Below are positions 1 to 64,000 of a stretch of DNA of 64,000 nucleotides, piece by piece; within the stretch, counting starts at the first letter, position 1, and each line of letters opens with the position of its first letter. Below the pieces are notes generated by a model. The model had not been told where the DNA came from and made no database searches. It saw only the letters and a program-made list of their open reading frames with translations. Both the position numbers and the translations under genes were made by a program. The DNA comes from Parapedobacter defluvii (lineage in GTDB: Bacteria > Bacteroidota > Bacteroidia > Sphingobacteriales > Sphingobacteriaceae), in NCBI RefSeq assembly GCF_014642075.1, contig NZ_BMIK01000024.1, positions 1 to 64,000 of the forward strand, read 5' to 3'.

Positions 1-149
1 TTCCCACATTCCAACAGGATAGCAATAGCAAATCTGATTGGAATTCTTTAGTTTTGAATGTAGCTAGCTAAGGGAAGATTACAATTATAATTCATCACAA
101 TATTTCTGATTTTCCAAACAACAAAATAATACTTAACACATTATAATAA

Positions 150-896
150 ATGAAAACACATCTCGAAAAATTGAACGAAGTATATGACAGATTCTTTGAT
201 GAGTTGTCAATCGATAAATCAACAGGTATTCTAGCTGACCAGAATAAAAGATTTGCGACCAAAATTGCAGTTGGAGATAACTATCTGAGTTGTAAAAGGA
301 AAATTCTATTTGTTAGTTTGGATATAGGTAAAGACGAAAAATTTGTCGACTCTGGCTTCAAAATTAATTCTTATCAAGATTTTGAAGAAAGAAAAAACAG
401 TGTCTGCTACCAAACTCCCATGGAGATGAATGCACATATCGCAGGAACTTATGGGACGACTTTATATTTTTTGAAGGATGATTATAATTGGGAACAAGAA
501 TGGAAAATTCTAGAAGAGTCCAGCCAGTTCTTCCGGGGAGCAATAAAGAAAAACTGGACCATTTTGCCGAACACCCTCTTGTCAAACATCGCATTGGTAA
601 ACTTTTACAATTTTGTGGAAATAGGGAGAGAGTCAAGAACTGGGGCGAGTGACCGTGAACTAATACATCGTAATAGAGAAATATCGCTGCTAATTGAAAT
701 AATAAATATTATTAAGCCAAATGTAATTATTTTACAAGGCAAAAGTCTTAGAGGCTATTTCACGAACGAAATCAAATCTAAAATAAATACCGCAACCGAA
801 ATATTTGGCGGATATCATCCATCCATATTCGGAAGAAGGATTAAATACCAAAATCCAAAACTGTATATCGAAAATCTCTTACTTAACAGGATATAA
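150..896 (+). CDS. uracil-DNA-glycosylase-like hypothetical protein
   Basis: A 248-aa soluble protein with no signal peptide or membrane segment. The fold looks like the uracil-DNA glycosylase superfamily. An early hydrophobic strand (KILFVSLDIG, about residues 50-60) is followed by polar and helical stretches, an NIALVNFYNF segment near residue 150, and a late IIKPNVIILQGKS strand leading to GGYHPS, which resembles the C-terminal His-Pro-Ser motif of these enzymes. The canonical GxNPG water-activating motif is not evident, so catalytic activity is doubtful and the family call is tentative. The DNA here is more AT-rich than the later housekeeping genes. Together with the receiver-like and toxin-remnant genes that follow, this suggests an acquired accessory patch. 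Confidence 0.4.
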   Translation: MKTHLEKLNEVYDRFFDELSIDKSTGILADQNKRFATKIAVGDNYLSCKRKILFVSLDIGKDEKFVDSGFKINSYQDFEERKNSVCYQTPMEMNAHIAGTYGTTLYFLKDDYNWEQEWKILEESSQFFRGAIKKNWTILPNTLLSNIALVNFYNFVEIGRESRTGASDRELIHRNREISLLIEIINIIKPNVIILQGKSLRGYFTNEIKSKINTATEIFGGYHPSIFGRRIKYQNPKLYIENLLLNRI

Positions 897-944
897 CCAT
901 TTATCGTACTACTCGTATCTACAAGGCTTTTGAATCGCTAATAA

Positions 945-1310
945 ATGATCTTCCTCGACGACATCCACCATCCGAAAGACGTATTACTGTACACTACCTC
1001 AACTGAAAACAGTGTATACGCCAGCGACGGATGGCGGGTGGTGAGGGATTTTAACCAATTCGTTAACTACATCACCGAAAATGGCCTGCCCGATTTGATT
1101 TCATTCGATCATGATTTGGGCGTGGATGAAAACGGTGAAACAAAACTTTCCGGCTACGACTGCGCCAAATGGTTAGTTGATTACGTCATGGATCATCAGG
1201 TGCCGCTACCCCGCGTCCTGTGCCATTCGCAAAACCCAGTGGGAAAGGAAAACATCCTAAAGCTGTTTGAAAATTATAAAAACAGTTGCTTAGTTGATTA
1301 TACCCTATAA
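945..1310 (+). CDS. cyclic-phosphate-processing receiver-domain (cREC) protein
   Basis: A 121-aa single-domain protein with a receiver-like fold. The N-terminus has an FLDDIHHP acidic pair. The central strand LISFDHDLG carries the Asp equivalent to the phosphoacceptor, and LCHSQNPVGKENI gives the His/Ser and Lys of the C-terminal motif. This pattern matches the cREC family, which lacks a DNA-binding output and has been predicted from gene neighbourhoods to process cyclic phosphate ends or linkages rather than act as a response regulator. No histidine kinase is adjacent. The gene lies just downstream of the uracil-glycosylase-like gene and shortly before a toxin remnant, so a role in nucleic-acid repair or conflict is plausible but inferred. 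Confidence 0.65.
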   Translation: MIFLDDIHHPKDVLLYTTSTENSVYASDGWRVVRDFNQFVNYITENGLPDLISFDHDLGVDENGETKLSGYDCAKWLVDYVMDHQVPLPRVLCHSQNPVGKENILKLFENYKNSCLVDYTL

Positions 1311-1338
1311 AACTGTTATTTTTGTTAAAAATAACACC

Positions 1339-1569
1339 ATGGGAGCCAAGACACTTTCGGATTCATCGTTGGCAACTACCCAAGATAAACTTAATATCGT
1401 AGCGCAAAAGCTTCATCAAAAGCAGTTTGAAGCTGGTGTACTTAAGGTATATAGGGATGAGCGATGTGAGGGCACAAATGAATTCATACATCAATATCCG
1501 GATGGCCACGAAGAACTTGTTGCCGTAGATGCTAACCTGAAGTTTATAAAGCTTAGAGACCTATATTGA
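1339..1569 (+). CDS. small hypothetical protein upstream of a zeta-toxin remnant
   Basis: A 76-aa soluble protein of unknown family, starting MGAKTLSD at the ATG at 1339. An earlier in-frame start at 1294 would overlap the preceding gene and add a poor, hydrophobic extension. It is rich in charged residues, with a possible amphipathic helix (DKLNIVAQKLHQKQFE) and a HQYPDGHEELV strand-turn-strand. Its stop overlaps the TTG start of the downstream zeta-toxin fragment (TTGA overlap), so the two were translationally coupled. That arrangement is typical of toxin-antitoxin or toxin-accessory pairs. An antitoxin or partner role is inferred from position only. Confidence 0.5.
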   Translation: MGAKTLSDSSLATTQDKLNIVAQKLHQKQFEAGVLKVYRDERCEGTNEFIHQYPDGHEELVAVDANLKFIKLRDLY

Positions 1570-1736
1570 CAACACCCAGCTTCTATTTCATCGTTGGACC
1601 AAACGGCGCAGGAAAAAGTACGTTCAGCGAAGCGATGGTGCCACCCCATACTGTAGTAATAAACGGAGATGAAATAAAGGAACTGTTTCCCCATCTTGCC
1701 CAAGCTGCTAAATATTACGATGAGTTGATTTCATAA
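1566..1736 (+). pseudogene. truncated zeta-toxin-family kinase (Walker A remnant)
   Basis: A 56-codon frame beginning with TTG encodes the N-terminus of a zeta-toxin/UDP-GlcNAc-kinase-like P-loop protein. FYFIVGPNGAGKSTFSE is an intact Walker A, followed by VVINGDEIKELFP, the typical substrate-binding Asp region. The frame then stops at TAA (1734-1736) after KYYDELIS. Family members are usually around 190 aa or more, so about two thirds, including the later catalytic and lid residues, is missing. No continuation was found in the downstream ~120 bases before the collagen-like lipoprotein. It overlaps the preceding gene by 4 bases. Likely a decayed toxin. Confidence 0.7.
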
Positions 1737-1855
1737 GCACAAGACAAGCAAGCATAAAAAATAAATTTTCCAACGACCTCCCTTGTCGCCATCAGCCATC
1801 ATCTTTGTCCGCATAATGATAAACAATCCATATCGGACATATAAATGATGGAACA

Positions 1856-2815
1856 ATGAAAAACACTTACCTTTTCTTATTAGCTGTACTTTTAAACGCA
1901 GGCTGCGGCAAGCAAATTCCCGGCCCCGAAGGACCGAAGGGACCCCAGGGGCCGAAAGGAATAACCGGCAAGGATGGTGCAACCATCCTAAGCGGGGCGA
2001 CTACACCCTCATCCAACATCGGAAAGACCGGAGATTTTTATCTTGACCTATCTTCGGGAGTACTCTATGGCCCCAAAACAGAAGAAGGTTGGGGTAAGCC
2101 GATCAGCCTAAAAGGGGAGCAGGGTTCTCCCGGCAATGACGGAGCATCATTCATCGGTGGAGACGGCGTACCCTCAGAAAGCACCGGTAAATTAGGAGAC
2201 TATTATTTTGACAAAACGAATCTCGCCATATTCGGACCGAAGACACAAAACGGCTGGGGTAGCCCCATCAGTTTGAAAACACCCGAGCAAAACGGCGTGA
2301 AGGTTTTTTTTAAGGACAATGTTCAATTTGAAAACCTCGTCAAAGAACCCAATTTTATTGATTATAACGGAGATGTCGTGCCTTCAAATACATTCAATTC
2401 CGAAATCACTTTTAAAATCGACGGGTTAGCGGACTATGTAGAAAAAGGGCTGGTTTTTGTATATATCAAAAGACAAGATACTTATTATTGGAGTGATCGC
2501 GGGGACAGTGTTAATCCCGAATGGTGGTGGAGCCACTCCTTATTTGACGACTATGCAGAATTTGGCATTTCCATTGAGAAACCGGAAATTAAACCATCGG
2601 GAATTACACTACGTTGCTCCATTTCCGAATGGAACCGCACGAATCCGGATTCATATCGGGATATCAATACAGCGGCAGATAGGAAATTACTTAGCGAATC
2701 GTTCGTGTTTGATATCAAGATTGTTTTGATACCCGCTTCGTCGGTAGAATACCTCTCGTCGGTTAAGCCAAGCATACCCTATTCACAACAAATTGCTACA
2801 TTTCTTGGATTATAG
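1856..2815 (+). CDS. collagen-like repeat lipoprotein
   Basis: A 319-aa exported lipoprotein. A type II signal peptide ends at LNAGC (Cys17). Next comes a short collagen-like Gly-X-Y stretch (GPEGPKGPQGPKGITGKDG, residues ~23-41). Two copies of a ~50-aa unit follow, with the shared pattern G-K-(T/L)-G-D-(F/Y)-Y then YGPKT/FGPKT, GWG and PISLK. The copies are linked by GEQGSPGNDG. The C-terminal ~170 residues are a beta-rich domain with aromatic clusters (NPEWWWSHSLFDDY). Proteins with this unit are common, uncharacterised surface lipoproteins in Bacteroidota. No operon partner; the following WYL gene has its own promoter. Confidence 0.75.
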   Translation: MKNTYLFLLAVLLNAGCGKQIPGPEGPKGPQGPKGITGKDGATILSGATTPSSNIGKTGDFYLDLSSGVLYGPKTEEGWGKPISLKGEQGSPGNDGASFIGGDGVPSESTGKLGDYYFDKTNLAIFGPKTQNGWGSPISLKTPEQNGVKVFFKDNVQFENLVKEPNFIDYNGDVVPSNTFNSEITFKIDGLADYVEKGLVFVYIKRQDTYYWSDRGDSVNPEWWWSHSLFDDYAEFGISIEKPEIKPSGITLRCSISEWNRTNPDSYRDINTAADRKLLSESFVFDIKIVLIPASSVEYLSSVKPSIPYSQQIATFLGL

Positions 2816-2831
2816 CGACATATTTTGTCGC
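2815..2831. promoter_or_regulatory. inverted repeat upstream of the WYL regulator (candidate operator)
   Basis: A perfect 6-bp inverted repeat GCGACA-TATTT-TGTCGC lies just after the lipoprotein stop codon and overlaps the expected -33 region of the WYL-gene promoter (TAnnTTTG at 2842-2849). An operator for autoregulation is inferred. The arms are too short and the AT content too low for a good terminator. Confidence 0.35.
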
Positions 2832-2841
2832 CATCTAACTT

Positions 2842-2849
2842 TACCTTTG
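2842..2849 (+). promoter_or_regulatory. Bacteroidota -7 element (TACCTTTG) for the WYL gene
   Basis: TACCTTTG matches the TAnnTTTG consensus. It lies 17 bases before the chosen ATG at 2867, and a TTTG at 2824-2827 could be an imperfectly spaced -33 element. It argues against the upstream TTG (2825) as a start. Confidence 0.5.
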
Positions 2850-2866
2850 CAGAAACAACAAAAGTC

Positions 2867-3760
2867 ATGTCATTACGAGAGACCTTAATCCGACACCAAT
2901 TAGTTATCAATAAGCTCCGTGTCCGACCTTACACCTGGAAAGAAATCGATCAGTTCCTTCGGCAAGAATCCGAAATACAGCAATACAGATTGTATGTAGG
3001 CCAACGGCAATTTCAACGGGATAAGGATGACATCTTTTCCCTCTACGGAATCGAAATCGAAAACAATCGGTCTACAAAAAAATACTGGATAGGCACATCG
3101 GAAGAAACGGACGCGCGTCATCTCGAAGCTTTTGATGTCTTCAATCTGTTAAAAGTGGGTGGCAACAAAACCGGAGAGGTTAGCTTTGAACGACGCAGAC
3201 CTCAAGGCACTGAAAATATGTATGGATTGCTACATGCGATACAGAACAAGTTAACCATCACTTTCCAATACCATAAGTTCTATGAATCCAGCGGCGAAAC
3301 CCGCAAGGTAGAGCCTTATGCGCTCAAAGAAGCCAAACATCGATGGTATCTCCTATGCCGCGATATAGATAAACAGGAACTGCGGCTGTTTGGGCTTGAT
3401 CGCATATCTGGAATAGAGTTTACTAAAAAGAAATTCACAAAGTCCAACGAAATAAACATAGAAAATATATTCCGTTCATCCTTTGGTATTATCCTACCAG
3501 AAGAGGGACAGCAAGTAGAAGAGGTAGAACTTTCATTTACACCTTTCCAAGGGAAATATATCAAATCATTACCACTACATGAAAGTCAGGAAATCATCCA
3601 TGACAACGAACAGGAGCTACGTGTTAAGCTACGCATTTACATCACACATGACTTTATCATGGAGCTACTTTCGTATGGCAAAGAGGTAAAAGTGCTGCAT
3701 CCGGCGACATTGGCAGATGACTTAAAACAACAGCATTACCAAGCAGCGAGGCAATATTGA
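2867..3760 (+). CDS. WYL-domain transcriptional regulator
   Basis: A 297-aa protein with an N-terminal helical, HTH-like region (MSLRETLIRHQLVINKLRV...TWKEIDQFL) and a central WYL domain (ITFQYHKF ... VEPYALKEAKHRWYLLCRD ... LRLFGLDRIS, about residues 135-200). A C-terminal WCX-like region follows (VKLRIYITHDFIMELLSYG). WYL proteins are ligand-responsive repressors or activators, and several control phage-defence or DNA-damage genes. The ATG at 2867 is preferred because the promoter -7 box lies just upstream. The gene is monocistronic: panB downstream has its own -7 box inside the 3' end and spacer. The target is unknown; the overlapping palindrome suggests autoregulation. Confidence 0.85.
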   Translation: MSLRETLIRHQLVINKLRVRPYTWKEIDQFLRQESEIQQYRLYVGQRQFQRDKDDIFSLYGIEIENNRSTKKYWIGTSEETDARHLEAFDVFNLLKVGGNKTGEVSFERRRPQGTENMYGLLHAIQNKLTITFQYHKFYESSGETRKVEPYALKEAKHRWYLLCRDIDKQELRLFGLDRISGIEFTKKKFTKSNEINIENIFRSSFGIILPEEGQQVEEVELSFTPFQGKYIKSLPLHESQEIIHDNEQELRVKLRIYITHDFIMELLSYGKEVKVLHPATLADDLKQQHYQAARQY

Positions 3761-3790
3761 GTGATCTTACACACTTTTCAGATTTTTTCT

Positions 3791-3798
3791 TACGTTTG
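3791..3798 (+). promoter_or_regulatory. -7 element (TACGTTTG) for panB
   Basis: TACGTTTG fits TAnnTTTG exactly and ends 4 bases before the panB ATG at 3803. The transcript would therefore have almost no leader. It supports 3803 rather than the upstream alternative start at 3761. Confidence 0.45.
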
Positions 3799-3802
3799 CC
3801 TT

Positions 3803-4618
3803 ATGTCAGTAAACAAAGAAATCAAGCGTATCACCACCCACACCATCCGCACGATGAAGGATAGCGGCGAAAAGATCGCTGTATTGACCGGCTATGATTA
3901 TTCGATGGCTAAAGTGCTGGACGACGCGGGGATCGACATCATATTGGTCGGTGATTCGGCAGCGAACGTAATGGCAGGTTATGAAACGACAGTGCCTATT
4001 ACCTTAGAAGAGATGATGATCCATGCTTCTGCGGTAGTCCGCGCCGCCAAACGCGCATTGGTTATCGTAGATCTGCCCTTTGGCACCTATCAGGGAGACA
4101 GCAGTGATGCATTAAAGGCCGCCGTACGTGTCATGAAAGAAACCGGTGCACACGGCCTTAAAGTGGAAGGAGGCATCGAAATCGAGGAAACGGTAAGACA
4201 CATTGTCAATGCCGGCATTCCGGTGATGGGACACCTCGGCCTCACCCCTCAATCGATATACAAATTCGGCACCTATACGGTCCGGGCTAAAGAAGAAGCC
4301 GAAGCCAATAAATTAAAAACGGATGCGAAATGCCTGGAAGAAGCCGGATGTTTTGCCGTGGTGCTGGAGAAAATCCCTGCTGAACTGGCGGCAGAAGTAA
4401 CCGGGAGCCTTCACATCCCCACAATCGGCATTGGTGCAGGGGCCAAATGCGATGGACAAGTGTTGGTGGTACACGATATGCTCGGGCTAAATAAAGGGTT
4501 TAAACCTAAATTCCTACGGCAGTATCTCAATTTATATGAGGAAATTAATGAGGCTGTCGGTCAATATATACGCGACGTAAAGGCATCCGAATTCCCGAAC
4601 GAAAATGAGCAGTATTGA
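3803..4618 (+). CDS. panB: 3-methyl-2-oxobutanoate hydroxymethyltransferase (PanB)
   Basis: A 271-aa cytoplasmic enzyme. It transfers a hydroxymethyl group from 5,10-methylene-THF to 2-oxoisovalerate to give ketopantoate, the first committed step of pantothenate and CoA synthesis. Family motifs are present: LTGYDYSMAKVLDDAGID, the metal-binding LVGDSAANVM, VIVDLPFGTYQ, KVEGG, VMGHLGLTPQS and IPTIGIGAGAKCDGQVLVVHDMLG. Length matches the family when the ATG at 3803 is used; the longer frame from 3761 adds an unlikely hydrophobic leader. The gene stands alone and converges on obgE with a gap of only 16 bases. panC and panD are not in the window. Confidence 0.96.
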   Translation: MSVNKEIKRITTHTIRTMKDSGEKIAVLTGYDYSMAKVLDDAGIDIILVGDSAANVMAGYETTVPITLEEMMIHASAVVRAAKRALVIVDLPFGTYQGDSSDALKAAVRVMKETGAHGLKVEGGIEIEETVRHIVNAGIPVMGHLGLTPQSIYKFGTYTVRAKEEAEANKLKTDAKCLEEAGCFAVVLEKIPAELAAEVTGSLHIPTIGIGAGAKCDGQVLVVHDMLGLNKGFKPKFLRQYLNLYEEINEAVGQYIRDVKASEFPNENEQY

Positions 4619-4634
4619 ACCGGAAATCCTGCCA

Positions 4635-5633
4635 TCAACCGTTGATTGCCTGCCAGATCTTATCTTTTAACTGTTGGATGTTTTTGTTTGAAACGGATGA
4701 GATGAAAAGATAAGGAATTCCATCCGGCACTTCCGTCGCCATTTCCTGCTGGAGTTCATCGTCCAGTAAATCCGATTTCGTAATCGCCAAAATACGCGGT
4801 TTATCTTTCAGTTCCGGATTAAACGCGATCAATTCATTCAAGAGTATCCGGTATTCCTCGGCGATCGTTCGGGTTGTGTCGGCGGGGATCATAAACAATA
4901 ACACCGAGTTGCGTTCGATGTGGCGCAGAAAACGATGCCCCAACCCTTTTCCTTCCGAAGCGCCCTCAATGATTCCGGGGATATCAGCCATGACAAACGA
5001 CCGATTGTCGCGATATGAAACAATACCCAAATTAGGCACCAGCGTTGTAAAGGGGTAATCGGCAATTTCGGGTTTTGCTGCCGACAGGACAGACAATAAC
5101 GTCGACTTTCCGGCATTCGGAAACCCTACCAGCCCTACATCCGCTAACACCTTCAGTTCAAGCACAATCCACTCTTCCTTTCCGGGTTCACCCGGTTGTG
5201 CAAATCGGGGTGTTTGCTGGGTTGGGCTTTTAAAATGCCAGTTACCAAGACCTCCCCGCCCGCCGGCGGTCAGCACCTTGGTTTCCCCGTCTTCGGTAAT
5301 ATCAAAAAGCACGTCGTTGGTATCCGCATGGCGTGCTACGGTACCTAAAGGCACTTCCAGCACCTCATCCTTTCCATTGGCTCCATGCTTCAATGCACTG
5401 CCGCCCGGTTGGCCGTCTTCTGCAATAATGTGCTTCCGGTATTTCAGGTGCAGTAAGGTCCAGAGTTGTGCATTCCCTTTTAGTAAAATATGTCCGCCTC
5501 TGCCGCCATCGCCGCCATCGGGACCTCCCTTTGCCGTGAATTTATCGCGATGTAGATGTGCAGAGCCTGCCCCGCCCCGCCCGGAGCGGCAGCAAACCTT
5601 TACATAATCGACAAAATTTGATCCTTGGGCCAC
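4635..5633 (-). CDS. obgE: GTPase ObgE/CgtA
   Basis: A 332-aa ribosome-associated GTPase acting in large-subunit maturation and stress control. The N-terminal glycine-rich Obg fold spans residues ~3-158 ([30 protein letters not shown]). The G domain follows with G1 GFPNAGKST, the switch segment [12 protein letters not shown]3 [23 protein letters not shown]4 TKSD and G5 ISS. The C-terminal OCT extension found in Firmicutes is absent, as usual in this phylum. The start codon is GTG (5631-5633), giving [12 protein letters not shown]. It lies downstream of adk on the same strand across a 63-base spacer holding a dispersed repeat. Confidence 0.96.
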
Positions 5634-5659
5634 TTTTTATAGTTAATAGCTGACAATGG

Positions 5660-5675
5660 ATAATTGACAGTTGAT
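5660..5675 (+). repeat. 16-bp dispersed repeat copy (spacer between adk and obgE)
   Basis: ATAATTGACAGTTGAT here is identical to the reverse complement of 39251-39266, in the tail of the TGGATAR array behind tamL. Both copies are intergenic. Confidence 0.6.
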
Positions 5676-5696
5676 CGTTACCAAATCAACGAACCA

Positions 5697-6272
5697 TCAA
5701 ATCAACAGGCCATCTACCACACCCTTGATTTCCTCGAAAATGGCATCAATATCACCAATACCGTTGACCTTGGTGAGCTTGCCCTGTTGCTCGTAATATG
5801 GGAGTACGTGAATGGTTTTATTGAAATATTCTTCAATCCGCTTTTTAAGCTTCTCGCTGTCGTCATCCGCACGGTTGCTTATTGCCTTCCGTTTGGCAAT
5901 CCGGGCCGTAAGTTCTTCCTCGGTTACGTCCAGTGCGACCACGCCGGTAATGGCCGTTCCCTTGGATTCCAGAAAACGATCCAGGGCTTCAGCTTGGGCG
6001 ACGGTGCGCGGAAATCCATCAAAAATAAATCCCTTTGCTTCGGGATTCTTAACGATTTCTTCTTCCAGCATCGCAATGGTGATGGAATCAGGCACCAATT
6101 CACCGTCGGCAATCAGCTTGCTTACCTGCTGCCCCAGTGCTGTCTGGTTGCTGATATGTGCCCGAAAAAGATCGCCTGTTGAAATGTGCACCAACTGATA
6201 GCGGTCGATTAGCTTCTGCGATTGGGTACCCTTCCCTGCTCCCGGAGGGCCAAATAAAACAAGGTTTAGCAT
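5697..6272 (-). CDS. adk: adenylate kinase
   Basis: A 191-aa cytoplasmic enzyme interconverting ATP + AMP and 2 ADP. It has P-loop GPPGAGKGTQ (residues ~8-17), STGDLFR and GFPRT for AMP binding, and a short LID replaced by TARIAKRKAISNRADDDSEKLKKRI without zinc cysteines, as in the short form usual for Bacteroidota. The start ATG (6270-6272) gives MLNLVLFGPPG. It is upstream of and co-directional with obgE; adk-obgE pairing is common in the phylum. tRNA-Arg lies further upstream on the same strand, with its own terminator between. Confidence 0.97.
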   Translation of the reverse strand: MLNLVLFGPPGAGKGTQSQKLIDRYQLVHISTGDLFRAHISNQTALGQQVSKLIADGELVPDSITIAMLEEEIVKNPEAKGFIFDGFPRTVAQAEALDRFLESKGTAITGVVALDVTEEELTARIAKRKAISNRADDDSEKLKKRIEEYFNKTIHVLPYYEQQGKLTKVNGIGDIDAIFEEIKGVVDGLLI

Positions 6273-6291
6273 AATATACGCGTGAAAAATA

Positions 6292-6321
6292 ATAGCCTAA
6301 CCAACATCATGATTAGGCTAT
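6292..6321 (-). terminator. terminator of tRNA-Arg
   Basis: Perfect 9-bp arms ATAGCCTAA (6292-6300) and TTAGGCTAT (6313-6321) with a 12-base loop. On the minus strand the hairpin is followed by a T-rich run (TATTTTT). It sits directly downstream of the tRNA and upstream of adk. Confidence 0.7.
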
Positions 6322-6335
6322 GTAAGTGAAACATG

Positions 6336-6409
6336 TGCGCTTGAAGGGAGTCGAACCCCTAACCTCCTGATCCGTAGTCAGGTGCTCTATCCAGTTAAGC
6401 TACAAGCGC
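6336..6409 (-). tRNA. tRNA-Arg (anticodon ACG)
   Basis: On the minus strand a 74-base cloverleaf can be folded. The acceptor stem GCGCTTG pairs with CAAGCGC, with discriminator A at 6336. The D-arm is AGCTTAACTGGATAGAGC. The anticodon stem CCTGA/TCAGG encloses loop CTACGGA with anticodon ACG. The T-arm is GGGGTTCGACTCCC. No CCA is encoded. ACG (wobble-modified to ICG) reads CGU, CGC and CGA. Confidence 0.95.
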
Positions 6410-6565
6410 ATTCCCGAATCGGTTTGCAAAGATAGAAATCTCAACGATACCAACGAAATATTTTTAGAAAAAATGAGCCTAACAAGAACTGTCTTGGATT
6501 AGTTCCCTGATTTTATTACTTTTAAAAGCGAAACATATCGTTGTTTTTAATTGTTAAGCCCAAAT

Positions 6566-7393
6566 ATGGAATATAAAAAAAGCCTGATTAAACGAAAACG
6601 AATCCGACTTGGCGACATCAGCATAAGCTATTTATTAAAGGAGTCTCCCGCTCCAGAACATACCTTGGTATTCATCCATGGATTTCCATTCAATAAAAAT
6701 ATGTGGCTTCCGCAGTTGGAGTCGCTGCCACCCGGTGTGACCGGTATTGCGCTGGATGTGCGGGGTCACGGCAACAGCACCATAGGACATGGCTTCTTCA
6801 GCGTAGATGTTTTTGCCAAAGATCTGCTGGCATTCCTCAAAAAACTATCCATTGAAAAGTCCATTCTCTGCGGGGTATCGATGGGTGGTTACATTGCGCT
6901 ACGGGCCTACCAGATTCAGCCGGGGGCTTTTTCGGGCATGATACTCAGTGACACGCATTCACTGGCAGATGACAATGCGGCCAAATTGAAACGTTTTGAC
7001 AGCATTCAGTCCGTACTCAAAAACGGACGCAGGCCTTTTTCCATCGGTTTTGTCAACAACGTATTCTCCCAAAAAAGTTTGTTGGAAAACCGTGATGCGG
7101 TCGATCTGATCAAGAGCAGTATCCGAAGGAACACCGAAAGCAGCATTTGCGCCACTTTACTCGCATTGGCTTCCCGTACAGATACCACCGATAGCCTGAA
7201 AGACATCGCCGTTCCCGTACTCGTTGTCCGCGGTGCGGAAGATAAGATCACCACCCGGGAACAAGCGGGGATTCTCGTGTCTGGGATCTCGAATGCAGTT
7301 TACGTGGAAATTGCCGAATGCGGCCACCTGCCTAATCTTGAAAATCCAGAAACATTCAATCACGAGATTGACACCTTTTTATCCCGCATTTAG
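6566..7393 (+). CDS. alpha/beta-hydrolase
   Basis: A 275-aa soluble hydrolase of the alpha/beta fold. The oxyanion-hole motif is FIHGFPFNKNMW, the strand after it ALDVRGHG, the nucleophile elbow CGVSMGG (Ser105 with the ATG at 6566), the acid loop VVRGAEDKIT and the catalytic His in CGHLPNLENPE. All triad residues are present. It resembles 3-oxoadipate enol-lactonase/esterase-type members, but the substrate cannot be told. No signal peptide. An in-frame TTG at 6551 would add five residues. The gene stands upstream of the MBL-fold gene with a 106-base spacer. Confidence 0.85.
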   Translation: MEYKKSLIKRKRIRLGDISISYLLKESPAPEHTLVFIHGFPFNKNMWLPQLESLPPGVTGIALDVRGHGNSTIGHGFFSVDVFAKDLLAFLKKLSIEKSILCGVSMGGYIALRAYQIQPGAFSGMILSDTHSLADDNAAKLKRFDSIQSVLKNGRRPFSIGFVNNVFSQKSLLENRDAVDLIKSSIRRNTESSICATLLALASRTDTTDSLKDIAVPVLVVRGAEDKITTREQAGILVSGISNAVYVEIAECGHLPNLENPETFNHEIDTFLSRI

Positions 7394-7499
7394 TTGGGTA
7401 AACGATCTCCATGCCGTCAGCCGATTGTAAAAAATCACCTGACGGATTGGATTATTGAGCCGGGCACAATTAATTTGCCGAGATTTCCAGGCCAAAAGC

Positions 7500-8621
7500 A
7501 TGAAGAAAATCTTCAAACGAATGTTTCTATACTTCCTTCTTATCTGTGCGGTTTTGGTGCTCGCAGTCATTATTTTCCTTCAACAGCCCCAATTTGGCAA
7601 AGCGCCGACCGGTGCAAGATTGGAACGGATCAAAAGTTCTCCCAACTACAAAAACGGGAGTTTCCAAAACCTGGAGAATACGCCTGATTTAGCCGAAGGT
7701 GTTAACATGCTTTCGGTTATCTGGGGTTTCCTGTTCAACAAGACGCCGAGACAGGTTCCCGTTGATAGCATCCCGCATGTCCGAACGAATATCCATGCGT
7801 TGGACTCCCAAGCAGACGCTTTGATCTGGTTTGGTCACTCTTCCTATTATATTCAGACAGGAGGCAAACGTCTGCTGGTAGATCCCGTATTCAACGGCCA
7901 CGCATCTCCGGTCTCTTTTACTACCAAGAGCTTTCCCGGCACAACAGACTACCACGTCGAGGATATTCCGCCCATCGATTTTTTGATCATCACCCACGAT
8001 CATTGGGATCACCTCGACTACCCTACCGTTAAGAAAATAGCGCCACAGGTGAAACAGGTCATTTGTCCATTAGGTGTGGGCGCCCATCTCGAATATTGGG
8101 GCTATGCGCCGTCAAAAATTACGGAGCTTGACTGGCATGAAATAGCCGATTTGGAAGATGGCTTTACCATACGGGCCGCGCCTGCCCGGCATTTTTCGGG
8201 TCGCGGTTTTAAGCGAAACGGCACGCTGTGGACATCGTTCGTTCTGAATACGCCTTCACAACGAATCTTCATCGGCGGGGATAGCGGGTACGGCAAGCAT
8301 TTTGCGGACATCGGTAAGCAATACGGGCCGTTTGACCTGGCGATCCTCGAAGACGGGCAATACAACACTGCATGGATATACATCCACATGTTGCCCGAAC
8401 AAGTCCTGCAAGCAGCACAGGACTTACATGCGCAATCGGTTTTTCCCGTACATAATTCGAAATTTTCATTGGCCATGCACACCTGGGATGATCCGCTGAT
8501 CCAAATCACGGAAGCCAATAAAAAGGTGCAGCTACCGCTTTTGACACCCAAAATCGGCGAAACAGTATTTCTTAACGATTCTGCGCACGTATTCACACAT
8601 TGGTGGAAAAGCGTACGTTAA
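7500..8621 (+). CDS. membrane-anchored MBL-fold metallo-hydrolase (UlaG/NAPE-PLD-like)
   Basis: A 373-aa protein with an N-terminal membrane anchor (KIFKRMFLYFLLICAVLVLAVIIF, residues ~3-26) and a metallo-beta-lactamase domain facing the periplasm. Motifs: LIWFGHSSYYIQTGGKRLLVDP, the metal site ITHDHWDHLDYP (HxHxDH), then PARHFSGRG, FIGGDSGYG and FPVHNSKFSL. The arrangement matches the UlaG and NAPE-phospholipase-D-like branch, which act on phosphoesters, lactones or lipids. The ATG at 7500 is chosen because it directly precedes the basic and hydrophobic anchor; an upstream TTG at 7455 adds unlikely residues. No visible operon partner. Confidence 0.85.
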   Translation: MKKIFKRMFLYFLLICAVLVLAVIIFLQQPQFGKAPTGARLERIKSSPNYKNGSFQNLENTPDLAEGVNMLSVIWGFLFNKTPRQVPVDSIPHVRTNIHALDSQADALIWFGHSSYYIQTGGKRLLVDPVFNGHASPVSFTTKSFPGTTDYHVEDIPPIDFLIITHDHWDHLDYPTVKKIAPQVKQVICPLGVGAHLEYWGYAPSKITELDWHEIADLEDGFTIRAAPARHFSGRGFKRNGTLWTSFVLNTPSQRIFIGGDSGYGKHFADIGKQYGPFDLAILEDGQYNTAWIYIHMLPEQVLQAAQDLHAQSVFPVHNSKFSLAMHTWDDPLIQITEANKKVQLPLLTPKIGETVFLNDSAHVFTHWWKSVR

Positions 8622-8714
8622 CCGCCGCCCGATCAAACAGTTGGATGATATCCCTAAAAACAGCTATTTTTCTTTTCATCAACTGCGAATGAGGAAATTA
8701 GCCTAAAAAATGGT

Positions 8715-8722
8715 TACTTTCG
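8715..8722 (+). promoter_or_regulatory. possible -7 element (TACTTTCG) for the macroglobulin gene
   Basis: TACTTTCG differs from TAnnTTTG by one base and sits 22 bases before the ATG at 8744. No clear TTG at the -33 position. Confidence 0.25.
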
Positions 8723-8743
8723 CTTCCACAAACTCCTATAAAG

Positions 8744-11700
8744 ATGAACAACGCCAATTCGATGCCACGCATGTCCTTTTCCTGGATTGTCTTAGCAATT
8801 GTCGTAGCGCTGACCTGGCAATGCCGCGGTCCTGCGGAAACCAACGCTGGCAACACTGCTTTCGCTAAATATGTGGAAGGTTATACTACGGGCGTGATAT
8901 CGCGCGAAAGTACCATACGCCTCCGCCTGGCATCGCAGGTGAACACTTTTCAGGAGACCAATGTGGAGGAAACACGGAAGCTTTTTACCATCCATCCGGC
9001 AGTAAAAGGAAAAACACGTTGGATAGATGCCCGCACAGTGGAGTTTATTCCCGAAAAGCAGTTTGATCCTTCCAAAGAATACCAGGTAACGTTTGATCTC
9101 GGGAAAGTCATTGAAGTACCGGATGACCTCAAAAACTTCATCTTCGACTTCAAAATCATCGATCCCTCCTTTAGCATCGAATTAGATGGTCTGAAATCCC
9201 AAACCAGTTCCGCTCCCGATCTGATGAAATTAACCGGAACCCTATCGTTTGCGGATATTGAAACACCGGAAAACATTGAAAAAATCCTGGAAGCGACCGC
9301 CGGAAGTAACCGGTTGACCATCAAATGGCAACACAACGCGCAGACACGTACTTCCTCCTTTACCATCGATTCGCTCGAAAAGCGCAAAGAAGCGTATGGA
9401 ATATCCTTAAAATGGGATGGCTCGCCCATAAAATCTAAAAGAAGCGATCAAAAAAACATTGAAGTGCCAGCTAAGGGTGTGTTTAAAGTACTGGACATCC
9501 GTGCCGTGCATGAACCCGAGCAATTTGTGCTGGTTCAGTTTTCAGACCCCATCCTGGTGGCCCAACAGCTCGATGGTCTCATCGGAATCAGCGGTGTGAG
9601 CGATGCCCGGTACACCATCGACGGCAGTGAGGTAAAGGTATATGCACCCGATCGGCTTGAAGGTGATTATGCAATTGCGGTAAACGAGGGTATCGAAAAT
9701 ATCAGCGGCAAAAAAATCACCGCTGCCTATTCCGCCAATGTCAATTTCGAAAACCGCCTACCGTCGGTGAGTATTCCGGGAAAAGGCACCATCCTGCCCG
9801 GATCCGGCAGGTTGACCATGCCTTTTGAAGCAGTGAACCTAAGGGCCGTAGACGTAACCATCGTAAAAATCTATGAAAATAACGTCCCTCAGTATTTTCA
9901 AAACACGTATGACAGCAAATACGAACTGCGCCGTGTCGCCAAGCCGGTAGTCCAGAAAACCATCGCACTGGATGCAGATAAAAGTGTGAACTTACGCAAG
10001 AAAAACCGCTTTTCGCTGGATATTGACAATTTATTGAAAACCGAACCCGGTGCGATTTACCGTGTTTTGATCGGTTTCCGCCACAGCTATTCAGTTTATC
10101 CCTGTGGGGATGCAGATTCAGCGGAAATCGAAGATGCCGAAAACGAACAAAGCAGCTACTATTATTCGGATGATATCGACGAAGACGATGAGTTCTGGTC
10201 GCGCTACAATAGCTACTATCCGTATGATTACGACTGGAACGAACGCGACAATCCGTGCCATAGCGCTTATTACACAACCGAACGCTGGGCTAGCCGTGAT
10301 ATGCTGGCGTCTAATATCGGCCTCATCGCCAAGCGGGGCAATGACAACAGTGTAACCGTCGTCGCCACCGATATCCTCACTACGCAGCCCCTGCAGGGTG
10401 TAGAAGTGAAGTTGCTGGATTACCAGCAACAGGTTATCCAGACTGCCACTACCGATAACGAAGGGTTTGCCCGTATTGAAGCCACCCGGAAGCCGTTTAT
10501 GCTCATTGCATCAAAAAACGATGAACGGGGTTACCTTAAATTGGACGACGGCTCTACCCTACCCTTAAGCCGGTTTGACGTGGGAGGGGACGTAGTACAA
10601 AAAGGTATTAAAGGGTTTATTTATGGTGAACGCGGCGTCTGGCGCCCCGGCGACTCGCTTTACCTCAGCTTCATCATGGAAAACCAGTCGGCCAACCTCC
10701 CGGCGGAGCATCCGGTCACTTTCGAGTTGTATAACCCGAAGGGCCAACTGACCAAGCGGATGGTCGAATCCAAGCAAACCAATGGCTTTTATACCTTCAA
10801 AACCAAAACGGAAACCACAGCGCCTACGGGCAATTGGTTGGCGAAGGTAAGCGTGGGCGGCGCAACCTTTCAGAAAACGTTGAAAATAGAAACCGTAATG
10901 CCCAACCGCCTGCGCATTACGTTGGATTTTGGCAATCGCAAGGTTTTGAACAAGAACAGCAACACACCTGTAGCGCTTTCGGCAAAGTGGCTCTTCGGTG
11001 CGGATGTGCAAAACCTCAAGGCGCGCGTAGAAGCCGTGGTAACACCGGTCAAAACAACATTTCCCGATTACAAACCCTATACCTTTGACGATCCGACACG
11101 TACGTTTACTTCGGAAAGCCAGGTGCTATTTGACGGCACCCTGAACCAACAGGGCAATGCCGCTTTTCCCGCCGACATTACGGCCACCAACGGGGCTCCG
11201 GGGATGCTGCGTGCCAGTTTCACCACCCGTGTGTTTGAACCCGGCGGCAACTTCAGTATCGATAACATCAGCATGCCTTACAGCCCTTACGCCAGTTATG
11301 TAGGGCTGCGTACTCCTGAAGGCGATCGCCTTTCGGGCATGCTGCTCACGGATCAGGACCACTCCGTGGATATCGTAGATGTAGACGCAACTGGAAAAAA
11401 AATATCCGGAACCCGCCGTGTACAGGTAGAATTCTATAAAATTCGTTGGCAATGGTGGTGGAACCAGGAGGAAGAATACCTTGGCAACTTTACGCAGGAC
11501 CAATACAATCAATTGCTCAAAAAAGAAACCATCACCCTCAACAACGGCAGTGGAAAATGGAACATCCGCGTAAACTATCCCGACTGGGGCCGCTATTTGG
11601 TGCGGGTGGTCGATCTGGAAAGTGGCCACGCCACTGGAAAAACGTTGTACATAGACTGGCCGGGTTGGGCCCAACGCGAGCAGCAAAGCAATCCGACGGA

Positions 11701-14311
11701 AGCATCCATGCTGTCGTTTACGTCTGATAAAGAAACCTATCAGGCGGGTGAGGAAGTGACCTTAACCATTCCCTCTTCGGAAGGTGGCCGCGGCCTTATC
11801 AGCATTGAAAACGGTAGCCGGGTACTGCAAAGCTGGTGGATCAAAACCCAACAGGGACAGACGGTTTATAAATTCAAGGTGACCGAAGAGATGGCACCCA
11901 ATGTATTTGTAAACGTTACCCTGCTACAACCCCACGAGCAGACCGCCAATGACCTCCCCATCCGGATGTACGGCGTAATTCCGCTGCTGGTCGAAAATCC
12001 CAAGACCGTCTTAAATCCCCAGATCAGCATGGCAGACGTACTGCGTCCGGAAACCAAATCGAGCATCACCGTATCCGAATCCAATGGGAAAGCGATGGCG
12101 TATACCATTGCCCTGGTAGACGAAGGGCTGCTCGACCTCACGCGGTTTAAAACACCGGATCCGCATGCCAGTTTCTACGCACGTGAAGCACTTGGCGTCA
12201 AATCATGGGATCTATTTGATCAGGTGCTGGGCGCATGGGGAGGTGATCTGGAACGCATTTTAAGCATTGGTGGCGACGGGGAAATCGACCGGAATGTAAA
12301 CCCGGCGAAAGCCAACCGCTTCCAGCCCGTGGTCAAATTCCTGGGGCCTTTCACCCTCCGCAAGGGCGGAAAAAACAAACATGACTTCACCCTGCCCCAA
12401 TACATTGGTTCGGTACGTGCCATGGTAGTGGCCGGACAGGATGGTGCTTATGGCTTTGCGGAAAAAGCGGTTGCCGTGAAGAAGCCGCTTATGCTGCTGG
12501 CTACCCTACCCCGTGTAATCGGCCCCGACGAAACATTCAGGCTGCCGCTCACTGTGTTTGCCATGGAAAACAACATCAAACAGGTAAGTCTCGAAGTGAC
12601 TGCCACCGATGGACTAATCGTGCAAAACGGCAAGCAGACCCTGACCTTCACGCAGCAGGGCGAACAAATGGCCTATGCCTCCATAAAAACCGGCAACAAT
12701 ACGGGTGTTGGCAAATTGCGCGCGGTTGCAAAAAGCGGAAATGAGACGGCGGTGTACGAAGTTGAAATCGACATCCGTAACCCGAATCCGTTCATTACCT
12801 CGGTTGAAAAGGCCGAAATCAATGGTAACTCAGCGTGGCAGCGGGACATCGCACCACTGGGTCCCGGCAACGGCAATACCGCCATGGTGGAAATCTCGTC
12901 ATTGCCGCCGATTAACCTCAGCAAACGGCTCAATTTCCTGATCCGATATCCGTATGGCTGCGTGGAGCAGGTGACATCCAGTGTATTTCCGCAGCTCATG
13001 CTCGATCGGTTGGTCGAACTGAAAGAGCAGGAAAAAGCGGCCGTAGACAGAAACATCAAGGCCGGTATCAACCGACTGCGGAATTACCAATTGGCTAACG
13101 GAGGTCTTGGTTATTGGCCGGGTGCAAACGAAGCCAATGAATGGGGCACCAACTATGCCGGGCACTTCCTACTGGAAGCGCAGGCCAAGGGATATACGTT
13201 ACCGGCTGGATTCCTGGAAGCATGGCTGCGCTATCAGCGGAATACGGCTCAAAATTGGGCGCCCGACCAATATAACTGGCGAGGCGGGGATCTGGTACAA
13301 GCCTACCGGCTTTACCTGCTTGCGCTCGCAAAGGCACCCGAACTGGGGGCAATGAACCGACTCAAGGAATTCCCTTATCTATCGGATGAGGCAGCCTGGC
13401 GACTCGCCGCAGCCTATCAGCTTGCCGGACAGGGCATTGTAGCCAACCAACTGGTTAAAAACCGTCCCACCGAAGGCAAACCCTATGAAAATGCCGGATA
13501 TACTTTTGGATCGGCACTGCGTGACCGTGCCATGATCCTGGAGACCCTGGATTTAATCGGGCGTCGGCAAGAGGCCGAAAAAGTATTGTTTGCCGTAGCC
13601 GCCGGATTGGATAATGACAGTTGGTATAGCACGCAGACTACGGCGTATGCCTTGTTAGCCATCGGCAAATTCGGTGGCCAGAGCGCAGGCAAGAATAACT
13701 TCACCTATACGCTTAATGGTAAGTCAAACACCATTTCAGCAACTACGTATGTATATCGCATTCCGATTGACTTCAGCAATAAAAGCAATCAGATACAGGT
13801 GCAGAACTCAGGTAACAACAAGCTGTACGTGCGCGTTGTGCGCGAAGGCCAGCTTCCTGCCGGGGAAAATCCACCCCTAAACAACAACCCCGAATTGCTA
13901 ACCATGAACGTACGGTATACCGACCGGGAAGGAGAAGAAATCAACCCCGGGGCGTTGACACAGGGTACCGATTTCATTGCGGAGGTTACATTGAAGAATA
14001 CCGGAAGTATGGGGATGTATGAACACATGGCACTTGCCCAGATATTCCCTTCCGGTTGGGAAATTATCAACACCCGGCTCAATGACAATGAATCGGCTCT
14101 TCGCTCGTCGCCGGCTACCTATCAGGATATCCGTGACGATCGTGTACTTACCCATTTCAATATCCGGCAGCAGGAGACGCTTACCTACCGCGTATTGCTC
14201 AATGCATCGTATGTAGGACGTTATTTCCTGCCCGCAGTAAGTGTAGAAGCGATGTACGATAACCGGATTCAGGCCCTCACGCCAGGGCAATGGGTGGAAG
14301 TGGTGGAATAG
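8744..14311 (+). CDS. bacterial alpha-2-macroglobulin with intact thioester motif
   Basis: A 1855-aa exported protein of the bacterial alpha-2-macroglobulin family, thought to trap proteases in the periplasm. The N-terminal hydrophobic segment ends at LTWQC (Cys27), a relaxed lipobox. An SbsA/Ig-like N-terminal region is followed by macroglobulin domains. MG2 has YGERGVWRPGDSLYLSFI near residue 635. The central A2M domain carries ALVDEGLLDLTRFKTPDPHASFY. The thioester motif is PYGCVEQVTSS (Cys1406, Gln1409), followed by the alpha-helical toroid. An insertion at residues ~454-505, bounded by two Cys, is extremely rich in Asp, Glu, Tyr and Ser. pbpC, the common partner in proteobacteria, is absent; the next gene is convergent ddl. 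An 18-bp duplication overlaps the stop codon. Confidence 0.93.
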   Translation: MNNANSMPRMSFSWIVLAIVVALTWQCRGPAETNAGNTAFAKYVEGYTTGVISRESTIRLRLASQVNTFQETNVEETRKLFTIHPAVKGKTRWIDARTVEFIPEKQFDPSKEYQVTFDLGKVIEVPDDLKNFIFDFKIIDPSFSIELDGLKSQTSSAPDLMKLTGTLSFADIETPENIEKILEATAGSNRLTIKWQHNAQTRTSSFTIDSLEKRKEAYGISLKWDGSPIKSKRSDQKNIEVPAKGVFKVLDIRAVHEPEQFVLVQFSDPILVAQQLDGLIGISGVSDARYTIDGSEVKVYAPDRLEGDYAIAVNEGIENISGKKITAAYSANVNFENRLPSVSIPGKGTILPGSGRLTMPFEAVNLRAVDVTIVKIYENNVPQYFQNTYDSKYELRRVAKPVVQKTIALDADKSVNLRKKNRFSLDIDNLLKTEPGAIYRVLIGFRHSYSVYPCGDADSAEIEDAENEQSSYYYSDDIDEDDEFWSRYNSYYPYDYDWNERDNPCHSAYYTTERWASRDMLASNIGLIAKRGNDNSVTVVATDILTTQPLQGVEVKLLDYQQQVIQTATTDNEGFARIEATRKPFMLIASKNDERGYLKLDDGSTLPLSRFDVGGDVVQKGIKGFIYGERGVWRPGDSLYLSFIMENQSANLPAEHPVTFELYNPKGQLTKRMVESKQTNGFYTFKTKTETTAPTGNWLAKVSVGGATFQKTLKIETVMPNRLRITLDFGNRKVLNKNSNTPVALSAKWLFGADVQNLKARVEAVVTPVKTTFPDYKPYTFDDPTRTFTSESQVLFDGTLNQQGNAAFPADITATNGAPGMLRASFTTRVFEPGGNFSIDNISMPYSPYASYVGLRTPEGDRLSGMLLTDQDHSVDIVDVDATGKKISGTRRVQVEFYKIRWQWWWNQEEEYLGNFTQDQYNQLLKKETITLNNGSGKWNIRVNYPDWGRYLVRVVDLESGHATGKTLYIDWPGWAQREQQSNPTEASMLSFTSDKETYQAGEEVTLTIPSSEGGRGLISIENGSRVLQSWWIKTQQGQTVYKFKVTEEMAPNVFVNVTLLQPHEQTANDLPIRMYGVIPLLVENPKTVLNPQISMADVLRPETKSSITVSESNGKAMAYTIALVDEGLLDLTRFKTPDPHASFYAREALGVKSWDLFDQVLGAWGGDLERILSIGGDGEIDRNVNPAKANRFQPVVKFLGPFTLRKGGKNKHDFTLPQYIGSVRAMVVAGQDGAYGFAEKAVAVKKPLMLLATLPRVIGPDETFRLPLTVFAMENNIKQVSLEVTATDGLIVQNGKQTLTFTQQGEQMAYASIKTGNNTGVGKLRAVAKSGNETAVYEVEIDIRNPNPFITSVEKAEINGNSAWQRDIAPLGPGNGNTAMVEISSLPPINLSKRLNFLIRYPYGCVEQVTSSVFPQLMLDRLVELKEQEKAAVDRNIKAGINRLRNYQLANGGLGYWPGANEANEWGTNYAGHFLLEAQAKGYTLPAGFLEAWLRYQRNTAQNWAPDQYNWRGGDLVQAYRLYLLALAKAPELGAMNRLKEFPYLSDEAAWRLAAAYQLAGQGIVANQLVKNRPTEGKPYENAGYTFGSALRDRAMILETLDLIGRRQEAEKVLFAVAAGLDNDSWYSTQTTAYALLAIGKFGGQSAGKNNFTYTLNGKSNTISATTYVYRIPIDFSNKSNQIQVQNSGNNKLYVRVVREGQLPAGENPPLNNNPELLTMNVRYTDREGEEINPGALTQGTDFIAEVTLKNTGSMGMYEHMALAQIFPSGWEIINTRLNDNESALRSSPATYQDIRDDRVLTHFNIRQQETLTYRVLLNASYVGRYFLPAVSVEAMYDNRIQALTPGQWVEVVE

Positions 14312-14364
14312 TGGTCAGTGGTGGAATAGTGGTCAGTGGTCGGTGGTCGGTGGTCGGTGGTGAG
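14301..14364 (+). repeat. 18-bp duplication plus heptamer (TGGTCGG) array at the macroglobulin stop
   Basis: TGGTGGAATAGTGGTCAG occurs twice in tandem (14301-14318, 14319-14336). The first copy contains the stop codon of the macroglobulin gene. Three exact heptamers TGGTCGG (14337-14357) and one TGGTGAG (14358-14364) follow. The same heptamers recur at 16589-16616. Confidence 0.85.
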
Positions 14365-14381
14365 GGGTCACCGACCACCGA
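14347..14381. terminator. hairpin between convergent macroglobulin and ddl genes
   Basis: TCGGTGGTCGGT (14347-14358) is the exact reverse complement of ACCGACCACCGA (14370-14381), with an 11-base loop. The right arm overlaps the last codons of ddl. No T-tract follows, so terminator function is inferred from the GC-rich stem and convergent setting. Confidence 0.45.
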
Positions 14382-15375
14382 TCAACGCCTGTTCAATCAG
14401 CTCGCCGTAAAATGCGGTCTCGGTCATGCCCGCGGCCCGCACTTGCTGGGGAATGAAACTTTGGGCAGTCTGTCCGGGCACGGTATTTATTTCGATGAAA
14501 TAGAAGTGGTCCGTCTCCCGCTCCAGGAAATAATCGATGCGTACCATACCCTTACAGTTCAAGCGGACGTAAATCGCTTTTACCAATCGTTCCACACGCT
14601 CCCGTTGTTCGGATGTCAGGTCTGCAGGTGTTATTTCTTGGGTCAGACCGGGCACATACTTGGCTTCAAAATCGAAAAATTCGCGTTCGGTAATGACTTC
14701 TGTTGCCGGTAATACGACAATTTCGCCCGATCGGCGATATACCCCTACTGAAAATTCACGCCCTTTTACAAATTCTTCAACGATCACCTGTTTGCCGGTA
14801 TTTTCTGCGTTGAATGCCTTCTCAATGGCATCGGCCAATCCATCTTCGGCATTAACCTTGGTCATCCCGATGCTGCTTCCACCGGCGTTGGGTTTGACAA
14901 AGTAAGGAAGTGATAGTTCACGGCGTACCAGATCTATGGCATCTGCACGTTCAGCATCAAACAACTGGACGGATTTTGCCAAATACAGTTCGGGAATGCC
15001 CGCCAACACCGCCTTGGTATATGCCTTGTTCATGGTCAATGCTGAGGTAAGCGCATCGCAGGAGGTATACGGTAGTCTTACCATATCAAAATAGCCCTGG
15101 AGACGTCCGTCCTCTCCGGGCGAACCGTGCACCATAATGAACGCCAGATCAAAACGGATAACCTGGCCATCCATGGGCAATGTAAAATGATCCCGATTGA
15201 TTACATATTTGACGCCATTATCGCCCACGTGGAACCAGCTATCTGTCGTGATGGTGATTTTATAAATATCGTATTTGGATTGATCCAATTGCCCGTACAC
15301 AAATTCCGCACTCTTAAAAGAAACTTCGGATTCTCCGGTATATCCGCCGGTTATCAAGGCTATTTTTGTCTTCAT
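14368..15375 (-). CDS. ddl: D-alanine--D-alanine ligase
   Basis: A 335-aa cytoplasmic ATP-grasp enzyme making D-Ala-D-Ala for peptidoglycan precursors. Visible motifs: KIALITGGYTGESEVS at the N-terminus, FIMVHGSPGEDGRLQGYFDM, LPYTSCDALTSALTMNKAYTK, LPYFVKPNAGGSSIGMTKV (ATP-grasp), VKGREFSVGVY and the metal-binding FIEINTVPGQTAQSFIPQQ. The start at 15375 gives MKTKIALI; a longer frame from 15426 adds an atypical hydrophobic leader that overlaps the promoter. Divergent from the PASTA gene across the 11-bp phased array and convergent with the macroglobulin gene. Other division-cluster mur genes are not here. Confidence 0.95.
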   Translation of the reverse strand: MKTKIALITGGYTGESEVSFKSAEFVYGQLDQSKYDIYKITITTDSWFHVGDNGVKYVINRDHFTLPMDGQVIRFDLAFIMVHGSPGEDGRLQGYFDMVRLPYTSCDALTSALTMNKAYTKAVLAGIPELYLAKSVQLFDAERADAIDLVRRELSLPYFVKPNAGGSSIGMTKVNAEDGLADAIEKAFNAENTGKQVIVEEFVKGREFSVGVYRRSGEIVVLPATEVITEREFFDFEAKYVPGLTQEITPADLTSEQRERVERLVKAIYVRLNCKGMVRIDYFLERETDHFYFIEINTVPGQTAQSFIPQQVRAAGMTETAFYGELIEQALIGGR

Positions 15376-15382
15376 GATTCCG

Positions 15383-15413
15383 CAAACATAGACAACCCAC
15401 TGTATAAATACAA
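15383..15413 (-). promoter_or_regulatory. promoter of ddl (TTG-N20-TATGTTTG)
   Basis: On the minus strand, TTG (15413-15411), a 20-base spacer and TATGTTTG (15390-15383) match the Bacteroidota consensus. The -7 box ends 7 bases before the ATG at 15375, so the mRNA should have almost no leader. Confidence 0.6.
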
Positions 15414-15434
15414 TACCCGCTAGCATTGCTTGTC

Positions 15435-15676
15435 GCTATTCTTTCGCTACCCTTAATTTACTCCTTATTTACCTTTTATTTACCCCTTTGGTAAAGAACT
15501 GGTAAGGGATTGGTAAAGAATTGGTAAGGAAATGGTATAGCGGAGGTAAGGAATTGGTAAAGAAATGGTAAGATCAAGGTAGTGGATTGGTAGCCGAATA
15601 GTAAGCAAGAATTAAGGCAGTACTAAGCAAAAGGTAAGCAACAGGTAACAAACAGGTAACCGAAAGGTAAGCCATC
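15435..15676. repeat. strict 11-bp-phased array of 22 units between divergent promoters
   Basis: An NNTA core recurs every 11 bases without a break from 15435 to 15666: GCTA twice, TTTA three times (TTTACC orientation), then GGTA at 15490 and nine more positions, AGTA, ATTA and ACTA, and GGTA four more times. The usual unit is GGTAAGnAAnT. The orientation flips at an inverted repeat TTTACC-CCTTT-GGTAAA (15479-15495). A period of 11 is not a multiple of 3, so this is not coding. It fills the space between the -33 boxes of ddl and of the PASTA gene. The whole 393-base stretch from 15427 to 15819 contains no gene. Confidence 0.9.
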
Positions 15677-15689
15677 GTACACGACACGC

Positions 15690-15713
15690 AAACTTGCATA
15701 TCAAAGCAAGTTT
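15690..15713. promoter_or_regulatory. inverted repeat overlapping the PASTA promoter
   Basis: Perfect 8-bp arms AAACTTGC (15690-15697) and GCAAGTTT (15706-15713) with an 8-base spacer. It immediately follows the 11-bp array and covers the -33 TTG of the PASTA-gene promoter. A candidate operator. Confidence 0.4.
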
Positions 15714-15724
15714 ATCTAAGTTTG
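15694..15724 (+). promoter_or_regulatory. promoter of the PASTA gene (TTG-N20-TAAGTTTG)
   Basis: TTG (15694-15696), a 20-base spacer and TAAGTTTG (15717-15724) match the Bacteroidota consensus. The leader before the ATG at 15820 would be about 90 bases. Confidence 0.55.
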
Positions 15725-15819
15725 TCGCCTTATCTCCTGTTAATTTGGGGAGGTATAAAACTATGGCGCTAATATTGCTAAACAACAGCTGAATTGCATG
15801 TATCCGCCAATTTGATAAG

Positions 15820-16584
15820 ATGAATATGGTAAAATTCTTCCAGTATCTACGAACAGAAACTTTCCGAAGAAATCTCATTGGAGCGTTGATTGGGCTGACC
15901 GTTCTTTTTCTAATCATTGTATTCGGCCTTCGTCAATACACCCGACATAGTGAATCTGTCCCCGTACCTGAACTCAAGGGGCTTCTGATTGAGGAAGCCT
16001 TAAAAAAACTGGAAGCCCTGGGGTTTGAGTATGATTTAGATTCCATCTATCAGGTGGATGCGAAACCCGGTCTGGTAATCGAGCAGGATCCGGATCCGAA
16101 TACCAAAGTTAAAAAAAACCGAACCCTGTACCTTACGATCATTACACGTACAGCCCCCGAGGTTGCATTCCCCGAATTATTAGAAAAAACATTTGTAGAG
16201 GCCCGTGCGATATTAAACAGCTATGGCCTTAAATTGGGCGATACCACCTACATTCCAGATATTGCGAGGGATGTGGTGCTCGATGTAAAATTCGGTGGGG
16301 AACGACTTAATGCCGGACGTCCAATCCCAAAAGGATCAACTGTAGACCTGGTGCTAGGCAATGGGAAAGGAGCCAGTGAAGTTCAGGTACCTGATTTAAT
16401 CGGACTTACCCTGGAACAGGCCCGTTTTGCGCTGCAAGGCAATTCACTGACCTTGGGTACCGTCAATTACATGGGGTTGATTGCCGACAGCTTGAGCGCA
16501 ACGGTTATCTCCCAAACTCCAACCCCCGAAGATCCGGCAGTTAGCATCGGTACTCCGATTAATATTGCGCTTGCAAATCAGTGA
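15820..16584 (+). CDS. PASTA-domain membrane protein
   Basis: A 254-aa protein with a short cytoplasmic tail, one membrane segment (residues ~20-38, LIGALIGLTVLFLIIVFGL) and three periplasmic PASTA domains. The domains start near VPVPELKGLLIEEALKKLEALG, VAFPELLEKTFVEARAILNSYG and VQVPDLIGLTLEQARFALQGN. PASTA domains bind peptidoglycan stem peptides or beta-lactams. Here there is no kinase or transpeptidase domain, as in other Bacteroidota PASTA proteins. Divergence from ddl and closeness to mltG fit a cell-wall role. A heptamer array starts five bases after its stop codon. Confidence 0.9.
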   Translation: MNMVKFFQYLRTETFRRNLIGALIGLTVLFLIIVFGLRQYTRHSESVPVPELKGLLIEEALKKLEALGFEYDLDSIYQVDAKPGLVIEQDPDPNTKVKKNRTLYLTIITRTAPEVAFPELLEKTFVEARAILNSYGLKLGDTTYIPDIARDVVLDVKFGGERLNAGRPIPKGSTVDLVLGNGKGASEVQVPDLIGLTLEQARFALQGNSLTLGTVNYMGLIADSLSATVISQTPTPEDPAVSIGTPINIALANQ

Positions 16585-16588
16585 TTGG

Positions 16589-16616
16589 TGGTGAGTGGTC
16601 GGTGGTGAGTGGTCAG
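16589..16616 (+). repeat. heptamer array TGGTGAG/TGGTCGG/TGGTGAG/TGGTCAG
   Basis: Four uninterrupted 7-bp units of the pattern TGGTnnG begin five bases after the PASTA stop codon. Three of the unit variants also occur behind the macroglobulin stop at 14.3 kb. An in-frame GTG for mltG at 16595 lies inside it and is rejected as a start. Confidence 0.8.
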
Positions 16617-16636
16617 CGAACAATTGTGAGAAAAAC

Positions 16637-17674
16637 ATGAACAAGAAGAAATTACGATTAACGTTGCTCGCGATCGCCTTTGCGGCGATCATAGTAGGTG
16701 GATTGGTTGCCTACAAATACTACAAAGGTTTTTTTGCGCCCAACGTTACCGACAATACGGAGTATCTCTATATCTACTCACACTGGGATTTTGAAGACGT
16801 GATGCAAAGCATCGGTGAACTGCAAGCCGTAGATGACACGGCTTCCTTCCGCTGGGCGGCGGGCAAGATGGAATATCCAGAACGTGTGAAACCGGGAAAA
16901 TACAAATTAGAACCCGGCATGAACAACCGTACGTTAATCAACAAGCTAGGCGGCGGATTTCAGGAACCGGTGAAACTCCGTTTTGAAAATGTCCGGCTTA
17001 AGGAAAATCTCGCTGCTGTATTGGCAAACCAACTGGAACCAGATTCCATTGCATTCATCAACCTGTTAAACAACGATAGTTTGGCCTCCAGCTATGGATT
17101 TGACACCGAGAATTTTTTCGGTATGTTCATTCCAAACACATACGAGTTCTATTGGAATACCTCCACCGACGCTTTTGCCAAGCGGATGCACGAAGAATAC
17201 AAAAAATTCTGGAATGACGAACGGAAGGAAAAAGCGGCCGCTCTTAAACTGACCCCGCAACAGGTGAGCGTATTGGCTTCCATCGTAAAAGGAGAGGCAC
17301 TGCATACGGATGAGATGCCTACCATTGCTGGATTGTACCTCAACAGATTGAACAAAGGAATGCTATTGCAGGCCGACCCTACCGTCATTTTCGCCAATAA
17401 CGACTTCACCATCAGACGTGTACTTTATCGGCACCTGCGTATGGATTCACCCTACAACACCTATTTGTATCGTGGGCTTCCACCGGGACCCATCATGATG
17501 CCAAGCATTGCGTCAATCGACGCGGTACTTAACTATCGGCAACACGACTACCTGTATATGTGCGCAAAGGAAGATTTTTCAGGCTATCATAATTTTGCGG
17601 TAACACAGGCCGAACACAACGTCAACGCGCGGAAATTCCAGCAGGCGTTGAATGAACGAAATATCAAGCGCTGA
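16637..17674 (+). CDS. mltG: endolytic transglycosylase MltG
   Basis: A 345-aa inner-membrane lytic transglycosylase that cleaves nascent glycan strands and sets their length. One N-terminal membrane segment (residues ~6-26) is followed by a LysM-like region and the YceG domain. The catalytic Glu220 lies in ASIVKGEALHTDEMPTIAGLYLNRL. Further family motifs are LLQADPTVIFA, SPYNTYLYRGLPPGPI and the YLYMCAKEDFSGYHNFAVTQAEHN tail. The ATG at 16637 directly precedes the basic and hydrophobic anchor. Its stop codon shares one base with the start of the downstream thioesterase (TGATG), so mltG, the thioesterase and the BrkB gene form an operon. Confidence 0.95.
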   Translation: MNKKKLRLTLLAIAFAAIIVGGLVAYKYYKGFFAPNVTDNTEYLYIYSHWDFEDVMQSIGELQAVDDTASFRWAAGKMEYPERVKPGKYKLEPGMNNRTLINKLGGGFQEPVKLRFENVRLKENLAAVLANQLEPDSIAFINLLNNDSLASSYGFDTENFFGMFIPNTYEFYWNTSTDAFAKRMHEEYKKFWNDERKEKAAALKLTPQQVSVLASIVKGEALHTDEMPTIAGLYLNRLNKGMLLQADPTVIFANNDFTIRRVLYRHLRMDSPYNTYLYRGLPPGPIMMPSIASIDAVLNYRQHDYLYMCAKEDFSGYHNFAVTQAEHNVNARKFQQALNERNIKR

Positions 17675-18081
17675 TGTATACGTTTGAAACCAAAGTACGG
17701 GTCAGGTATGCAGAGACCGACCAAATGGGCTACGTCTATTATGGCAATTATGCTGCATTTTATGAAGTTGGCCGTGTTGAGTTATTCCGTAGCTTGGGAT
17801 TCTCTTACAAGGCTTTGGAAGACAGTGGTATCATGCTTCCGGTACTCGAATTGCAGTCGAGGTTTCTAAAGCCCGCAAAATATGACGAGGAAATAACCGT
17901 AAAAGCATTTTTAAAAGAAAAGCCATCAGTCAAAATCCGATTTGACTATGAATTGTTTAACAAAGGTGGGGAATTACTAAATACGGGCAATACCACCTTG
18001 GTTTTTGTTGACATGAAACGCAACAAACCCTGCATGGCCCCTGCTGATTTCCTAGCCAGGCTGCAAGGGTATTTTGATTAA
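17674..18081 (+). CDS. acyl-CoA thioesterase (YbgC/4HBT family)
   Basis: A 135-aa hotdog-fold thioesterase. The signature RYAETDQMGYVYYGNYAAFYEVGRVE carries the catalytic Asp16 and the helix of the hotdog fold. Family members hydrolyse short- or medium-chain or hydroxybenzoyl-CoA thioesters, and the YbgC type is linked to the Tol-Pal envelope system in proteobacteria. Here it is translationally coupled to mltG (1-base overlap) and followed 2 bases later by the BrkB gene, so co-expression with envelope genes is clear. The substrate is unknown. Confidence 0.9.
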   Translation: MYTFETKVRVRYAETDQMGYVYYGNYAAFYEVGRVELFRSLGFSYKALEDSGIMLPVLELQSRFLKPAKYDEEITVKAFLKEKPSVKIRFDYELFNKGGELLNTGNTTLVFVDMKRNKPCMAPADFLARLQGYFD

Positions 18082-18083
18082 CA

Positions 18084-19091
18084 ATGAACTGGGCACATCG
18101 AACGTTATTGAAATTTAAACCTTATTTCCAATTCATCGAATGGACTAAGGTCGTCGTACTTCCCGGATTCGGCTCGTTGCCCCTATACACCGTTGCTACG
18201 TTCTTTTTCCAGGAAATTGCCAGGGAATCTATCCTCAACAAGGCATCTTCCCTCGCATATAATTTCATGTTGGCCATTTTCCCGGGTATCATTTTCCTGT
18301 TTACACTGATTCCCTATATACCAATTGATAATTTCCAGGAACAGTTGCTCGATTTTATGGAAGTAGTTATGCCCGAAAATGCATTCCTTACCGTTGAGTC
18401 AACGCTGGAAGATATCGTAAAAAACCAAAATAGCGGATTGCTATCCATCGGTTTCATACTGGCTACCTTCTTTGCTACCAATGGTGTCAGCTCATTGATG
18501 CTCGCCTTCAACAAGGCGTCGTTGATTATTGAAAGCCGCAGTTGGGGGCATCAACGCTTGGTAGCCATAGGCTTGACGTTAATGATTATCATCGCCCTCG
18601 CAGTTGGGATGACCATTTTTACGGCCGCAGGCTACGTCATCCGATATTTGCAAGATAACATCGAAATCAATGCGGCGTTCTGGGGGTTTATCATTACAGC
18701 ATCCCGTTGGCTTATTTTATTTGGCATTTACTTCTTTACGGTCAGCATTCTTTACAAATTCGGTCCGGCTTCCTCTAGAAAATGGAAGCTGTTCAGTCCG
18801 GGAGCTATGCTGGCTACGATATTGGCTATCCTGACATTTTCCGGATTTGCGTTTTATATCAATAACTTCAATGCATATAACAAATTGTATGGATCAATAG
18901 GCACGTTGATTGTAATCATGATTTGGTTATACCTCAACTCACTGATCCTGCTGGTGGGTTTTGAACTAAACGCCAGTATTGCACTTTCCAAACAGAGTAT
19001 TAAGATCGTAAGACCACGTAAGTTCAACACTTTCAAATCTGATACAGCCTCAGAAAGCACCCCGGCAAACCATTCCAGGCACTTCAATTAA
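18084..19091 (+). CDS. YihY/BrkB-family inner-membrane protein
   Basis: A 335-aa polytopic membrane protein with about six membrane segments. Family landmarks: a long amphipathic N-terminal region with KASSLAYNFMLAIFPGIIFLFTLIPYIP, the ATNGVSSLMLAFNKA loop, two hydrophobic hairpins, and a late SIGTLIVIMIWLYLNSLILLVGFELNA signature. It ends in a basic cytoplasmic tail. Members were once called ribonuclease BN, but that assignment was an error; the biochemical function is unresolved. Last gene of the mltG operon; the next gene has its own promoter. Confidence 0.92.
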   Translation: MNWAHRTLLKFKPYFQFIEWTKVVVLPGFGSLPLYTVATFFFQEIARESILNKASSLAYNFMLAIFPGIIFLFTLIPYIPIDNFQEQLLDFMEVVMPENAFLTVESTLEDIVKNQNSGLLSIGFILATFFATNGVSSLMLAFNKASLIIESRSWGHQRLVAIGLTLMIIIALAVGMTIFTAAGYVIRYLQDNIEINAAFWGFIITASRWLILFGIYFFTVSILYKFGPASSRKWKLFSPGAMLATILAILTFSGFAFYINNFNAYNKLYGSIGTLIVIMIWLYLNSLILLVGFELNASIALSKQSIKIVRPRKFNTFKSDTASESTPANHSRHFN

Positions 19092-19098
19092 TTTTTCG

Positions 19099-19127
19099 TT
19101 GCAAATAAATTTTTTGCCTTACTTTTG
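19099..19127 (+). promoter_or_regulatory. promoter of the hybrid histidine kinase (TTG-N18-TACTTTTG)
   Basis: TTG (19099-19101), an 18-base spacer and TACTTTTG (19120-19127) match the Bacteroidota consensus, 66 bases before the ATG at 19194. Confidence 0.65.
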
Positions 19128-19193
19128 CTTGCTTAAAAGCACCATGAAACGTCGCTGTTATGACCGTATCTCGGCACATCAGCCATTTTAACC

Positions 19194-21320
19194 ATGAAAA
19201 AAAACACGAAGAAGACTCCTAAGATAAGAATTATATTGCTATGTGGTTTTGTAATCTCATTTTTATTCATTGGAACCGTTTTCGTATACCAATATGGCCA
19301 ATACCGTGCACTTGAAAAACGGCTCAGCGACGCGTACAAAATTCAGCAAGTTGGCTCCGAAGGCCTGAATTATCTGTTTTCGACCTATAGTGAGGCTGAG
19401 AATACGTTCAGATTATACACCCTGGAATTCAGCGACAGCAGTTATCACGCATACCTCAATAAACTCAATCTGCTAAAAAGCTTTGTCGATTCATTGCAGT
19501 CGTTTCCTTTTGCCCGCAACCCACTCAACAATCCTGCACTCAAAGTGGCAGACCAACAAAAAATTGCCCTGGAATTTGCGTCGCTCAAAAAACGGCTGGA
19601 TCATCTGGTACTGCATACCAGTGATTCGCTGAGTCTGCTAACTCACGCCATTTCGCTGAGACCCATTCCCAAGCGTGAAATTGAATCGGTAGTTGACCAT
19701 GTGTTAACAGATACCACGCGGAAAGTTTCTGTCGATACCATCGTCAGAAAACGCCCCAATTTATTTAAGCGGATTTTCAACTCGAAAGACGACACCATTG
19801 TACTCACCCGTGAGCACAATGAATTTGATGTAGAACGGGTAACTGTACTCAAGAAAAATCTTTCTTCCGCTCAACATGAGATTGAGCAATCCTATGTAAA
19901 TACCATTGATGAACTACGAAGCACATTTTTGAAACTACAAGGCAAAGAAAGGCAACTTGTCACAACTAACTTCGATTTATTAAATGAGCTTAAGGAGAGC
20001 ATGGAAATCATTAAAACACTTGATGTCTATGCGTTACGTCAAGCGGAGGAAAATAATTTTTCGCTTTACCGCAAGAATGTAGACCTGTTTGGCAAGCAGT
20101 TGATATTTGCCTTGATACTTATGCTGGCTATGATTATTGCGCTGGTGTATTACCAACTTTATTCAACTTCCTACGAGCGTAGGCTCCGTGTGGAAAAAGA
20201 CTATGCGGCAAAGCTTGCAGAAGAAAAAACGAGTGTTCTCGCAAACATAAGCCATGAAATACGTACTCCACTCAATTCGTTGCTGGGCGTTGTGGATTTA
20301 TTAAAAAACCGTGCAAAGTCGGATACCATCGATGGGAAACTCATTGATTCTGCATACTACAGCATCAACATCATCAGCAATAACATTACAGATATACTAA
20401 GCCTAAGTAAACTGGAAGCATCCAACAAAGGCAACATTGTGCTGGAGTATTTTTCTCCGAACCGCATCTTCCAGGAATTGATAACCCTGCACGAAAACCA
20501 GGCAGAATTGAAGGGTCTTCAACTGGCAACCGAGATCAATGTGGATCCGACGCTCAGCATATTAAGCAACGAATTCAGGGTAAAACAGGTCGCGTCCAAT
20601 TTTTTGAGCAACGCTATCAAATATACGCAGAAAGGCAAAATTACGTTCCGCGCTTCGCTATCCGTAACAAGCAACGGCCAACGCCTACACTTGGAGGTAG
20701 AAGATACAGGCATCGGAATCAGCGAACAGGACCGGCGTCAGGTATTCCGGAAATACTTCACGACCAATCCGAATGCCGGTGGCATTGGCTTAGGGCTGTA
20801 TATAACGAAAATCATGGTCGAAGAATTAGGGGGCAACATCGGCGTGAAAAGTAAATCGACCCCGGGATCCATATTCTTCGCGGAGATTCCCTATTCTGAT
20901 AGCCGGATGGAGGCTCATGCACAACGCAAGGCAACCTTACCGGATCTGCCACCGGGTCTCCGTTTGCTCGTTGTGGACGACAACCCGATAAACATATTGC
21001 TGATGAAACAATTCTTCAAAGGAGTCGGAAACGTCCACACGGTCAATAACGGGGAAGACGCGTTGACTCTAATGAACGATCAGCCGTTCGATCTGGTCAT
21101 TACCGATATCCATATGCCCGGAATGAGCGGAATAGAGCTGCTTGAAAAAATAAGGAGCGATAAACGTTTCAACACCATGAAGGTACTGGCTATTTCCGCG
21201 GATATGTCTACGTTGAAATACGCTGAGGAAACCCAGGCCGAGGCCTTTTTTGATGGCTTTATCGAAAAACCGTTTACCGAATCTGAGATTGTGAAAACGA
21301 TTCTAAAAGCACTTTCCTGA
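19194..21320 (+). CDS. membrane hybrid sensor histidine kinase/response regulator
   Basis: A 708-aa inner-membrane sensor. Membrane segments are at residues ~12-29 and ~302-322, enclosing a ~270-aa periplasmic region rich in Leu, Glu and Lys helices (four-helix or coiled-coil type). Next come HisKA with phospho-accepting His354 (ANISHEIRTPLNS), then an HATPase with N box NFLSNAIKYT, G1 VEDTGIGI and G2 GGIGLGLYITK. The C-terminal receiver has VVDDNPINILLM and phospho-accepting Asp638 in VITDIHMPGMSG. There is no DNA-binding or Hpt output, so a separate phosphorelay partner is required; none is adjacent. It is flanked by its own promoter and a strong terminator and is therefore monocistronic. 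Confidence 0.95.
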   Translation: MKKNTKKTPKIRIILLCGFVISFLFIGTVFVYQYGQYRALEKRLSDAYKIQQVGSEGLNYLFSTYSEAENTFRLYTLEFSDSSYHAYLNKLNLLKSFVDSLQSFPFARNPLNNPALKVADQQKIALEFASLKKRLDHLVLHTSDSLSLLTHAISLRPIPKREIESVVDHVLTDTTRKVSVDTIVRKRPNLFKRIFNSKDDTIVLTREHNEFDVERVTVLKKNLSSAQHEIEQSYVNTIDELRSTFLKLQGKERQLVTTNFDLLNELKESMEIIKTLDVYALRQAEENNFSLYRKNVDLFGKQLIFALILMLAMIIALVYYQLYSTSYERRLRVEKDYAAKLAEEKTSVLANISHEIRTPLNSLLGVVDLLKNRAKSDTIDGKLIDSAYYSINIISNNITDILSLSKLEASNKGNIVLEYFSPNRIFQELITLHENQAELKGLQLATEINVDPTLSILSNEFRVKQVASNFLSNAIKYTQKGKITFRASLSVTSNGQRLHLEVEDTGIGISEQDRRQVFRKYFTTNPNAGGIGLGLYITKIMVEELGGNIGVKSKSTPGSIFFAEIPYSDSRMEAHAQRKATLPDLPPGLRLLVVDDNPINILLMKQFFKGVGNVHTVNNGEDALTLMNDQPFDLVITDIHMPGMSGIELLEKIRSDKRFNTMKVLAISADMSTLKYAEETQAEAFFDGFIEKPFTESEIVKTILKALS

Positions 21321-21347
21321 TTGCACCGAATCGGTATATCGGCATAA

Positions 21348-21378
21348 AAAATCCCCGGTTCATCCAACCGGGGATTTT
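21348..21378. terminator. bidirectional terminator between histidine kinase and OmpA gene
   Basis: A perfect 13-bp stem AAAATCCCCGGTT / AACCGGGGATTTT with a 5-base loop. A and T runs on both sides make it functional on both strands for the two convergent genes. Confidence 0.9.
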
Positions 21379-21399
21379 AGTGACAAATTTGTCTGGTCT

Positions 21400-22323
21400 T
21401 TATTGCTGTATAGGTGCCACGATGGTGGTATCGCCCGATCGATCTCCCGTATCCGTAACCGGACCGTTTTCGGGCGCTTTGTCAATCAGCTCCATGAATT
21501 GGTCAAGCTTGGGTGTAATGATAATTTGGGTACGACGGTTCCGTGTTTTTCCACTTTCGGTATCGTTGCTTGCAATGGGATTGTATTCACCCCGTCCTGC
21601 AGCGGTGAGGCGCTTGGGATCTACTCCATAATCGTTTTGTAACGCCTGAACGACCGATGAGCCACGCAACACACTTAAATCCCAATTATTACGGATGTTA
21701 GGCTGTGAAATGGGTACATTGTCGGTATTACCTTCCACCAGTACGTCATAATCTCTGTAATCCATGATAATCTTCGCAATCTTGCTGAGTGTCTCGCCTG
21801 CCCGGTCTGATATTTCATAACTTCCGGATTTATACAACATGTTATCTGACAACGAAATATAAACTACCCCTTTCAGCACCTGCACGTCTACATCCTGCAT
21901 TTCTTCCCGGCTCAACGAGCGGGTCAGCCGATTGGTAAGCACTAGGTTCAGTGAATCGCTTTTATTCTTGGTATTCACCAAATGTTGGATATACCGGTTG
22001 GAAGCGTTTATCTCATCTACCAATTTGGAGATATTCACATTTCCTTGATTAGAGGAAGTAAGACACTGATTGAGTGCTTCCTGCAGCGATTTCACATTAG
22101 CCCGTTCCGACGCAATCTGATCTTCTATACTGGTTAGGCGTGTATTTGCGGATGATAATTGCTGTTGGCTCTCCTGATACTTTTGATTTAACGCTTGTTC
22201 CTTTGTACGCATTTCGTCGTAACTTGCCTGCAACGACCGAAATTTCTTGTTGCTTACACATCCCGACAAAAGCAATGTCACCCCCATAAAGGCGATACTT
22301 GCGTATATTGACAATCGTTTCAT
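21400..22323 (-). CDS. OmpA-family lipoprotein with coiled coil
   Basis: A 307-aa outer-membrane lipoprotein. The type II signal peptide ends LLLSGC (Cys22). A long coiled coil (residues ~30-100, rich in Gln, Glu and Ala) is followed by a C-terminal OmpA/MotB peptidoglycan-binding domain: VLVEGNTDNVPISQPNIRNNWDLSVLRG, LTAAGRGEYNPIASNDTESGKTRNRRTQI. It anchors the outer membrane to the wall. Divergent from rpsA; its 3' end is closed by the shared terminator. Confidence 0.93.
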   Translation of the reverse strand: MKRLSIYASIAFMGVTLLLSGCVSNKKFRSLQASYDEMRTKEQALNQKYQESQQQLSSANTRLTSIEDQIASERANVKSLQEALNQCLTSSNQGNVNISKLVDEINASNRYIQHLVNTKNKSDSLNLVLTNRLTRSLSREEMQDVDVQVLKGVVYISLSDNMLYKSGSYEISDRAGETLSKIAKIIMDYRDYDVLVEGNTDNVPISQPNIRNNWDLSVLRGSSVVQALQNDYGVDPKRLTAAGRGEYNPIASNDTESGKTRNRRTQIIITPKLDQFMELIDKAPENGPVTDTGDRSGDTTIVAPIQQ

Positions 22324-22418
22324 AAAATCTCCTTTTTTAATGATCTAATATGATCTATGCCAACTTGATGCCAAAAATGTTTTTAAAATAATAACTCCCT
22401 ATAAATAAAAGTTTTTCG

Positions 22419-22426
22419 TACCTTTG
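22419..22426 (+). promoter_or_regulatory. -7 element (TACCTTTG) of rpsA
   Basis: TACCTTTG matches TAnnTTTG. No clear TTG at -33. Transcription should start near 22433, at or inside the hairpin at 22431-22446. Confidence 0.55.
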
Positions 22427-22430
22427 CAAT

Positions 22431-22446
22431 CCCGATAAAAATCGGG
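22431..22446 (+). promoter_or_regulatory. 5'-leader hairpin of rpsA
   Basis: CCCGAT-AAAA-ATCGGG is a perfect 6-bp stem with a tetraloop, followed by a purine-rich AAAAAGGAGAAAAA ribosome-binding region before the ATG at 22468. It would form the extreme 5' end of the mRNA. Confidence 0.5.
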
Positions 22447-22467
22447 AAAAAGGAGAAAAATGAATTA

Positions 22468-24411
22468 ATGGCAAAAAAACAAGAAGCAGAAAAGGAATTA
22501 GCAGCAAAAAAAGCTGAACTTCAAGACGCCGAGGACACCTTGGTGAAGGAGAAGGAGGACATTGAGTCGGAAGCCGATTCGAAGTTCATCGACGAAATCA
22601 AATCAACCACCTGGAACACGCCCGACGACGATTTTGATTGGGACAAGGATGAAAAGGGATTTGGCAATTACAGCGACGAAGAGCGGGCCAAATTGGAAAA
22701 CCTCTATGCAGGTACCTTCAATTCTGTGAACAAAGGTGAAATTGTACAGGGCACCGTTGTATCCATCAACAATAAGGATGTGGTACTTAACATCGGTTTC
22801 AAGTCGGATGGTTTGGTATCCCTTTCTGAATTCCGCGACACACCGGATTTGAAAGTAGGCGATGTGGTTGACGTATTCGTTGAGTCACAGGAGGATGCTA
22901 ACGGACAATTGGTGCTTTCGCGTAAACGTGCTAAGACCCAAAAATCTTGGGAAGAGATCAACGAAGCCCTGGAAAATGACACCATCATCGATGGCTTTGT
23001 AAAAAGCCGGACCAAAGGTGGTCTTATTGTAGACATCAAGGGTGTGGAAGCCTTCTTGCCCGGGTCTCAAATTGATATTAAACCAATCCGCGACTACGAC
23101 ATCTATGTGGGCAAAACCATGGAATTCAAGGTAGTTAAAATCAACCATGAATTCAAGAATGTGGTCGTTTCGCACAAAGTCCTTATCGAGGACGATTTGG
23201 AAAATCAAAAGACCGAAATCGTTTCCAAACTCGAAAAAGGACAAGTATTGGAAGGTACCGTCAAGAACATTACCGATTTCGGCGTATTCATCGATTTGGG
23301 TGGCGTAGATGGTCTGCTGCACATTACCGATATTTCCTGGGGCCGCATCGAGCATCCGAAGGAAGTACTGCAGCTTGATCAGACCGTCAATGTCGTTGTG
23401 CTCGACTTTGACGACGAAAAGAAACGTATCGCTCTTGGCTTAAAGCAATTGACCGAACACCCTTGGGAATCCTTGGATCCGTCATTGGAAGTAGGCTCAA
23501 AGGTAAAAGGCAAAATTGTGACCGTAGCCGATTACGGTGCTTTCCTCGAAATCACACCAGGTGTAGAAGGATTGATCCACGTATCGGAAATGTCCTGGTC
23601 TCAAAATCTGCGTAGTCCGTCGGAGTTCCTGAAGGTGGGCGACGAAATAGAAGCTCAAATTCTCACACTGGACCGCGACGAACGCAAAATGAGCCTGGGC
23701 ATCAAACAATTGACGCCCGATCCGTGGAAAAATATTGCTGAACGCTACCCCATAGGCTCTAAGCAAAAGGCCGTGGTGAAAAACATGACGAACTTCGGTG
23801 TGTTTGTAGAATTGGAAGAAGGAATTGATGGATTGGTTCACATATCCGACCTCTCCTGGTCTAAGAAAATCAATCACCCGAATGAGTTCACCAAAGTAGG
23901 TGAAGAATTAGAAGTGGTTGTCTTGGAACTTGATGAAGAAAACCGGAAGCTGAGCCTCGGCCACAAGCAGTTGGAAGAGAATCCATGGGATACTTTTGAA
24001 ACTGTTTTCACCTTGGATTCCATTCATCAAGGAACGGTAATCAAAGTAGGCGAAAAAGGAAACATTGTATCTTTGCCGTATGGTGTTGAAGGGTTCTGCC
24101 CCGCTAAACACAGCGTAAAGGAAGATGGAAGCGTCTTGAAGTTGGACGAAACAGCCGACTTCAAAATCATCGAATTCAATAAGGACAACAAACGGGTAGT
24201 AATTTCACACTCCCGCATTTGGGAAGACCAACGGGCAGAAGCACGTATGGAAGAATTCAATAACCGCAAGAAAGAAGCCAAAGCTGCTTCATCTGCCGTG
24301 CGGAAAGTGAAAGATTCTGTGGAGAAATCTACGTTGGGAGATCTCGATGTTCTTGCACAACTGAAAGAACAGTTGGAAGACGAAGAAAGCGCTAAAAAAG
24401 CAAAAAAATAA
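22468..24411 (+). CDS. rpsA: 30S ribosomal protein S1
   Basis: A 647-aa RNA-binding protein with an unusually long acidic and lysine-rich N-terminal extension (residues ~1-85). S1/OB-fold repeats follow, recognisable from VQGTVVSINNKDVVLNIGFKSDG, IDGFVKSRTKGGLIVDIKGVEAFLPGSQID, LEGTVKNITDFGVFIDLGGVDGLLHITDISW, VKGKIVTVADYGAFLEI, KAVVKNMTNFGVFVELEEGIDGLVHISDLSW and a degenerate last repeat. It brings mRNA to the 30S subunit. Monocistronic, with its own promoter, a leader hairpin and a strong terminator. S1 proteins often repress their own synthesis. Confidence 0.96.
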   Translation: MAKKQEAEKELAAKKAELQDAEDTLVKEKEDIESEADSKFIDEIKSTTWNTPDDDFDWDKDEKGFGNYSDEERAKLENLYAGTFNSVNKGEIVQGTVVSINNKDVVLNIGFKSDGLVSLSEFRDTPDLKVGDVVDVFVESQEDANGQLVLSRKRAKTQKSWEEINEALENDTIIDGFVKSRTKGGLIVDIKGVEAFLPGSQIDIKPIRDYDIYVGKTMEFKVVKINHEFKNVVVSHKVLIEDDLENQKTEIVSKLEKGQVLEGTVKNITDFGVFIDLGGVDGLLHITDISWGRIEHPKEVLQLDQTVNVVVLDFDDEKKRIALGLKQLTEHPWESLDPSLEVGSKVKGKIVTVADYGAFLEITPGVEGLIHVSEMSWSQNLRSPSEFLKVGDEIEAQILTLDRDERKMSLGIKQLTPDPWKNIAERYPIGSKQKAVVKNMTNFGVFVELEEGIDGLVHISDLSWSKKINHPNEFTKVGEELEVVVLELDEENRKLSLGHKQLEENPWDTFETVFTLDSIHQGTVIKVGEKGNIVSLPYGVEGFCPAKHSVKEDGSVLKLDETADFKIIEFNKDNKRVVISHSRIWEDQRAEARMEEFNNRKKEAKAASSAVRKVKDSVEKSTLGDLDVLAQLKEQLEDEESAKKAKK

Positions 24412-24434
24412 TCGTCATAACGTGACCATTATAC

Positions 24435-24469
24435 TCCCCACTCCCGAAAAAGGAGTGGGGATTTTTTTT
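24435..24469 (+). terminator. rho-independent terminator of rpsA
   Basis: A 10-bp stem TCCCCACTCC / GGAGTGGGGA (24435-24444 and 24452-24461) with a 7-base loop, followed by eight T. Confidence 0.95.
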
Positions 24470-24539
24470 GCATAGTCGAAATTAATCTGTAATTTGGTTC
24501 AAGGAGATTACCTAATAAGTACAATCCCAAAAGTACCGC

Positions 24540-24968
24540 ATGGCCCAGGCAAAAAACAAAACGGTTGAAACTACCGATAGCGTAGTTGAATTTCTCGATT
24601 CTGTCGTGGATGAAACCAAACGGAAAGATAGTTTGCGTCTCGTTGAAATCATAAAAACCGAAACCGGCTTCGAACCCCGTATGTGGGGAGCCAGTATCAT
24701 TGGGTTCGGAAGTTACCATTACCGCTACGAGAGCGGACGAGAGGGAGAGGCACCCTTGGTAGGCTTCTCTCCCCGAAAGAATGAACTAGCGCTTTACCTT
24801 GCGCATAATTTTGACGGAAGGGAAGAATTACTTCGCAAGTTTGGTAAACACAAAGGCGGAAAAGCCTGCATCTATGTAAAGAAATTGACAGATATTGATG
24901 AAGGTATACTGAGACAAATGATCACAGCCTCAGTAAGTTGGACACGGAAAAAATATCCGGCCAGCTAG
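24540..24968 (+). CDS. DUF1801-domain protein
   Basis: A 142-aa cytoplasmic protein of the DUF1801 (YdhG-like) family. Family features are the N-terminal helix VVEFLDSVVDETKRKDSLRLVEII, MWGASIIGFGSYHYRYESG, ELALYLAHNF and LRKFGKHKGGKACIYVKKLTDID. The biochemical role of the family is not established. Single gene, between the rpsA terminator and a GC-rich hairpin shared with icd. Confidence 0.85.
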   Translation: MAQAKNKTVETTDSVVEFLDSVVDETKRKDSLRLVEIIKTETGFEPRMWGASIIGFGSYHYRYESGREGEAPLVGFSPRKNELALYLAHNFDGREELLRKFGKHKGGKACIYVKKLTDIDEGILRQMITASVSWTRKKYPAS

Positions 24969-24993
24969 CCGCTATGCAAACAAAACCGTAGGT

Positions 24994-25017
24994 ACTGGGG
25001 GCGTCTCCACCCCCAGT
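24994..25017. terminator. hairpin between the DUF1801 gene and icd
   Basis: A perfect 8-bp GC-rich stem ACTGGGGG / CCCCCAGT with an 8-base loop, placed between two convergent stop codons. It has no T-run, so termination strength is uncertain. Confidence 0.5.
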
Positions 25018-25023
25018 CTAACG

Positions 25024-27255
<2,232 letters not shown>

Positions 27256-27385
27256 TTAAGGGTTTGATGCTTTATGCCATTGAGCGGCCACAAACTTAGC
27301 TAAAATGCGTTGCATTCACGAATGCGTAGTTAAAAAAACAATGACAATTCATCCCCTATCAGGGAATCTGTCGATAGAAGAGATT

Positions 27386-29272
27386 TTAGCTCAAATAATA
27401 TTTATCACCATTCACCTTCAGCTTTCCTTCGTCAAGACGCTTTCGGACAAATGCCAAACGGGTTTCCTCATCACCGGAAAGCATACGCGTAACAAGCTTA
27501 TCGATCGTCGCGGGGCCTTCGGCCAATATTTCGACCAGTTCGCCCATTAATTTATCCTCCAGACCTTCGGTCTTCTCCGCTTTCAGGCAAAGGTCGCAAA
27601 TCCGGCAGTGCTCGGGTTTATATTCACCAAAATAAGCTAATAGAAATCTACTGCGGCATTTCCGGTCGTCCACATAGTTAAGAACCGCGTCCATCTGCTC
27701 CCGTTTCATTTCTTTCCGTTCGCGGATGTATTGGCTATCAATATGTAGCCGCTTGCTGTCTGCCCGGGGCCTCAAATACTGGATTTGCGGACTATCTGTT
27801 TGCGGAAGATAACTGATCACCTCACTTTTTTTTAGGTATTCGAGCATTTCAGCAATCACTGACACGGGCTTGCCCAACCGCCTTGCTATCTCCGATTCGC
27901 GGACGGGAACGAAATGATCAAATGCACCGCCGTGACTCCGAAGAATAGCCTTTATCAATCCGTCGTAGGCCGCATTTTCAACTTGGTACCGATACAAGTC
28001 CGGCTGACTGACTTCAAATTTAATGCGTGACGGCAAATATACGGCCTCACTTACACTGATCCATCCATCCCGTTCAAGGAATTTCAATGCGCTCAATGTC
28101 ATTAGAGCATCCAGCTTATAACGGCTGCAAAAATCGGCCACATCAAAATCAATCGTTAGTCCCTCTCCCGCTTCATAGGCCAATTGATAGTAATTGGCCA
28201 ACTGCTGATATACTTGCCGGATGTAGTCTATCGATGGAAAGCTCAGTTGGTATTTTTTCTGCAATTGGTCGCGGTCGCTTTGGTGATAAAGCAGTACGGC
28301 ATACGCTTTCTTTCCATCACGTCCTGCGCGGCCCGCTTCCTGATAATAGGCTTCCAGCGATTCCGGCAGGTCTAAATGTATGACGAAACGGACATCAGGT
28401 TTGTCAATGCCCATACCAAAAGCATTTGTCGCTACAATTACCCGTATGTCGTTGTTTTTCCATGCTTCCTGTTTACGTGCCCGGTTCGGAGTTTCCAGAC
28501 CTGCGTGGTAGAAGTCTGCAGAAATTCCTTCGTTCAACAGAATCCGGGTTACTTCCTGTGTCTCCCGGCGGTTGCGCACATAAATGATGCCGCTTCCGCC
28601 CAGTTTTCGGATGATACGCAGCATACGGCTTGTCTTATTCTCTTCATCAAAAGCCATATAAGCCAGATTCTCCCGAAAAAAACTCTTTTTCAGCACATTG
28701 TATTCCCTGAAAGAAAGCTTTTGTTGGATATCATCGACCACTTTAGCCGTTGCAGTCGCGGTAAGTGCTAAAAAAGGAACGCTGGGATGCAAGGAACGTA
28801 ATACAGCAACATCCAGGTAAGAAGGTCTGAAATCATACCCCCACTGCGAAATACAATGGGCCTCATCCACCGCAAATAGGTTGACATTCATATACCGGAT
28901 TCGCTCGCGTACGACGTCGCTCTTCAGTCGCTCGGGTGAGAGATACAGGAATTTAACAGGTCCATAGACACAATTGTCAAGTGCGATATCTACTTCCCGT
29001 TTCGTCATCCCCGAAAAAATCGCCACCGCCTCGATGCCCTTAGCTTTCAGATTTTCAACTTGGTCTTTCATCAACGCGATGAGTGGGGTTATGACGATGC
29101 AGATTCCTTCTTTCGCTAATGCGGGCACCTGAAAGCAAACAGACTTCCCTCCTCCCGTAGGCATCAACGCCAGGGTATCACGCTCGTCAAGTACCGACTG
29201 AATGATCTCTTCCTGCAACGGGCGGAACGATTCATGATGCCAGTACTTGCGAAGAATTTCAACGGTGTTCAT
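27386..29272 (-). CDS. recQ: ATP-dependent DNA helicase RecQ (short form)
   Basis: A 628-aa 3'-5' DNA helicase for recombination and repair. Walker A is LMPTGGGKSVCFQ, the Walker B/aromatic-rich loop FAVDEAHCISQWGYDFRPSY, then ALTATATAKV, IIYVRNRRETQEV, NAFGMGIDKPDVRFVIH and EAGRAGRDGK. The RQC zinc site has CRSRFLLAYFGE, then CRICDLC. The C-terminus ends in a short helical region without a recognisable full HRDC domain. The start at 29272 gives MNTVEILRKYW; a longer frame would reach into comEC. Downstream of comEC with a 52-base gap, so probably co-transcribed. Confidence 0.94.
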   Translation of the reverse strand: MNTVEILRKYWHHESFRPLQEEIIQSVLDERDTLALMPTGGGKSVCFQVPALAKEGICIVITPLIALMKDQVENLKAKGIEAVAIFSGMTKREVDIALDNCVYGPVKFLYLSPERLKSDVVRERIRYMNVNLFAVDEAHCISQWGYDFRPSYLDVAVLRSLHPSVPFLALTATATAKVVDDIQQKLSFREYNVLKKSFFRENLAYMAFDEENKTSRMLRIIRKLGGSGIIYVRNRRETQEVTRILLNEGISADFYHAGLETPNRARKQEAWKNNDIRVIVATNAFGMGIDKPDVRFVIHLDLPESLEAYYQEAGRAGRDGKKAYAVLLYHQSDRDQLQKKYQLSFPSIDYIRQVYQQLANYYQLAYEAGEGLTIDFDVADFCSRYKLDALMTLSALKFLERDGWISVSEAVYLPSRIKFEVSQPDLYRYQVENAAYDGLIKAILRSHGGAFDHFVPVRESEIARRLGKPVSVIAEMLEYLKKSEVISYLPQTDSPQIQYLRPRADSKRLHIDSQYIRERKEMKREQMDAVLNYVDDRKCRSRFLLAYFGEYKPEHCRICDLCLKAEKTEGLEDKLMGELVEILAEGPATIDKLVTRMLSGDEETRLAFVRKRLDEGKLKVNGDKYYLS

Positions 29273-29324
29273 GATGACGGGCTTATCTGCAGTCCAAAAA
29301 TACACAAAATTTCTTTGCCCCGAT

Positions 29325-31442
29325 TCAGTCAGGCAATGTAAGGGTCCAAGCAAAATTGTCTTTCAATACGTAAATGGGAATATCATTGGCTTCGGCTTCT
29401 TGTACCAAACGATCAACCGTAAAGCGGTGATTGGAGCCATCAACCACCAATTGCTTACAACGGATGTTTTTAATAAGTCTTTCCAATGAAACCCGGGGAT
29501 TGTTTCTAATCAACAATATATCTACTTCGAGTTGTGCACCGTAGGTTTTATCCTCATCGTATACCATAAGCCGGGTATCACCGAATTGTATAACCCGGTC
29601 TTTTACATAGACGCTTTCGGTACGATAGCTGCTATCTTGCTGGACCAAATGAATGCGATCGGTTGACACCCGGCGTTCCAACCCAGGCAGTACCCTGTAC
29701 TGGATGGTCCGGTTGTCCAACGATCCCAAATTACTATATATCCATGCATCTCCATTGCCGATCAGTCCGACGGCGATATCCCGCTTCACATTGAAGACAA
29801 TGATTTCACGTTGACTCTGTCGTTGAAAACCGGTGATTGTGGATGTGCACACCATTAGGGCAATCGCAATCAAAGTACCATAGAACCACGATTTGCTCCG
29901 ATTTACCATCATGAGGGTAATCGAAAAAAACAGCAAGTAAATCAATAGGCTATCCCACACACCGATCCAAATACCCCTGACGGTTGCCATAGGCAATTGT
30001 TCGATGCGGTATAACACGGCATTGACAAATAAAATTGTCTTTTCTAACAACACCCCCACCCAAGTAGCCCATATACCCGCCGGCAAAATCAGCAGGACAA
30101 ACCCCAGATACATAATAGCGCTTGCAGGCAACGCGATAAATAGGTTAGCCACTAAAAAATACATTGGAAATTGATGGAAATAATAGGTAGCCAGCGGCCC
30201 GGCACCCGCTTGGGCCGACACAGACATGCCGATATAATTACCAAGTGGTCTCACCAGGCGATGGTTGGATGCCAAAATTGCCTGCCACAGAGGAGCCATA
30301 AAAATAATACCTAATACCGCGAGATAAGACAACTGAAATCCGATATCTGCAATAAACTTGGGCTCATACAGCAATAAGAAAAATGCCGATGCAGAAATGC
30401 TGTTATAAATTCTGTTTTCTTGGTTAAACGCCGACGCAGCCATCACAAAACTGATCATCATAGCAGCACGCAATACCGAGGGTGAAAATCCGGTAAGCGC
30501 CGCATAGCTCCAAACGGCTATAAGTAAAATGATAAACTTCACCAATCGCAGCTTCCTTTTGCCATCCATCCATCCCATCAACTTGGAAAACAACCAAAAC
30601 ACGATCACGACATGCATGCCCGATACACTCAGCACATGAATGGTTCCGGTGTTGGAAAATGCTTGGAGCAGCTCCTCACTTAAATCGGCCCGGTAACCCA
30701 AAATCAATGTGGATGCCACAGAAAGCGCATCTTTGTCAGGCAGATACCGTTCAAACTTAGTAACGAGGCTCTTTCGCCATTTGAGTGCCGTTGCTACAAG
30801 TGGATTGCCTTTCCCTGCGCCCAGTTTCCGTACTTCAGTGGATGAGAGATACCCTTGGTGCCATATATCTTTATTTGCTAGGTAACGACGGTAATCCAAC
30901 TGCCCGGGGTTATAGGGTGGCGGCACCTCCTGATACCGGGCAGGAATGAGAAGTTCATCGCCGTAGGCAACGGTGGGTGTTGATAAACTATCAGGCGAGG
31001 CGAGCGTGATCATCAATTTGCCGGTTACATTTGTGACGCCTTCTCTGCCATATGCCTGTATAACTTCCAATGGGAACCGCAAATAACCGTTGTTGACTGC
31101 TGGTTCATCCACTACCCTTCCAATCAAGGCACGATATTCGCCACGACTGAAATGTAAGCGGTCGATTTCGGGATGCGTCTGCCAGGCCGACCGGCATCCC
31201 CAGGTAAAAAAGATCAACAGGATTAAAAACCCCATGAAGCCATAATAGCGTTGCCGCCGTAACCATGTGTATAAAACCATGTACACAAAGGTGGCTATGG
31301 CACCTACCTGTACTCCATTTATTACTGCATATGTATTCCAGTGTGGCTCACATAGATAGCTTGCCGTTATCCCCGCGCCGAGGGCCATCAGGAAACGGGC
31401 AAAAGGAACATGACCTTTTTCGATAGGAATGGGTTGTTTCAT
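29325..31442 (-). CDS. ComEC/Rec2-family DNA-uptake channel protein
   Basis: A 705-aa polytopic inner-membrane protein. An N-terminal membrane cluster and DUF4131-type OB region are followed by the Competence domain, with the signature TGTIHVLSVSGMHVVIVFWLFSKL and LTGFSPSVLRAAMMISFV, then about six further membrane helices. The C-terminal ~150 residues carry remnants of a beta-rich extracytoplasmic region but no HxHxDH metallo-beta-lactamase motif. This is the ComEC form usual in Bacteroidota. It forms the channel for single-stranded DNA in natural transformation. Divergent from tamB; recQ follows on the same strand. Confidence 0.9.
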   Translation of the reverse strand: MKQPIPIEKGHVPFARFLMALGAGITASYLCEPHWNTYAVINGVQVGAIATFVYMVLYTWLRRQRYYGFMGFLILLIFFTWGCRSAWQTHPEIDRLHFSRGEYRALIGRVVDEPAVNNGYLRFPLEVIQAYGREGVTNVTGKLMITLASPDSLSTPTVAYGDELLIPARYQEVPPPYNPGQLDYRRYLANKDIWHQGYLSSTEVRKLGAGKGNPLVATALKWRKSLVTKFERYLPDKDALSVASTLILGYRADLSEELLQAFSNTGTIHVLSVSGMHVVIVFWLFSKLMGWMDGKRKLRLVKFIILLIAVWSYAALTGFSPSVLRAAMMISFVMAASAFNQENRIYNSISASAFFLLLYEPKFIADIGFQLSYLAVLGIIFMAPLWQAILASNHRLVRPLGNYIGMSVSAQAGAGPLATYYFHQFPMYFLVANLFIALPASAIMYLGFVLLILPAGIWATWVGVLLEKTILFVNAVLYRIEQLPMATVRGIWIGVWDSLLIYLLFFSITLMMVNRSKSWFYGTLIAIALMVCTSTITGFQRQSQREIIVFNVKRDIAVGLIGNGDAWIYSNLGSLDNRTIQYRVLPGLERRVSTDRIHLVQQDSSYRTESVYVKDRVIQFGDTRLMVYDEDKTYGAQLEVDILLIRNNPRVSLERLIKNIRCKQLVVDGSNHRFTVDRLVQEAEANDIPIYVLKDNFAWTLTLPD

Positions 31443-31580
31443 TTGAAAAAGCCAATTTAAGAAATTCGGTTTAATTTTTGCTTTTTCCTAATTCGGAAAG
31501 TTTTAGGCATCTTCGCTAAACCTTTTGAGAGGCACTATGTTTATCGTACTAAAGGGAAGCTTAAATTACTTAAATAGACA

Positions 31581-34500
31581 TTGAATAAAATAGGCAGGAT
31601 AGCAATTAAAACACTCCTCTGGATTATCGGAGGAGTCATCGGTCTTATATTGCTTGTTTTTATACTCATCCGCATTCCCGCCATCCAAAACTACATGGTC
31701 CAGAAAGTCACGTCGTACCTGGAAAGCAAAATCAAGACCCCCGTCCGGATCGCCCAGGTAAGCCTGGATCTTCCCAAAATGCTGGTTCTCGAAGGGGTTT
31801 ATTTCGAAGATCAGTCAAAAGATACGCTGCTGGCAGGCGAAAAGCTGAGGGTAGACATCAGTATGCTGAAGCTATTGAAAAATACCGTCGAAATCAGTCA
31901 GATCGATCTGCAGGGCATTACAGCCAAAATAAACCGGACGTTACCCGACAGTTCGTTTAATTTCGATTACATCATCCGGGCTTTTGTCAGCGAACAGGAT
32001 GAACCGGCATCTCCGGATAGTTCCGCCCCGATGAAATTTGACATCGACAGGGTAAACCTCAACCGTATCCGTTTCCTGTACCGGGATGAAGTGATCGGCA
32101 TGGCCGCAGAAGTCAATCTCAATCACTTAGATACCCGCATTGAAACGTTTGATCTGGAAGACAACATGCATTTCGGCATACCCCGAATCAATATAAATGG
32201 ACTGCAGGGTTCGGTCAGGCAATGGGCGGTCGCCGCGTCCGAAGAAACGCCGGATGCCGATGACTTTGGCCTACCCGATACCACTGAATCGGCTTTGCTA
32301 CCCGATTTGGACTTCGAAACGTTTAACCTATCTGAGATAGACTTCGCGTACGCAGACGAAGCCAGTGCTCTAGATACCCGATTCAAGATCAATAAACTAT
32401 TGGCACGGCTAAACAGACTGGATCTCAATAAAGAAATCGTGGATATCCGTGAAATCGATTTGGATGGATCGGACTCGCGCATTTTCTTTGGGCAGGTGGC
32501 GCGTCCCACTGCTCCCGCTGCTGCTGACTCATCTGCCGGTGCACCCATTAATTGGCGGGTAAACGCAACGTCGATCCGGATTGCCAACACCGATTTTTCG
32601 TTTGAAGATGCAAACCAACCTCGTATACCCAACGGATTTGATTACGGTAACATCGGGATTACGGGCCTTGAAGGGGAATTGACCGATCTCTTTTATTCGG
32701 CCGATACCATCCGCGGACAGGTATCCGGATTGAAAGCCGAAGACCACAGTGGATTCGTACTGAACCGGCTACAAACGGATTTTATTTATACAAACCAAGG
32801 TGCAGAACTAGACGACCTGTATGCAGAAACACCTCATACACTGATCCGCGATTACCTAAAGGTTCGTTATCCTTCACTGGAAACCATCACCGAACGACTG
32901 GGTGAAATTGAGCTGACAGCCGATATCAAAGAGAGTCACCTGGGTATGGAAGATGTGTTGTTTTTCGTACCCGATCTCGATACCATGGAGGTGATGAAAC
33001 CACTTTGGGCACATACGTTTTATATCAATACCGAGATCAACGGACGACTGGACGACCTTCATATTCCAAACCTGGAAATTACAGCGCTCGACAAGACGCG
33101 CATTGCTGCTGAAGCAACCATCAAAGGCTTGCCGGATGTTGATCAGTTTACCATCGATCTCAACCTACATGAATTGACTACTGGAAAAGGTGATCTGGAC
33201 CGCTTGATTGCAAAAAGTATGCTGCCGGACAGCATCAATTTCCCGCAAGATATTCAGCTTGTCGGAACCTTTAACGGCGGACTGAACAGCTTCCAAACCG
33301 ACATGCAGCTCCGCACGACAATGGGTAATGCCAGTGTGGACGCAGACTACCAAGCCAATGCTCAAACGCGCGATACTACATACAATGCGCAGCTAAGTAT
33401 CCAGGACATTGATATCGGAAAGCTGATGAAAATGGATTCGGTATTGGGTAAAATATCGTTTGCCGCCCATGCCAAAGGTTCAGGATTGGATCCGGCCACG
33501 GCCGTAGCGGATATACAGGGAAAACTGATCAGCCTGGAGGCGATGGGATACGAATATACGGACATTGGCATCAATGCAACCGCAAAAAGTGGCGACATCA
33601 CGGCAGCCGTCACCAGTGATGACCCGAATATTAATTTTGACCTGGATGCACATGCAGATATGCGCGACCGGTATCCAAAAGTAGCTATCAACATGATGGT
33701 AGACAGTATCAACCTTAAGAATCTCCACCTGATGGACGACGAACTCCGTTATCATGGCCGCTTGGTTGCCGATTTTGAAACTGCGGATATAGACTATCTG
33801 AACGGGACCGTTGACATCGTCAACTCTTCCATTGCCTACAACGACGAACGTTATACACTGGACACCGTAAGGCTGCGGGCGGTGGCACAAGACAGTTCAA
33901 ACTTGCTGCAACTGCACTCTGAATTCTTAAATGCCCACATGGTCGGCAATTACAAACTAAGTGAATTAAGTTCTTCCATACAGGACATTATCGCCGTTTA
34001 TTATCAACCGGATTCCATCGCTCCCGTACATGAGTATGCGCCCCAGCAATTTGATTTCAGTGCGCAGTTCACCCGTTCACGGTTTATACGGGGCTTGGTA
34101 CCCGATCTTACCGAAATGGATGATGTGACGTTGGATGGATCGTTTAACAGTGCAGATAAGTTGCTGCTCGTCAAAGCGGTTGCTCCTCATATTGTGTATG
34201 CGGGTACAACCGTCGATGATGTCGGGTTTGACATCAATACCTATGACAGCACCCTTTATTATAACGCCTTGATCAACCGGATTGGTGTTGGGAACATCGA
34301 GCTCACCAACACCCTGCTCAGTGGAACTGTGCAACACAACGAATTGGATTTTGGCCTATGGATCAAAGACAACGCGGATAAGGAACGCTACCATTTGGGA
34401 ATGGGACTTAAAGTGGACGCCGGCAATTTTCTGTTCAATCTGAAGGAGGATGGCCTCATGCTTAACTATGACCGGTGGCAGGTTGATCCCGAAAATGCAA

Positions 34501-36857
34501 TCACCTTTGGGAATGATGGGCTTCGTGTACACCAGTTCATCCTGAGTAACAGCGGACAGGAAATGACCCTGCAATCTAAGGACTCGACGCTGAATGCACC
34601 TTTGGACCTGGTTTTCAAAAATTTCCGGATCGAAACTTTCAGTAAAATGCTGGAAAGCGACGTACTTGACATGGGAGGTGGCATCAACGGGACGGCAACC
34701 GTATCACGGCTCGAAACCTCGCCGGTATTTGTGTCAGACATCACGATCGACCGGTTTTACTTTGGATCTGATACGGTAGGTGATATCAACCTTAAGGTAA
34801 ACAATGAACGTGAAAATGTGTTCGCCGCCGATATCAGTATCACCGGCAATGGAAACGATGTCAAGCTCACGGGCGACTTTATCAGCCCCCCTGGCGGAAC
34901 CTCTCAACTGGACTTCGTATTAAACGTCAACCCCCTATCCATGCATACGCTGGAGGCTTTCAGCCTGGGTTACCTACGCAATACTTCCGGTGCCATTAAC
35001 GGCAAACTCAACATCACGGGCGCGCCGGATCAGCCCCGTATCAACGGTGCACTCAACTTTGATAAGGCGAGTCTCAACGTGGCCATGCTGAATGCAACTT
35101 TCGACTTAGATGGTCAGCGTATTAATTTCAACGATAACGGACTGCGTTTTAATCGGTTCCAGCTCAAAGACAGCAAAGGCAATACAGCTGTGCTGGACGG
35201 AACGGTCAATACAAAGACCTATACGGATTATGCATTTGGACTGACACTTAAGGCTAATGATTTTCAGGTATTGAATTCTACCCAGCAGGATAATGACATG
35301 TATTATGGCCTCCTGTTCATATCTACTAACCTGAATATAACAGGCAATATGGAAAGTCCGTCAGTAAGCGGCACATTGCGCGTAGAAGACAAAACTGATG
35401 TGACTTTTGTTTTGCCTAATGATGATCCCGGGATGGTGGACAGGCAGGGCATTGTACGTTTTGTGGATAGAGGAGATACCACACAGACAAACGTATTCGC
35501 GGGAGTCGATTCACTTACACATACCGAATTGAGCGGCATCAACCTCTCCGTCAACATCGCTACGGATAAGAATGCGGCGTTTACCGTGGTAATTGACCCG
35601 GGAAGCCAGGATGCTTTGAAGATTCAGGGTACAGCCGAGCTGAATGCAGGAATGGCCCCAAGTGGGGATATTCGGCTCACAGGTACGTATACGGTTGAAT
35701 CCGGCAACTATTCGTTCTCTTTCGGACCGGTGAAGCGGCTTTTTGAATTTCAAAAAGGCAGCACGCTCACCTGGTCGGGCGATCCGATGGACGCGCGTCT
35801 GAATATTACCGCGGTTTACAAACTGAAAGCCCCTACACTGGAACTCGTACAGGCGCAAATCGGAAACCAACAGTCTGGTCTCTATAAACAGCGGATACCG
35901 TTTGATGTAAAACTGCAAATTACGGAACAACTCTTTCAGCCTCAACTGAAATTTGACATTGATTTGGATGAAAACAATGCCGTGGCTTCCCAGGACGTGG
36001 TAAGCCGAGTCAATACCGGATTAACGCAGCTACGTGAAAATGAGTCTGAAATGAACAAGCAGGTCTTCTCACTCATTGTATTGGGGCGCTTCATGGCTGC
36101 GAACCCATTTGAAAGTCTCTCCGGAGGTGGAGGTGCCGAAGCCATCGCACGCAGTACCGTAAGTTCCTTTTTAAGTAGCCAGCTTAATCGGTTGGCGGGC
36201 GACCTGATACAAGGAGTTGAATTCGACTTCAACCTGCAATCCGAAGAGGATTATTCCATGGGAACCGGACAGAATCGGACCGACCTGAACGTTGGTGTAT
36301 CCAAAATGTTGTTCAATGACCGTATGAAAGTGACCGTGGGATCCAATTTTGAATTGGAGGGAAATGCCCGCCCCGGCGAGCAGACCACTAACATAGCAGG
36401 GGATATCTCCGTAGATTACCAATTGACAGACGATGGACGTTACCTGGTCCGTGCTTACCGAAAAAACCAATACCAGGTGACCCTACAGGGGCAATTCGTG
36501 GAAACGGGTCTCGGTTTTATTCTAAACATGGACTACGATAAGTTTAGGGAAATATTCAATCGGCGCAACAGACAGGCCCAGGAATTCAATACAGACTCCC
36601 GACGGTTTAGGAGACGGTGGGATGCGGAACGGATCGAGACGGATTCGGCTTATCGGGATAGCGTACGAAAGGTAATACTTGACAGCCTGCAAAAAAATGA
36701 TCCCGAGTTCAGAGAGCGAATGGAACAGCGGCAGCGCGAACGGGAAAATCAGAAAAATGAATCTTCGAATACCCAATCGCGGAATAATGACATCGTAGCT
36801 TGGCGTGACGAGCAAAATGAAAATGTATCGTTAGAGAAAGGGAGGACAAATGAGTAA
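31581..36857 (+). CDS. tamB: TamB-like translocation/assembly protein (DUF490)
   Basis: A 1758-aa envelope protein with one N-terminal membrane anchor (residues ~9-30) and an AsmA-like start (VTSYLESKIKTPVRIAQVSLDLP). A very long periplasmic beta-helical groove made of repeating beta-strands follows. The C-terminal DUF490 (TamB) domain includes LTGTYTVESGNYSFSFGPVKRLFEFQKGSTLTWSGDP and FMAANPFESLSGGGGAEAIARSTVSSFLSSQLNRLAGDLI. TamB-type proteins help move lipids and/or assemble proteins between the two membranes. The start is TTG, with no nearby ATG. The stop overlaps the start of tamL by 8 bases, so the pair is translationally coupled. The C-terminal tail is unusually rich in Arg, Gln, Asn and Glu. 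Confidence 0.93.
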   Translation: MNKIGRIAIKTLLWIIGGVIGLILLVFILIRIPAIQNYMVQKVTSYLESKIKTPVRIAQVSLDLPKMLVLEGVYFEDQSKDTLLAGEKLRVDISMLKLLKNTVEISQIDLQGITAKINRTLPDSSFNFDYIIRAFVSEQDEPASPDSSAPMKFDIDRVNLNRIRFLYRDEVIGMAAEVNLNHLDTRIETFDLEDNMHFGIPRININGLQGSVRQWAVAASEETPDADDFGLPDTTESALLPDLDFETFNLSEIDFAYADEASALDTRFKINKLLARLNRLDLNKEIVDIREIDLDGSDSRIFFGQVARPTAPAAADSSAGAPINWRVNATSIRIANTDFSFEDANQPRIPNGFDYGNIGITGLEGELTDLFYSADTIRGQVSGLKAEDHSGFVLNRLQTDFIYTNQGAELDDLYAETPHTLIRDYLKVRYPSLETITERLGEIELTADIKESHLGMEDVLFFVPDLDTMEVMKPLWAHTFYINTEINGRLDDLHIPNLEITALDKTRIAAEATIKGLPDVDQFTIDLNLHELTTGKGDLDRLIAKSMLPDSINFPQDIQLVGTFNGGLNSFQTDMQLRTTMGNASVDADYQANAQTRDTTYNAQLSIQDIDIGKLMKMDSVLGKISFAAHAKGSGLDPATAVADIQGKLISLEAMGYEYTDIGINATAKSGDITAAVTSDDPNINFDLDAHADMRDRYPKVAINMMVDSINLKNLHLMDDELRYHGRLVADFETADIDYLNGTVDIVNSSIAYNDERYTLDTVRLRAVAQDSSNLLQLHSEFLNAHMVGNYKLSELSSSIQDIIAVYYQPDSIAPVHEYAPQQFDFSAQFTRSRFIRGLVPDLTEMDDVTLDGSFNSADKLLLVKAVAPHIVYAGTTVDDVGFDINTYDSTLYYNALINRIGVGNIELTNTLLSGTVQHNELDFGLWIKDNADKERYHLGMGLKVDAGNFLFNLKEDGLMLNYDRWQVDPENAITFGNDGLRVHQFILSNSGQEMTLQSKDSTLNAPLDLVFKNFRIETFSKMLESDVLDMGGGINGTATVSRLETSPVFVSDITIDRFYFGSDTVGDINLKVNNERENVFAADISITGNGNDVKLTGDFISPPGGTSQLDFVLNVNPLSMHTLEAFSLGYLRNTSGAINGKLNITGAPDQPRINGALNFDKASLNVAMLNATFDLDGQRINFNDNGLRFNRFQLKDSKGNTAVLDGTVNTKTYTDYAFGLTLKANDFQVLNSTQQDNDMYYGLLFISTNLNITGNMESPSVSGTLRVEDKTDVTFVLPNDDPGMVDRQGIVRFVDRGDTTQTNVFAGVDSLTHTELSGINLSVNIATDKNAAFTVVIDPGSQDALKIQGTAELNAGMAPSGDIRLTGTYTVESGNYSFSFGPVKRLFEFQKGSTLTWSGDPMDARLNITAVYKLKAPTLELVQAQIGNQQSGLYKQRIPFDVKLQITEQLFQPQLKFDIDLDENNAVASQDVVSRVNTGLTQLRENESEMNKQVFSLIVLGRFMAANPFESLSGGGGAEAIARSTVSSFLSSQLNRLAGDLIQGVEFDFNLQSEEDYSMGTGQNRTDLNVGVSKMLFNDRMKVTVGSNFELEGNARPGEQTTNIAGDISVDYQLTDDGRYLVRAYRKNQYQVTLQGQFVETGLGFILNMDYDKFREIFNRRNRQAQEFNTDSRRFRRRWDAERIETDSAYRDSVRKVILDSLQKNDPEFRERMEQRQRERENQKNESSNTQSRNNDIVAWRDEQNENVSLEKGRTNE

Positions 36858-39156
36858 GACATTTGTAAGGCTAAGTCATCTGCTGCCAGCCGCCCTGTTT
36901 TTCATCGGCTGTAGCAATATCAAGTACCTGCCAGAAGGAGAAAATCTGTATGTGAAGGGCGAAGTAGAAATCGAAACCGACACCATACCCGACCGGTATA
37001 TCGCTCCGCTGACGGCGAGTCTGGAAGACCTGCTTCGGCCCAAACCAAATACCACGATTTTAGGGATGCGCCCGCAGCTATACCTTTATAACATTGCCGG
37101 AGAACCACAAAGTGACCGGGGATTCCGCAATTGGTTAAAAAACAAAGTGGGGCAAGCACCGGTATTGCTCAGTGACGTCAACCGCGAATACAATGAAAAT
37201 GTACTCCGTAACCGATTGGAAAATATCGGCTTCTTCAATGCCGAAGTTGCATCGGACACTACGATTAAAAACCGTAAAGCGACTGTGACATACACGGCTA
37301 AACCTCACGTCATTTATCGGATCAATTCGGTTACGTTCGAAGTGGATAGCAGCGAACTGGGCAAGGCGATTAAAGCTACCGAACCCGAATCGCTCCTGCA
37401 GCCGGGACGTCCCTACAACTTGGACAATATCATAGCCGAACGTGAACGCATCGATTGGGCCATCAAGAATGCAGGTTATTATTATTTCAGTCCGGACCAC
37501 CTGATTGTGGAAGTAGACAGTACCGGCAGAGATCACCACGTAGACCTCTATGTAAAGGTCAAAGAGGAAACTCCGGCAAAAGCGAAACAGCCTTATTACA
37601 TCAACAACATTTATATTTATCCCAACTACAAGCTTACCGAGGGCGGATACCAACGTGCAGATTCCACTCAAGCCGAACGCTATCACGGCTTATACTTCAT
37701 CGACCCCGAACACACATACCGGCGGTTTGCATTGGCCAATGCCATCATTTTCTACCCCGGTGAGCTCTATACCCGTGGCGATCAATCCCGAACCCTCCGG
37801 CAACTGGTGGGAATGGGAAGTTTCAGTTTTGTACGCAATGAATTTGTAGACGTTGATTCGGGCAAGACGAATCGGCTGGATGCTTACTATTACCTCACAC
37901 CTATGCCCAAGCACGGTCTCCGCACCGAGCTGTTAGGTAAAACTGCGGCGGTATACAACGGTTCGGAAATCAATGTAGCCTGGCAGCATCGCAATGCATT
38001 CAAAAGCGCTGAACTGCTAACATTTACCGTGTTTGGTGGATTTGAAACCCAAACCGGCGGGAACGTCAACCTTAACTCCAGCTTCTACCGCTACGGGGCA
38101 GAAGTCAGTCTTTCCTTTCCGCGCATGATCGCTCCGTTTAACTGGCAGCCCACACGGAAGTATGTGCCACGTTCCATCTTTCAAGTAGGCTACGAGTACC
38201 TCAATCGCCGTACCGCCTATAGCCTCAATTCCATGCGTTTTTCCTTCGGATACCAGTGGCAGGAAAATCCAGAGAAAACGCACGACTTGAAAGTACTCGA
38301 AGTGGCGTATGTGCAACCGAGAAATATCACCGAGTCCTATCAGGCCATGCTGGATACAGTTCCGCCGCTCCGCCACGCCATTGAACCGATGTTCACCTTT
38401 GGTCCCATTTACAATTACACCCGCACGAACACCATGAATGCGGACCTCAAGCACACGTATTACTTCAAGGGCGGGTTGGATTTATCTGCCAATCTTTACG
38501 GAATTATCCGTGGTGCGAATGTCCAAAAAGGCAGACAATATCAGATTTTAAACGCCAACTTTTCGCAATATATCAAAATGGAAGCCGATTTCCGGCATTA
38601 CATGAAACTCGGGGCAAATGCTACTTGGGCCTCCCGCGCAATGGCCGGTTTTGGATATTCCTACGGAAATTCCACACAGCTCCCCTACGTTAAGCAATTC
38701 TTTATGGGTGGCCCCAATGGATTGCGTGCGTTCCGTGCCCGTGCGCTGGGACCGGGCTCTTATACGCCGGAATTCTACGGCGAAGACAATTTCTTTGCCG
38801 ACCAAACCGGTGACATTAAGTTTGAGCTGAACACAGAGTACCGGGCCAAACTTGTAAGCATCCTCCATTGGGCAGCATTTATAGATGCAGGTAATATTTG
38901 GCTTCAACGTTCCGACCCCGAAAAACCGGGAGCTGCATTCAGCCGCCATTTCATCAACGAAATGGCAGTCGGTGCAGGCTTGGGACTTCGCTTTGATCTG
39001 AGTTTCTTGATACTTCGAACCGATTTAGCTATGCCGTTGCGTATTCCTTACCGGCCCAAAGGCGAACGTTGGGTATTTGACGAGATCAATTTCCGCAACA
39101 GCAACTGGCGGCGGAGCAATCTCGTATTTAACCTCGCCATCGGATATCCTTTTTAG
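36850..39156 (+). CDS. tamL: TamL: lipid-anchored Omp85/BamA-family outer-membrane protein
   Basis: A 768-aa Omp85 protein. A type II signal peptide ends FFIGC (Cys21), so the POTRA end is lipid-anchored, the hallmark of the Bacteroidota TamL variant of TamA. POTRA domains occupy about residues 30-340. The C-terminal 16-strand barrel includes the Omp85 loop-6 pattern near FMGGPNGLRAFRARALGPGSY (RGF-like) and the last strand SNLVFNLAIGYPF ending in Phe. It works with the overlapping tamB upstream. A TGGATAR heptamer array starts five bases after its stop. Confidence 0.93.
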   Translation: MSKTFVRLSHLLPAALFFIGCSNIKYLPEGENLYVKGEVEIETDTIPDRYIAPLTASLEDLLRPKPNTTILGMRPQLYLYNIAGEPQSDRGFRNWLKNKVGQAPVLLSDVNREYNENVLRNRLENIGFFNAEVASDTTIKNRKATVTYTAKPHVIYRINSVTFEVDSSELGKAIKATEPESLLQPGRPYNLDNIIAERERIDWAIKNAGYYYFSPDHLIVEVDSTGRDHHVDLYVKVKEETPAKAKQPYYINNIYIYPNYKLTEGGYQRADSTQAERYHGLYFIDPEHTYRRFALANAIIFYPGELYTRGDQSRTLRQLVGMGSFSFVRNEFVDVDSGKTNRLDAYYYLTPMPKHGLRTELLGKTAAVYNGSEINVAWQHRNAFKSAELLTFTVFGGFETQTGGNVNLNSSFYRYGAEVSLSFPRMIAPFNWQPTRKYVPRSIFQVGYEYLNRRTAYSLNSMRFSFGYQWQENPEKTHDLKVLEVAYVQPRNITESYQAMLDTVPPLRHAIEPMFTFGPIYNYTRTNTMNADLKHTYYFKGGLDLSANLYGIIRGANVQKGRQYQILNANFSQYIKMEADFRHYMKLGANATWASRAMAGFGYSYGNSTQLPYVKQFFMGGPNGLRAFRARALGPGSYTPEFYGEDNFFADQTGDIKFELNTEYRAKLVSILHWAAFIDAGNIWLQRSDPEKPGAAFSRHFINEMAVGAGLGLRFDLSFLILRTDLAMPLRIPYRPKGERWVFDEINFRNSNWRRSNLVFNLAIGYPF

Positions 39157-39160
39157 ATAA

Positions 39161-39244
39161 TGGATAATGGATAATGGATAATGGATAATGGATAGTGGAT
39201 AGTGGATAATGGATAGTGGATAATGGATAGTGGATAATGGATAG
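39161..39244 (+). repeat. heptamer array (TGGATAA/TGGATAG), 12 units
   Basis: Twelve exact tandem 7-bp units start five bases after the tamL stop. The first four are TGGATAA; the rest mix TGGATAG and TGGATAA, differing only at the last base. The tail at 39251-39278 (ATCAACTGTCAATTATCAATTATCAACT in two overlapping parts) runs in the opposite sense and contains the 16-bp element shared with 5660-5675. Confidence 0.9.
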
Positions 39245-39250
39245 TGAACT

Positions 39251-39266
39251 ATCAACTGTCAATTAT
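39251..39266 (-). repeat. 16-bp dispersed repeat copy (behind tamL)
   Basis: ATCAACTGTCAATTAT is the exact reverse complement of 5660-5675. Confidence 0.6.
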
Positions 39267-39339
39267 CAATTATCAACTATAATAATTATCTTAGCTACCG
39301 TTCCTTGGATACGAATGATAACCAACTAAAAAATAGCTT

Positions 39340-40278
39340 ATGAAGATAACTGTTGTAGGTGCCGGTGCTGTAGGTGCCACTACTGCTGATAACATCGTCC
39401 GCAGTGAATTAGCCGAAGAAGTGGTATTATTAGACATTAAAGAAGGGTTTGCCGAAGGCAAAGCGCAGGATATGTCACAAACTGCGGCATTGTTGGGATT
39501 TGACTCCAAAATAATTGGTGTGACCAACGATTACAGCCAGACGGCCGGTTCCACAGTTGCAGTCATCACTTCGGGTATTCCGCGTAAACCGGGAATGACC
39601 CGCGAAGAACTGATCGGCACCAATGCCAACATTGTGCGGGACGTAGCGGAAAACCTGTTGAAACATTCACCGGATATCATTCTCGTGGTGGTGTCAAACC
39701 CAATGGACACCATGACTTATCTGGCCCTCAAAGCCACGGGATTGCCCAAAAACCGGATTATCGGCATGGGCGGCACATTGGACTCCTCCCGTTTCCGGTA
39801 TCAACTCAGCTTGCGGCTCGGGGCTTCCCCTGCCGATCTGAATGCGATCGTCATTGGCGGCCATGGCGATACCACCATGATTCCGCTCATTAAGCATGCC
39901 ACCTGGAACAGCTTGCCCGTAACCCAGTTTCTGTCTGACGAAGAACAACAGCAAATTATCGCAGATACAATGGTCGGTGGGGCGACTCTTACCAAGCTGA
40001 TCGGCACTTCGGCATGGTACGCTCCGGGGGCTTCCAGTGCTGCAGTGGTAGCGAGTATTGTCCGCGACCAAAAGAAACTGTTTACGGCTTCGGTATATCT
40101 AGAAGGCGAGTATGGTCAGGAGGACATCAACCTGGGTGTTCCTGTAATCCTCGGTAAAAATGGTTGGGAGCGTATCCTTGAACTTCCGCTTGATGAAGAC
40201 GAAAAAGCCTCCTTTGCAAAGAGTGCCGAAGCGGTACGTAACATGAATAACGTATTAAAAGAAATAGGGGCCCTGTAA
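39340..40278 (+). CDS. mdh: malate dehydrogenase
   Basis: A 312-aa cytoplasmic NAD-dependent enzyme (malate to oxaloacetate) of the LDH-like MDH group. The dinucleotide fold is MKITVVGAGAVGATTADNI, with the acidic LLDIKEGFAEGKAQDM that selects NAD. Substrate and catalytic motifs are TSGIPRKPGMTREELIGTNA, VVSNPMDTMTYLA and IGGHGDTTMIPL with the catalytic His. Length is normal. A retropepsin-like gene starts 3 bases after its stop, so the two are probably co-transcribed. Confidence 0.97.
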   Translation: MKITVVGAGAVGATTADNIVRSELAEEVVLLDIKEGFAEGKAQDMSQTAALLGFDSKIIGVTNDYSQTAGSTVAVITSGIPRKPGMTREELIGTNANIVRDVAENLLKHSPDIILVVVSNPMDTMTYLALKATGLPKNRIIGMGGTLDSSRFRYQLSLRLGASPADLNAIVIGGHGDTTMIPLIKHATWNSLPVTQFLSDEEQQQIIADTMVGGATLTKLIGTSAWYAPGASSAAVVASIVRDQKKLFTASVYLEGEYGQEDINLGVPVILGKNGWERILELPLDEDEKASFAKSAEAVRNMNNVLKEIGAL

Positions 40279-40281
40279 TCC

Positions 40282-40743
40282 ATGGTTTACATTCCCCTGA
40301 CCTTGCTTAACTTACAGGACGATGGCTTCCACCTTTTGTTGGAAGTCATTGTTTTTGGGAGGCATTTTAAAGCGGTTCTGGATACCGGTGCTTCCAAAAC
40401 CGTATTTGACAAAGCAACCGTGGAAAACCACCTTCACCTCCATCCAAACAGCGTACTTCGGCATACCGACATGGTATCAACCGGTTTAGGCACCACTTCC
40501 ATGCCCAGTTTTGTCTTAAATGTACCTGATCTGCAAATCGGCGGCTTACACCTTCGAAACTATGAAGTAGCGATACTCGATCTATCTTCCATCAATTTTG
40601 CATATGAACAATTGGAGGTGGAACCGGTTATCGGTGTGATCGGTGGTGACATCCTAGCACGTTACGGTGGCGTCATCGACTACCGGAAAAATATACTCAA
40701 GCTTAGGCAGCGCGCCATTCACGGCGCAATCCGCTCAAAGTAA
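40282..40743 (+). CDS. retropepsin-like aspartic protease domain protein
   Basis: A 153-aa single-domain protein with the retropepsin signature FKAVLDTGASKTVFD (catalytic Asp34) and the second hallmark VIGGDILARYGGVIDYRKNILKL. Bacterial members need to dimerise, since only one Asp-Thr-Gly is encoded. No signal peptide is seen, so a cytoplasmic location is likely. It follows mdh by 3 bases. Its last 25 bases overlap the 3' end of the convergent FG-GAP gene (40719-40743). Substrate unknown. Confidence 0.85.
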   Translation: MVYIPLTLLNLQDDGFHLLLEVIVFGRHFKAVLDTGASKTVFDKATVENHLHLHPNSVLRHTDMVSTGLGTTSMPSFVLNVPDLQIGGLHLRNYEVAILDLSSINFAYEQLEVEPVIGVIGGDILARYGGVIDYRKNILKLRQRAIHGAIRSK

Positions 40744-41912
40744 AACACCCCCTTTTTATTGGCAATAGCGATGTCGGGTAAACCGTCGCCATTCATATCC
40801 TGCACAACGTTATTCAACCCCACACCGGAGTCGTTGTCAATCACATGCAGGGTCCACGTTGGCTTCTCTCCCGCTTCAAACTCCAGCCAGAAAATTGTGG
40901 GGTCGTTGGATTCGCCGGGGTCATGACCCTGATGGGCAAAATAACGCATACCACTTACCAGATCCAGGTCACCATCGCCATCCAGATCAACCAAAGATAA
41001 GGCATGGGTCTGTGAGTAATCGCTATTGATTTCATGAAGTTTCCACGTCGTCTTCCCGCCCGCATCGCGTCCTTGCTCATACCACCACATTCCGAACCGA
41101 TGGGCCGACGAACTGATGACATCCGGATAACCGTCGCCATTTACGTCCATCACGTACATCTGAGCAGCGTTTAATCCCAATTCAGCCGGATGGAAAGCCC
41201 AGCCCGGTTGGGTAGGATCCATAGGTGCTTCCCACCACCCTTCTTTGATAATGACATCACTTCGTCCATCTCCATTGAGATCCCCAAAACCAAGTCCATG
41301 GGAAAAAATCTCCGTACCCGGCATCTTCGGCTCACTGATGGTGTGGCGGGTCCAAGTCGTATCGCCCTGGGTAGAAGGACATCGGAACCAAACCATCTCC
41401 CCTGTATGCGGATCGCCACATAAAATATCGGTACGGCCATCGCCATCCATGTCAACAAATGCCGGTGATTCATTGGATGCGGTTTTTGCCAAGGTGTGCT
41501 GTTTCCAAAATCCACCCCCTGTACCTGGATTTTGATACCACCATACCTCCTTACCCGGAAAGTCCACCCGTATATAGTCAACCCAACCATCCTGATCGAC
41601 ATCAATTGTAAAGTTCAACATGGAATTGCTGTATCCCGTCGTACCGTCGAACACCTGATCTTCGGGATAGATGTCATGTACTTTCTTCCAGTCGGGACCT
41701 TCAAACCATTTGGCACCGGCAATGATATCCACGGTCCCATCCCGGTTAACATCCGCCGCGGCCACCCCCTCTGAAATAAACGCGGTGGTCAATACATGTT
41801 TTTTAAAGGTTACGGTATTTCCGTTACCCTTTCCCTGGCTCACTGCATCCTGACATACCAGCGTCAAAACCAGAGATGCCATGGAAAGCCTGATCAATTT
41901 ATTTTTTTCCAT
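40719..41912 (-). CDS. exported FG-GAP/VCBS repeat protein
   Basis: A 397-aa secreted protein. A Sec signal peptide (MEKNKLIRLSMASLVLTLVCQDAVSQ) is followed by a seven-bladed beta-propeller built from FG-GAP repeats, each with a calcium-loop motif: ADVNRDGTVD, IDVDQDGWVD, VDMDGDGRTD, GDLNGDGRSD, MDVNGDGYPD, VDLDGDGDLD and QDMNGDGLPD. Such propellers bind ligands or partner proteins, and many accompany PVC-type dehydrogenases. The ATG at 41912 overlaps the upstream dehydrogenase gene by 14 bases, showing coupling. The 3' end overlaps the retropepsin gene. Confidence 0.88.
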   Translation of the reverse strand: MEKNKLIRLSMASLVLTLVCQDAVSQGKGNGNTVTFKKHVLTTAFISEGVAAADVNRDGTVDIIAGAKWFEGPDWKKVHDIYPEDQVFDGTTGYSNSMLNFTIDVDQDGWVDYIRVDFPGKEVWWYQNPGTGGGFWKQHTLAKTASNESPAFVDMDGDGRTDILCGDPHTGEMVWFRCPSTQGDTTWTRHTISEPKMPGTEIFSHGLGFGDLNGDGRSDVIIKEGWWEAPMDPTQPGWAFHPAELGLNAAQMYVMDVNGDGYPDVISSSAHRFGMWWYEQGRDAGGKTTWKLHEINSDYSQTHALSLVDLDGDGDLDLVSGMRYFAHQGHDPGESNDPTIFWLEFEAGEKPTWTLHVIDNDSGVGLNNVVQDMNGDGLPDIAIANKKGVFYFERIAP

Positions 41913-44691
41913 CCGCGATACGTCTTGAAACAAATTCCTGCAAATTCGGCAATTTCGAGTTTTTAACCAATTCGGTAGCACGTTCTGCATCCATCCCAAC
42001 CAGCGGCTCCAACGCATACCAAACCATCAGGGGAATATTCTGGTCTGCCGCATCCTCCTCGTGTGCAGCGAGGTTTTTAACGATCTCCCACCGCTGATTC
42101 AAGGCCATCCGCTGAAGTGCCGATGTGAGGTACAAACGTACCAGTGCAGATGTATCTCGCTTTGCCATCGATTCAAATCTCCGCTGCGCACCGGTAGGCA
42201 CCTTTTTGGTTTCCGCAATCAGTTGAATGGCCCAGGAGCGTACATATTCGTCGGCATGATCCAACAGCTCTTCGGCCTGTTTTTCGTTTATTCCTCCGGT
42301 AACATGCAGTGCCCACAACGCCCGGAGTTTGCGGGTAACGTCGGGATTTTCATGAAAGATCTTCCACAAATCGGCGTGAACTTCGGCATTACCTCCCCGC
42401 TCCTGCAACAAACGCCGGCTGTGTACCACATAAAACTCATTCTCATCAAGTTGGTAAGCGACCAGCTCTTTATCCGTTTTCTTACGTAAATCCACGGTCA
42501 CCCATTGATCCTGTTCGTGGCTGATTTTGAAGATACGTCCCAAGGTCTTGTCATGCACATCGGGATTGGGACTATGGCATTGGTTTTTATCGTACCAGTC
42601 GATGACAAATACCGATCCGCTGGGCGTGATCCTGAAATTAAGCCACTGCGACCAAAAGTCGTTTGTATTAATGAAATCAGTTCCATGGCTTGCCGTATAT
42701 CCCGATCCCGCACGTTTCGTGATATCCATATTTACACGGAATCCATTGATGTTGTTCATGAAAATGGCATTACGATCGATATCCCAATGCTTGTTACCCA
42801 GGTAAAACATAGCACCCGCATGCGCATGACCACCGCCGGCTGCAGCCGAACGGAAGTTACCCGCATGCGGTCCCTGATCGCCCAGCCAATGTACATGGTC
42901 TGCGATGGTTTTGATATCCTCATAGGTATACGGATTGAAATGTTCGCCACCCTGACGATGGTACCTCCCGCCCTGAATCATATGAAACAGATGCGGAATC
43001 ACACATACCGTGGTAAATGCGTGGCCATAGTCGTTAAAATCAATTCCCCATGGATTACTGGTACCATTTGCAAACACCTCAAACTCGTGCCGTTTAGGGT
43101 GATAACGCCACACCCCTGCATTAATCGGTGTCCGTTCCTGATCTGATGCGCCAGGTTTACCCACGTTTGAATGCGTAAACACTCCATGATTGCCATATAA
43201 CCAACCATCAGGCCCCCATTTAAACGTATTGAGTGTTTCGTGGGTATCCTCATAGCCCCAGCCATCCAGCAAGATCTTTGGCTCGCCGGCAGGTAGATCC
43301 TTGCTCTCGTCAATCGGGATATATAGGAGGTACGGTGCGGCACCAACCCATACGCCACCAAATCCGATTTCGATGCCACTCACCATGTTAAGCCCCTCCA
43401 TAAATACCTTGCGGCTATCCAATGTCCCGTCTCCATTTGTATCTTCAAAAATCAGGATGCGGTCTTTTCCCTGTCCCTCGGGTGCACGTACGGGATAGGT
43501 ATGGGCCTCGACCACCCACAATCGGCCGCGGTCGTCCTGCGTAAAAGCGATCGGACGGACAATATCAGGTTCGGAGGCGGCAAGTGTCACCTTAAAGCCT
43601 TTCGGAACATCCATTACTTTGGCAGCTTCCGCACCGGAAAGCCCGGCATTCGGTACCAGGTCACGTGGAGGCAAAATGACCACGTCATCCGGCCTTAGCT
43701 CATTGGCATACGTGGGTCTTTCTTCGTGGAAACGGAAGTCATCAAACGAAATATGTGCCCAGGGATTGTCACCGATATACGCAATTTCAGGCACAGTTCC
43801 CGTTTCTTCGTCCACCAAACGGACAAAGATTTCCTTACCCTGGTACCGACTCAGGTCGACCACCACGGGACGGAACGCAGCATGTGCCGGATCGCTCGGT
43901 TTGCTTTCGTTGATGTATCCCGACATCTTGAAGATCACCGTATCGGCCACTGCATCTACCAATTCGGCCCGTAATCCCGCCAATGCTCCACCGGTAATTT
44001 TAAAAGATGCCCAGGGATGTGTCACTTCAAATGATGTGGAAGTAAGTGTTCCCGTGGCTTGGTAGTTCAACGTGCCACCGCTGCTTACGTAATAGTCGCC
44101 GGATTGCTTCAGCACGACGCTATCGGGATACCACGGAGCCGGATCAAAAGTAACGGACCGTGGCCCAAAGGCATCACCCGTAGCCTTCCAGTCCTGCAAA
44201 CTGCCCCGCTCAAAACCGAGATTCAGTGGGCGGCCATTTTTCCGGGGCGATACCCCCCAGTTGTCGCTCACAACCGCCGCCTCAAAATTCTCTACGATTT
44301 TAAACTGTCCCCGCATGACCTGTTGGTGACCGGGGAGGCTGCAAAAATACGTATCATCCTCGGTCGCCTTAAAGACAATGCTTGTCGTATCCCCTGCTTC
44401 CAGCATCGTTTCACTTTTTATTCCTAATTTCTCCAATGTGATATCGTGCGCCATCAGTTCGCCGTTTATCAGCGAAATTTTGACACGCTCACCCTTTTTT
44501 GCGCGCAGCACGGGATTACGGCGACCGTCAATATCCCCGCCGACCCCGGTATAGCCGATCATTTTGGCATCCAACACATACTCCCGGTCAATCTCTTGGG
44601 AATCGGTCGAACGGCGGTCACCCGTACAGGATACCACACATACTAGGCCAAATAAGAATAGAAAATTAAAGCAAAATAGACGTGATTGCAT
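41899..44691 (-). CDS. lipoprotein fusing an azurin-like cupredoxin to a PVC-type membrane-bound dehydrogenase
   Basis: A 930-aa lipoprotein (signal ends VVSC, Cys22). Residues ~35-135 form a cupredoxin with a full type-1 copper ligand set: His82 (MAHD) and Cys117, His122, Met126 in YFCSLPGHQQVMRG, the C-x4-H-x3-M spacing of azurin. Residues ~150-335 are a jelly-roll, carbohydrate-binding-like domain. Residues ~355-740 are a soluble-glucose-dehydrogenase-like beta-propeller of the PVC/TIGR02604 type (IAFTQDDRGRLWVVEAHTYP, FEDTNGDGTLDS, GHAHAGAMFYLG). HEAT-like helices end the protein. No CxxCH haem site is present, so the cupredoxin probably takes the electrons. Co-directional with the DUF1080 gene and coupled to the FG-GAP gene. 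Confidence 0.85.
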   Translation of the reverse strand: MQSRLFCFNFLFLFGLVCVVSCTGDRRSTDSQEIDREYVLDAKMIGYTGVGGDIDGRRNPVLRAKKGERVKISLINGELMAHDITLEKLGIKSETMLEAGDTTSIVFKATEDDTYFCSLPGHQQVMRGQFKIVENFEAAVVSDNWGVSPRKNGRPLNLGFERGSLQDWKATGDAFGPRSVTFDPAPWYPDSVVLKQSGDYYVSSGGTLNYQATGTLTSTSFEVTHPWASFKITGGALAGLRAELVDAVADTVIFKMSGYINESKPSDPAHAAFRPVVVDLSRYQGKEIFVRLVDEETGTVPEIAYIGDNPWAHISFDDFRFHEERPTYANELRPDDVVILPPRDLVPNAGLSGAEAAKVMDVPKGFKVTLAASEPDIVRPIAFTQDDRGRLWVVEAHTYPVRAPEGQGKDRILIFEDTNGDGTLDSRKVFMEGLNMVSGIEIGFGGVWVGAAPYLLYIPIDESKDLPAGEPKILLDGWGYEDTHETLNTFKWGPDGWLYGNHGVFTHSNVGKPGASDQERTPINAGVWRYHPKRHEFEVFANGTSNPWGIDFNDYGHAFTTVCVIPHLFHMIQGGRYHRQGGEHFNPYTYEDIKTIADHVHWLGDQGPHAGNFRSAAAGGGHAHAGAMFYLGNKHWDIDRNAIFMNNINGFRVNMDITKRAGSGYTASHGTDFINTNDFWSQWLNFRITPSGSVFVIDWYDKNQCHSPNPDVHDKTLGRIFKISHEQDQWVTVDLRKKTDKELVAYQLDENEFYVVHSRRLLQERGGNAEVHADLWKIFHENPDVTRKLRALWALHVTGGINEKQAEELLDHADEYVRSWAIQLIAETKKVPTGAQRRFESMAKRDTSALVRLYLTSALQRMALNQRWEIVKNLAAHEEDAADQNIPLMVWYALEPLVGMDAERATELVKNSKLPNLQEFVSRRIADGKK

Positions 44692-44758
44692 CGTTTATAA
44701 ACTGGTTAATACATGATTCATTTGTGGATTTATCAACGGGTTCAGAACCAACCGTTGT

Positions 44759-45412
44759 TCAGTCAAAGGTTGTGATCGTCACATCCCTTATTTCAATTTT
44801 TGCGGCACCCCCTCCATGGAGCTGGAACGCGATAACGCCTTTAACGGGGACGGTCATATCCGTTTCCACATAGTCGCATGTTTTGACGCCGTTGATGTAA
44901 AGCTCGTGCCGGTTTCCCTGTACCCGAACAATATAGCTGTTCCAGCCACCTCTTTTCAATATACGCCATGCAATGCGCAGGTCCCCCGGCAGCAATAACC
45001 CGCGCCGATGCTCATCATAGATGTCGCCCCAATGCCCGTCGCCTATATCCGCCTGATACCCCACTATGTCATTCCCCGCTACCTTGGAACGGTATTGAAT
45101 ACCGCTGTTAATAAACCCTGTAGCGGCATCGCCGGAAAGACGAAACAGGCACCTGAATTCAAAATCGCCGTATTCATCGGTTGTTTGCAAGTACGTATTT
45201 TGAGGCACATTACTGATCCCATCTCCTCCAATAATCAAACTGTCTTTTGCCTGCCAATACTTCGCATCAGCTGGATTTAGCGGTTTCCAGCCATTCAATG
45301 TCTTTCCATCAAATAAGGTGATTGTCTTTTCCGATTCCTTAAGTTGCTGGGCATATACCGGCTTGAAACCCATACATACCATCCACAGGGAAGATAACAA
45401 AAGTACTCGCAT
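44759..45412 (-). CDS. DUF1080 family 3-keto-glycoside hydrolase-like exported protein
   Basis: A 217-aa secreted jelly-roll protein with a Sec signal peptide (MRVLLLSSLWMVCMGFKPVYAQ). It has the family pattern ITLFDGKTLNGWKPLN, YLQTTDEYGDFEFRCLFRL, FINSGIQYRSK, VGYQADIGDGHWGDIYDEHRRG, WNSYIVRVQGNRHELYINGV and FQLHGGGAAKIEIRDV. DUF1080 proteins include 3-keto-disaccharide hydrolases that cleave 3-oxidised sugars. The neighbouring dehydrogenase could supply such oxidised substrates; this link is inferred. The start at 45412 gives a good signal peptide. Confidence 0.85.
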   Translation of the reverse strand: MRVLLLSSLWMVCMGFKPVYAQQLKESEKTITLFDGKTLNGWKPLNPADAKYWQAKDSLIIGGDGISNVPQNTYLQTTDEYGDFEFRCLFRLSGDAATGFINSGIQYRSKVAGNDIVGYQADIGDGHWGDIYDEHRRGLLLPGDLRIAWRILKRGGWNSYIVRVQGNRHELYINGVKTCDYVETDMTVPVKGVIAFQLHGGGAAKIEIRDVTITTFD

Positions 45413-45543
45413 TTCTCTTTTCGCTAAGTGAGGTATAATTGTTAATAGCAAAAATAGAGATAGGGAGTACGCCAAGCCACCCATTTGCTATCCTATCCTA
45501 ACTGTTTTTTATCCTCATTTATTATTTTATGGAAAAGAAAAGA

Positions 45544-46389
45544 TCAGTTATAACTTACCGTATTGTGCAAGGTACCGATGGAGTCGATGGTAATATCGAC
45601 CTCATCACCGGGAGCTAGCGTAAAATCATGGGCAGGCACCAGGCAGGTACCTGTCATCAAATAACTTCCATATATGAATCGACATTCACGGTACAGATAA
45701 GCAGCTAACTCTTCTAACGGACGTTTTATCCGATTGATTTGCACCGAGTCGCTGAACATCACTTTTCCCGCCCTTGATATCTGCATCGCAATGGTTGTTT
45801 CAGGATCGATCGGCAGTTCAGGCACATACAGACAGGGACCTAACGCGGCGCTTCGATCGTATACTTTTGCCTGCGGAAGATACAGCGCATTTTCCCCTTC
45901 GATGCTTCGGGAGCTCATATCATTTCCCACGGTATACCCCTGGATACTTCCCGACGAATTGATGAAAAGTGTCAGTTCTGGCTCAGGCACATCCCAAGCG
46001 GAGTCCTTGCGGATACTTACCGTCTGACCGTGACCCGCTACTCGGTGCGGCAACGCCTTGAAAAATAGTTCCGGTCTCTCAGCGTGATAAACTTTATCGT
46101 ATAAGTCGGCGCCGCCGGATTCTTTTGCCTCTTCCATCCGCGCTTCCATGCTTCGGAAATACGTTACCCCTGCTGCCCACACCTCCTGATTGCCAATTGG
46201 CGGCAACAGTTTGTTAGCGATCCATGCCTTGGCTTCCCTCTCATCTACCGAGCGAGCCGATTTCGACCGATTATCAAGATAATCGTAAAGTCGATCGCGG
46301 TTAATCAGTTCATCCCAATCTTGGTCAATTTGATAATAACCATCTACTGCTTGGAGCAAGGTACCCAGTGTAGTTTTGTATAGCTTCAT
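45544..46389 (-). CDS. fumarylacetoacetase-family 2-keto-3-deoxy-pentonate dehydratase-like protein
   Basis: A 281-aa cytoplasmic enzyme of the FAH superfamily. The metal-binding acidic triad is in [13 protein letters not shown], and a long signature [26 protein letters not shown]...ALGP is characteristic of the 2-keto-3-deoxy-D-arabonate/xylonate dehydratase (KdaD/XylX) branch rather than true fumarylacetoacetase. That enzyme gives 2,5-dioxopentanoate, the substrate of the aldehyde dehydrogenase encoded 62 bases upstream in the same direction. The start MKLYKTTLG at 46389 is preferred. Pentose identity is unknown. Confidence 0.8.
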
Positions 46390-46451
46390 AATTTGTTTTC
46401 TTAACACGAAATCTTCATCGTATCCCTTAGCGCTTGTAATCACCTGTTTTC

Positions 46452-47966
46452 TTAGCGTGACTTCCGGGTCAGTTCACCGTCTACTTTCCGCCAGATGCCT
46501 GCCTCGTTGCCGTTCCGCAGTTCCGCGGGCAGTAACCGATCGGGATAATTCTGGTAACTCACAGGTCGCGTAAAACGGTAGATTGCCTGGGTCCCCACCG
46601 ATGTGCTCCGGGTATCTGTCGTGGCCGGGAAAGGCCCCCCATGCACCATCGCATGGCATACTTCAACACCCGTCGGAGCACCATTGATAATCAACCTCCC
46701 TGCTTTTTGTTCCAATCGCTGAAATAGCGGTCCGAATGAGTCAATGTCTGTATCGGTGCACCAAACTCCGCATGTCAGCTGTCCATCCAATGCTTCCGCT
46801 ATTTCGAGCAACTGCGCCCGGTCTTCTGCGACGACATGTATGGACGCGGGGCCAAAATATTCTTCCTGCAAGGCGCTATTTCCAAGAAAATCGCTCCCAC
46901 TGACGCGGAAGGCTACCGGAACGGCGGCATTGGCTGATTCCATTTTCTTTCCTTCACCCAATGTGCTGAGTTCGACCATGGATTTCAAACGTTCTACCCC
47001 CGCCGAGTAGGCCCTGTGGATGCCCGGTGTCAACATAGCATGGCAGGTCTGTTCGGCCAACTGCTTCCCATACATGGACAGGAAATGTTCCGTGTCGGGC
47101 GACTGCAACAGCACCATCAATCCCGGATTGGTGCAAAACTGTCCGGCGCCTAAGGTATTAGAGGCCACCAGCGCGGCGGCCGTTGCCTCGGCATGGAGCT
47201 TCAATCGATCAGGCAACAAAAAAACCGGGTTGATGCTTCCCATTTCAGCATATACCGGAATCGGTACCGGTCTCTTCGCCGCTGCGTCATACAACGCCTT
47301 ACCCCCCAAGAAAGAGCCTGTAAAGGCAACTGCCGTGACCGACGGATGGGTAACCACCTGTACGCCCACATCCCTTGCCACCATCAGTGAAGCGAATACA
47401 CCATCGGGCATACCTGTTTGGCGAGCGGCCCTTTCGATGCAGCCGCCTACCAGCAAGGACGTCTGTGGATGCCCTTCATGCACTTTATACAATACGGGAC
47501 ACCCTGCAGACAAAGCCGATATTGTATCACCCCCGGCCACCGAAAACGCAAAGGGAAAATTACTTGCCCCGTACACGCACACCGGTCCAAGAGGCCGCTG
47601 CATTTGCCGGATATCCGGTTTCGGAACCGGCGCACGTTGCGGATCGGCCGTATCAATAATCGCATTTACCCACGATCCTTCCTCCAACACCCCGGCAAAC
47701 AAATGGATTTGGTTAATCGTCCGGTCGATCTCTCCACTGAGACGCCCCTCGGGAAGGTGTGTCTCCCCGTGGCTGGTTTCAATAAGATCGGTCCGGATGG
47801 CGCTAATTTCATGGGCGATCTGGCGTAAAAAACCAATGCGCTGCTGCACTGAAGATTGCCTATACGGTTCAAACGCATCTTTTGCACGTTTTATATATTT
47901 CTCAACTTCCGCCCATTCCAATAAGGTAGGAGATTCACTCTCATGTTTGTCTGCCATCGTTGTCAT
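46452..47966 (-). CDS. alpha-ketoglutaric-semialdehyde dehydrogenase (NADP+) type aldehyde dehydrogenase
   Basis: A ~504-aa cytoplasmic ALDH. Features: [28 protein letters not shown] for the NADP fold, [15 protein letters not shown], the general base region [15 protein letters not shown], the nucleophile loop [18 protein letters not shown], and the C-terminal [20 protein letters not shown]. This group oxidises 2,5-dioxopentanoate to 2-oxoglutarate in Weimberg-type pentose and hexarate pathways. It is the first gene of the leftward cluster; a long terminator hairpin lies just upstream, so it must have its own promoter. The start could be ATG 47966 or 47957, or TTG 47984. Confidence 0.85.
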
Positions 47967-48015
47967 CAGTTCTTGGTTAACCAATCGGATTTATATATTC
48001 GCAAAAAACTAAGAC

Positions 48016-48065
48016 AAAATAAGCCAACAATTTGCTGGTTTTCCAACAAATTGTTAGCTTATTTT
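48016..48065 (-). terminator. terminator of the ribose/nucleoside cluster
   Basis: Two 19-base arms, 48016-48034 and 48047-48065 (CAAATTGTTAGCTTATTTT), pair with a single G-T mismatch around a 12-base loop. The minus-strand stem ends in TTTT with further T-rich sequence. It separates the ADP-ribosylglycohydrolase gene from the ALDH gene. Confidence 0.85.
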
Positions 48066-48088
48066 AATACAATATTGGCTTAGTACGG

Positions 48089-49669
48089 TTACCTGCCGGA
48101 AATGGTGCTATGGTAGTTTATCCCATCCACCGGCATATTACCATACACTACATAGTTACCCGCCCATACCCGATAACCATCCCGGGGATTGGTGACCACG
48201 ACTTTCACGGTGTGCTTGCCTTCCCGTAGTTGGTACTTCCAGAAAATCTCGTGGCGCCGTTTGGTATAATCGGTAGACATGGAAAATGTCTCTATTTTTT
48301 TGCCATCGATATGCAATTCCAATGAAAAAACATGGTTTGGCAATTCGTCTCGGTCTTTATGTGCGGATCCCAACAGTACGATACCTGTCCCTTCGAAGTC
48401 AAATGCGTATTCAGCTGTAATCGTTTGATTTACCGAAACCCGCTCAACCGGATATAGGCCCTCGAAACTTTTCTCATACTGCACCGATGTAGGACGCTGC
48501 AAGGCAATCGTTGCCGTATTTTCGTCGATTGTGCCTCCATTGCGCCGGATCATTTCAAGCGCATGCCGATACCCGATGTCATAAACCTTGTTCAAGGACA
48601 TTGTCGTATACTTAAACTCCATGTCTTCAACATCGGCCAGTCCCATTTTCCAATGGGCGGGAATTTTATTATACCCCATCATGGTTCCCAAAATACCTCC
48701 AGCGCTTGAAGGGTTGCAATCGGAGTCCTGCCCTGCGCGCGTAGCGATTTCCAGTGTTCTTGTATAGTCACCGTTGCCATAAAGTAAGCCCAGTACAATA
48801 TAAGCTGCATTGATTTTTGCATCGATATCGAACGGGGCAAACACGCCGTCCGGGCATCCCACTTCTTCAGACCATTTCCTTTGTATTTCAAACCAGGTCT
48901 GTTTCCAGTCATCGGGATACCGTTCATACCAAGTTATCACGTCGGAAATACATTTGTAAAAATCGCTCTCAGCAGGAACGGTACGAAGCGCTTCCTTCAC
49001 TACATAGTGAATGTCATCCGATACAAACGCCAATGAGTACATTGCTCCTACATATACACCGCCATACCAGCCATCACCGTAGTTCATAATATGCCCGATT
49101 TTATCGCTGATTTCCGAGGCTGAGTTGGGCATTCCCGGATTCATCAGTCCGGCGAAATCTGATTCGATTTGATAATCAATATCATCCGCATGTGGATTAT
49201 TCATCCAATGGCCCGATTCCGGTGCCTTGATTCCGTTGAGGATGTTATAACGTGCAGCTTGGTTAGCATGCCAAAGGGTGTACCCTGCATTGGCAAAAGC
49301 ATTCGCAAATGAGTCCACGGGCGCATCCATTCCCAAGCGTTCAAAAACATCTACAAAAGTCAGGTCCATATAGATATCGTCATACAACCCCGGAACATCC
49401 TCCATCCACTTCTTCAGGTAACCATCGTACCACGGAATTGTCTGATAATCCTGTATAAACGTACCGTTGTAATGAAATTCCGTAGGTCCGCCAAACGTAA
49501 CACCGATTGTCTGGCCCGCCCAGCCTCCCCTGATTTTGTCTTGTAGTTCAGCGAGGGAAATAACCTTTGTTCTTTGTGGTTCCTCCGGGTGCTGTGCCTG
49601 TCCAAAACACAGTAACCAACACATAGAAAAACTTCCGATTGACAGTGTAAATTTTTTCATTGCTTTCAT
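48089..49669 (-). CDS. exported ADP-ribosylglycohydrolase-family protein
   Basis: A 526-aa protein with a Sec signal peptide (MKAMKKFTLSIGSFSMCWLLCFGQAQ) and a DraG/ARH-type fold. The first acidic motif is LYDDIYMDLTFVDV, in place of the usual TDDT. The second is RAGQDSDCNPSSAGGILGTMMGY, equivalent to the GxDxDxxA metal site. Most acidic metal ligands are kept. The C-terminal ~130 residues form a beta-sandwich, possibly ligand-binding. The start at 49669 has GGAG five bases upstream; a longer frame runs into the preceding gene. Periplasmic hydrolysis of ADP-ribosyl or other ribosyl compounds is inferred from the rus-like context. It is the last gene before the terminator. Confidence 0.82.
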   Translation of the reverse strand: MKAMKKFTLSIGSFSMCWLLCFGQAQHPEEPQRTKVISLAELQDKIRGGWAGQTIGVTFGGPTEFHYNGTFIQDYQTIPWYDGYLKKWMEDVPGLYDDIYMDLTFVDVFERLGMDAPVDSFANAFANAGYTLWHANQAARYNILNGIKAPESGHWMNNPHADDIDYQIESDFAGLMNPGMPNSASEISDKIGHIMNYGDGWYGGVYVGAMYSLAFVSDDIHYVVKEALRTVPAESDFYKCISDVITWYERYPDDWKQTWFEIQRKWSEEVGCPDGVFAPFDIDAKINAAYIVLGLLYGNGDYTRTLEIATRAGQDSDCNPSSAGGILGTMMGYNKIPAHWKMGLADVEDMEFKYTTMSLNKVYDIGYRHALEMIRRNGGTIDENTATIALQRPTSVQYEKSFEGLYPVERVSVNQTITAEYAFDFEGTGIVLLGSAHKDRDELPNHVFSLELHIDGKKIETFSMSTDYTKRRHEIFWKYQLREGKHTVKVVVTNPRDGYRVWAGNYVVYGNMPVDGINYHSTISGR

Positions 49670-49694
49670 TACATCTCCGTTTAACTGTGATTCA

Positions 49695-50711
49695 CTACTG
49701 CCGGCGTGATACTCCCTGCAATAGTAATCCATCGATGACATCCGCGACGTGATTATATGGATATTTATGGCTCAGGAAATAGTGACCCCCATCGGTTGTC
49801 GGGTCCCACGTATTTGATCCATCTTCACGGACGATAAATTTCCCCGGTCCATTTACATAAAAGTAATCCGCTGGATTCCGGACCGCAACCAACACCGCTG
49901 TCAGATCCCATGAATTGCGGTTAGACTCTCCTTCCTTGGTATAGGTTTTTAGGTTATACGCATACCCTTTACTCACCGGATTATCCCCTCCTTGCGCGGC
50001 TACTTTACCGCCCGTAAAAATCTTGAAACCGATCTCGAAACCACTGAATAAGATAGGTTTGGGCCACTTGTTCATGGCATTCACCGCAGCCGAAGCATGT
50101 TCGTTGACGTTAAATTCAACACCCTCCGGAAATGCACCTGCCATTGCCACCAATTGTTTCACCTTTGTCTTGACAAGATCGATACCGTTTAACGGCGAAT
50201 ATTCGTCGGGCTGTGAATCTAACAGCGCACTGATGTTCGAAAAGAATCCCACCGTTACAATCGTCACGCTATTATCAGGTTGACTGGCCAGCATACGGCG
50301 GTACACACTCACTGCGTCGGGATAACTTTTTATACGCACATCGGGGGCAAAAATATTGATCAAGGTATCGTTCCATCCGTTTTGGGCGGTGAAGTCGGGC
50401 GCACCTTGAACCGCAGCGCCAACAGGCAGACTGTCACGGCCGAAATAACGGTTGAATACCTCGATCGTCGGTGCAATGGATGGATGTGCATCGCTGGCTA
50501 CCGTAGCCAGTATTTCGCATTCACCACTGTCGGCCAACGCATGCAACACCGCTATCGCTCCGATGTCATCGTAGTCTGGGCCCATATCGGTGTCGAAAAT
50601 GATGCTGGGAATGACTTTATCAGGATCATTTTTTTTATTTACTCCCGTTGTGGAACAGGCGGTAACCAAAAACAACGAAAGGCCGCCAATTACTAATCTG
50701 CTTTTTGTCAT
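49695..50711 (-). CDS. nucleoside hydrolase lipoprotein
   Basis: A 338-aa inosine-uridine-preferring nucleoside hydrolase-family protein with a lipoprotein signal (LFLVTAC, Cys19). The calcium-binding ribose site is intact: IIFDTDMGPDYDDIGAIAVLHAL, the form DTDxGxDxDD. Other family motifs are VTVGFFSNISALL and a late region with NSWDLTAVLVAVR, which holds the last Asp ligand. It cleaves the N-glycosidic bond of ribonucleosides to ribose + base; here in the envelope. It lies 25 bases upstream of the ADP-ribosylglycohydrolase gene. Confidence 0.9.
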   Translation of the reverse strand: MTKSRLVIGGLSLFLVTACSTTGVNKKNDPDKVIPSIIFDTDMGPDYDDIGAIAVLHALADSGECEILATVASDAHPSIAPTIEVFNRYFGRDSLPVGAAVQGAPDFTAQNGWNDTLINIFAPDVRIKSYPDAVSVYRRMLASQPDNSVTIVTVGFFSNISALLDSQPDEYSPLNGIDLVKTKVKQLVAMAGAFPEGVEFNVNEHASAAVNAMNKWPKPILFSGFEIGFKIFTGGKVAAQGGDNPVSKGYAYNLKTYTKEGESNRNSWDLTAVLVAVRNPADYFYVNGPGKFIVREDGSNTWDPTTDGGHYFLSHKYPYNHVADVIDGLLLQGVSRRQ

Positions 50712-50754
50712 ATCTAATTTCTAATTTAGTGTAAAACTGTTAGTCATCTATACT

Positions 50755-51729
50755 TCAACGTGGATTTTCAGCCATCAAGGTTTCTATCGTATCTTCCAGC
50801 GTATCTTTCGGAATACGGGGGACAACTTTAAAACGCTTCGTTAAATCTGGGTCAATAGCTGTCGTCCAAAAAGTCTCCATGTTGTCATTTTGCCTTAGGC
50901 AACCCGGTTCAATATTAAAATATTCCGGTCTTACGGCAAACAGCACGGCGATCTGATCCCAACTGGATCTGCCGTTTTTTAATGCATTACCCGGCCAGAA
51001 TTCGTATGCCGCCTTTACCGGATTCCGATCTCCGGTGTTCGGAAGCTTCCGGTTGCCGGTAATGATATCCTCACCGGCTCCACTAAAATAAGCATCGGTT
51101 GGCCATCTTTTCAACAGTTCCTTTATATATTTATCAGTACCATTTCTACCGAAATTCCAATCATTTTGAGGGATGCGATCTGTATGGGTCATTGCCACCC
51201 ATTTGGTTACTTTTCTCTTGACAAGATCCATTCCCTGTGGATCCCGGATCAGATGAAATAACGCTACCGGATGCCCCACCGATACCAGGGTAACGCTGCT
51301 ATCGGTTTGGTCCGCCAACAGTTTCTTGTACAAGGATACGATTTCTGTGGTGGAATCAACCAACGAATGACCGTATTTATCCGTTGCACGGGCAATCAGG
51401 GCCGAATAAGAATCATTGGGGTCTCCAATTTCATCTTCGCCCATGTATTGACCTATGGGAATGTCAGGCCTTCCATAGTAGGTATTAATCGCGTGGCAAG
51501 CACCAACGCCATATCGATTGGCATTTGAACTGAACATCACCCCGATGATGTTGACCTCACCCCGGTCTGCCAGCTTATGCAAAACAGCCATCGCACCGGC
51601 ATCATCGCAGTCACTACCGATATCGGTATCAAAAATCACGTTGATCTGCGCTGACATCCCTAACGGAATGACAATCCACGCGATCATCAGGAAGATCATT
51701 TTACAGGTATTTTTCTTCGGTTTCATCAT
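50755..51729 (-). CDS. secreted nucleoside hydrolase
   Basis: A 324-aa nucleoside hydrolase with a Sec signal peptide (MIFLMIAWIVIPLGMSAQ region). The active site is intact: VIFDTDIGSDCDDAGAMAVLHKLADRGE, then VTLVSVGHPVALFHLI, DWNFGRNGTDKY and a late RSSWDQIAVLFAVRPEYF bearing the final Asp. Clearly paralogous to the gene at 49695-50711. The start ATG at 51729 overlaps the stop of the preceding beta-propeller gene (ATGA), proving translational coupling. A second in-frame ATG is at 51726. Confidence 0.9.
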   Translation of the reverse strand: MMKPKKNTCKMIFLMIAWIVIPLGMSAQINVIFDTDIGSDCDDAGAMAVLHKLADRGEVNIIGVMFSSNANRYGVGACHAINTYYGRPDIPIGQYMGEDEIGDPNDSYSALIARATDKYGHSLVDSTTEIVSLYKKLLADQTDSSVTLVSVGHPVALFHLIRDPQGMDLVKRKVTKWVAMTHTDRIPQNDWNFGRNGTDKYIKELLKRWPTDAYFSGAGEDIITGNRKLPNTGDRNPVKAAYEFWPGNALKNGRSSWDQIAVLFAVRPEYFNIEPGCLRQNDNMETFWTTAIDPDLTKRFKVVPRIPKDTLEDTIETLMAENPR

Positions 51730-52883
51730 TGTTTGATTACCTCTCCTCTCCAGATATGATAGGTCCATTCGGCATGGGATGTGGCGGAAGGTGTTACATC
51801 CGGTGCCTCCTTGCTTACCGTGTAATAAACAACAGGAGCTTTCCAGTTTTCCAACACCCCATACGGATCCCGTTCCAGTCCCGCATTATGATTTCTTGCA
51901 AAGCCTGTCAGGTAAGGAGCGATCCGCACCATCACTTCCCATTTCCCGGAACTGCTCAGGAAATCATCCAGGGGCATGTAGTTTACTTCCAGGCTTTGAT
52001 TCAGGTACGCCGGATATGTGGTCGGATGGGGCTGCACGGGCCTGACCATGACGATGACATTTTCCTCAGGATCTATTGCAAAATCCGAATTGCAGGTATA
52101 ATCCCTACCTGTATAATCGATGTTAACTAAACCATTATCTACCATCCGGGTGGAAGGTATAGGCTCATAGGTATCCATATCGGTTAAATTCAATCTTACC
52201 CATTCGATCCGCGTCCCATTTTTATCCCCGACCGTATACGTTAGCAGCACCTCGCCCTTCTGATCCAATGAAACCGCCGACGGCTGTCCTACCCCCCAAG
52301 ATTTCCCTCCGTTTGGGAGTTGCTCATCTCCCTCATGCGCCCATGTTTTCTTTAGTAACTGCTGCGGATATTTCACCCATTGTCCAGCGCTCAGGTCGTT
52401 GCTGAATGCTACACCTACCTCGTTGTAATAAACATCATATTGGTTGGTTAAGTAAAACATCGCGTACTTGTAGGTATTTCCGCCCATGCGAAAACTACCT
52501 CCGATGACCGAAGGATCACAGATGTGGTGATCATCCCAAGAACCGGAAGGCCCCGGTTGTACGACGCTTTCCGGCAGGGTCTGCGTACCGTCGGGATGGA
52601 TCTGTATGTGATAGATATGATCCACCATCACCAATTGCTCCGGGTTTCCACAAAAAAATAGATGCACGTTTCCATCCAGCTCTTTCACCAGACTTGGGCA
52701 ATAAGAATAACGGCTTTGGTTGTAAAAACCGAACACTTCTTCCTGATTTATAAAATCATACCGGGACTCATCGGTCGGGTCAGGCAGCAAGGGTTTCTCG
52801 GGTGTATTTTCCTTGGTACAGGAAAACAGGCTGATCAACATCATCCATCCGAAAACACCTGAATTTAGCTGTATGTTTGGCAT
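51726..52883 (-). CDS. lipoprotein beta-propeller, GH43/GH32-like, copy 2
   Basis: A 385-aa lipoprotein (LISLFSC, Cys in the lipobox at residue ~22) with a five-bladed-propeller-like layout. Motifs shared with the gene at 54097-55131: a SYCPSLV start strand, SWDDHHICDPSVI, the KSWGVGQPSAVSL turn and GFARNHNAGLERD. Family-43-like glycosidases have comparable acidic residues in such blades, but catalysis is unproven. AGGAG lies five bases before the ATG at 52883. In rus loci such proteins are labelled putative glycoside hydrolases acting with nucleoside hydrolases. Confidence 0.7.
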   Translation of the reverse strand: MPNIQLNSGVFGWMMLISLFSCTKENTPEKPLLPDPTDESRYDFINQEEVFGFYNQSRYSYCPSLVKELDGNVHLFFCGNPEQLVMVDHIYHIQIHPDGTQTLPESVVQPGPSGSWDDHHICDPSVIGGSFRMGGNTYKYAMFYLTNQYDVYYNEVGVAFSNDLSAGQWVKYPQQLLKKTWAHEGDEQLPNGGKSWGVGQPSAVSLDQKGEVLLTYTVGDKNGTRIEWVRLNLTDMDTYEPIPSTRMVDNGLVNIDYTGRDYTCNSDFAIDPEENVIVMVRPVQPHPTTYPAYLNQSLEVNYMPLDDFLSSSGKWEVMVRIAPYLTGFARNHNAGLERDPYGVLENWKAPVVYYTVSKEAPDVTPSATSHAEWTYHIWRGEVIKQ

Positions 52884-52922
52884 CTTTACTCCTGTTTTCT
52901 GCATTTAAAAATCAATCCGGCA

Positions 52923-54095
52923 CTACGGTTCGAACGATTCAAAAAGTTTTGGAATCACCGCATTCAGGGCTTTTTCGTTCTCTTCGGTATCGGACCGATG
53001 GTATATATAAATAGGGGAATCGCCCGCAGTGTATTCAAACTGAAAACGCCCGTCATCTCTAATTTCCGTCAGCCTACAGGGCCGTAAACCGTTTTCTATC
53101 ACCCGGTCCGTATCTTCAAGCTGCTCCTTTTTTACCAGCCTGTACTTTCCATCTTCACTTTTAGCGATGATCCGATCCGTTGCATTTAACCAGATTGCAG
53201 ACTCCCACACGTGAAACGTGTCGAACTGTGGCTTTTTCCCCGCTGTATACGGTGCCCCGGCGTCCATGGACCGGAGGAAATCGTACCTCAGGGTTTTATC
53301 AAATGCATAGTCCAGGTAACATTGCAGTTTCGGATGCATGCTGCTCAAAAAAGACATGTCGTACAGTGTGTAATAACTAGTGTTGATGTCTTTGACAAAA
53401 CCACCGTCTTTCCCTGCACAGGGATACAGTGCCAGGGGTAAGCCCGACTTCAATATCCGCGTAAAGGCATACACATCCAACGCTACATTCCATTCTCCGC
53501 CGGGAATCATATTGGCCCCCTCATCTTTACCCAATGCATAATTCTTACTGGCGGTGCCCGCACTCAAATGAATGCGTTTGATCTTCTTTTTCAGCAACTC
53601 AGGCTCCCGGTTGAAAGCCACAGCCAACGCCCTTGCGCTGCCAAATGACAATACCTCAATCGGTTCCGGGCTCTTCCTGAGAACATCCAGTAACAGCTTT
53701 ATGCCTTCCTGCTCAAATCCGGGCGAATCCCGCATTTCGTCCATTTCCGTTTTCATAAGGGTCATCGGACCAACGGCAAAAGGCACATTGCGGTTAAAGA
53801 TGTAATTAAGCTGCTGTACCGGAATAATCCCCGCTTCCCTTGGACCCCTGGGATCTTTCCATAAAGTGGGATGATCGGCCGTATCTTTCCGGAACGCATC
53901 GGTGATATCCAGTACAATACCCAACAGCTCCACGTCACGGAGCGCAAATCCCTGTATCAGATCAAGATTGTCTCCCGGATCCTGATAAGGATGATAACAA
54001 TCCGTAATGACCAAAATAGGCTTACGGGCTTGAAATCCAAAGCTCATCCCTTGAAAACCGAAGAGGAGCATGAGTCCTATCGCTATTTGTTTCAT
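52923..54095 (-). CDS. divergent nucleoside-hydrolase-family protein
   Basis: A 390-aa exported protein (signal peptide MKQIAIGLMLLFGFQGMSFGFQA). It shares the nucleoside-hydrolase fold but has a rebuilt metal loop: PILVITDCYHPYQDPGDNLDLIQGFAL, where relatives have DTDxGxDxDDxxA. The Asp after IT and the DPGDN Asp pair may still coordinate calcium, but the spacing is four residues longer. Later regions VLSFGSARALAVAF and NMIPGGEWNVALDVYAF are family-like. It may be an altered-specificity hydrolase or a binding protein. One base separates it from the preceding propeller gene. Confidence 0.72.
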   Translation of the reverse strand: MKQIAIGLMLLFGFQGMSFGFQARKPILVITDCYHPYQDPGDNLDLIQGFALRDVELLGIVLDITDAFRKDTADHPTLWKDPRGPREAGIIPVQQLNYIFNRNVPFAVGPMTLMKTEMDEMRDSPGFEQEGIKLLLDVLRKSPEPIEVLSFGSARALAVAFNREPELLKKKIKRIHLSAGTASKNYALGKDEGANMIPGGEWNVALDVYAFTRILKSGLPLALYPCAGKDGGFVKDINTSYYTLYDMSFLSSMHPKLQCYLDYAFDKTLRYDFLRSMDAGAPYTAGKKPQFDTFHVWESAIWLNATDRIIAKSEDGKYRLVKKEQLEDTDRVIENGLRPCRLTEIRDDGRFQFEYTAGDSPIYIYHRSDTEENEKALNAVIPKLFESFEP

Positions 54096-54096
54096 C

Positions 54097-55131
54097 TCAC
54101 TTGCTAAAAAACTCTTTCAGGTTAAACCTGGCAGAATACATATCATAAGACCATAACCAATTTGAGCCCGTCACTGCGGGGGTAAAATACATGATTAATT
54201 CGTCATCGTTCAGCATGTATCCCCTTTCATCCGTCAAGATTCCGGGGTTATGGTTACGTGGAAACCCCGATTCGTTGGGTGTAACCGCTCCTATTTTGAT
54301 CCATTTATCACCGCTTTTGGTCAGATCCTGGTCCAGCGGAATGTAGGTGAGCTCAGCCACGTTGCCGACCCATGTGGGAATCTGTGTGTCCATGTTCACC
54401 CTTCTCTCCGAAACCATGTAACAGTTTTTTTCCGAAAAGGCCGGATAGTTATTGCTCCCCATTCCGGCTATTCTCTTTTCTTCTCCCAACCGTATATGAT
54501 TCAGATCATTCAAGATCACATCCCTGTAGGTAAAGCCGCCGCTAGAATTGGAATAGAAAAGGCGTATAGTAGAGTCATTTAAGACGATGGACGTACTTTG
54601 ACCTACGCCCCACTTCGTGCGGTCGTCGGATGGCACAATCGGATTTTTATCGAACTTAATATATGGTCCTTCAATGTTCTTGGAAATAGCCAAACCGATC
54701 TGATTGTGTTTATTATCCCATTGGTCGGTTCCCAGGTAGGTCATGATGTAATCGTAGGTTTCACCCTGGTAAGTTGTCTTAAATGCCCTCACATCGGGAT
54801 CGCATATGTGATTGATATCCCATCCGATATCAGAAGGTTCCACCAGCCGGGTTCCCGGTTGCCATTTATAGCCGTCTTTTGTGGGGATGCCTTTATACAG
54901 ATAAATATAGTCCACAATTTTGAAAGGTTCGAGATTTTGACATACAAACGCATACCGAATGCCATATTGATCCTGAATAACACTCGGCGCATAGTTATAA
55001 TGCCCCGCCCCGCCGCTGAATTCGTAATTTACCTCCGGGACAATGGTCCGGCTTTCATCGTCCGTAAATGCGTACACAAGAAAGCACAAAACGGTTAAGG
55101 GTAAGAATCGAAGGAATCCACTATTTTTCAT
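54097..55131 (-). CDS. exported beta-propeller, GH43/GH32-like, copy 1
   Basis: A 344-aa exported protein with a signal peptide (MKNSGFLRFLPLTVLCFLVYAFT) and the same motif order as the protein at 51726-52883: YNYAPSVI, GWDINHICDPDVR, TKWGVGQSTSIVL and GFPRNHNPGILTD. The copies have diverged strongly. The start at 55131 is preferred because its upstream TCAGACATGAAAA context matches that of the susD start. It lies between susD and the divergent nucleoside hydrolase; function as a hydrolase or ligand-binding propeller is inferred from context. Confidence 0.7.
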   Translation of the reverse strand: MKNSGFLRFLPLTVLCFLVYAFTDDESRTIVPEVNYEFSGGAGHYNYAPSVIQDQYGIRYAFVCQNLEPFKIVDYIYLYKGIPTKDGYKWQPGTRLVEPSDIGWDINHICDPDVRAFKTTYQGETYDYIMTYLGTDQWDNKHNQIGLAISKNIEGPYIKFDKNPIVPSDDRTKWGVGQSTSIVLNDSTIRLFYSNSSGGFTYRDVILNDLNHIRLGEEKRIAGMGSNNYPAFSEKNCYMVSERRVNMDTQIPTWVGNVAELTYIPLDQDLTKSGDKWIKIGAVTPNESGFPRNHNPGILTDERGYMLNDDELIMYFTPAVTGSNWLWSYDMYSARFNLKEFFSK

Positions 55132-55200
55132 GTCTGAAATCTGATTAAACGTGGTCTTCATCAGCCTGATTGCTATGGCAATCGGGCTGGTGAATCCGGA

Positions 55201-56766
55201 TCAATAGTTTGGATTTTGTGTAAGATTCGGATTGTTATCCACCTCGCTTTGCGGGATGGGCATGCGCGACGATTTTCCGATGATAAAGTTATTGAAATCG
55301 CTATCCCTGCTTTTCAACTCGTTAATCGTAGCCTGATCATCCAGTCCCCATCTTTTCAAATCGATCCACCGAACGCATTCCAGGCTAAGCTCCAATGCCC
55401 GTTCAATCTTCAGATGCTCCTTAAATGCGGCTTTATCGCTAACGATTTGTGCCCCGTCGTAATACGTACTGTTCTGGATCGCCGGCAGTTTTACCCGCTG
55501 TCTTACCCGGTTCAGGCATTCGATGGCTTTGGGCGTAGGACCGTTTAACTCATTTAAGGCCTCGGCATACAATAAGAGGATATCCGCATACCGTAACGAG
55601 CGGAAATTGTTATCATTCCAGTAATAGATGGGGTTTTCATCGGTACTGTATTTCTTAATGAATACGCGTTTTCCCCAATCCGCTCTCCAATTGTTTCCGT
55701 AAATCAAGGTATCGGGCCGTTCGGGAAAATCCTTTCCTGCGTCGTCATACCACACACTGTAAAACAGGCGCATGTCATTTTTCCCATCCGTGGTTTGCTC
55801 ACGTTTATAGTAATCCACTAACCACCGCCGGGCCTCCACATTATTCCATCCGATTCCCACCGGCGCCTGGTTCATTTCGATCTGGGTACCCAATTGAGCG
55901 TTTGGATCCAAATGGTTGTCTGTTTGATCGAAACCTACGCGGTTTATCAGCGAAAACTGGATCTCATATAACGACTCTCTATTGTTCTCGGTCGTATTGC
56001 GGAAGTTGTCCCCGTAATCGGTCGTCAGATCGTAGTAATTTTTACCCTCTCCGTCTACCAGCCATTCCAGGCACTGAACGGCCTCTTGCCATTTATGGTC
56101 CTGCATGTACACTTTTGCCAATAGTGCATAAGCAGCCCCCTTGGTAGGACGACCGTAATCGGATTCCGGCCGGGTAGCCGGCAGTTTTGAGACCGCATCG
56201 TTTAGATCCTCTTCAAGCTGCGCGAAAACTTCTGCCGGCGTTTTCTGTTCCGGTGCATCAGACGCCGAAGAGGTTTTTAACACGAAAGGGATATTCTCCC
56301 AGAGTGTGGTCAGGTAGAAATAGTAAAAGGAACGCAAAAATTTAACCTGCCCGATCAGATCCTGCCGGTGCTGTTCATTGCTGAATGGTATATCATCGAT
56401 GTGATCCAGTACCTGATTTGCCCGAAAGACCGCGATATAATGCTCTCGCCATATTTTTGTGTTTACTTCGCCAAAATTATAGTTGGTAAATATAAACTTT
56501 GCGTATTCGTTCAGTTCGGTCCATCCCGCCAAACTGACACCATCGTCAGCCATCCCCTGCATCTGGGTGTATATATTCCGGGTCCAGGTGCCTTGCCGGT
56601 AAAACATGTTATATACGGCTACCACACCATGTTCAATATCGGCTTCTGTCTTCCAAAAGTTGCCTGTTGATATGGTATTCTCATTATTGATATCCAATTT
56701 TGATTCATCACATGAAATAACGATCAGTGAGAATACACCTGTCAAATAAACGATATATCTTTTCAT
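55201..56766 (-). CDS. SusD/RagB-family nutrient-binding lipoprotein (RusD-like)
   Basis: A 521-aa outer-membrane lipoprotein (LIVISC, Cys19). It has the tetratricopeptide-rich SusD fold: TGNFWKTEADIEHGVVAVYNMF, FRANQVLDHIDDIPF, QVKFLRSFYYFYLTTLWENIPFV, GAAYALLAKVYMQDHKW, RYADILLLYAEALNELNG and a C-terminal RMPIPQSEVDNNPNLTQNPNY. It caps the adjacent SusC porin and captures the ligand. Thirteen bases downstream of susC. Confidence 0.95.
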   Translation of the reverse strand: MKRYIVYLTGVFSLIVISCDESKLDINNENTISTGNFWKTEADIEHGVVAVYNMFYRQGTWTRNIYTQMQGMADDGVSLAGWTELNEYAKFIFTNYNFGEVNTKIWREHYIAVFRANQVLDHIDDIPFSNEQHRQDLIGQVKFLRSFYYFYLTTLWENIPFVLKTSSASDAPEQKTPAEVFAQLEEDLNDAVSKLPATRPESDYGRPTKGAAYALLAKVYMQDHKWQEAVQCLEWLVDGEGKNYYDLTTDYGDNFRNTTENNRESLYEIQFSLINRVGFDQTDNHLDPNAQLGTQIEMNQAPVGIGWNNVEARRWLVDYYKREQTTDGKNDMRLFYSVWYDDAGKDFPERPDTLIYGNNWRADWGKRVFIKKYSTDENPIYYWNDNNFRSLRYADILLLYAEALNELNGPTPKAIECLNRVRQRVKLPAIQNSTYYDGAQIVSDKAAFKEHLKIERALELSLECVRWIDLKRWGLDDQATINELKSRDSDFNNFIIGKSSRMPIPQSEVDNNPNLTQNPNY

Positions 56767-56778
56767 GTCTGAATTGAT

Positions 56779-59700
56779 TTAAAATGTAAACGATAATGAA
56801 AACATAACGGACCGCGGATTGGGGAACGAGGTATTATCGGCTCCGATGGTGAATATTCCCGAATCCCGGAACTCCGGATCCAACCCCGTGTAACGGGTAA
56901 AAGTGACCAGATTTTGCAACGTAACACCCGTGCGGATCCGCTCCAGTCCGATACCTCTTGAAAGCCGTTCCGGCACGGTATAACCCAGCGCGATCTGACT
57001 CAGCCGGAAAAACGAACCGTTTTCCAACCACCTGCTTTGGTCGCCCCGGCTGTTGCGTGTATCTCCAAAAACGATTCTTGGACGGTCATTCACCGGATTT
57101 TCAGGTGTCCAAGGAACGATACCATTAAAGTTGTTCTGGTTATTTGCGAAATCGGCCGCAGCCGCAGCTGCTCCATTCCAGACATCCTGGCCGAAACGTC
57201 CGTATCCGTTAATTCCGATGTCAAAGCCTTTGTATGCCGCACCCAGGGAAAGTCCCATTTCGAATTTCGGCCACGGATTACCGACCAGTTGCCTGTCTTC
57301 CGAGGATATAATCCCATCGTTATTGTAATCATCGTATTTGATATCTCCCGGCAATGCATCCGGTTGGATAACCATTCCTTGTGAGTTCTTGTGATTTTCC
57401 ACATCCTGGGCAGATTGGAAGACTCCCAACATCCGGTACAGATAAAATGCACCCAACGGCTGACCGATGGCTGCTTTGGATAAAAATTCATAGTACTCAA
57501 CCCTCCCATAACCTAAATCCAGCACTTTATTTCGTACCCTGGATAGATTCAAGGAAGCTGAATACGAAAACTCGCTGCCTATTTTGTCCTTCCATCCCGT
57601 CTCAATTTCGAAACCCCTGTTTGCCAAACTGCCGGCATTGACGGCGGGATTTCCACCTTCGTTGCCCGAAGACATCAAAATAGGCAAATACACAAGGAGG
57701 TCTTTACTCTTGGAATGGAAATATTCCGCGGTAAACGTCAATCGGTTGTCTAACAGTACTGCATCAACACCGACATTGGTGGTTGTTTTCCGCTCCCACA
57801 CCAAGTCGGTATTCGTCAGCCTGGACTGTGTCATCCCCAGCACTTTGGTTTCCGGAGAACCAAAGACAGCACGGGGAGCTGTATTGATTACCGCTTGGTA
57901 ATCCCAATATCCGATGCTGCTGTTTCCTAACGTGCCGTGGCTGGCCCTAAGCTTCAAATCGTTTACAAAAGGCACATCAAAGAACGGCTCGCCACTGATG
58001 CGCCATGCTGCAGAAAACGAAGCAAAATTACCCCACCGGGTGGTTTCCGGCAATCGGGAGGTACCGTCTCGCCGGATGGTGGCCTGAACCAGGTATTTAT
58101 CGTCAAAAGCATAATTTACACGCCCCAAATAGGACAGGATCCGTGCCTTTTGGTAACTTCCTCCTGCCGTGGTAATACCGGTCGCTGCATCAAGAGAGGT
58201 AATATATTTATCCCCGATCACCAGCGGATCCAGCTTGGTAATCCAATTGGTCTGCCCAAAAAACGTATTATAGGTCACCCCGCCGATGGCATCGATGTCG
58301 TGCCTGCCAATCCGTTTTTTGTAGTTCAATGTCTGCTCAATGAGTATGTCGTCACTTCTGTAATTTTCGAATCCCAGGCTTGCAGCGTCATTTCCCTGTC
58401 CCATGGTCCAATTGCCTGATTTACGTAAGGTATTGGTTACCCCCGAATAATTTGTATACGCTAAGTTGAGTTTTGCGTGCAGCGCATCAAATAAGGAGAG
58501 TTGACCGAACACATTCGCCTTCAGTAGGTTTTCCGGATTATCCTGAGGGCGCAATTCCTGCATCGCCACCAAATTTCGTCCATAGTTATTGGCCCTATCG
58601 GGATTCCCATAACCATATCCTCCCGGATTGGCTTCATCCTTTACCGGTATCGTAGGAGAAATGGCAATAAAATCCGCCCAAGGGTTCCCATTCAGATTCT
58701 TGCGGTCGGTTTTCGTATAAACAAAATTTTCACCATACGAAAAAATGCCTTTCTTGCCACTCGTATTGACCCGGAAACCATACCGGTCGTACCCGGATCC
58801 GTACAGCGCCCCATCATCTACCATCCGGTTAAACGACACAAAATAGTTGCCTGATTTCGAGCCTCCTGAAAACGACAGGTTATAGTTCTGCAGCACACCG
58901 GTACGCAGCATCTCTTCCTGCCAATCGGTGTTGGCGTCAAAATGGTTTTGTCTGCTAACCACGCCGGCCACACCCGTCCGAATCGCTTCGTCATAAGCAA
59001 GGTCATCGTACCTTTTCCAGGTTTCCGCATCCATTAAATCGTACCGGGGCAAGTTGGTGCTCGTTACGTTGCCGTCAAACTGGATTTTCATGGGTCCTTC
59101 TTTACCGCTTTTGGTCGTAATGATTACCACACCGTTTGCCGCTCTGGAACCGTAGATAGCCGCAGACGAAGCATCTTTCAGCACCTGGATGGATTCAACA
59201 TCGGCAGGGTTCAGGTGTGCTTCGCCCCCGATCATTCCATCGACGATAAACAGTGGAGCGTTGTTTGTCAGGCTTCCCAAACCGCGGATAATAATCGAAG
59301 CCTGCTGGCCCGGTAAACCGCTCGACGTTACTTTTACACCCGATGCGAGACCCTGCATGGCTCCCACAATGTCCTGTGAATTCCGGTCACGGAGCAATTC
59401 GGTATTGACCACGGAAACGGCCCCTGTCAGGTCTTTTTTCTTGACCGTACCGTATCCGATGACAACGACCTCATCCAACGCAGCATCACCCGCCACGAGG
59501 CTGATGTCTACTGTTTTCCGACCCGACAACGCAATTTCCTGCGATTGATATCCCATGTAACTCACTACCAATGTGGCGTCGGCGGACGAAACCGACAGGG
59601 AAAATGCACCGGCATCATCGGTCGTCGCCCCGCCTTGTCCATTTAATTCTTTTACGGTTGCGCCAGCTAAGGGATTACCCGTGTTCTGATCCGATACCTT

Positions 59701-59790
59701 TCCCGATACCGTGACCTGAGCAACTGCCAGTTGAGTCGTGACCAGCCAACAAAACAGTGCACAAAACAATCTTAAATTCCTTAATTTCAT
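56779..59790 (-). CDS. SusC/RagA-family TonB-dependent outer-membrane transporter (RusC-like)
   Basis: A 1003-aa porin. Signal peptide (LFCALFCWLVTTQLAVAQ), N-terminal carboxypeptidase-regulatory-like domain (VSGKVSDQNTGNPLAGATV, residues ~27-105), TonB box and plug (DEVVVIGYGTVKKKDLTGAVS ... DVESIQVLKDASSAAIYGSRAANGVVIITTKSG), then the 22-strand barrel ending in FSLSFTF. The start ATG at 59790 (MKLRNLRLF) precedes a good signal peptide. No clear TAnnTTTG box was found in the 137 bases between it and the permease gene, so read-through from rbsK is possible. Confidence 0.96.
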   Translation of the reverse strand: MKLRNLRLFCALFCWLVTTQLAVAQVTVSGKVSDQNTGNPLAGATVKELNGQGGATTDDAGAFSLSVSSADATLVVSYMGYQSQEIALSGRKTVDISLVAGDAALDEVVVIGYGTVKKKDLTGAVSVVNTELLRDRNSQDIVGAMQGLASGVKVTSSGLPGQQASIIIRGLGSLTNNAPLFIVDGMIGGEAHLNPADVESIQVLKDASSAAIYGSRAANGVVIITTKSGKEGPMKIQFDGNVTSTNLPRYDLMDAETWKRYDDLAYDEAIRTGVAGVVSRQNHFDANTDWQEEMLRTGVLQNYNLSFSGGSKSGNYFVSFNRMVDDGALYGSGYDRYGFRVNTSGKKGIFSYGENFVYTKTDRKNLNGNPWADFIAISPTIPVKDEANPGGYGYGNPDRANNYGRNLVAMQELRPQDNPENLLKANVFGQLSLFDALHAKLNLAYTNYSGVTNTLRKSGNWTMGQGNDAASLGFENYRSDDILIEQTLNYKKRIGRHDIDAIGGVTYNTFFGQTNWITKLDPLVIGDKYITSLDAATGITTAGGSYQKARILSYLGRVNYAFDDKYLVQATIRRDGTSRLPETTRWGNFASFSAAWRISGEPFFDVPFVNDLKLRASHGTLGNSSIGYWDYQAVINTAPRAVFGSPETKVLGMTQSRLTNTDLVWERKTTTNVGVDAVLLDNRLTFTAEYFHSKSKDLLVYLPILMSSGNEGGNPAVNAGSLANRGFEIETGWKDKIGSEFSYSASLNLSRVRNKVLDLGYGRVEYYEFLSKAAIGQPLGAFYLYRMLGVFQSAQDVENHKNSQGMVIQPDALPGDIKYDDYNNDGIISSEDRQLVGNPWPKFEMGLSLGAAYKGFDIGINGYGRFGQDVWNGAAAAAADFANNQNNFNGIVPWTPENPVNDRPRIVFGDTRNSRGDQSRWLENGSFFRLSQIALGYTVPERLSRGIGLERIRTGVTLQNLVTFTRYTGLDPEFRDSGIFTIGADNTSFPNPRSVMFSLSFTF

Positions 59791-59927
59791 AGCTTTACGT
59801 TTATGATAAACCCATTTTTTTTTCAATAACTTGCCTGTACAGCGATGTGTCACCTCGTAGCGGTATGATCGTCTGTTCCTACGTGTCCGTAGCAGCTTTA
59901 TGTTATTTATTCCGTACTAGCCCTTTA

Positions 59928-60932
59928 TTACCTTCCCGCGGCAATCACCAACCCTAGTCCAACCACAAACAGGACAAACATCGCGGCCACGAGTCCATTT
60001 ACGGTCTTTGATCCTCCCTTAAATTCTTTCCATATCAATACCCCCCACAACGCGGCCACCAGTGTGGCACCCTGCCCAAGACCATAGGAAATGGCCGGAC
60101 CGGCTTTCCCCGCTGCAATCAGATTGAAGAGATTGCCCAGCCCCCAAATGCAACCGCCCAAAATGCCTACCAGGTGCACACCAAAGCGACCCCGGAAATA
60201 TTCACCGTAGCTGCTAGGTGTCCCTTCCAATGGCTTGCGCATGAGTATGGTATTGAATAATACATTACTCACTAAAATACCTCCCGCAAACACGACAAAA
60301 GCAGTATAAGGAGTCATTTTTCCCGGTGCAGGCGAAACAAAATTCTCCAAATCCATCCCTGCTGCGATAAATGGATAGAACGTAGACATCAACACTCCTG
60401 CGATAACTGATATCACAATCCACTTTCCCACGCCTTTTTTTCCTGTTCCACCCGAGTGCTTCCCGTAAGCCACCGCATTGAGTATGATAGCCAAGGTCAC
60501 CAAGCCTACCCCCAGAAATAGAAAGACAGGGTCACCCTTGGCATGCATCAGGTAATTAATGAGTACACCGATTACCAGTGCCAGGCCGATTCCGACGGGA
60601 AAAGCAACAGCCATCCCCGCACCGGCAATAGCCGCTGTAAGCAGGATATTAGCCAAATTGAATACCACTCCGCCGATAAATGCGCTCCTGATATTAGCTC
60701 CTTCCGCCTGCGAGAGGTCGGCCAAGAATGGTCTACCCGATTCTCCCGTGCTACCCATGGTAAACGCACCGATAAGGGCCAACAGGAAAATCCCCAAAAC
60801 GTAATCCCAATAGAACAGCTCAAAACGCCATTCCCGCTGTACCACCTTCTGTGTGTTAGCCCAGGAGCCCCAGCAGAGCATCGTGATGATGCAGAATATA
60901 ACTGCTATTCCATAACTTTCTACGATAAACAT
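59928..60932 (-). CDS. GRP-family sugar permease (RbsU/GlcU-like, RusT-like)
   Basis: A 334-aa inner-membrane permease of the glucose/ribose permease branch of the drug-metabolite superfamily. About ten membrane helices, beginning SYGIAVIFCIITMLCWGSWANTQK, with GAGMAVAFPVGIGLALVIGVLINYL and a C-terminal GPAISYGLGQGATLVAALWGVLIWKEFKG. The ribose role is inferred from its place between susC and rbsK. The start ATG at 60932 is 36 bases after the rbsK stop, so the two genes form one transcript. Confidence 0.87.
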   Translation of the reverse strand: MFIVESYGIAVIFCIITMLCWGSWANTQKVVQREWRFELFYWDYVLGIFLLALIGAFTMGSTGESGRPFLADLSQAEGANIRSAFIGGVVFNLANILLTAAIAGAGMAVAFPVGIGLALVIGVLINYLMHAKGDPVFLFLGVGLVTLAIILNAVAYGKHSGGTGKKGVGKWIVISVIAGVLMSTFYPFIAAGMDLENFVSPAPGKMTPYTAFVVFAGGILVSNVLFNTILMRKPLEGTPSSYGEYFRGRFGVHLVGILGGCIWGLGNLFNLIAAGKAGPAISYGLGQGATLVAALWGVLIWKEFKGGSKTVNGLVAAMFVLFVVGLGLVIAAGR

Positions 60933-60968
60933 AATTTGTTGGTTTTAAAATCGGTTTACACTTATTGT

Positions 60969-61886
60969 TTACGTCATATTACTCAATAGCACCTCGTTAC
61001 GGAACGGAATAGAAGATTGTGCCCCCATGCGCGTCACAGCAATAGATGCCGCTTGGCAGGCAAAAGACACCGCATCTGTCAGTGCCCTGCCTTCGCTTAC
61101 AGCCACCGCGAGGGCTCCATTGAACACATCGCCGGCAGCGGTCGTATCCACCGTCTCGACACTTGGGGCCGGAATGTGGTAAAACACGCCTTCTTCCAAC
61201 AGTGCCGCTCCTTCTTTTCCCAATGTAACGATCACGTGTTTCACTCCCTGTTGGTGTATGCTTTCGGCTGCCTGGCGGGCACTCGGTACGTCGACAATAC
61301 GAACGCCCGACAACATCTCTGCTTCATGGACATTAGGCGTAATGATGTCAATTAAATTAAACATACTGGGTACTAAGCTATTCGCAGGTGCGGGATTAAG
61401 AATTACTTGCATGCCTCTACTCCGGGCGAGGCGGGCGGCGTGTTCTACCGTCCGCATCGGTATCTCCAATTGAACCAGTAGAATTTTGCCATCGGGGTAC
61501 TTATCCAACACCTCTTCCACATCGTTAGGTTCTAAATGGGCATTCGCACCCGGTGCCACTACGATACTATTTTCACCGCGTTCATCCACGGTAATCAGCG
61601 CAATGCCCGAAGGACTGTGATCATCGGCCAAAATGCCGTTCGTATCTACCCCTTCTTCATCAAACAGTTGGGAAGATTGCTTTCCAAAAATGTCATCACC
61701 GATTTTACCGATGAAGGTCACGTCACCACCCAAACGGGCAACAGCCACAGCTTGATTCGCTCCCTTTCCACCGGGATTCATCAAAAAAGATCCACCCAAG
61801 ACTGTCTCTCCGGGTTGTGGAATATGGCTTGTCTTCACCACCATATCCATATTCATACTACCTACAACGATTATTTTACTGCTCAT
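60969..61886 (-). CDS. rbsK: ribokinase
   Basis: A 305-aa cytoplasmic PfkB-family kinase phosphorylating ribose to ribose-5-phosphate. Motifs: IIVVGSMNMDMVVKTSHIPQPGETVLGG, the substrate site MNPGGKGANQAVAVARLGG, VQLEIPMRTVEHAA, ILNPAPA, VTLGKEGAAL and the anion hole and catalytic Asp in VDTTAAGDVFNGALAVA. The start ATG at 61886 gives MSSKIIVVG. First gene of the leftward transcript; its promoter lies in the divergent spacer shared with the candidate regulator. Confidence 0.94.
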   Translation of the reverse strand: MSSKIIVVGSMNMDMVVKTSHIPQPGETVLGGSFLMNPGGKGANQAVAVARLGGDVTFIGKIGDDIFGKQSSQLFDEEGVDTNGILADDHSPSGIALITVDERGENSIVVAPGANAHLEPNDVEEVLDKYPDGKILLVQLEIPMRTVEHAARLARSRGMQVILNPAPANSLVPSMFNLIDIITPNVHEAEMLSGVRIVDVPSARQAAESIHQQGVKHVIVTLGKEGAALLEEGVFYHIPAPSVETVDTTAAGDVFNGALAVAVSEGRALTDAVSFACQAASIAVTRMGAQSSIPFRNEVLLSNMT

Positions 61887-61925
61887 ACAACTGGTTAAAA
61901 AATGCAACTTGGCTTATAATACTGT

Positions 61926-61933
61926 CAAAAGTA
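61926..61933 (-). promoter_or_regulatory. -7 element (TACTTTTG) of rbsK
   Basis: On the minus strand TACTTTTG fits TAnnTTTG, about 40 bases before the rbsK ATG. No clear TTG at -33. Confidence 0.5.
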
Positions 61934-61940
61934 ACGGGTA

Positions 61941-61948
61941 TATTTTTG
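61941..61948 (+). promoter_or_regulatory. possible -7 element (TATTTTTG) of the divergent regulator gene
   Basis: TATTTTTG fits TAnnTTTG on the plus strand but would leave a ~130-base AT-rich leader before the ATG at 62087. Confidence 0.3.
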
Positions 61949-61965
61949 ATAAATCGACCTTTTTT

Positions 61966-61979
61966 TCATAATTTTATGA
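61966..61979. promoter_or_regulatory. inverted repeat in the rbsK/regulator divergent spacer (candidate operator)
   Basis: TCATAA-TT-TTATGA is a 6-bp inverted repeat located 33 bases upstream of the rbsK -7 box and downstream of the plus-strand -7 box. Position suggests an operator; no protein is assigned. Confidence 0.35.
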
Positions 61980-62086
61980 ATTATAATACAAACAAAACAT
62001 CAAAATAATTTAATAAAAAACTTATAATCAAATAGTTAAATAATATATTATTTTCAACTTATTCTTCATTAGCTGCTTTACTTACC

Positions 62087-63571
62087 ATGTTGTTCTACGA
62101 ACTCGAAAAACTCGTCAAGTCACTTTCCGCCGCTGAAAAAAAGCTCTTTCAATTAAACAGTATCCGATTGAAGGAAGAAAGTGACTACCTGCTACTGTAT
62201 GAATTGATTGCAGCGCCTGCAAGTCCCGAAGGAATATCCTGGCAAGAGCAATACAAAAAGCAATATCCGACGAAGTCATTGGAAAATACAGCCGCTTATT
62301 TATACAAAACATTAACGGACATGCTGGTACAGATCCGTATCGAACAGGATACATGGTACCAACAATACCAATGCCTACTGAAAGCAAGGTTGTGTTTCGA
62401 ACGCTCCATCCCTTCCAGGGCATTCAAGGAGCTTCATAAGGCTTTCAAATTAGCAGTAGCAAGCCAGCACCATCCGGTTGCCTACCAAGCCGCCCGGATG
62501 GAGTTAACCGCACTTGCAGACATGGGATTTCCGGGGCTTAGTGAGCAGCAATTGGTGGACAAGCAAATGAAGGCAAAACACACCCTGCAATCACTTCGGC
62601 AGATCCACGAACATTATTCGCTTTATGAGCTTCTTAGCCACCGGCTTACGCATGGAAAACGCCCGGAAAGCAGCAAGCAGGATAAACAGGTGAATGATTT
62701 GATCTTAAGCGAACTTAGCCTTTCTACACGAGGTAGTCAGCATCAGTTTGAGCCTCAGAAATTACACTTGCTCTTCCAATCTTTCTTTTTTATTCATTCC
62801 GGCGAATACCGCTCCGCGCTGCGGATATTCAATGAGCTGACCAAATTGACCGAAGCCAACGAATCCATGTGGGATTACCCCCCGTATGATTATCTATCGG
62901 CACTTGATGGCATCCTTGACAGTCTCCGGAGCATAGGTTATTATCAAGAAATGACCCCTTTTATTGATAAGTTGGCAGCACTGTCAGAACGCACCTACCC
63001 GGAACATTTTAAAAGTGTAGCCACATTGACCGCGCGCGTATACCGATTAAATCGGTATGTGGGCTGCAAACAATATGAAATAGCTGCCCAATTTATCGTG
63101 CAATCTTCGGCTAATGGGGATACACAAAAGATCATAGAGGGTCACGAAAAACAATTGGAATATTACTTTTTTGTCGCATTCACTCATTTTATGTTACAAC
63201 AATGGAGTAAGGCGAAGAAACCATTAAACCTGCTCACCGCGGTTGCCAAACAAACCCCGCAACACCTTGCCTATCGTGCGGGGCGCCTGCTCCAAATCCT
63301 TATCAGTTACGAAACGGATGATATTGGCTACATTGAGTATGAGATCCGGTCGTACAAAAGAGCGTTCAGTAAACAGGGCAAAGCCTATAAAACCGAGAAA
63401 TTAATCTTCCATACCGTTGCAGTAGACCCCAAACGCCGGGGAAATGCGTGGAAAGCAGCGGCCCGCAAGAAGATGACTGCAAAATTGGAGGAAATCGCAT
63501 CCGACAAACGGGAACTCCAACTGACAAAATTTGCCGATTTCGGACAATGGGTATTGAATAAATACGTCTAG
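62087..63571 (+). CDS. hypothetical protein, candidate rus-locus regulator (RusR-like)
   Basis: A 494-aa soluble, all-helical, basic protein with no signal peptide and no recognisable helix-turn-helix. The N-terminus (FYELEKLVKSLSAAEKKLFQLNSIRL) and repeated helical pairs with aromatic residues (QQYQCLLKARLCFERSIPSRAFKELHKAFKLA, LLFQSFFFIHSGEYRSALRIFNELTKL) look TPR-like. The C-terminus is rich in Lys and Arg. It is transcribed divergently from rbsK across a 200-base AT-rich spacer. In Bacteroides, a gene of unknown family in the same place beside rus genes is named rusR, the presumed regulator. The assignment here rests on position and general character, not on a detected domain. Confidence 0.5.
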   Translation: MLFYELEKLVKSLSAAEKKLFQLNSIRLKEESDYLLLYELIAAPASPEGISWQEQYKKQYPTKSLENTAAYLYKTLTDMLVQIRIEQDTWYQQYQCLLKARLCFERSIPSRAFKELHKAFKLAVASQHHPVAYQAARMELTALADMGFPGLSEQQLVDKQMKAKHTLQSLRQIHEHYSLYELLSHRLTHGKRPESSKQDKQVNDLILSELSLSTRGSQHQFEPQKLHLLFQSFFFIHSGEYRSALRIFNELTKLTEANESMWDYPPYDYLSALDGILDSLRSIGYYQEMTPFIDKLAALSERTYPEHFKSVATLTARVYRLNRYVGCKQYEIAAQFIVQSSANGDTQKIIEGHEKQLEYYFFVAFTHFMLQQWSKAKKPLNLLTAVAKQTPQHLAYRAGRLLQILISYETDDIGYIEYEIRSYKRAFSKQGKAYKTEKLIFHTVAVDPKRRGNAWKAAARKKMTAKLEEIASDKRELQLTKFADFGQWVLNKYV

Positions 63572-63594
63572 TTGTAAATCGGATTAAGTGCCTT

Positions 63595-64000
63595 TCATTC
63601 GTCATTCCCAATCACAAAGAATTCCACCCGTCTGTTCCACTGATGCTCCTCTTCGGTACATTCAACTCCTTTGGCGCAATGGTTGGCCAGTTTAGTGAAA
63701 CCATATCCTTTGGCAACCAAGCGGCTGGCTGCAATTCCTTTACTGACCAAGTATGCCACCGCCGAATCGGCCCGTCGTTGGGTCAGTTTCATGTTATAAG
63801 CTGCGGTTCCCCTGGAGTCCGCATGTGCACTCAGTTCGATGCGCACGCTGGGATCACTGTTTAGAAATGCAGCAATCTTATCCAGTTCCAAAGCCGCGTC
63901 TGGGCGGATATCGGCTTTATCAAAATCGAAATAGATATTACGGAGTACAACCACTTCCTTCACTTCGACCGGCGAAAGGTAGATGTCTTTCTGCAACGTA
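63595..64000 (-). CDS. OmpA-family protein, C-terminal part (cut by the window edge)
   Basis: The last ~134 residues of an OmpA/MotB-domain protein. The domain runs VVVLRNIYFDFDKADIRPDAALELDKIAAFL, IELSAHADSRGTAAYNMKLTQRRADSAVAYLV and LVAKGYGFTKLANHC..QWNRRVEFFV, a complete peptidoglycan-binding signature. The frame stays open to position 64000, and no strong start is seen before the edge, so the N-terminal part, probably a repeat or TPR region, lies outside. Convergent with the candidate regulator. Confidence 0.9.
   Translation of the reverse strand, partial: TLQKDIYLSPVEVKEVVVLRNIYFDFDKADIRPDAALELDKIAAFLNSDPSVRIELSAHADSRGTAAYNMKLTQRRADSAVAYLVSKGIAASRLVAKGYGFTKLANHCAKGVECTEEEHQWNRRVEFFVIGNDE

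Follow-up and report, generated by a model that had tools for sequence, protein, structure and literature searches.

The array and its place between ddl and a PASTA-domain gene

The window, by which we mean the whole stretch of 64,000 nucleotides that was analysed, contains an array of 22 units of 11 bp between ddl and a gene for a PASTA-domain protein (Table 1). All 22 units carry the dinucleotide TA at positions 3 and 4, with no slip. This is the longest run of TA at 11-bp spacing in the window, and such runs did not exceed five in 200 simulated 64-kb sequences drawn from a first-order Markov model with the dinucleotide steps of the window. The strict 11-bp phasing that an earlier note on this DNA had described was thereby confirmed. 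Across spacings of 5 to 24 the runners-up were a TA run of 13 at spacing 7, which belongs to another array, and one of 11 at spacing 22, which arises because every second unit of the present array is counted. Tandem Repeats Finder recovered the array only partly (15488-15572 and 15624-15672). A coding repeat was considered and rejected: minus-strand ORFs run through arrays (in the window, 15612-15917) because the 11-nt unit has no stops on the minus strand.

Table 1. Features at the ddl/PASTA site (positions in the window)
Feature	Position	Strand	Remarks
ddl, D-Ala-D-Ala ligase	14368..15426	-	Flanking gene, outside the element; likely start 15374 (MKTKIALITGG)
TAnnTTTG-like -7 box, ddl side	15390-15383		44 bp from the array, directly before the likely ddl start
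Whole array	15435-15676		242 bp, 22 units of 11 bp; arms unequal (5 vs 17 units)
Left arm	15435..15489	-	Five reverse-sense 11-bp units (three TACC, one TACT, one TATT): GCTATTCTTTC GCTACCCTTAA TTTACTCCTTA TTTACCTTTTA TTTACCCCTTT
Dyad TACC-N5-GGTA	15481..15493	.	TA-to-TA distance 11 bp, phase intact
Right arm I	15490..15599	+	Ten GGTA units, variable filler
TA-only block without GG	15600..15632	+	Three units: AGTAAGCAAGA ATTAAGGCAGT ACTAAGCAAAA
Right arm II, array end	15633..15676	+	Four GGTAA units
TAnnTTTG-like -7 box, PASTA side	15717-15724		40 bp past the array end
PASTA-domain protein gene	15820..16584	+	Flanking gene, outside the element

The PASTA gene of the window has a counterpart in all nine Parapedobacter genomes compared, which include the window genome (G000) and genomes matching P. 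composti, P. koreensis, P. pyrenivorans, P. luteus and P. indicus (G002, G003, G004, G005 and G006, respectively). By contrast, a GGTA array of the window type at the ddl/PASTA site was found in G000 only and was absent, as judged by eye, from all eight congeners. Upstream of the PASTA gene of G006 a few 11-bp units with the word TTCGG were seen by eye, and the seven remaining congeners showed neither a GGTA array nor TTCGG units at that place, again by eye. Boxes resembling TAnnTTTG, which we take to be the -7 consensus at the ddl and PASTA promoters, are present on the ddl side in 9/9 genomes and at the PASTA position in 8/9, the exception being G001. Since the array is absent from all eight congeners while the promoter boxes are mostly kept, a locus-specific insulator role is unsupported, as is the function tied to ddl and the PASTA gene that had been proposed in the earlier note. 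On this comparison the array is a guest at the ddl/PASTA site.

A dispersed family with fast turnover of sites

Taken over all genomes compared, the sequences identify the array as a member of a dispersed family of intergenic repeats that belongs to the Sphingobacteriaceae and has relatives in the Chitinophagaceae. The window genome holds four such arrays in total, the other three adjoining genes for an NmrA-like protein, sufD and ileS, and six of the nine Parapedobacter genomes (G000 and G002-G006) have GGTA arrays, which G001, G007 and G008 do not carry. Five or more GGTA words spaced by 11 bp were found in 38 of the 399 genomes of the family that were sampled, spread over 5 of 25 genera (pattern matches, a minority of them read individually), whereas a reversed control pattern was matched in two of the 399. 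Related arrays are present in Pedobacter and Niastella. The window array had no match in the plasmid and phage collections searched. We found no description of these arrays in the open-access literature, including PMC7500135 (on Parapedobacter genomics) and PMC12393610, both as excerpts (here and below, the part of a paper's text that was available to us); they may be described elsewhere.

Arrays from Parapedobacter were sampled at 22 of at least 27 loci in the genus. We further read three arrays of G022, eight of Pedobacter and Niastella, and arrays from fifteen more genomes, some of which represent the same Pedobacter species. Scans of wider collections gave at least 191 loci; among those listed, 43 had runs of at least eight units, and 18 were read by eye. 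Several of the 43, six of them viral contigs, have units that hardly differ from one another and resemble plain repeats.

The earlier note had named absence from this locus in close relatives as a sign of a neutral satellite. The array is indeed missing from the ddl/PASTA site of the relatives; on the other side, a GGTA array next to ileS is shared by five of the nine genomes, so that the expectation held at one site and failed at the other. We take the family to be old and the turnover of its sites to be fast.

The neighbours of the other arrays are unrelated to one another (ileS, a gene for an Fe-S biosynthesis protein, sufD, clpC, dnaK), and the genes flanking 22 arrays are divergent in 8, convergent in 6 and co-directional in 8 cases (ORF calls only, some of them weak). 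These observations bear on the idea that the array is an operator with direct 11-bp half-sites for a regulator of the OmpR/PhoB or ribbon-helix-helix type that controls ddl and the PASTA gene. Direct units of 11 nt are the code read by Streptomyces PhoP, as at pitH2, where four units form the core and two more are weaker (PMC7866108, excerpt), and ParR of plasmid R1 requires at least two 11-bp repeats (PMC9426499, excerpt). Like PHO boxes, to which PhoP binds cooperatively, the arrays have 11-nt direct repeat units in series (PMC7866108, excerpt). However, a conserved promoter location with regulated genes, which also characterizes PHO boxes, was not seen, given the eight congeners without an array here and the mixed gene orientation. 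Moreover, PHO boxes comprise two to six units at promoters of phosphate genes, whereas the arrays run to a median of 21 units, include a dyad and have no constant gene context. With the array absent from all congeners, the -7-like boxes mostly still in place and unrelated genes next to the other copies, we regard an operator function as very improbable.

Arrangement of units and phase

The arrays share an order of parts: reverse-sense TACC units lead to the dyad TACC-N5-GGTA, which is followed by GGTA units and, in half of the cases, by a block without GG and a second set of GGTA units. TACC-type units lie to the left of the GGTA run in 25/25 arrays (22 from Parapedobacter, three from G022), and the same order is found in the eight arrays of Pedobacter and Niastella. 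Array length varies between 10 and 31 units of 11 bp and, for the 22 Parapedobacter arrays, has a median of 21. In 11 of these 22, two GGTA blocks are separated by at least two units in which GG is missing, and the other 11 show no such block; at the matching place Niastella caeni has AGTAAGGCAGC TATAGGGAAAA TATAAGC.

The earlier note had also held that spacing is kept while the filler varies, and this is borne out in the genus: TA is in place in 437 of 451 units of the 22 Parapedobacter arrays, and 275 GGTA units exist in 135 versions. A pyrimidine-purine step stands at unit position 3 in 98% of units. Outside GGTA itself, 1.11 bits of information fall on the fifth position and about 0.1 on the last two.

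Measured TA to TA, the last TACC and the first GGTA are 11 bp apart in 21 of 25 arrays, and four arrays have 22 or 33 bp instead. A value was obtained for 20 of 26 loci in other genera (L080 and L309 being one array entered twice): 15 have 11 bp, the rest 12, 13, 23 or 33. Because the 11-bp step is kept across the dyad, the sites share one face of a straight double helix, a regularity for which a hairpin has no need. The earlier placement of all cores on one face of the DNA is thus supported, for a linear duplex, by a phase that is unbroken across the point of inversion. A one-base slip followed by at least three units was found in 3/25 arrays, namely both fetched arrays of P. indicus, a count that leaves out a third, single match at G006:C23, and one array of G022. 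In L054 a one-base slip lies beyond the part that was compared with L037.

Copies in G360, G394, G339, G375, G366, G410 and G324 show greater symmetry, having about five units to each side, and some of these genomes have additional phased units of another word outside the GGTA units. Such outer 11-bp units carry a TGTA word in L308, L326 and L327 (G339) and are GA..CTC-like in L306, L307, L324 and L325 (G394). Another 11-bp class, GGTACTAGAGA, was met in L303-L305 (G206), where the three arrays read have no left arm of opposite sense.

A sister class with a CG word

Sister arrays with the same 11-bp period use a CG word, TTCG/CGAA. One lies at the ileS site of G001 (TTCGAGTGCGC etc.), a place occupied by GGTA arrays in five genomes. 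Four TTCG words spaced by 11 bp were found in 9 of 41 genomes searched, that is, in eight of the nine Parapedobacter genomes and in G022, with only a single match each in G005 and G007; the reversed control was matched in two of the 41. Most of the 23 TTCG loci fetched change sense at the centre, from TTCG to CGAA. The centre distance, called in 19 of them, is 11 bp in ten, 32 bp in six, all from G001, and 22, 21 and 10 bp in one each. Common to both classes is a pyrimidine-purine step in a fixed word per 11 bp, not the word itself. The TTCG arrays L277, L278, L279, L282 and L283 (G000, G006) are preceded by a near-same stretch, TGGAGCCATCGCATGGGTCCAAACACATG, and these copies are therefore parts of a larger repeated context.

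Growth and copying of arrays

Arrays of one genome resemble each other more in filler (identity 0.767, 34 pairs) than do unrelated arrays (0.723, 184 pairs) or arrays that were labelled as sharing a site in different species (0.714, 12 pairs), and no label permutation out of 2000 gave as much likeness. Three sources could each contribute to it: copying from locus to locus, a reader protein common to the arrays, and genome-wide base composition. Between units of one array the filler identity is 0.516, about half of the filler positions being different, and it is higher at lag 2 (0.571) than at lag 1 (0.527); units alternate in L036, L045 and others. Growth by slippage of one or two units is thus visible, and it keeps the phase without selection. 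The most similar pairs, L037/L054 and L044/L046, show a single gap each within the stretch of array compared, of 22 and 11 bp, respectively, and the flank of L037/L054 has gaps of 1-9. In the remaining seven of the nine pairs aligned, gaps within the array do not come in clean multiples of 11, in alignments that are unreliable for repeats of this kind. Strict phase between species is therefore not supported by the gaps; it is the phase within arrays that supports strictness. L044 and L046 (P. pyrenivorans) lie in a duplicated stretch of 1.6 kb with 93% identity that includes the array, and the two copies differ within the array by the 11-bp gap.

The alternating units, a length that varies between 10 and 31 units and the other gaps in seven of nine pairs would suit a neutral satellite that arose by slippage of 11 and 22 bp. 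Such a satellite would not be expected to keep the same order of parts at unrelated loci and in several genera, or to have opposite-sense arms in phase or two unrelated words with one period. Slips occur in 3/25 arrays although the filler identity within arrays is as low as 0.516. A neutral satellite is very unlikely to be the explanation.

A more serious competitor is a MITE-like, non-autonomous mobile palindromic repeat that has no host function and whose phased units are transposase sites or incidental structure. The copies are dispersed and intergenic, and homology is limited to the array for most unrelated-locus pairs among the matches listed. An imperfect palindrome of about 228 bp occurs exactly three times in the single complete contig of G375, the copies being 93% identical (E <=0.01). 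Nine near-uniform copies were read in G360, several of them bounded by TTCGGGGTTG and CAACCCCGAA. Turnover at the ddl/PASTA site and the presence of a different array class at the ileS site of G001 also fit a mobile repeat. On the other hand, all 6 matches in G375 (E <=0.01) come from these three copies in full, read on either strand; neither an isolated end nor a parental element with a transposase was seen, although ends of about 20 bp could escape detection. No target-site duplication was seen by eye, and a Y1 (REP-type) transposase, the one family searched for, was not found in eight of nine Parapedobacter genomes. Nor does a MITE need strict phase over the dyad, and a GGTA array next to ileS in five of the nine genomes also speaks against it. 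Palindromic copies are found in G375 and G360, unequal arms in Parapedobacter. Weighing these points, we consider a MITE-like origin rather unlikely.

REPs are short hairpins tied to a Y1 transposase. The arrays resemble REP/BIME elements of E. coli in being dispersed intergenic repeats with inverted parts and a possible role at the level of the chromosome. They differ in being helically phased arrays, whereas E. coli REPs are short hairpins, and in the lack of a detectable Y1 transposase in most genomes. A REP/RAYT system was rejected: no Y1 domain (PF01797) was found in eight of nine Parapedobacter genomes, and the single match in G007 contains three stops.

Hairpin formation, bending and gyrase binding

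The arms are partly complementary, and the array might thus form a long hairpin, as a structured RNA or a cruciform, with the helix turn setting the 11-nt period. Across genera, arms pair better with their own partner (0.629) than with swapped ones (0.557; 17 arrays, one entered twice; 0/1000 permutations), and L037, L045, L054 and L055 fold better than shuffled sequences (z -4 to -7). The pairing excess across genera arises, however, because the copies of one genome share a design. Own arms pair no better than swapped ones in the 22 Parapedobacter arrays (0.652 vs 0.665) or when arms are swapped within each of four other genomes (0.817 vs 0.823; 19 arrays, p 0.83). The fold of the window array is ordinary (z -0.2 and 0.4), its centre retains an 11-bp step that a hairpin does not require, and no Rfam family besides a tRNA at 6336-6409 was found in the window. 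With arms that do not covary within the genus or within the four other genomes, hairpin RNA and cruciform were rejected as exceedingly improbable, and the repeat-derived RNA suggested in the earlier note, taken as a structured RNA, goes with them.

Its suggestion of a curved element fared no better, the bend of the window array being not unusual (z 0.2) in a wedge model. In the same model, z ranges from -4.3 to 0.6 in the 22 arrays of the GGTA class of sufficient length (two from G022) and from -1.8 to 1.3 in 23 of the TTCG class; bending is therefore not a shared feature.

Dyad symmetry, dispersed intergenic placement and a flexible pyrimidine-purine step per 11 bp in nearly every unit are compatible with a strong, DNA-wrapping gyrase site such as BIME-2 of E. 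coli or the Mu SGS. The gyrase motif spans 130 bp with two G/C-periodic arms and an aperiodic centre, and BIME-2 elements are enriched in cleavage sites (PMC6379681, excerpt); gyrases of three species favour a G/C periodicity of 10-11 bp (PMC12324340, excerpt). Strong gyrase sites (Mu SGS, Topo-Seq motif) and the arrays are alike in being long, two-armed and periodic turn by turn. The gyrase code, however, is a degenerate G/C periodicity of 10-11 bp, whereas the arrays have a fixed word and G/C at 5.5 bp: in GGTA right arms the amplitude is 0.245 at 5.5 bp and hardly detectable at 11 bp (0.058), in the TTCG class 0.116 and 0.066, respectively, and the 5.5-bp harmonic dominates right arms and whole arrays. 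There is no aperiodic 36-bp centre, the phase being unbroken over the dyad in 21/25 arrays and in register in the other four. The fixed GGTA word is more specific than a degenerate motif, and the window array has arms of 5 vs 17 units. We rejected a gyrase site because the G/C period does not fit, and hold it to be quite unlikely.

Predicted protein-binding strips

We favour, tentatively, the reading that the array is a dispersed, dyad-organized strip of helically phased sites, an architecture directly visible in the repeats, for a predicted sequence-specific protein whose existence and job we infer. Such a DNA-binding protein would occupy one word per helical turn, with binding starting at the dyad and extending cooperatively along one face so as to yield a nucleoprotein filament or a superhelical wrap. 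Altered specificity of the protein could account for the GGTA and TTCG classes. The strip may serve the chromosome as a whole (organization, segregation or the like) or may be selfish; it would not regulate ddl or the PASTA gene.

That ParR and PhoP act on 11-bp or 11-nt units indicates that proteins do read such repeats (PMC9426499 and PMC7866108, excerpts). Like the array, R1 parC consists of repeated 11-bp sites in series, and ParR-type proteins seed a solenoid in which the DNA wraps around protein (PMC9426499, excerpt). Unlike R1 parC, the arrays are chromosomal, occur several times per genome and have opposite-sense arms around a dyad. As far as the excerpts go, the accounts of ParR and PhoP are without this dyad, length or dispersal. 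Neither ParM nor ParR was found among ten flanking proteins of six arrays, and the window array had no plasmid match.

Several findings temper the protein-binding strip. Turnover at the ddl/PASTA site fits a selfish repeat equally well, and indeed this reading and that of a mobile palindromic repeat overlap. Shared fillers are explicable by copying or base composition, and growth by slippage preserves phase unaided. The gaps that are not multiples of 11 in seven of nine pairs, unreliable as the alignment is, speak against strict spacing, as does the distance of 32 rather than 33 bp across the centre of G001 TTCG arrays (6/19). The left arm is missing from the three G206 arrays, and the GG-less block from half of the Parapedobacter arrays.

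A more far-reaching proposal, doubtful but possible, is a novel chromosomal nucleoprotein system of Bacteroidota in which a filament-forming protein would read dyad-centred strips of about 21 sites, with a single site to each helical turn, and in which the word may switch between GGTA (TpA) and TTCG (CpG) while the 11-bp geometry stays fixed, so that the strips of a genome would evolve together. A weak dinucleotide periodicity of 10-11 bp is found in many genomes, seemingly selected and of unclear role (PMC7537859, excerpt). The arrays represent a strong, discrete form of such periodicity, with fixed geometry and many letters free. If read by a protein, they would be a new means by which Bacteroidota organize or mark their chromosomes, with the two word classes as a natural test of joint change of protein and sites. 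If selfish, they would constitute a repeat class without a known copying mechanism.

Other repeats in the window

Two further kinds of repeat were noted in the window. Short related repeats, AGTGGTC and GGTGGTGAGTGGTC, lie at 14299-14370 and 16587-16614, near gene ends flanking the ddl/PASTA pair. Intergenic heptamer repeats are reported to be abundant in prokaryotes (PMC6344855, excerpt), and the TA run at spacing 7 belongs to a 7-bp tandem array of GATAATG at 39156-39243, with 12.6 copies and TA in phase 13 times.
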